Source: Nitrospinae bacterium RIFCSPLOWO2_12_FULL_45_22 (GTDB lineage: Bacteria; 2-12-FULL-45-22). From it: DNA of 12,933 nt. Position numbers and translations under genes: made by a program. Location of the stretch: assembly GCA_001803565.1 (NCBI GenBank), contig MHDQ01000069.1:1-12933 (forward strand), written 5' to 3'. Shown here one piece after another: positions 1-12,933 of the stretch (position 1 is its first letter; each line of letters starts with the position of its first letter). The notes beneath the pieces are model-generated. The model was given only the letters and a program-made list of their open reading frames with translations. It was not told the DNA's origin and did not search any database.

Positions 1-972
1 AAGATATTGATTACTGGTGGCGCAGGGTTTATTGGTTCTCATCTGGCAGAGGAATTGATCTGCCGGGGTGACGAGGTCTATATAATTGATGACCTTTCTA
101 CCGGCACCTTAAATAACATAAACCATCTGCGGGAACACAAAAATTTTCACCTCGTGATTGATACTATCCTTAACGAAGGGGTGATGAATGAGCTGATCAA
201 TAAATGTGATCAGGTCTATCACCTGGCCGCCGCGGTAGGTGTGAAGCTCATCATGAATAAACCGGTAGAAACCATAGAAACCAATGTGAAAGGTACAGAG
301 ATCATCTTGAGATTAGCCAATAAGTTCAAGAAGAAGGTCTTATTAGCCTCTTCCTCGGAGGTTTACGGAAAGTCTCTGGAGATCAATGGTGCTAATGAAA
401 CTCTAAGCGAAACAGATGACCGGCTCTTAGGGGCTACCAGTAAGAGGCGTTGGGCATATGCCTGTTCCAAGACTATTGATGAATTCCTGGCCCTGGCTTA
501 TTATGAAGAGAAGAGACTGCCAGTAATCATTGTCCGCTTCTTCAATACCGTGGGTCCCAGGCAGACCGGGCAATATGGCATGGTGGTGCCAAATTTTGTC
601 CAGAAGGCCCTGCTCGGAAGGCCCATTACGGTTTATGGTGATGGTAACCAGACTCGGAGCTTCATTTATGTGGGGGATACGGTGCGGGCTATTATTGATC
701 TTATGACCTGTCCGGCCGCTATAGGCCAAATAATTAACCTGGGGTCAGGTAAAGAGATCTCTATAGCCGAATTGGCTAAAAAGGTCAAAGAAATGACCCG
801 TAGCTCTTCAGAGATTATCTATATTCCTTATGCGCAGATCTATGGCCCGGGATTTGAAGATATGCAACGCCGGACACCCAATATTAATAAGGTCAGGGCC
901 CTTATAGGATTTGAGCCAAAGATCACATTAGAAGAGATGCTCCGGAGTGTAATCGAATATTATCAGGATTAG
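1..972 (+). CDS. NAD-dependent nucleotide-sugar epimerase/dehydratase (5' end outside window)
   Basis: Extended short-chain dehydrogenase acting on a nucleotide-activated sugar in the cytoplasm, most like the UDP-glucose 4-epimerase / dTDP-glucose 4,6-dehydratase / UDP-glucuronate decarboxylase branch. Counting the AAG at base 1 as residue 1, the NAD-binding glycine motif TGGAGFIG lies at residues 5-12, the SSS of the active site at about 117-119, and the catalytic Tyr-x3-Lys (YACSK) at 153-157. The NTVGPRQ and YGDGNQTRSFIYVGD segments are typical of the sugar-binding half. The frame is open to base 1 and only one or a few N-terminal residues should be missing. An internal TTG at base 7 could be mistaken for the start, but it falls inside the conserved beta strand. 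The protein is otherwise full length. It ends 7 nt before the next gene, suggesting one surface-polysaccharide operon. The exact sugar substrate cannot be told. Confidence 0.9.
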   Translation, partial: KILITGGAGFIGSHLAEELICRGDEVYIIDDLSTGTLNNINHLREHKNFHLVIDTILNEGVMNELINKCDQVYHLAAAVGVKLIMNKPVETIETNVKGTEIILRLANKFKKKVLLASSSEVYGKSLEINGANETLSETDDRLLGATSKRRWAYACSKTIDEFLALAYYEEKRLPVIIVRFFNTVGPRQTGQYGMVVPNFVQKALLGRPITVYGDGNQTRSFIYVGDTVRAIIDLMTCPAAIGQIINLGSGKEISIAELAKKVKEMTRSSSEIIYIPYAQIYGPGFEDMQRRTPNINKVRALIGFEPKITLEEMLRSVIEYYQD

Positions 973-979
973 AAACCAT

Positions 980-2749
980 ATGCCCTATGCCTACTTATTT
1001 TCTTTTTTGACCGCCTTAGGCTTAGCCCTGGCCCTAACCCCCATCATAAGGCGATTGGCCTTGCGCTGGGGGTATGTGGATAGGCCTAAAGAGGATCGCT
1101 GGCACCGGGAGCAGACGGCCATTTTGGGTGGTGTGGGGATCTATCTTGCCTTTCTGCTGACCACTATATTATTCTTGCCTATAGCACAAATCCCTACCCT
1201 CCAGGGACTGGTGCTCGGGGCAAGCGCCATATTTTTATTGGGCTTATGGGATGACATGAGGGGTATGAAGCCCGTACATAAGCTCTTAGGCCAGGGGCTA
1301 ATAGCTATTATGATGGTAGTACCCTATGGGATAGAGATAACAGCCCTTCCTTATCAGTTTATTGCCATACCGCTGACTATCCTGTGGCTGGTAATGATAA
1401 CCAATGCCTTTAATCTGCTGGATAATATAGATGGACTCTGTGCTGGTGTGGTTTTTATTGCCTCTACTATCTTATCTATCCACTCCTATTTGAATGATCT
1501 TCATCTGGTAGGGAATCTGGGGGCTATTTTAGCCGGGACGTCCCTGGGCTTCCTCTATTATAATTTCAATCCTGCCAGGATATTTATGGGGGATTGTGGC
1601 AGCATGCTCTTAGGTTTTATCCTGGCAGTAGTAGCAATTATGGGCACCGGTCGGCATGTCTCTAATCTCTTGGTAACCCTGGCTATCCCAGTCTTGATCC
1701 TGGGCCTCCCTATCTTTGATACCCTATTTGTTACCTCTAGCCGCCAGGCCAGAAACCAACCCATTACGCAGGGTGGAAAAGACCATACCTCCCACCGGCT
1801 GGTATTCCTCGGTTTATCCGAGCGGAAGGCCGTCTTATTGCTCTATTTTATCGCTGCCCTATGTGGCGCTATTGCCCTCTTTTACCACAGATTAGATGCG
1901 ATCATGGTGAGTGTATTAGGTGCTTTGACCCTGATTATCCTATTTCTATTCGGACTATTTTTGGGTGAAGTAGAGGTCCATGCTGATAAGAAAGGGGACA
2001 ACCATTCGCTGGTTCCGAAAATACCCTGGGTCTATCAACGCCGATTTTGGGAATTATTGATGGATATGGTTTTGATAATTATATCATTTGTCAGCGCCTA
2101 TCTTATCCGTTTTGAAGGGGGCATTCCGCCTGAATTTAAACCGGCTCTCCTGAAATCCCTTCCCTTAATTATTATTTTAAAGCTGGCCTCTTTCTACTAT
2201 TTCGGTCTATATCGAGGACTCTGGCGCTACATAAGTATCCATGACCTGGTGGCTATCTTCAAAGCAGTATCGCTCGGCTCTATCCTGTGCGTCTTTAGCA
2301 TGACTATAATCTTTAGGTTTGAGGATTATTCCCGGGGCGTCTTTGTGATTGATTGGCTCCAGATGATAATCCTGGTCTCTGCCGTGCGGATATTGCAGCG
2401 GGTATGGAAAGAGGCCTTTGCTGCGCTTAGTCAGGGGGAAAAACGGGTATTGATTATGGGTGCCGGTGATGCAGGTGAGATGGTCTTACGGGAGATCAAG
2501 AATAATCGCCATCTGAATTACCAGCCCATAGGTTTTCTGGATGATGATCCTAAGAAGATTGGCTGCCGTATCCATGGCTTACCTGTCTTAGGGAGCCGCA
2601 GAGATATTCCCGTCTTCGTCCCGCAGAAAAGGATTGATGAGATATTAATCGCTATTCCTTCCGTCAGGGAATACGATTTAGAAGAGATAATAGGTTACTG
2701 TACCAAGAGCGGTGCTGGTTACCGGGTCATAGCCGGCATAATTGGGTAA
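980..2749 (+). CDS. WecA/MraY-type sugar-phosphate transferase fused to truncated CapD/FlaA1-like membrane and Rossmann region
   Basis: Integral membrane protein of 589 residues with two modules. Residues 1 to about 330 form a multi-helix glycosyltransferase family 4 domain that transfers a sugar-1-phosphate from a UDP-sugar to undecaprenyl phosphate. It shows the Asp pair in LGLWDDMRG (87-95), NAFNLLDNIDGL (142-153), FMGDCGS (203-208) and the DHTSHRL histidine motif (268-274). From about 350 a second module begins with membrane helices and the YRGLWRYIS signature (411-419) of CapD/FlaA1/PglF proteins, followed by a nucleotide-binding fold with VLIMGAGDAGE (490-500) and GFLDDDPKKIG (518-528). 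In complete CapD proteins a catalytic SDR dehydratase domain comes next; here the frame stops at that boundary. It likely starts a lipid-linked glycan in the envelope. Whether the second module is regulatory, works with the upstream separate epimerase, or is a remnant is inference. Confidence 0.85.
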   Translation: MPYAYLFSFLTALGLALALTPIIRRLALRWGYVDRPKEDRWHREQTAILGGVGIYLAFLLTTILFLPIAQIPTLQGLVLGASAIFLLGLWDDMRGMKPVHKLLGQGLIAIMMVVPYGIEITALPYQFIAIPLTILWLVMITNAFNLLDNIDGLCAGVVFIASTILSIHSYLNDLHLVGNLGAILAGTSLGFLYYNFNPARIFMGDCGSMLLGFILAVVAIMGTGRHVSNLLVTLAIPVLILGLPIFDTLFVTSSRQARNQPITQGGKDHTSHRLVFLGLSERKAVLLLYFIAALCGAIALFYHRLDAIMVSVLGALTLIILFLFGLFLGEVEVHADKKGDNHSLVPKIPWVYQRRFWELLMDMVLIIISFVSAYLIRFEGGIPPEFKPALLKSLPLIIILKLASFYYFGLYRGLWRYISIHDLVAIFKAVSLGSILCVFSMTIIFRFEDYSRGVFVIDWLQMIILVSAVRILQRVWKEAFAALSQGEKRVLIMGAGDAGEMVLREIKNNRHLNYQPIGFLDDDPKKIGCRIHGLPVLGSRRDIPVFVPQKRIDEILIAIPSVREYDLEEIIGYCTKSGAGYRVIAGIIG

Positions 2750-2762
2750 TAGGTCATTAGGT
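2741..2762 (+). repeat. Short degenerate tandem repeat at the 3' end of the transferase gene
   Basis: Three consecutive, imperfect 7-8 bp units (ATTGGGT, AATAGGT, CATTAGGT) run from 2741 to 2762. The first unit supplies the last codons and the stop of the transferase fusion. The remaining 77 bases up to the convergent thiolase stop contain a short GGGAA/TTCCC inverted pair and no gene that I can support. No convincing T-rich terminator was seen for either converging unit. Confidence 0.4.
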
Positions 2763-2839
2763 AGGGGAAGGATTCATTTCCCAATAGACGGAAATTTACA
2801 CGAGATCCCAGAGGTGTACGTTATGAAGTGGACTGTTCC

Positions 2840-4009
2840 TTATATTTTCAGGATATTTATGGTGACGGAGGAGACTTCGGCTAGCTCCAGGCTCTCCTGG
2901 AAGCCACCAGCGCAATGGGTAAGACCTATGCGGGCACCGGCTACTTGCCGTTCACCAGCTTGCTGCCGGAGTTGCCAGACTATCTCGGCTATCTGGGCAA
3001 TACCGGTAGCACCCAGGGGATGCCCTTTGGATAATAGCCCACCACTGGTATTAACCGCTACTTTACCACCGATCTGACTGTGTCCTTCAGCAATAAATCT
3101 ACCACCCTCACCTTTAACACAGAAGCCCAGGTCTTCATAATGGACGATCTCGGCCGGGGTAAAGCAGTCATGCACCTCAGCAACATCAATATCTTGCGGG
3201 CCGATCCCTGCCCGCTCATAGGCTTCCTGAGCGCCTTTGACGGTTGCACCCAGTGAGGTTATCTCCCGCCCTTGCTTATATTCCCCGGAACGTAGGACTG
3301 ATGCGGCTACAGTGATGGGTTTAGAGGAGTATTTTTTCGCTATCTTTTTACTGGCCAGGATAGCAGCAGCCCCACCATCACCCGTCGGGCAACAACTGAG
3401 CAAGGTTAAGGGCTCGACTATTACTGGGGCATGCAAGACCTCTTCAATGGTTACTTCTTTACGGTACTGAGCCCGGGGGTTGTAGCAGGCATTCTTGCGG
3501 TTCTTTACCGCTACCATGGCCAGTTGCTCACGGGTAGTGCCAAAGTCGTACATATGGCGCATAGCCATCTGGGCAAAAAAGGTTGGGGGTGAAAAGCCCA
3601 TAGCGGTCAATAGCTCTACACCGTCCGAGGTCAGTGGTTTACCCTTGGTGGCCCGGGCCGTAAGCTGCTCTACACCAATAGCCAGCACCAGGTCATATAG
3701 GCCAGAGGCAACGGCTAACCAGGCATCCCGAAAGGCCGTGGAGCCACTGGCACAGAAGTTACCTACGCTAGAGATAGGTATGCCTGAGATGCCCAGTTCC
3801 CAGAGGATAGATTGGCCTACACCACACTCGCGGCCCAGGAGCCTACCGGTACGGGCATGGCCACAATAAGCCGCCTCGATAGCCGTAGGAGGAATATTGG
3901 CATCTTTGATGGCTTCCCAGCAGGATTCGCGGCCTAGCGCTAAGATACTTTTATCTGGAAACTTACCAAATGGGGTCATCCCCACACCAATAACATATGC
4001 TTCACGCAT
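2840..4009 (-). CDS. SCP-x-type thiolase (acetyl-CoA acetyltransferase family)
   Basis: Thiolase of 389 residues, the usual length, catalysing CoA-dependent cleavage of a 3-oxoacyl-CoA (or the reverse condensation) in the cytoplasm. The nucleophilic cysteine is Cys86 in NFCASGS, the histidine is in GHPLGATG (329-336), and a C-terminal cysteine lies in HCAGG (365-369). HDCF at 280-283 is typical of the SCP-x/lipid-transfer thiolase branch, whose members often need a DUF35 zinc-ribbon/OB-fold partner, as in BbsA-BbsB of anaerobic toluene degradation. Such a partner is encoded upstream at 4767-5186, but here the two are separated by a small membrane-protein gene and a repeat element. The ATG has a GAGGGA ribosome site 7 nt upstream. 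It is the last gene of the minus-strand array and would perform the final cleavage of the ring-fission or beta-oxidation product. The substrate is not known. Confidence 0.9.
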   Translation of the reverse strand: MREAYVIGVGMTPFGKFPDKSILALGRESCWEAIKDANIPPTAIEAAYCGHARTGRLLGRECGVGQSILWELGISGIPISSVGNFCASGSTAFRDAWLAVASGLYDLVLAIGVEQLTARATKGKPLTSDGVELLTAMGFSPPTFFAQMAMRHMYDFGTTREQLAMVAVKNRKNACYNPRAQYRKEVTIEEVLHAPVIVEPLTLLSCCPTGDGGAAAILASKKIAKKYSSKPITVAASVLRSGEYKQGREITSLGATVKGAQEAYERAGIGPQDIDVAEVHDCFTPAEIVHYEDLGFCVKGEGGRFIAEGHSQIGGKVAVNTSGGLLSKGHPLGATGIAQIAEIVWQLRQQAGERQVAGARIGLTHCAGGFQESLELAEVSSVTINILKI

Positions 4010-4091
4010 TGTTCTATCCCTCGCTATGTTTTAATATCTTAATAAGCACTCGTCGCAGAAGCACAGGGAGCTGTGGTTCACGCTGAATAAG

Positions 4092-4559
4092 TCACAGCAG
4101 ATTAAACTTTTTCAGGGCCTCTGCTACCCTACTATCCGCTTTTGCTATCTCCCGCAGAGAATTGATAAGGCTCTTTAACCCCTTCTCATCCATCTCTTCT
4201 ATCTTTTCCTCTAGCTCCTTCGTCTTAGCTTCAAAGGGCCTGATCATCGTCCTCCGGTCCCAGATAGCAAAGCCTATGGTAAAGACCGTCAAAGCAGTAA
4301 ATATCCCGCTAATGATCCAGAGAAAGGTAAATAGCTGCTCGAACCTTTTATCTACCGAGTCCTTAAATTCTCCAAACCTTTTATCTACCTGCTCGAACCT
4401 TTTATCTACCGAGTCCTTAAATTCCTTAAGGGTAGCCTCCAGCCTTATAAGCCGGTCTCTATCCTGCAGGGTAAAGGGTACCTCTTGTGCCCATATCGGA
4501 CTACTCATACCCATAAGCCAGAAGAAAAGAAATACTTTGGTAAACGTTCTTAGCGCCAT
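4092..4559 (-). CDS. Small exported/membrane coiled-coil protein with internal repeat
   Basis: Protein of 155 residues with no function I can assign. A signal peptide is visible (basic MALRTFTK, hydrophobic core, likely cut after SPIWA at residue 24). A charged amphipathic segment with a duplicated 12-residue unit EFKDSVDKRFEQ at 46-57 and 64-75 follows, separated by a partial copy (VDKRFG). Next come one transmembrane helix at about 77-99, a basic stop-transfer (DRRTMIRP) and a second coiled-coil stretch rich in Glu and Lys (108-130). Proteins with DKRFE heptads before a membrane helix are common and usually called hypothetical. It probably sits in the inner membrane and oligomerises through the coils. 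It lies 82 nt upstream of the thiolase and 207 nt downstream of the DUF35 gene, so it interrupts the metabolic array and may be an insertion. A weak AGGATAGG ribosome site precedes the ATG. Confidence 0.7.
   Translation of the reverse strand: MALRTFTKVFLFFWLMGMSSPIWAQEVPFTLQDRDRLIRLEATLKEFKDSVDKRFEQVDKRFGEFKDSVDKRFEQLFTFLWIISGIFTALTVFTIGFAIWDRRTMIRPFEAKTKELEEKIEEMDEKGLKSLINSLREIAKADSRVAEALKKFNLL
4335..4424. repeat. Exact 36-bp direct repeat, two copies, inside the coiled-coil gene
   Basis: Bases 4335-4370 are repeated identically at 4389-4424, offset 54 bp (18 codons). Part of the unit (CCTTTTATCTACC) also occurs between them near 4377-4389. The repeat encodes the duplicated EFKDSVDKRFEQ coiled-coil unit. 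Perfect identity at all codon positions indicates a recent in-frame duplication, so copy number may vary between strains. Confidence 0.85.
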
Positions 4560-4577
4560 CTTGACCTATCCTATTTT

Positions 4578-4735
4578 GTAACAGTTCACGGGGATCAGTT
4601 GCCAGGGTTCAGGAAAATACTTTAAATTTCAAGAATTATCGATATTTGGAGGTTGTGATAGGGTTTAATAGCACTCTAGAGGTCTTTGAAAAAAGCCCCT
4701 CTGACAACTGATCCCTGACCCCTGTGAACTGTTAC
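4578..4735. mobile_element. MITE-like imperfect inverted-repeat element in the spacer
   Basis: The 207-nt spacer between the DUF35 gene and the coiled-coil gene is bounded by an inverted repeat. GTAACAGTTCAC at 4578-4589 is the exact reverse complement of 4724-4735, and GGATCAGTTG at 4592-4601 pairs exactly with 4705-4714; the right arm carries 7 extra bases between the two blocks. A further near-copy of the terminus, CAACTGTTAC, lies at 4750-4759 (9 of 10 matching 4726-4735). The interior is A+T rich, has no reading frame of note, and holds a small hairpin. Size, terminal repeats and lack of coding fit a non-autonomous miniature element or a dispersed intergenic repeat. No clear target-site duplication is seen, so mobility is inferred. 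Confidence 0.55.
4678..4702. other. Hairpin inside the inverted-repeat element
   Basis: AGAGG at 4678-4682 pairs with CCTCT at 4698-4702, and CTTT at 4684-4687 pairs with AAAG at 4692-4695 around a GAAA tetraloop, leaving a 1-by-2 internal bulge. The stem is short and no U-run follows, so it is not a typical intrinsic terminator. It may reflect the secondary structure of the element. Confidence 0.35.
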
Positions 4736-4766
4736 GTTTTAAGTATAGTCAACTGTTACCAATGCC

Positions 4767-5186
4767 TTATATGGGACAGAATTTATAGCCCAGGATATTA
4801 CGCCCTTCAGGGTCTTGTCTGATGGGCTCGATAACCAGTTCTAACTCCATACCTATACGTAGCGCTGAAGGCTCAATGCCCGTGATAAGGGCATAGACCC
4901 GCGGGCCTTCAGGCAAGTCTACATAGCCTAACACATAGGGTGCAGTGAACCCCTCGGGGGCCACCTGAACTATACAATAGGTGTATAACGTGCCTTTGTT
5001 GCTCAGCCGTATCTCTTCCATAGTCCCATCCTTATGGCAATGGGGACAGAGATAGCGTTTAGGGAAGAAATATGCCTGGCAAGCAGAACACCTGCTACCC
5101 AATAGTCTGGGAGCTTCTCCCGGTAGAGCCGGGTAAGTAAAAAGCCCTTCTTTTAACAAAACGGATTCTTTCGGATCATCAACCAT
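4767..5186 (-). CDS. DUF35 zinc-ribbon/OB-fold protein, thiolase partner
   Basis: Small protein of 139 residues with an N-terminal rubredoxin-like zinc ribbon (Cys33-x2-Cys36 and Cys47-x2-Cys50, in CSACQ and CPHCHKDG) and a C-terminal OB-fold (about 60-135), the usual DUF35 layout. Members bind acyl-CoA or form an obligate complex with SCP-x-type thiolases or acyl-CoA hydro-lyases; BbsA in 2-benzoylsuccinyl-CoA thiolase is the closest functional parallel known to me. The likely partner is the thiolase at 2840-4009. The start overlaps the end of the SDR gene by 8 nt and has a GGAGGG ribosome site, so the two are translationally coupled. It is the last tightly packed gene before the 207-nt spacer. 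A complex with the thiolase is inferred from family and context. Confidence 0.85.
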   Translation of the reverse strand: MVDDPKESVLLKEGLFTYPALPGEAPRLLGSRCSACQAYFFPKRYLCPHCHKDGTMEEIRLSNKGTLYTYCIVQVAPEGFTAPYVLGYVDLPEGPRVYALITGIEPSALRIGMELELVIEPIRQDPEGRNILGYKFCPI

Positions 5187-5922
5187 AACGCCCTCCGGTT
5201 ACATGAAGCACATCCCCGGTAATATAGCCTGCTTCATCGGAAGCCAGGAAGAGTATTGCATTAGCAATATCTATTGGCTCGCCTAATCTGCCCAGGGGAG
5301 TGCTCTGGATAGCCCGTTCAGCCACCTTTTCGTAATGAGCCAGGGTAATAACCCCTGGGGTTTTGATCAAACCTGGGGCAATAGCATTGACCGTGATATT
5401 GTACCTCCCTAGCTCCATAGCTAGCGACCTGGTTAAGCCCAGGATACCGGCTTTAGAAGAAGAATAGTTGGCCTGGCCCGGGTTACCCATATAGGCCCGG
5501 GAAGAGAGGTTGATGATCCGGCCATATTTCTGCTCTATCATATACTTGGCGGCAAACTGGGCACAGTTGAATGCCCCTTTCAGATTGACGTTGAGTACCA
5601 TATCCCAGTCTTCCTCGGTCATCTTCCTTATAGAGGTATCGCGGGTTATCCCGGCATTATTGACCAGGATATCTATCCGGCCAAAGGTCTTTACCGCGGT
5701 CTCGATCAGTTCCTCAGCTTCTTTCCGTTGAGAGACATCGGTCTTTACCGCAATAGCCTCGCGGCCCATGGCCTTGATCCTGTCGGCGGTTTGTTGGGCC
5801 GATGCCAGGTCAATATCAGAAACTACCACCCTGCCCCCCTCTTCTGCCAACCTGATAGCCGATGCCTCTCCTAGACCCCTCCCCGCTCCAGTTACCACTG
5901 CTACTTTGTCTTTTACTCTCAT
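5179..5922 (-). CDS. FabG-like short-chain dehydrogenase/reductase
   Basis: Classical SDR of 247 residues, the standard FabG length, oxidising a 3-hydroxyacyl-CoA-type alcohol to the ketone (or the reverse) with NAD(P). Visible motifs are TGAGRGLG (11-18) for cofactor binding, NNAG (88-91), catalytic Ser140, Tyr153 and Lys157 (Tyr-x3-Lys in YSSSK), and the PG motif at 183-184. Asp36 after the second beta strand (VVVSDID) suggests a preference for NAD(H), which fits a catabolic dehydrogenase. It sits between the MaoC hydratase and the DUF35 gene, so it would oxidise the alcohol formed by the hydratase before thiolysis. An AAAGGAGG ribosome site (5932-5939) overlaps the stop of the MaoC gene, 9 nt before the ATG. 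The substrate is not known; fatty-acid synthesis is less likely in this setting. Confidence 0.9.
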   Translation of the reverse strand: MRVKDKVAVVTGAGRGLGEASAIRLAEEGGRVVVSDIDLASAQQTADRIKAMGREAIAVKTDVSQRKEAEELIETAVKTFGRIDILVNNAGITRDTSIRKMTEEDWDMVLNVNLKGAFNCAQFAAKYMIEQKYGRIINLSSRAYMGNPGQANYSSSKAGILGLTRSLAMELGRYNITVNAIAPGLIKTPGVITLAHYEKVAERAIQSTPLGRLGEPIDIANAILFLASDEAGYITGDVLHVTGGRYG

Positions 5923-5937
5923 GGCCCTTTTCCTCCT

Positions 5938-6387
5938 TTACCTTCTAGCGATCATCATCGTAGTCTCTCCCTGTTGCACCACCTCTCCCCGCTGATTCAT
6001 CACGGTCCTTTCTAATACAATAATACCGCGATCTGGCTTTTTAGTCTCCTTCTTCTCTATGAGTTTGACCTTTACAGAGATAGTATCACCCATCTTTATC
6101 GGCCCGGCAAATTTCCAATTCAGGCTCAGGAAGGCCATCAGGGATTTTTGGATCCGTTGCATAAACTCCGTCCGGGTAAACAGTCCTGAGGCAATAGCCA
6201 GGCCCAGGAGGCCATGGGCTATCCGGCCCTGGAAGATGGTGGTCTTGGCAAACTCTTCGTTGGTATGAAGGGCGTTATAGTCGCCCGATAAGCCCGCAAA
6301 GGTCACGATATCGGCCTCTGTGACAGTGCGGGCCGGGGTGGTACATTCAAAGCCTACATCCAGGTCTTCATAATACCAGTCAGTCAT
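5938..6387 (-). CDS. MaoC-like (R)-specific enoyl-CoA hydratase
   Basis: Single hot-dog domain of 149 residues of the MaoC/R-hydratase family, adding water to an enoyl-CoA double bond. The hydratase signature is clear: Asp36 and His41 in GDYNALH form the catalytic pair, followed by the GRIAHGLLGLA segment (54-64) that contributes to the CoA pocket. Its start overlaps the stop of the PHP gene by 4 nt (ATGA), and an AAGGGGGT ribosome site precedes it. The SDR follows 15 nt downstream, so the products would act in sequence: hydration, then alcohol oxidation. No anomaly in length or motifs. The acyl substrate cannot be deduced; an alicyclic or side-chain enoyl-CoA would suit the operon. Confidence 0.9.
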   Translation of the reverse strand: MTDWYYEDLDVGFECTTPARTVTEADIVTFAGLSGDYNALHTNEEFAKTTIFQGRIAHGLLGLAIASGLFTRTEFMQRIQKSLMAFLSLNWKFAGPIKMGDTISVKVKLIEKKETKKPDRGIIVLERTVMNQRGEVVQQGETTMMIARR

Positions 6388-7064
6388 TTATCAGACCCCC
6401 TTTCCATTAGTGGTTCCCTACTCCCGGCCTTTACTCTACCCTCTTTCAGGGCTTCCACCAATTCTCTTTCGCAACTTACCCCATCATCAAAGATAGTAAA
6501 AAATTTCCCTACATCTTTGGCACAATGAGCATCGCTACCACCGGTAGCTACCAGATTTAGCTCTCTACTCACTTCTAAGGCCATAAGGTTTTGTATATCC
6601 AGGTCATTGCCATTATATGTCTCCATACCATCTACCCAGCGCAGGAGGATCCTGGAGCAGACTTCCTGGATTTTTTTATAAAATATCTCGGTCCGGTAAC
6701 TGTCCTGGGATAAGAAGACGCTCCGTAAGGGATGAGCAGCTATTATAGCCCCACCTATTTGGTTGACAATGCCCCTGATCTTTCTTACCGAGATGACCTC
6801 CCGAATCTCTTCGAGGAGCTCAGGAATATGTTCAGAAAATAGGAGTATATCGCCCTCCAGGGTAACCATCTCTACCCCCTGGAGAACCGTGATGCCGTAT
6901 CTCTGGGATAAGTCCTGGATAAAGGTAGGGTCATGGACTTTATTATGCTCTGTCAGGCATACTCCATCCAGACCTATCTCTTTGACCCTCTGCACCAGTT
7001 CCTCTGGCGGCATAATGCTGCACGTAGAGGCTGGCCGGGTATGGGTATGCAAATCAATAATCAT
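6384..7064 (-). CDS. PHP-domain metal-dependent phosphoesterase-like protein
   Basis: Protein of 226 residues made of one PHP domain. The metal-binding set is complete: HxH at 6-8 (DLHTHTR), TEHN at 38-41, Glu65 in GVEM, His111 in AAHPLR, Glu148 in METYNG, and Asp178/His180 in GGSDAH. Relatives include histidinol-phosphatase-like and nucleotide phosphatase/nuclease proteins of the YciV type. This fold normally hydrolyses phosphoesters, which has no obvious place in a CoA-ester pathway, so a role in housekeeping of CoA, cofactor or nucleotide metabolism, or an unrelated hydrolysis, is open. It starts 12 nt after the FmdB-type gene without a recognisable Shine-Dalgarno sequence, so translation probably depends on coupling. 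Its TGA overlaps the MaoC ATG. Confidence 0.85.
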   Translation of the reverse strand: MIIDLHTHTRPASTCSIMPPEELVQRVKEIGLDGVCLTEHNKVHDPTFIQDLSQRYGITVLQGVEMVTLEGDILLFSEHIPELLEEIREVISVRKIRGIVNQIGGAIIAAHPLRSVFLSQDSYRTEIFYKKIQEVCSRILLRWVDGMETYNGNDLDIQNLMALEVSRELNLVATGGSDAHCAKDVGKFFTIFDDGVSCERELVEALKEGRVKAGSREPLMERGSDK

Positions 7065-7076
7065 TATATCAAAATA

Positions 7077-7319
7077 TCAGGAGCGGGGGAAGAACTGTTG
7101 TTTTTCTCTGTTGCTCAGGGTAGGGTCATGCAAGATATCGCGGGCACCATATCTCCTATCAAATAGGTATACGCCGGCTTTTTTCGAGCCATGAGAGAGG
7201 GATATCTTACGATAGGCTTCACTGGCGCATAATTTACAAGTCGGTAAAACGGGATCATCTATCCGCTGGATAGCTTCAAACTCATGACCATTATCACAAT
7301 AATATTCATAAATAGGCAT
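7077..7319 (-). CDS. FmdB-type small zinc-ribbon protein
   Basis: Protein of 80 residues beginning MPIYEYYCDNGHEFE, the hallmark start of the FmdB/regulatory zinc-ribbon family. The usual first CxxC is replaced by Cys8 followed by Asn-Gly-His12; the second pair Cys28-x2-Cys31 is present. His12 may serve as fourth ligand, as in other family members with the CxNGH variant. The C-terminal half (about 45-80) is basic and polar with no motif that I recognise. The family takes its name from a gene next to formamidase; no biochemical role is well established, although such ribbons often accompany enzymes of one-carbon, amide or anaerobic metabolism. The gene starts 3 nt after the upstream 118-residue gene, with its GGAG site inside that gene's end, so the two are coupled. 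Confidence 0.8.
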   Translation of the reverse strand: MPIYEYYCDNGHEFEAIQRIDDPVLPTCKLCASEAYRKISLSHGSKKAGVYLFDRRYGARDILHDPTLSNREKQQFFPRS

Positions 7320-7322
7320 TTT

Positions 7323-7679
7323 TTATTTTTTCTCCATCCTATCTCTAAGCAGGGACCTTATTACATCGCTCCGTCTACCGATGCTTTTATCGGACTTCTT
7401 GATCTCTAGCACGATTTCATCTGGTTCTATCTCCTCCAGTATCTCCAGATACCAGGGATTATCTGGCCGTTCTTCTGGCTTATGACCTGCCCGGCCATAG
7501 AACCATAGGATATCACTATCTGGCAAGTCCTCCTTGCTACGTCGGAGGACAGCTTTTATCCTCTTTTCTTCAAAGGTATCGGCATCCCTGACCTGAAGCT
7601 CTATCGGTATGCCTTCCGGTGGGTCTTCATCCTTCACACCCCACCCCTTTCCCTTAATTAGATGATACTCTTTCGCCAT
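7323..7679 (-). CDS. Unrecognised 118-residue acidic/basic protein linked to UbiD
   Basis: I do not recognise a family. The protein is soluble, highly charged, free of cysteine and without signal peptide or membrane segment. The N-terminal half is beta-rich in appearance (EYHLIKGKGWGV, IPIELQVRD, KRIKAVLRR), the middle has aromatic residues (DILWFYGRAGHKP, NPWYLEILEEIEP), and the C-terminus is a basic helix (101-118). The coding call is supported by a GGGGAG ribosome site 8 nt before the ATG, close packing (16 nt after UbiD, 3 nt before the zinc-ribbon gene) and a full-length uninterrupted frame. Position directly after a UbiD gene suggests an accessory or small subunit, as some multi-subunit UbiD carboxylases have, but this is inference from location only. 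Confidence 0.75.
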   Translation of the reverse strand: MAKEYHLIKGKGWGVKDEDPPEGIPIELQVRDADTFEEKRIKAVLRRSKEDLPDSDILWFYGRAGHKPEERPDNPWYLEILEEIEPDEIVLEIKKSDKSIGRRSDVIRSLLRDRMEKK

Positions 7680-7695
7680 TTTGTCTTCTCCCCTT

Positions 7696-9186
7696 TCAAG
7701 AATCTAGACCATACTCCTTCCATCTTCTGGTGATAAGCTCTTCCGTTTCAGGAGTAATATCGGTAGCCAACGGGGGATAGATATCACCACCATATTGCTC
7801 TTGCCGCTCCAGTTCCCAGTTTTTTGTGGCATCAATAAGCATCCGGGTCCATTTTCCCTGACCATATTTAAAGATATTCCTTTGCTCCAAAGGAACACTA
7901 GGGTCCAACATAGAACCTATTGTGCCAGGAAATAATATTACGTCACCCATGCCAGCATTGACCCGGTAAGCCATGGCCCACTCCAGGGCCTCCTCGTCGA
8001 ATATATCTATATCCTCATCTACGACAATTAGGTGCTTGGCAGCATAGTTGCACAGGGAGGAACTCCAGAGGGCATTAGCTACTTGTTTAGCATGTCCCCG
8101 ATACATTTTATGTATTTGTACCCGCATGTTAGTGCTGCAGGTTACTGGATTGGCCCATACTCCAAGAACACCGGGTACGCCAACCAGGTTCAAAAAATTC
8201 CAGGCCACCGCACAAAACCCTGCAGCAGCATAATGGGCACTTTCAGCCCATCTATGAGGGCTGGTCCCTTCCAAGCTCCCCATAAATATCGGGTCATCAC
8301 GGTGGGTAATACATTCTACCTTGATCCTGGGCTTAGGGGATCTCATCCCGCCATAGTATCCCGGATATTCACCAAAGGGTCCCTCCATTTCATAGGTATT
8401 GGGATCCGCAGAGATATATCCTTCAATAACCATCTCTGCCTTTGCTGGGATCAGAAGGTTTGAGGTCTCACATCTCACCAGCTCTACTGGCTCTTGCCTC
8501 AATGCCCCGGTTATTTCATATTCAGAGTATCCCTTGTGCTGGTGGGGGGTTGAGGCATTGATGAACAGGGTTGGATCCCCTCCATATACCACTGCTACCG
8601 GCATGTCCTCCCCCCGCTCCCTATATTTAGCAAAATGTATTCCCCAATGCTGCGAAGCGGCCAATAAAACGGGTATAGTGCTTTTGCTTCCCAGCATCCC
8701 TCTATAGAGGCCGATATTGTGTTCTCCGGTATCGCGGTCCATGGTTACTACACCACAAAAGGTATTAAAATACCTTCCACCATCCAGATGATGCCATTTA
8801 GGGGTAGGAAATTGATAGAGGTCTACTTCATCACCTTTTACGATTTTCTCCTTTACGGGCCCACTTTTTACTATAACATTGCTGATGGGCTTGGAGAATC
8901 GTTCTTTCATTACCCTGACAATCTCTCTATAGGGTGTATCTTTAGGGAGGCCCAAAGCCAATGCCAGCCGCCTACGGGAACCAAGCCCATTAGTAAAAAG
9001 TCTGGTACATTTAGTATTATTATGATCCTTTATATTTTCAAACAATAAGGCTGGGCCTTCTTGGCCGAGTACTTTCCTGGTTATGGCCCCGATCTCAAGT
9101 TCCCAGTCCACTTCGGCCTCTATTCTCTTGAATTCACCCTCTACTTCCAGCCTTTCAATCCACTCTCTCAAATCATTAAAGGCCAT
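7696..9186 (-). CDS. UbiD-family prenylated-FMN-dependent (de)carboxylase
   Basis: Full-length UbiD protein of 496 residues, which adds or removes CO2 on aromatic or alpha,beta-unsaturated acids using prenylated FMN. Residues known from the fungal ferulate decarboxylase Fdc1 can be placed by spacing: Asn157, Arg162 (HNIGLYRGM) and His180 (SQHWGIHF) match Asn168, Arg173 and His191, and Glu268 and Glu273 (EGPFGEYPGYYGG) match the catalytic Glu277 and Glu282. The enzyme is therefore expected to be active. UbiD members carboxylate phenylphosphate, benzene and naphthalene in anaerobes, or decarboxylate 4-hydroxybenzoate and others; direction and substrate cannot be read here. No ubiX is in the window, so the cofactor must be made elsewhere. 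It lies between the OYE-type reductase (18 nt) and the unknown small protein (16 nt). Confidence 0.92.
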   Translation of the reverse strand: MAFNDLREWIERLEVEGEFKRIEAEVDWELEIGAITRKVLGQEGPALLFENIKDHNNTKCTRLFTNGLGSRRRLALALGLPKDTPYREIVRVMKERFSKPISNVIVKSGPVKEKIVKGDEVDLYQFPTPKWHHLDGGRYFNTFCGVVTMDRDTGEHNIGLYRGMLGSKSTIPVLLAASQHWGIHFAKYRERGEDMPVAVVYGGDPTLFINASTPHQHKGYSEYEITGALRQEPVELVRCETSNLLIPAKAEMVIEGYISADPNTYEMEGPFGEYPGYYGGMRSPKPRIKVECITHRDDPIFMGSLEGTSPHRWAESAHYAAAGFCAVAWNFLNLVGVPGVLGVWANPVTCSTNMRVQIHKMYRGHAKQVANALWSSSLCNYAAKHLIVVDEDIDIFDEEALEWAMAYRVNAGMGDVILFPGTIGSMLDPSVPLEQRNIFKYGQGKWTRMLIDATKNWELERQEQYGGDIYPPLATDITPETEELITRRWKEYGLDS

Positions 9187-9204
9187 TGTCCTTTTTCCTT
9201 TTTC

Positions 9205-11148
9205 TTAAATCCCCGAGGCTACCCGAATACCGCTTTCCATGGCCTCTGCTATCTTTTGCGGTTTAAGTTGGTCTCCAATAGTGTAGACCTCTGCCCCGAT
9301 ACCTGTCAAGTACTTCCCTAACTCCCCCTCGGGTTTCATACCCGCAGCAATTACAATATTATTTCCTTTAAAAAATTCCACTTCTCCATTTCGCTTTCCG
9401 TTAACACCATTTTCCGTTATCTCAATTATATTTACCTTAGTCTCCATCCTAACTCCAGCTTTTCCCAGCCTTTGCAATAGTTCCCACCTGACAGCCTTAG
9501 GTATATCACTTGCCAAGCGCTCCAGCATCTCTAAAATAGTTACTTTCTTGCCCCTTTGGGCCAAATACTCAGCAGTCTCACAGCCCACCATGCCTCCCCC
9601 GATAATAACCACCTCTTCGCCCACTTCCTTACGTCCGGTTAAGACCTCCAAAGCGGTAATGACATTCTTTCCTTCCGCTCCCGGGATGGAAGGAATTAAG
9701 GGACTGGCACCAGTCGCTACGATTACGGCATCGGCCATAATACTTTTTATCGCTTGAGGGGTAATTTCCTCTCCCAGCCTTACCTCCACCCCACTTTTCT
9801 CTACCTGGTGGTTCAGGTAATCCCTGAATTTACTAATCTCGTCCTTGTATGGTGGAATGGCTGCTATAATGAGTTGCCCCCCTAACTGGGAACCTTTTTC
9901 GCAAAGGGTGACCCGGTGTCCCCTTAGCGCTGCTACAGAAGCCGCCTCCATCCCAGCGGGACCGCCTCCAATAATCGCAATTTTCTTAGGCTTTGCGGAT
10001 GGCTTGATATCATACTGGCCTTCTCTTCCTGCTCGAGCATTAACACTACATATTACCCCGGTATCCACTGTCTCAAAGCAGCGGCAACAGCAGATACATG
10101 GTCGAATATCATCAAAACGGCCTTTTTTGGCCTTAATCGGAAGATCGGGATCAGCTATTAGCGCACGGGCTAGTGAAACCAAGTCCGCTCTTCCTTGAGA
10201 GATGATTTGTTCTGCTAGAATCGGATCGGTAATCCTACCATTGGCTGCTACCGGAATATTGACCGCCTGCTTGATTTCTTCAGCAAAAAAGATTTTAGCC
10301 CCTGGTGGAACCGAGCTTGTCAAAGAAGCAACGGAAGCCTCGTGCCATCCTCCCCCTATCACATCAATGGCACAGATACCCGCCTTTTCTAACATAGAGG
10401 CAATCAATTTACTATCCTCTAAAGTATAGCCACCCTCAATAAGCTGGGCCCCTGAAATTCGGCACATAAGGGGATAGTCCTCGCCAACACTTTTTTTACA
10501 ACTTTCTATAATCTCCAGTAGAAATCGCATCCTATTTTCAAAAGAACCGCCATACTGATCAGTTCGTTTATTTGTCAGGGGAGATATGAACCGACTGACC
10601 ATATATCCGGTTGAGGCTATAAATTCAACAGCATCAAGGCCAGCCTCCTTTGCCCGGTGGGCCGCTTCTCCATAGGTAGTCATTATACTCTTAATTTCAT
10701 CAATAGTTAGTGCCCTTTCTACTGCATGCCTCTGGTCCAAGGGACCTCCTAGCCTAAAGGGGGTACCGGGGCGTTTGGAAAGAGAAGTACCCGAAGGGCC
10801 CACCAGCTCCACAGGGCCATCGCTAAATGACCAGTAATAGCCCGCACCAAACTGGGCAAAGATCTTTGCCCCATAGTTATGAACGACCTCGACTATCTCC
10901 TTGAGGCCAGGGATAAATTTGTCATCATATATACCCGGGAAGGGGCCCTGTTCTAATCTGGTAAGACCAAAAGACAAACCAATAAAACCTACTCCACCCT
11001 TTGCCCGTTCGGCATAAAAATTTTTCAAGCGATCAGTTACCATATCATCAACGGCATAACTGAGGGCTAAGGGCGGGAACTTTATCCTATTTGGCAACTC
11101 TATTGTTCCAATTCTAATGGGTTCAAATAACTTTTTTATCTGCTCCAT
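9205..11148 (-). CDS. Old-yellow-enzyme-family iron-sulfur flavoprotein (FadH / aryl-CoA reductase-like)
   Basis: Flavoenzyme of 647 residues reducing a conjugated double bond or ring of a CoA ester with NAD(P)H. Residues 1-345 form the FMN-binding TIM barrel, with Tyr182 (STGYMVSRF) and His269 (GGWHEA) at the places of the catalytic Tyr166 and His252 of E. coli FadH, and the NKRTDQYGGSFENR motif (193-206). A Cys-rich 4Fe-4S segment follows (Cys351, 353, 354, 355, 357, 367). The C-terminal half has two dinucleotide folds, IAIIGGGPAGMEA (390-402) and VVIIGGGMVGCE (513-524), for FAD and NAD(P)H. The 2-naphthoyl-CoA reductases share this layout, as do dienoyl-CoA and 2-enoate reductases. I chose the ATG at 11148, with GAGGAGG 5 nt upstream, over an in-frame start at 11199 that would run into the preceding gene. 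Confidence 0.9.
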   Translation of the reverse strand: MEQIKKLFEPIRIGTIELPNRIKFPPLALSYAVDDMVTDRLKNFYAERAKGGVGFIGLSFGLTRLEQGPFPGIYDDKFIPGLKEIVEVVHNYGAKIFAQFGAGYYWSFSDGPVELVGPSGTSLSKRPGTPFRLGGPLDQRHAVERALTIDEIKSIMTTYGEAAHRAKEAGLDAVEFIASTGYMVSRFISPLTNKRTDQYGGSFENRMRFLLEIIESCKKSVGEDYPLMCRISGAQLIEGGYTLEDSKLIASMLEKAGICAIDVIGGGWHEASVASLTSSVPPGAKIFFAEEIKQAVNIPVAANGRITDPILAEQIISQGRADLVSLARALIADPDLPIKAKKGRFDDIRPCICCCRCFETVDTGVICSVNARAGREGQYDIKPSAKPKKIAIIGGGPAGMEAASVAALRGHRVTLCEKGSQLGGQLIIAAIPPYKDEISKFRDYLNHQVEKSGVEVRLGEEITPQAIKSIMADAVIVATGASPLIPSIPGAEGKNVITALEVLTGRKEVGEEVVIIGGGMVGCETAEYLAQRGKKVTILEMLERLASDIPKAVRWELLQRLGKAGVRMETKVNIIEITENGVNGKRNGEVEFFKGNNIVIAAGMKPEGELGKYLTGIGAEVYTIGDQLKPQKIAEAMESGIRVASGI

Positions 11149-11153
11149 AAGTT

Positions 11154-11160
11154 CCTCCTC
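11154..11160 (-). promoter_or_regulatory. Ribosome binding site that fixes the start of the OYE-type gene
   Basis: GAGGAGG on the minus strand overlaps the TGA stop of the upstream BcrB-like gene (11159-11161) and stands 5 nt before the ATG at 11148. This supports residue 1 at MEQIKKLFEPI, which also matches where homologous proteins begin. Confidence 0.8.
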
Positions 11161-12448
11161 AATTCTTATTCCCTCCCGGGGTAAGGGCGAGAACGGCAAG
11201 AAATTCCTCTAAGGCTTCTTTCAGGGCTTTTTCAGTAGCCGATGAAGGGTCCAGCATGTCTAGATCAAAAGTAAGGGTAGGTATCCCTACCTTCTCTTTT
11301 AAGGTATCCTTCATTATCTTTGCTACCGCACCGCCCATCCTACACTTTGAATTAAACCAGTTAACAGCCCCATTTGCCTTGCTCTCTAGGGCGTCATTTA
11401 CCGCCATATCCAAGGATTCGGATAACTTTCCGTACCAGCGGTAGTAAGGTTCATGATAGTATTTACGCGCCAGGCTCTCCAGGGGCTTTGAGGGATCAGG
11501 AATCCACTCCTCCCACCTAAAATAATAAGGTTCTGAAACAATGGCCGCACAACGTTCATTCTCTAGCCAATCCAATACCTTCATCTGATGCTGAGGAGGG
11601 GTAAACAGGCTTATGAGGCGAAACTTTTCTTCAGTCGCAACCCCCTTCTTTTGATCTACCAACTCTTTCAGCTCATCCCTAAAGGTTTCAAAGTAATTGA
11701 TGCCTTCCTGTCTCCCCGCATAGAGCCAATAAAGCCAGTGGGCCTGAGTAGCTGCCCTGGCCCGCATAGGACACGGGGTAGCCATCCCCAGGGCATGGAT
11801 TTCTCGTATTAACTTCACCTGCTCCATGGATAATTTGTTCGCTTCGTTAAGCTTATCATAATCTAACTTCCGTTTCGTATGTTCTTCCAGAAAATAAACC
11901 AGGTCCTCTAATTCTCCAGTCATATATTCTACCCCCCGGTCATACCACCAATAGTAGGGACGGTCAACAAAAAAGGTAGGTATATCATAAAGCTCACCCA
12001 GGAGATGCCCATTTTTGCTCACATTATCGCACAGGGATAAATTGGTATATATAAGAGCAGCCGGGCGGGGGAACCACCCCTTGGAAAAAAAGCCGATGGG
12101 AAGCAACTGAGCAGAGCAAATCTCCGGCTTTATGCCTAGCTTCGATGCAGCATCAGTGCCTTCTTCATGGGCCTTTAAAACGGATGCTATAGCGCCAGCG
12201 GCCATATCGTATTCCATAGCGACAATACCCATGGCCTCAAAGATCTCATTAGGTATCCCCATGCTATAATAAATGAAGGGCTTCCCTGCGTCCTCGGCCG
12301 CCAGTATCTCCCGGAAATGCTTTGCCATTAGTTCATAATAAAGCTCTTCGCTTCGGGTGGTTGGGTTTCTTTTTCTATGTTCGTGGATCTTTTCCAAAAT
12401 AGTGGCTGCTTGGTTAAATTTACTCAAATCTATAGTATCTACTTTCAC
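11159..12448 (-). CDS. BcrB/HgdB-like subunit of benzoyl-CoA reductase or 2-hydroxyacyl-CoA dehydratase
   Basis: Iron-sulfur subunit of 429 residues from the HGD-D family, shared by class I benzoyl-CoA reductases (BcrB/BcrC) and 2-hydroxyacyl-CoA dehydratases (HgdA/HgdB). Three cysteines at conserved places can hold a 4Fe-4S cluster: Cys111 (EICSAQ), Cys140 (SLCDNVSK) and Cys369 (KCRMGGAVAK). The end of the domain (GIPTLTFDLDMLD) is also typical. Its length and the aromatic-rich middle (PYYWWYDR, YYHEPYYRWYG) are closer to BcrB-type large subunits, but I cannot separate reductase from dehydratase. Such enzymes need an ATP-dependent electron activator (BcrA/D or HgdC type), absent from this window. 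The start is a GTG with TAAGGAGGG only 3 nt upstream; an overlapping out-of-frame ATG is followed at once by TGA. The companion subunit is encoded just upstream. Confidence 0.88.
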   Translation of the reverse strand: MKVDTIDLSKFNQAATILEKIHEHRKRNPTTRSEELYYELMAKHFREILAAEDAGKPFIYYSMGIPNEIFEAMGIVAMEYDMAAGAIASVLKAHEEGTDAASKLGIKPEICSAQLLPIGFFSKGWFPRPAALIYTNLSLCDNVSKNGHLLGELYDIPTFFVDRPYYWWYDRGVEYMTGELEDLVYFLEEHTKRKLDYDKLNEANKLSMEQVKLIREIHALGMATPCPMRARAATQAHWLYWLYAGRQEGINYFETFRDELKELVDQKKGVATEEKFRLISLFTPPQHQMKVLDWLENERCAAIVSEPYYFRWEEWIPDPSKPLESLARKYYHEPYYRWYGKLSESLDMAVNDALESKANGAVNWFNSKCRMGGAVAKIMKDTLKEKVGIPTLTFDLDMLDPSSATEKALKEALEEFLAVLALTPGGNKN

Positions 12449-12457
12449 ATTCCCTCC

Positions 12458-12880
12458 TTACATTTCAATAAATTTCTCTAAAAAGGCCTCTACCCGGGTT
12501 CTTATCTGTCCACTAAAGCCTTCTCCATATTCTAAATCCAGTTCTATAACTGGCACGCCATTTTCCTTCAACTTTTCGGCCAGCAGAGGCTGATCATGGG
12601 CAATAGGGGCACAATTCCGTATTACCTGATTGATTACCCCTTTGACCCTATATTCTTTTGCTAACCCTACAACCTGATTGATTCTATCAGTCGGGGGCAC
12701 CATACGGGCGCAGGGGAATCCATTTAGATAACGTTTAGAGATCGCTTCCAGGGGATCAGTGTCTATACTGGTATCCACGGGGTTCCAACAGTATCTAGCC
12801 CCGGTACATAACTCATCTACTACCACAATGGCACCCAGGTCTTCTATCCCTTTTATAAATTCATAATTTTGCATATGCAC
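12458..12880 (-). CDS. BcrC/HgdB-like C-terminal piece, probably part of a split or frameshifted gene
   Basis: 140 residues matching only the C-terminal domain of the HGD-D family: IEDLGAIVVVDELCTG (12-27) with Cys25, the NCAPIAHDQP segment (89-98) with Cys90, and the closing EYGEGFSGQIRTRVEAFLE (117-135) typical of BcrC-type subunits. Full members have about 380-430 residues, so the N-terminal two thirds are missing. The frame has a stop at 12899-12901. A GTG at 12880 or an ATG at 12874 could start it after a GGAG site. Alternatively, the neighbouring frame is open to the window edge and reads KIFAGDK just before the junction; losing one A in a GACAAA run would explain the break and restore AGDKVHMQNY. 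I favour a frameshift or sequencing error, but a genuine short protein is possible. The BcrB-like gene follows 9 nt downstream. Confidence 0.65.
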   Translation of the reverse strand: MHMQNYEFIKGIEDLGAIVVVDELCTGARYCWNPVDTSIDTDPLEAISKRYLNGFPCARMVPPTDRINQVVGLAKEYRVKGVINQVIRNCAPIAHDQPLLAEKLKENGVPVIELDLEYGEGFSGQIRTRVEAFLEKFIEM

Positions 12881-12933
12881 TTGTCTCCGGCAAATATCTT
12901 ACAAAAACAACGTAACCTAGTAAAAATACTGCA

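Follow-up and report, generated by a model that had tools for sequence, protein, structure and literature searches.

The stretch analysed here (the window, 12,933 nucleotides in full) belongs to a 3.7-Mb draft genome of 321 contigs that is 85% complete. Ten genes lie on its minus strand from 12880 to 4767 with a spacing of -8 to +18 bp, and the start codons of most of them are preceded by a purine-rich stretch. Two more genes were located downstream, at 4092-4559 after a 207-bp gap and at 2840-4009 after an 82-bp gap. In the order of reading on the minus strand, the features are:

12458..12880, minus strand: bcrC-like gene, C-terminal 140 residues (BcrC/BzdN/DCCP-like; PF06050, 133 bits)
11159..12448, minus strand: BcrB-like catalytic-subunit homologue (PF06050, 180 bits; profile alignment; tree)
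9205..11148, minus strand: FMN/[4Fe-4S]/FAD reductase of the OYE family with FadH/BaiCD/BilR/NCR architecture (GGGMVG intact)
7696..9186, minus strand: UbiD-family prFMN (de)carboxylase (PF01977, 214 bits; PDB 7pda, 248 bits)
7323..7679, minus strand: 118-aa UbiD-associated small protein (homologues in the fetched DNA all beside a UbiD gene)
7077..7319, minus strand: FmdB-type zinc ribbon (PF09723, 48 bits)
6384..7064, minus strand: PHP-family (CehA/McbA-like) metallohydrolase (PF13263 and PF02811 over cut-off)
5938..6387, minus strand: MaoC-type (R)-enoyl-CoA hydratase (PF01575, 87 bits; Asp/His motif intact)
5179..5922, minus strand: FabG-like SDR, 3-hydroxyacyl dehydrogenase or 3-oxoacyl reductase (NF004198, 307 bits, cut-off 296)
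4767..5186, minus strand: DUF35 protein (zinc ribbon and OB-fold), thiolase partner (PF01796 and PF12172 over cut-off)
4092..4559, minus strand: 155-aa secreted/membrane coiled protein (no Pfam family over cut-off)
2840..4009, minus strand: SCP2/Ltp2/BbsB-type thiolase (PF22691, PF00108; Cys-His-Cys intact)

Every gene named in an earlier note on this DNA was recovered on this strand at the coordinates given there, with its Pfam family matched over cut-off; the 118-aa protein, the FmdB-like zinc ribbon, and the PHP metallohydrolase between UbiD and MaoC had gone unnamed. Of the "BcrC" of that note, only the last 140 residues of a protein of ~385 residues are present. The OYE gene most likely starts at ATG 11148 rather than at TTG 11199. 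Scans of the window for promoters and terminators gave results near chance, and no RNA families or tRNAs were found in it.

The bcrC-like fragment spans positions 208-340 of the 342 positions of the HGD-D profile. Upstream of the gene only 53 bp remain before the contig end (12933), and the reading frame does not extend into them, so either the assembly truncated the gene or a frameshift lies close to the contig end. N-terminal halves of C subunits from the same clade are carried at the ends of two other contigs, C143 and C96; no sequence overlap was found between the window and either of them, and it is possible that the window contig joins one or the other. In alignments to BzdN, DCCP, and HadC, equivalents of Cys263, Cys293, Cys327, and Arg267 of BzdN are kept, which accounts for all three of the six double-cubane ligands (cysteines 36/73/100/263/293/327) that fall within the C-terminal half of the protein. 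All six ligands are present in the nearest full-length paralogue, the sister sequence C109. HadC has Ala at the first of the three C-terminal cysteines, where the C-part has Cys, and the best family model for the C-part was that of DCCP (115 bits).

The B subunit keeps all of its [4Fe-4S] cysteines (C111, C140, and C369; Cys95, Cys128, and Cys380 in BzdO) and differs in the acid/base pair, with Asp81 at the Glu65 site of BzdO and Val143 at the His131 site. The first of these sites is Glu in the BzdO, MbdO, and HadB references and in the seven nearest paralogues. His131 was dropped as a sole BCR marker, given that MbdO (a 3-methylbenzoyl-CoA reductase subunit) is also without His at this site. 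Family models scored the B-part in the order HadB (85 bits), BzdO (53), DCCP (42), and BcrB (31). Against the BzdO and BzdN models the pair reached 53 and 78 bits, respectively, with a cut-off of about 450, whereas near-canonical BzdO and BzdN paralogues elsewhere in the same genome reached 442 and 438 bits. In trees built without HgdAB, FldBC, lactyl-CoA dehydratase, Thauera BcrBC, and NcrBC, both subunits were placed in separate clades that hold no reference (B tree and C tree). The C109 pair was sister to the window pair in both trees (99/97 and 100/98), so the C and B parts of the window belong together.

A canonical Bcr pair is not supported, given the low scores and separate clades in a genome where paralogues of ~440 bits occur. 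That note had counted a firm grouping with amino-acid dehydratases against its own reading; the pair was instead found outside HadBC, with a double-cubane cysteine in its C-part that HadC lacks. Membership in either BCR or HAD was rejected on scores, trees, and residues, and both names are kept as a likeness. From its sequence, the pair appears to form a branch of iron-sulfur reductases for which no characterised member was found. A search with the B subunit in 145 genomes gave matches only in the same genome and in one genome of the same order (32-33%).

The OYE flavoenzyme, FadH/NCR-like in the earlier note, was assessed as a naphthoyl-type aryl-CoA reductase. Its best PDB match is NCR (381 bits vs 323 bits for FadH), the identities are 35% (NCR) and 37% (FadH), and it keeps Tyr182 and His269, the catalytic pair of both. 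NCR has lost its pyridine-nucleotide-binding motif (PMC6502838). The assignment did not hold: Tyr82, Glu341, Trp459, Gln545, and Phe573 of NCR are missing, the nucleotide motif GGGMVG is kept, and the tree sets the enzyme apart from NCR, grouped with a paralogue (98/96). The residue test is not absolute, since phenanthroyl-CoA reductases are themselves only about 31-35% identical to NCR. Scores against the BaiCD and BilR models were 481-494 bits, with cut-offs of 750-825.

The UbiD protein has its E-R-E triad, and its Arg and EGPFGEY motifs are intact; against the VdcC model it scored 302 bits (cut-off 650). Its nearest relatives are 53-55% identical, and one of them, with which it was grouped in the UbiD tree (100/99), has a benzoate-CoA-ligase-family gene as its direct neighbour (531 bits, cut-off 375), which supports the earlier suggestion of an aromatic link for UbiD. 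One scan of genome contigs with UbiD as the query gave just two relatives, neither with the other operon genes. Each homologue of the 118-aa protein found in the fetched DNA adjoins a UbiD gene. This protein matched no Pfam family, and its structure model (beta-rich, low-confidence, pLDDT 70) had no significant match in the PDB. Homologues of the zinc ribbon were located in L131, flanked by UbiX and UbiD, and in G001, following a UbiD pair, and by analogy the zinc ribbon is possibly a counterpart of VdcD, the activator subunit of vanillate decarboxylase.

The catalytic motifs of the remaining enzymes are intact (thiolase Cys, His, and Cys; MaoC Asp..His; SDR Ser-Tyr-Lys; two CxxC in DUF35). 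The thiolase scored 289 bits against the BbsB model NF053628 (cut-off 750). It is parted from DUF35 by the unrelated-looking secreted coiled protein of 155 aa, which has a 48% paralogue at L059:6511-7059 and is probably not part of the pathway.

UbiX and the activases, missing from the window, were located elsewhere in the genome, UbiX with 264 bits (cut-off 188) and BcrA/D-type activases with ten matches. The draft has 67 HGD-D matches and about 33 C/B pairs, and the paralogous pairs adjoin CoA-transferases, enoyl-CoA hydratases, and activases. Among the complete C subunits, 24 of the 26 have all six double-cubane ligands. In four subunits from two genomes, in-frame TGAs with SECIS-like hairpins lie exactly at Fe-S ligand positions, and tRNA-Sec and SelB are present; selenium seems to occupy the metal site in a few of the reductases.

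We favour, as somewhat better than an even chance, the reading of these genes as a catabolic operon with which an anaerobic bacterium degrades an unsaturated cyclic or an aromatic carboxylic acid in the form of its CoA ester. Gene content, spacing, families, and intact motifs were observed directly, and the following steps are inferred from them. UbiD would decarboxylate (or carboxylate) an acid that is aromatic or alpha,beta-unsaturated, with prFMN supplied by the UbiX of the genome and with help from the 118-aa protein and the zinc ribbon. Attachment of CoA would fall to a ligase or a type III CoA-transferase whose gene is not on the window contig. A shared ATP-hydrolysing activase of the BcrA/D type would feed the C/B pair. 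Electrons would be stored in the double-cubane [8Fe-9S] cluster of the C subunit, and the [4Fe-4S] cluster of the B subunit would be the site of a two-electron reduction at low potential. OYE would then use NAD(P)H to reduce the dienoyl- or enoyl-CoA so formed (or an enone), before hydration by MaoC, oxidation by SDR, and cleavage by the DUF35-thiolase pair; the PHP protein is possibly a hydrolase of the route. These findings count against this reading: Asp81 and Val143 of the B subunit, the position of the thiolase outside the tight part of the operon, a gene order not found in any other genome searched, and the benzoyl-CoA ring hydrolase Oah/BamA, not found in the 85% complete draft (best 99.6 bits vs 464).

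The genes might instead serve amino- or hydroxy-acid fermentation, which we consider unlikely, with an unusual 2-hydroxyacyl-CoA dehydratase pair, an OYE enoate reductase (reductive, Stickland-like), and a UbiD acting on an acrylic acid, e.g. cinnamate. HadB is the best of the B-part family models and has the same Val at the His131 site, in its residues OYE resembles BaiCD/BilR-type enoate/enone reductases more closely than NCR, and acrylic-acid decarboxylases occur in the UbiD family. However, the C-part carries a double-cubane cysteine that is missing from HadC, and the trees put both subunits outside the HadB and HadC groups, with scores far under the HadBC cut-offs.

It is quite improbable that the genes are a biosynthetic or reductive module in which MaoC, SDR, OYE, and DUF35-thiolase work towards synthesis and UbiD tailors the product. 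DUF35-thiolase partners serve synthesis too, in archaea, the reactions of MaoC and thiolase are reversible, and the SDR scored above the FabG cut-off, all of which favour such a module; yet the operon is without an acyl carrier protein, synthase, or ligase, and the neighbours of the paralogous pairs (CoA-transferases, enoyl-CoA hydratases, and activases) speak against it. Less probable still is a polycyclic aromatic pathway as in naphthalene degraders, in which an ATP-independent, NCR-like enzyme reduces the aryl-CoA and the last ring is left to a class I reductase. The kinds of genes match the thn operon plus the OYE and UbiD loci of N47/NaphS2 (PMC12016498), and NCR heads the PDB matches of OYE; against this stand the slightly higher identity to FadH, the absent NCR-specific residues, the intact nucleotide-binding motif, and a pair outside the Bzd/Ncr type, genes of which do occur elsewhere in the genome. 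Nothing found points to the polycyclic substrate that had been suggested. Least probable is that unrelated genes adjoin by chance, or that binning or assembly produced an artefact. The draft state of the genome, the broken bcrC, and the absence of conserved synteny in the searches can be cited in favour; ten same-strand genes spaced by few bases, and the closest relatives of the pair subunits and OYE on other contigs of the same genome, speak against it.

Of the pathway first proposed, support was obtained for an operon of genes in one direction that combines decarboxylation with low-potential reduction and beta-oxidation, and for the aromatic link of UbiD; a naphthoyl-type OYE, a canonical Bcr pair, and a polycyclic substrate are not supported. 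More tentatively, and with the chances rather against it, the pair may belong to a third functional class within BCR/HAD: ATP-driven heterodimeric double-cubane reductases that are not BCR, 2-hydroxyacyl-CoA dehydratase, or DCCP, multiplied in an almost unsampled order that runs much of its carbon metabolism on them, some members of the family there carrying selenocysteine as a ligand, either of the active-site Fe-S cluster or of the double cubane. If so, the window operon would be one instance in which a reductase of this class is encoded together with a prFMN decarboxylase.

Double-cubane, ATP-driven low-potential reductases are among the few enzymes that break aromatic rings without oxygen, and just a handful have been characterised. 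The operon sets a member of an uncharacterised clade alongside its probable partners (prFMN decarboxylase, NAD(P)H-dependent OYE, and beta-oxidation enzymes), which offers a testable enzyme set for what may be a new ring-acid pathway. With six ligands in so many C subunits, the role of double-cubane proteins can be addressed by comparison inside one organism.

Among known systems, BzdNO, the class I benzoyl-CoA reductase of Aromatoleum (PDB 8S02; PMC11971306), resembles the window pair in its three C-terminal double-cubane cysteines and Arg267, its three [4Fe-4S] cysteines, and the activase genes in the genome, and differs in clade and in having Glu65 and His131 in place of Asp81 and Val143 (PMC11971306). 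HadBC, the (R)-2-hydroxyisocaproyl-CoA dehydratase (PDB 3O3M), shares the fold family, the [4Fe-4S] cysteines, and Val at the His131 site; HadC is without the double-cubane Cys, and the window pair lies outside the HadB/HadC groups (85 bits vs a cut-off of 750). DCCP (PDB 6ENO, 7YYL) gives the best model of the C-part, with its six ligands in the nearest full-length paralogue, but is a homodimer with two double cubanes, whereas C and B of the window are separate genes and B has a three-cysteine site. NCR (PDB 6QKG; PMC6502838) has the same build of FMN barrel, [4Fe-4S], and FAD, and its Tyr197, Arg245, His284, and Phe375 have equivalents in OYE; its Tyr82, Glu341, Phe379, Trp459, Asn540-Glu541, Gln545, and Phe573 are not conserved there, and the nucleotide motif of OYE is intact. 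FadH 2,4-dienoyl-CoA reductase, BaiCD, and bilirubin reductase (long form) agree with OYE in architecture, catalytic Tyr/His, and nucleotide-binding motif; FadH is set apart by the 37% identity and a His26 not conserved in OYE, and the other two by scores under their cut-offs. In VdcBCD vanillate/4-hydroxybenzoate decarboxylase (PMC8379154), a UbiD gene likewise has a small zinc-ribbon neighbour, with UbiX in the genome, whereas the window has a VdcC score below cut-off, an extra 118-aa partner, and a single CxxC in its zinc ribbon. BbsAB benzoylsuccinyl-CoA thiolase is likewise a pair of DUF35 and thiolase, but the BbsB score is below cut-off and the two window genes are not adjacent. The thn operon of the naphthalene degraders N47/NaphS2 (PMC12016498) similarly combines Bcr-like reductase genes with MaoC, thiolase, dehydrogenase, and metallo-hydrolase, and differs in its Bzd-type NcrABCD, crotonases, and acyl-CoA dehydrogenases, with UbiD and OYE in other loci (PMC12016498).

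The gene families, shared strand and close spacing named in the earlier note, together with its description of an operon-like array, were all as found, and the window operon is real. Ten minus-strand genes, separated from one another by -8 to +18 bp, occupy 12880 to 4767, and two further minus-strand genes lie downstream after gaps of 207 and 82 bp. The order on that strand is:

12458-12880, minus: HGD-D family (PF06050) fragment, BcrC-like C subunit
11159-12448, minus: HGD-D family, BcrB-like B subunit
9205-11148, minus: Oxidored_FMN flavoenzyme with FAD domains (OYE)
minus: UbiD
7323-7679, minus: 118-aa protein
minus: FmdB zinc ribbon
minus: PHP
minus: MaoC
minus: SDR
minus: DUF35
4092-4559, minus: secreted coiled protein
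minus: thiolase

The first gene is a fragment (HGD-D profile positions 208-340 of 342 matched), and the contig ends 53 bp beyond it, in another frame. The ends of contigs C143 and C96 of the source genome each carry the N-terminal half of a C subunit from the window's clade; either end could be the missing 5′ part of the window C gene and operon, and no overlap of the window with these two ends was found. Contig-end N-terminal halves of this clade (L062:5494-6054 and L103:1-524 in the fetched loci) lie one after two type III CoA-transferase genes and the other after a molybdopterin oxidoreductase gene. A 48% paralogue of the coiled protein (L059:6511-7059) there too adjoins HGD-D genes and an activase.

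The source draft genome (3.67 Mb, 321 contigs, 85% complete, the window being contig C69) comes from a lineage with very few sampled genomes, since only one of 145 genomes compared as relatives (G001) was of the same order and the remainder had only the domain in common. It holds 67 HGD-D matches, 35 of B type (catalytic) and 32 of C type, and all six double-cubane ligands were kept in 24 of its 26 complete C subunits. At first look, HGD-D counts across the 145 genomes were 68 for the source, 31 for G001, then 23, 18 and 12, with 95 genomes giving no match. LolA_like/DUF1329-type exported proteins adjoin HGD-D pairs at two loci (L083:443-2965 and L094:9115-10533); the Nanopod cluster of benzene degraders likewise contains DUF1329 proteins (PMC13101534).

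In the reference enzyme, BzdN holds an [8Fe-9S] double cubane by six cysteines, and BzdO holds a [4Fe-4S] cluster by three cysteines and has Glu65 and His131 in the acid/base roles (PMC11971306). By alignment to BzdN, the window C fragment keeps Arg267 and the three C-terminal double-cubane cysteines. At the first of these cysteine sites, where the fragment has Cys, HadC has Ala. A double cubane, if present, would favour stoichiometric two-electron reduction over catalytic dehydration. The window B subunit keeps all three cluster cysteines, but the positions of BzdO Glu65 and His131 are occupied by Asp and Val, respectively. MbdO, a 3-methylbenzoyl-CoA reductase subunit, likewise has no His there, so His alone is not decisive. 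Asp at the Glu65 site is common to the window subunit and three further B subunits of the genome (C146, C7 and C279); Glu is kept in its seven nearest paralogues.

In trees of both subunits the window pair was sister to the pair on contig C109 (100/98 and 99/97), in clades containing no reference sequence. BzdO and BzdN grouped with other paralogues of the source genome (100/100), HadB/HadC and MbdO/MbdN also fell outside the window clades, and DCCP fell with the paralogue on C93 in the C tree. The clade is uncharacterised when measured against four solved structures for each subunit plus seven family models, a reference set that does not include HgdAB, phenyllactyl-CoA dehydratase, Thauera BcrBC or NcrBC. 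On the family models the window pair scored 53 bits (BzdO) and 78 bits (BzdN), against 442 bits (cut-off 449) for a paralogue on C153 (L101:4414-5724) and 438 bits (cut-off 454) for one on C43 (L094:5399-6568). These near-canonical genes may give the organism a class I enzyme for benzoyl-CoA reduction; given the models, the trees and these genes elsewhere in the genome, the window pair is therefore something else.

For the OYE, the best PDB match was 2-naphthoyl-CoA reductase (NCR, 381 bits), followed by FadH (323 bits). Among the NCR-specific residues defined by published structure work (PMC6502838), Tyr197, Arg245, His284 and Phe375 were kept, and Tyr82, Glu341, Phe379, Trp459, Asn540-Glu541, Gln545 and Phe573 were not. 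The second domain has an intact GGGMVG where NCR has GGNEIS, and the window OYE grouped with a paralogue on C97 (98/96), whereas NCR paired with FadH (90/91, not starred). A naphthoyl-type reductase was therefore rejected; as other type III reductases share only ~31-35% identity with NCR, the evidence speaks strongly against NCR itself and less strongly against the type at large. We interpret the OYE as a dienoyl-, enoyl- or enone reductase that uses NAD(P)H.

The window UbiD has E-R-E present and forms one clade (100/99) with its nearest relatives, a pair of Clostridia MAG genes (53-55%) and a single Dehalococcoidia MAG gene (53%); one of these relatives directly adjoins a benzoate-CoA-ligase-family gene. 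UbiX (264 bits, cut-off 188) and 10 activase matches were found in the source genome. The fetched DNA contains six homologues of the 118-aa protein, every one adjoining a UbiD gene; most of those loci had been chosen for UbiD, however, and none was found on independently fetched HGD-D contigs. This family (85-118 aa; the window member, L022, L122, L123, L124 and L125) covers several UbiD loci in two genomes, and a search with the window member gave no Pfam or NCBIfam match. In the Clostridia MAG, a homologue of the zinc ribbon is flanked by UbiX and UbiD, and in G001 a close homologue comes after two paired UbiD genes. The UbiD enzyme VdcC requires a small zinc ribbon, VdcD, as its activator (PMC8379154), and by analogy the window zinc ribbon is suggested to act as an activator. 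Clusters of two or three UbiD genes (L056 on C5, L057 on C35 and L130 on G001:C56) also hold small partners and ~300-aa Cys-rich proteins; that on C35 is kept in G001.

Catalytic motifs were intact in MaoC, SDR, DUF35 and thiolase; the SDR reaches the FabG model and the thiolase falls far under BbsB. Oah/BamA was searched for and not found in the 85% complete draft, so ring opening, if any, probably does not follow the standard benzoyl-CoA route; ring opening by the PHP hydrolase or the thiolase is speculation.

Outside the window, three B subunits each have one in-frame TGA at the first [4Fe-4S] cysteine position (BzdO Cys95):

L083 (C148:3053-4153): TGA-bearing B subunit
L082 (C53:6777-7883): TGA-bearing B subunit
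L058 (C231:5340-6494): TGA-bearing B subunit

They fall in two separate tree branches, which suggests two origins. A C subunit of G001 (L134:8748-9761; G001:C14:26748-27761), also outside the window, carries an in-frame TGA where BzdN has Cys100, the third of its double-cubane cysteines; a strong hairpin lies shortly after it. SECIS-like hairpins, which are common by chance, begin within ~15 bases of each TGA. The source genome encodes tRNA-Sec (75 bits against a gathering threshold of 47) and SelB (372 bits against a cut-off of 242). Selenocysteine is, as a computed prediction only, a probable Fe-S ligand in the three B subunits. A term search of a 2026 review of prokaryotic selenoproteins gave no mention of the HGD-D family.

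The operon most likely serves the breakdown of an unsaturated acid, either cyclic or aromatic; a polycyclic aromatic substrate, raised as a possibility in the earlier note, has lost its main support. What is new here is the combination of genes and the reductase clade, and the kind of system is not new.
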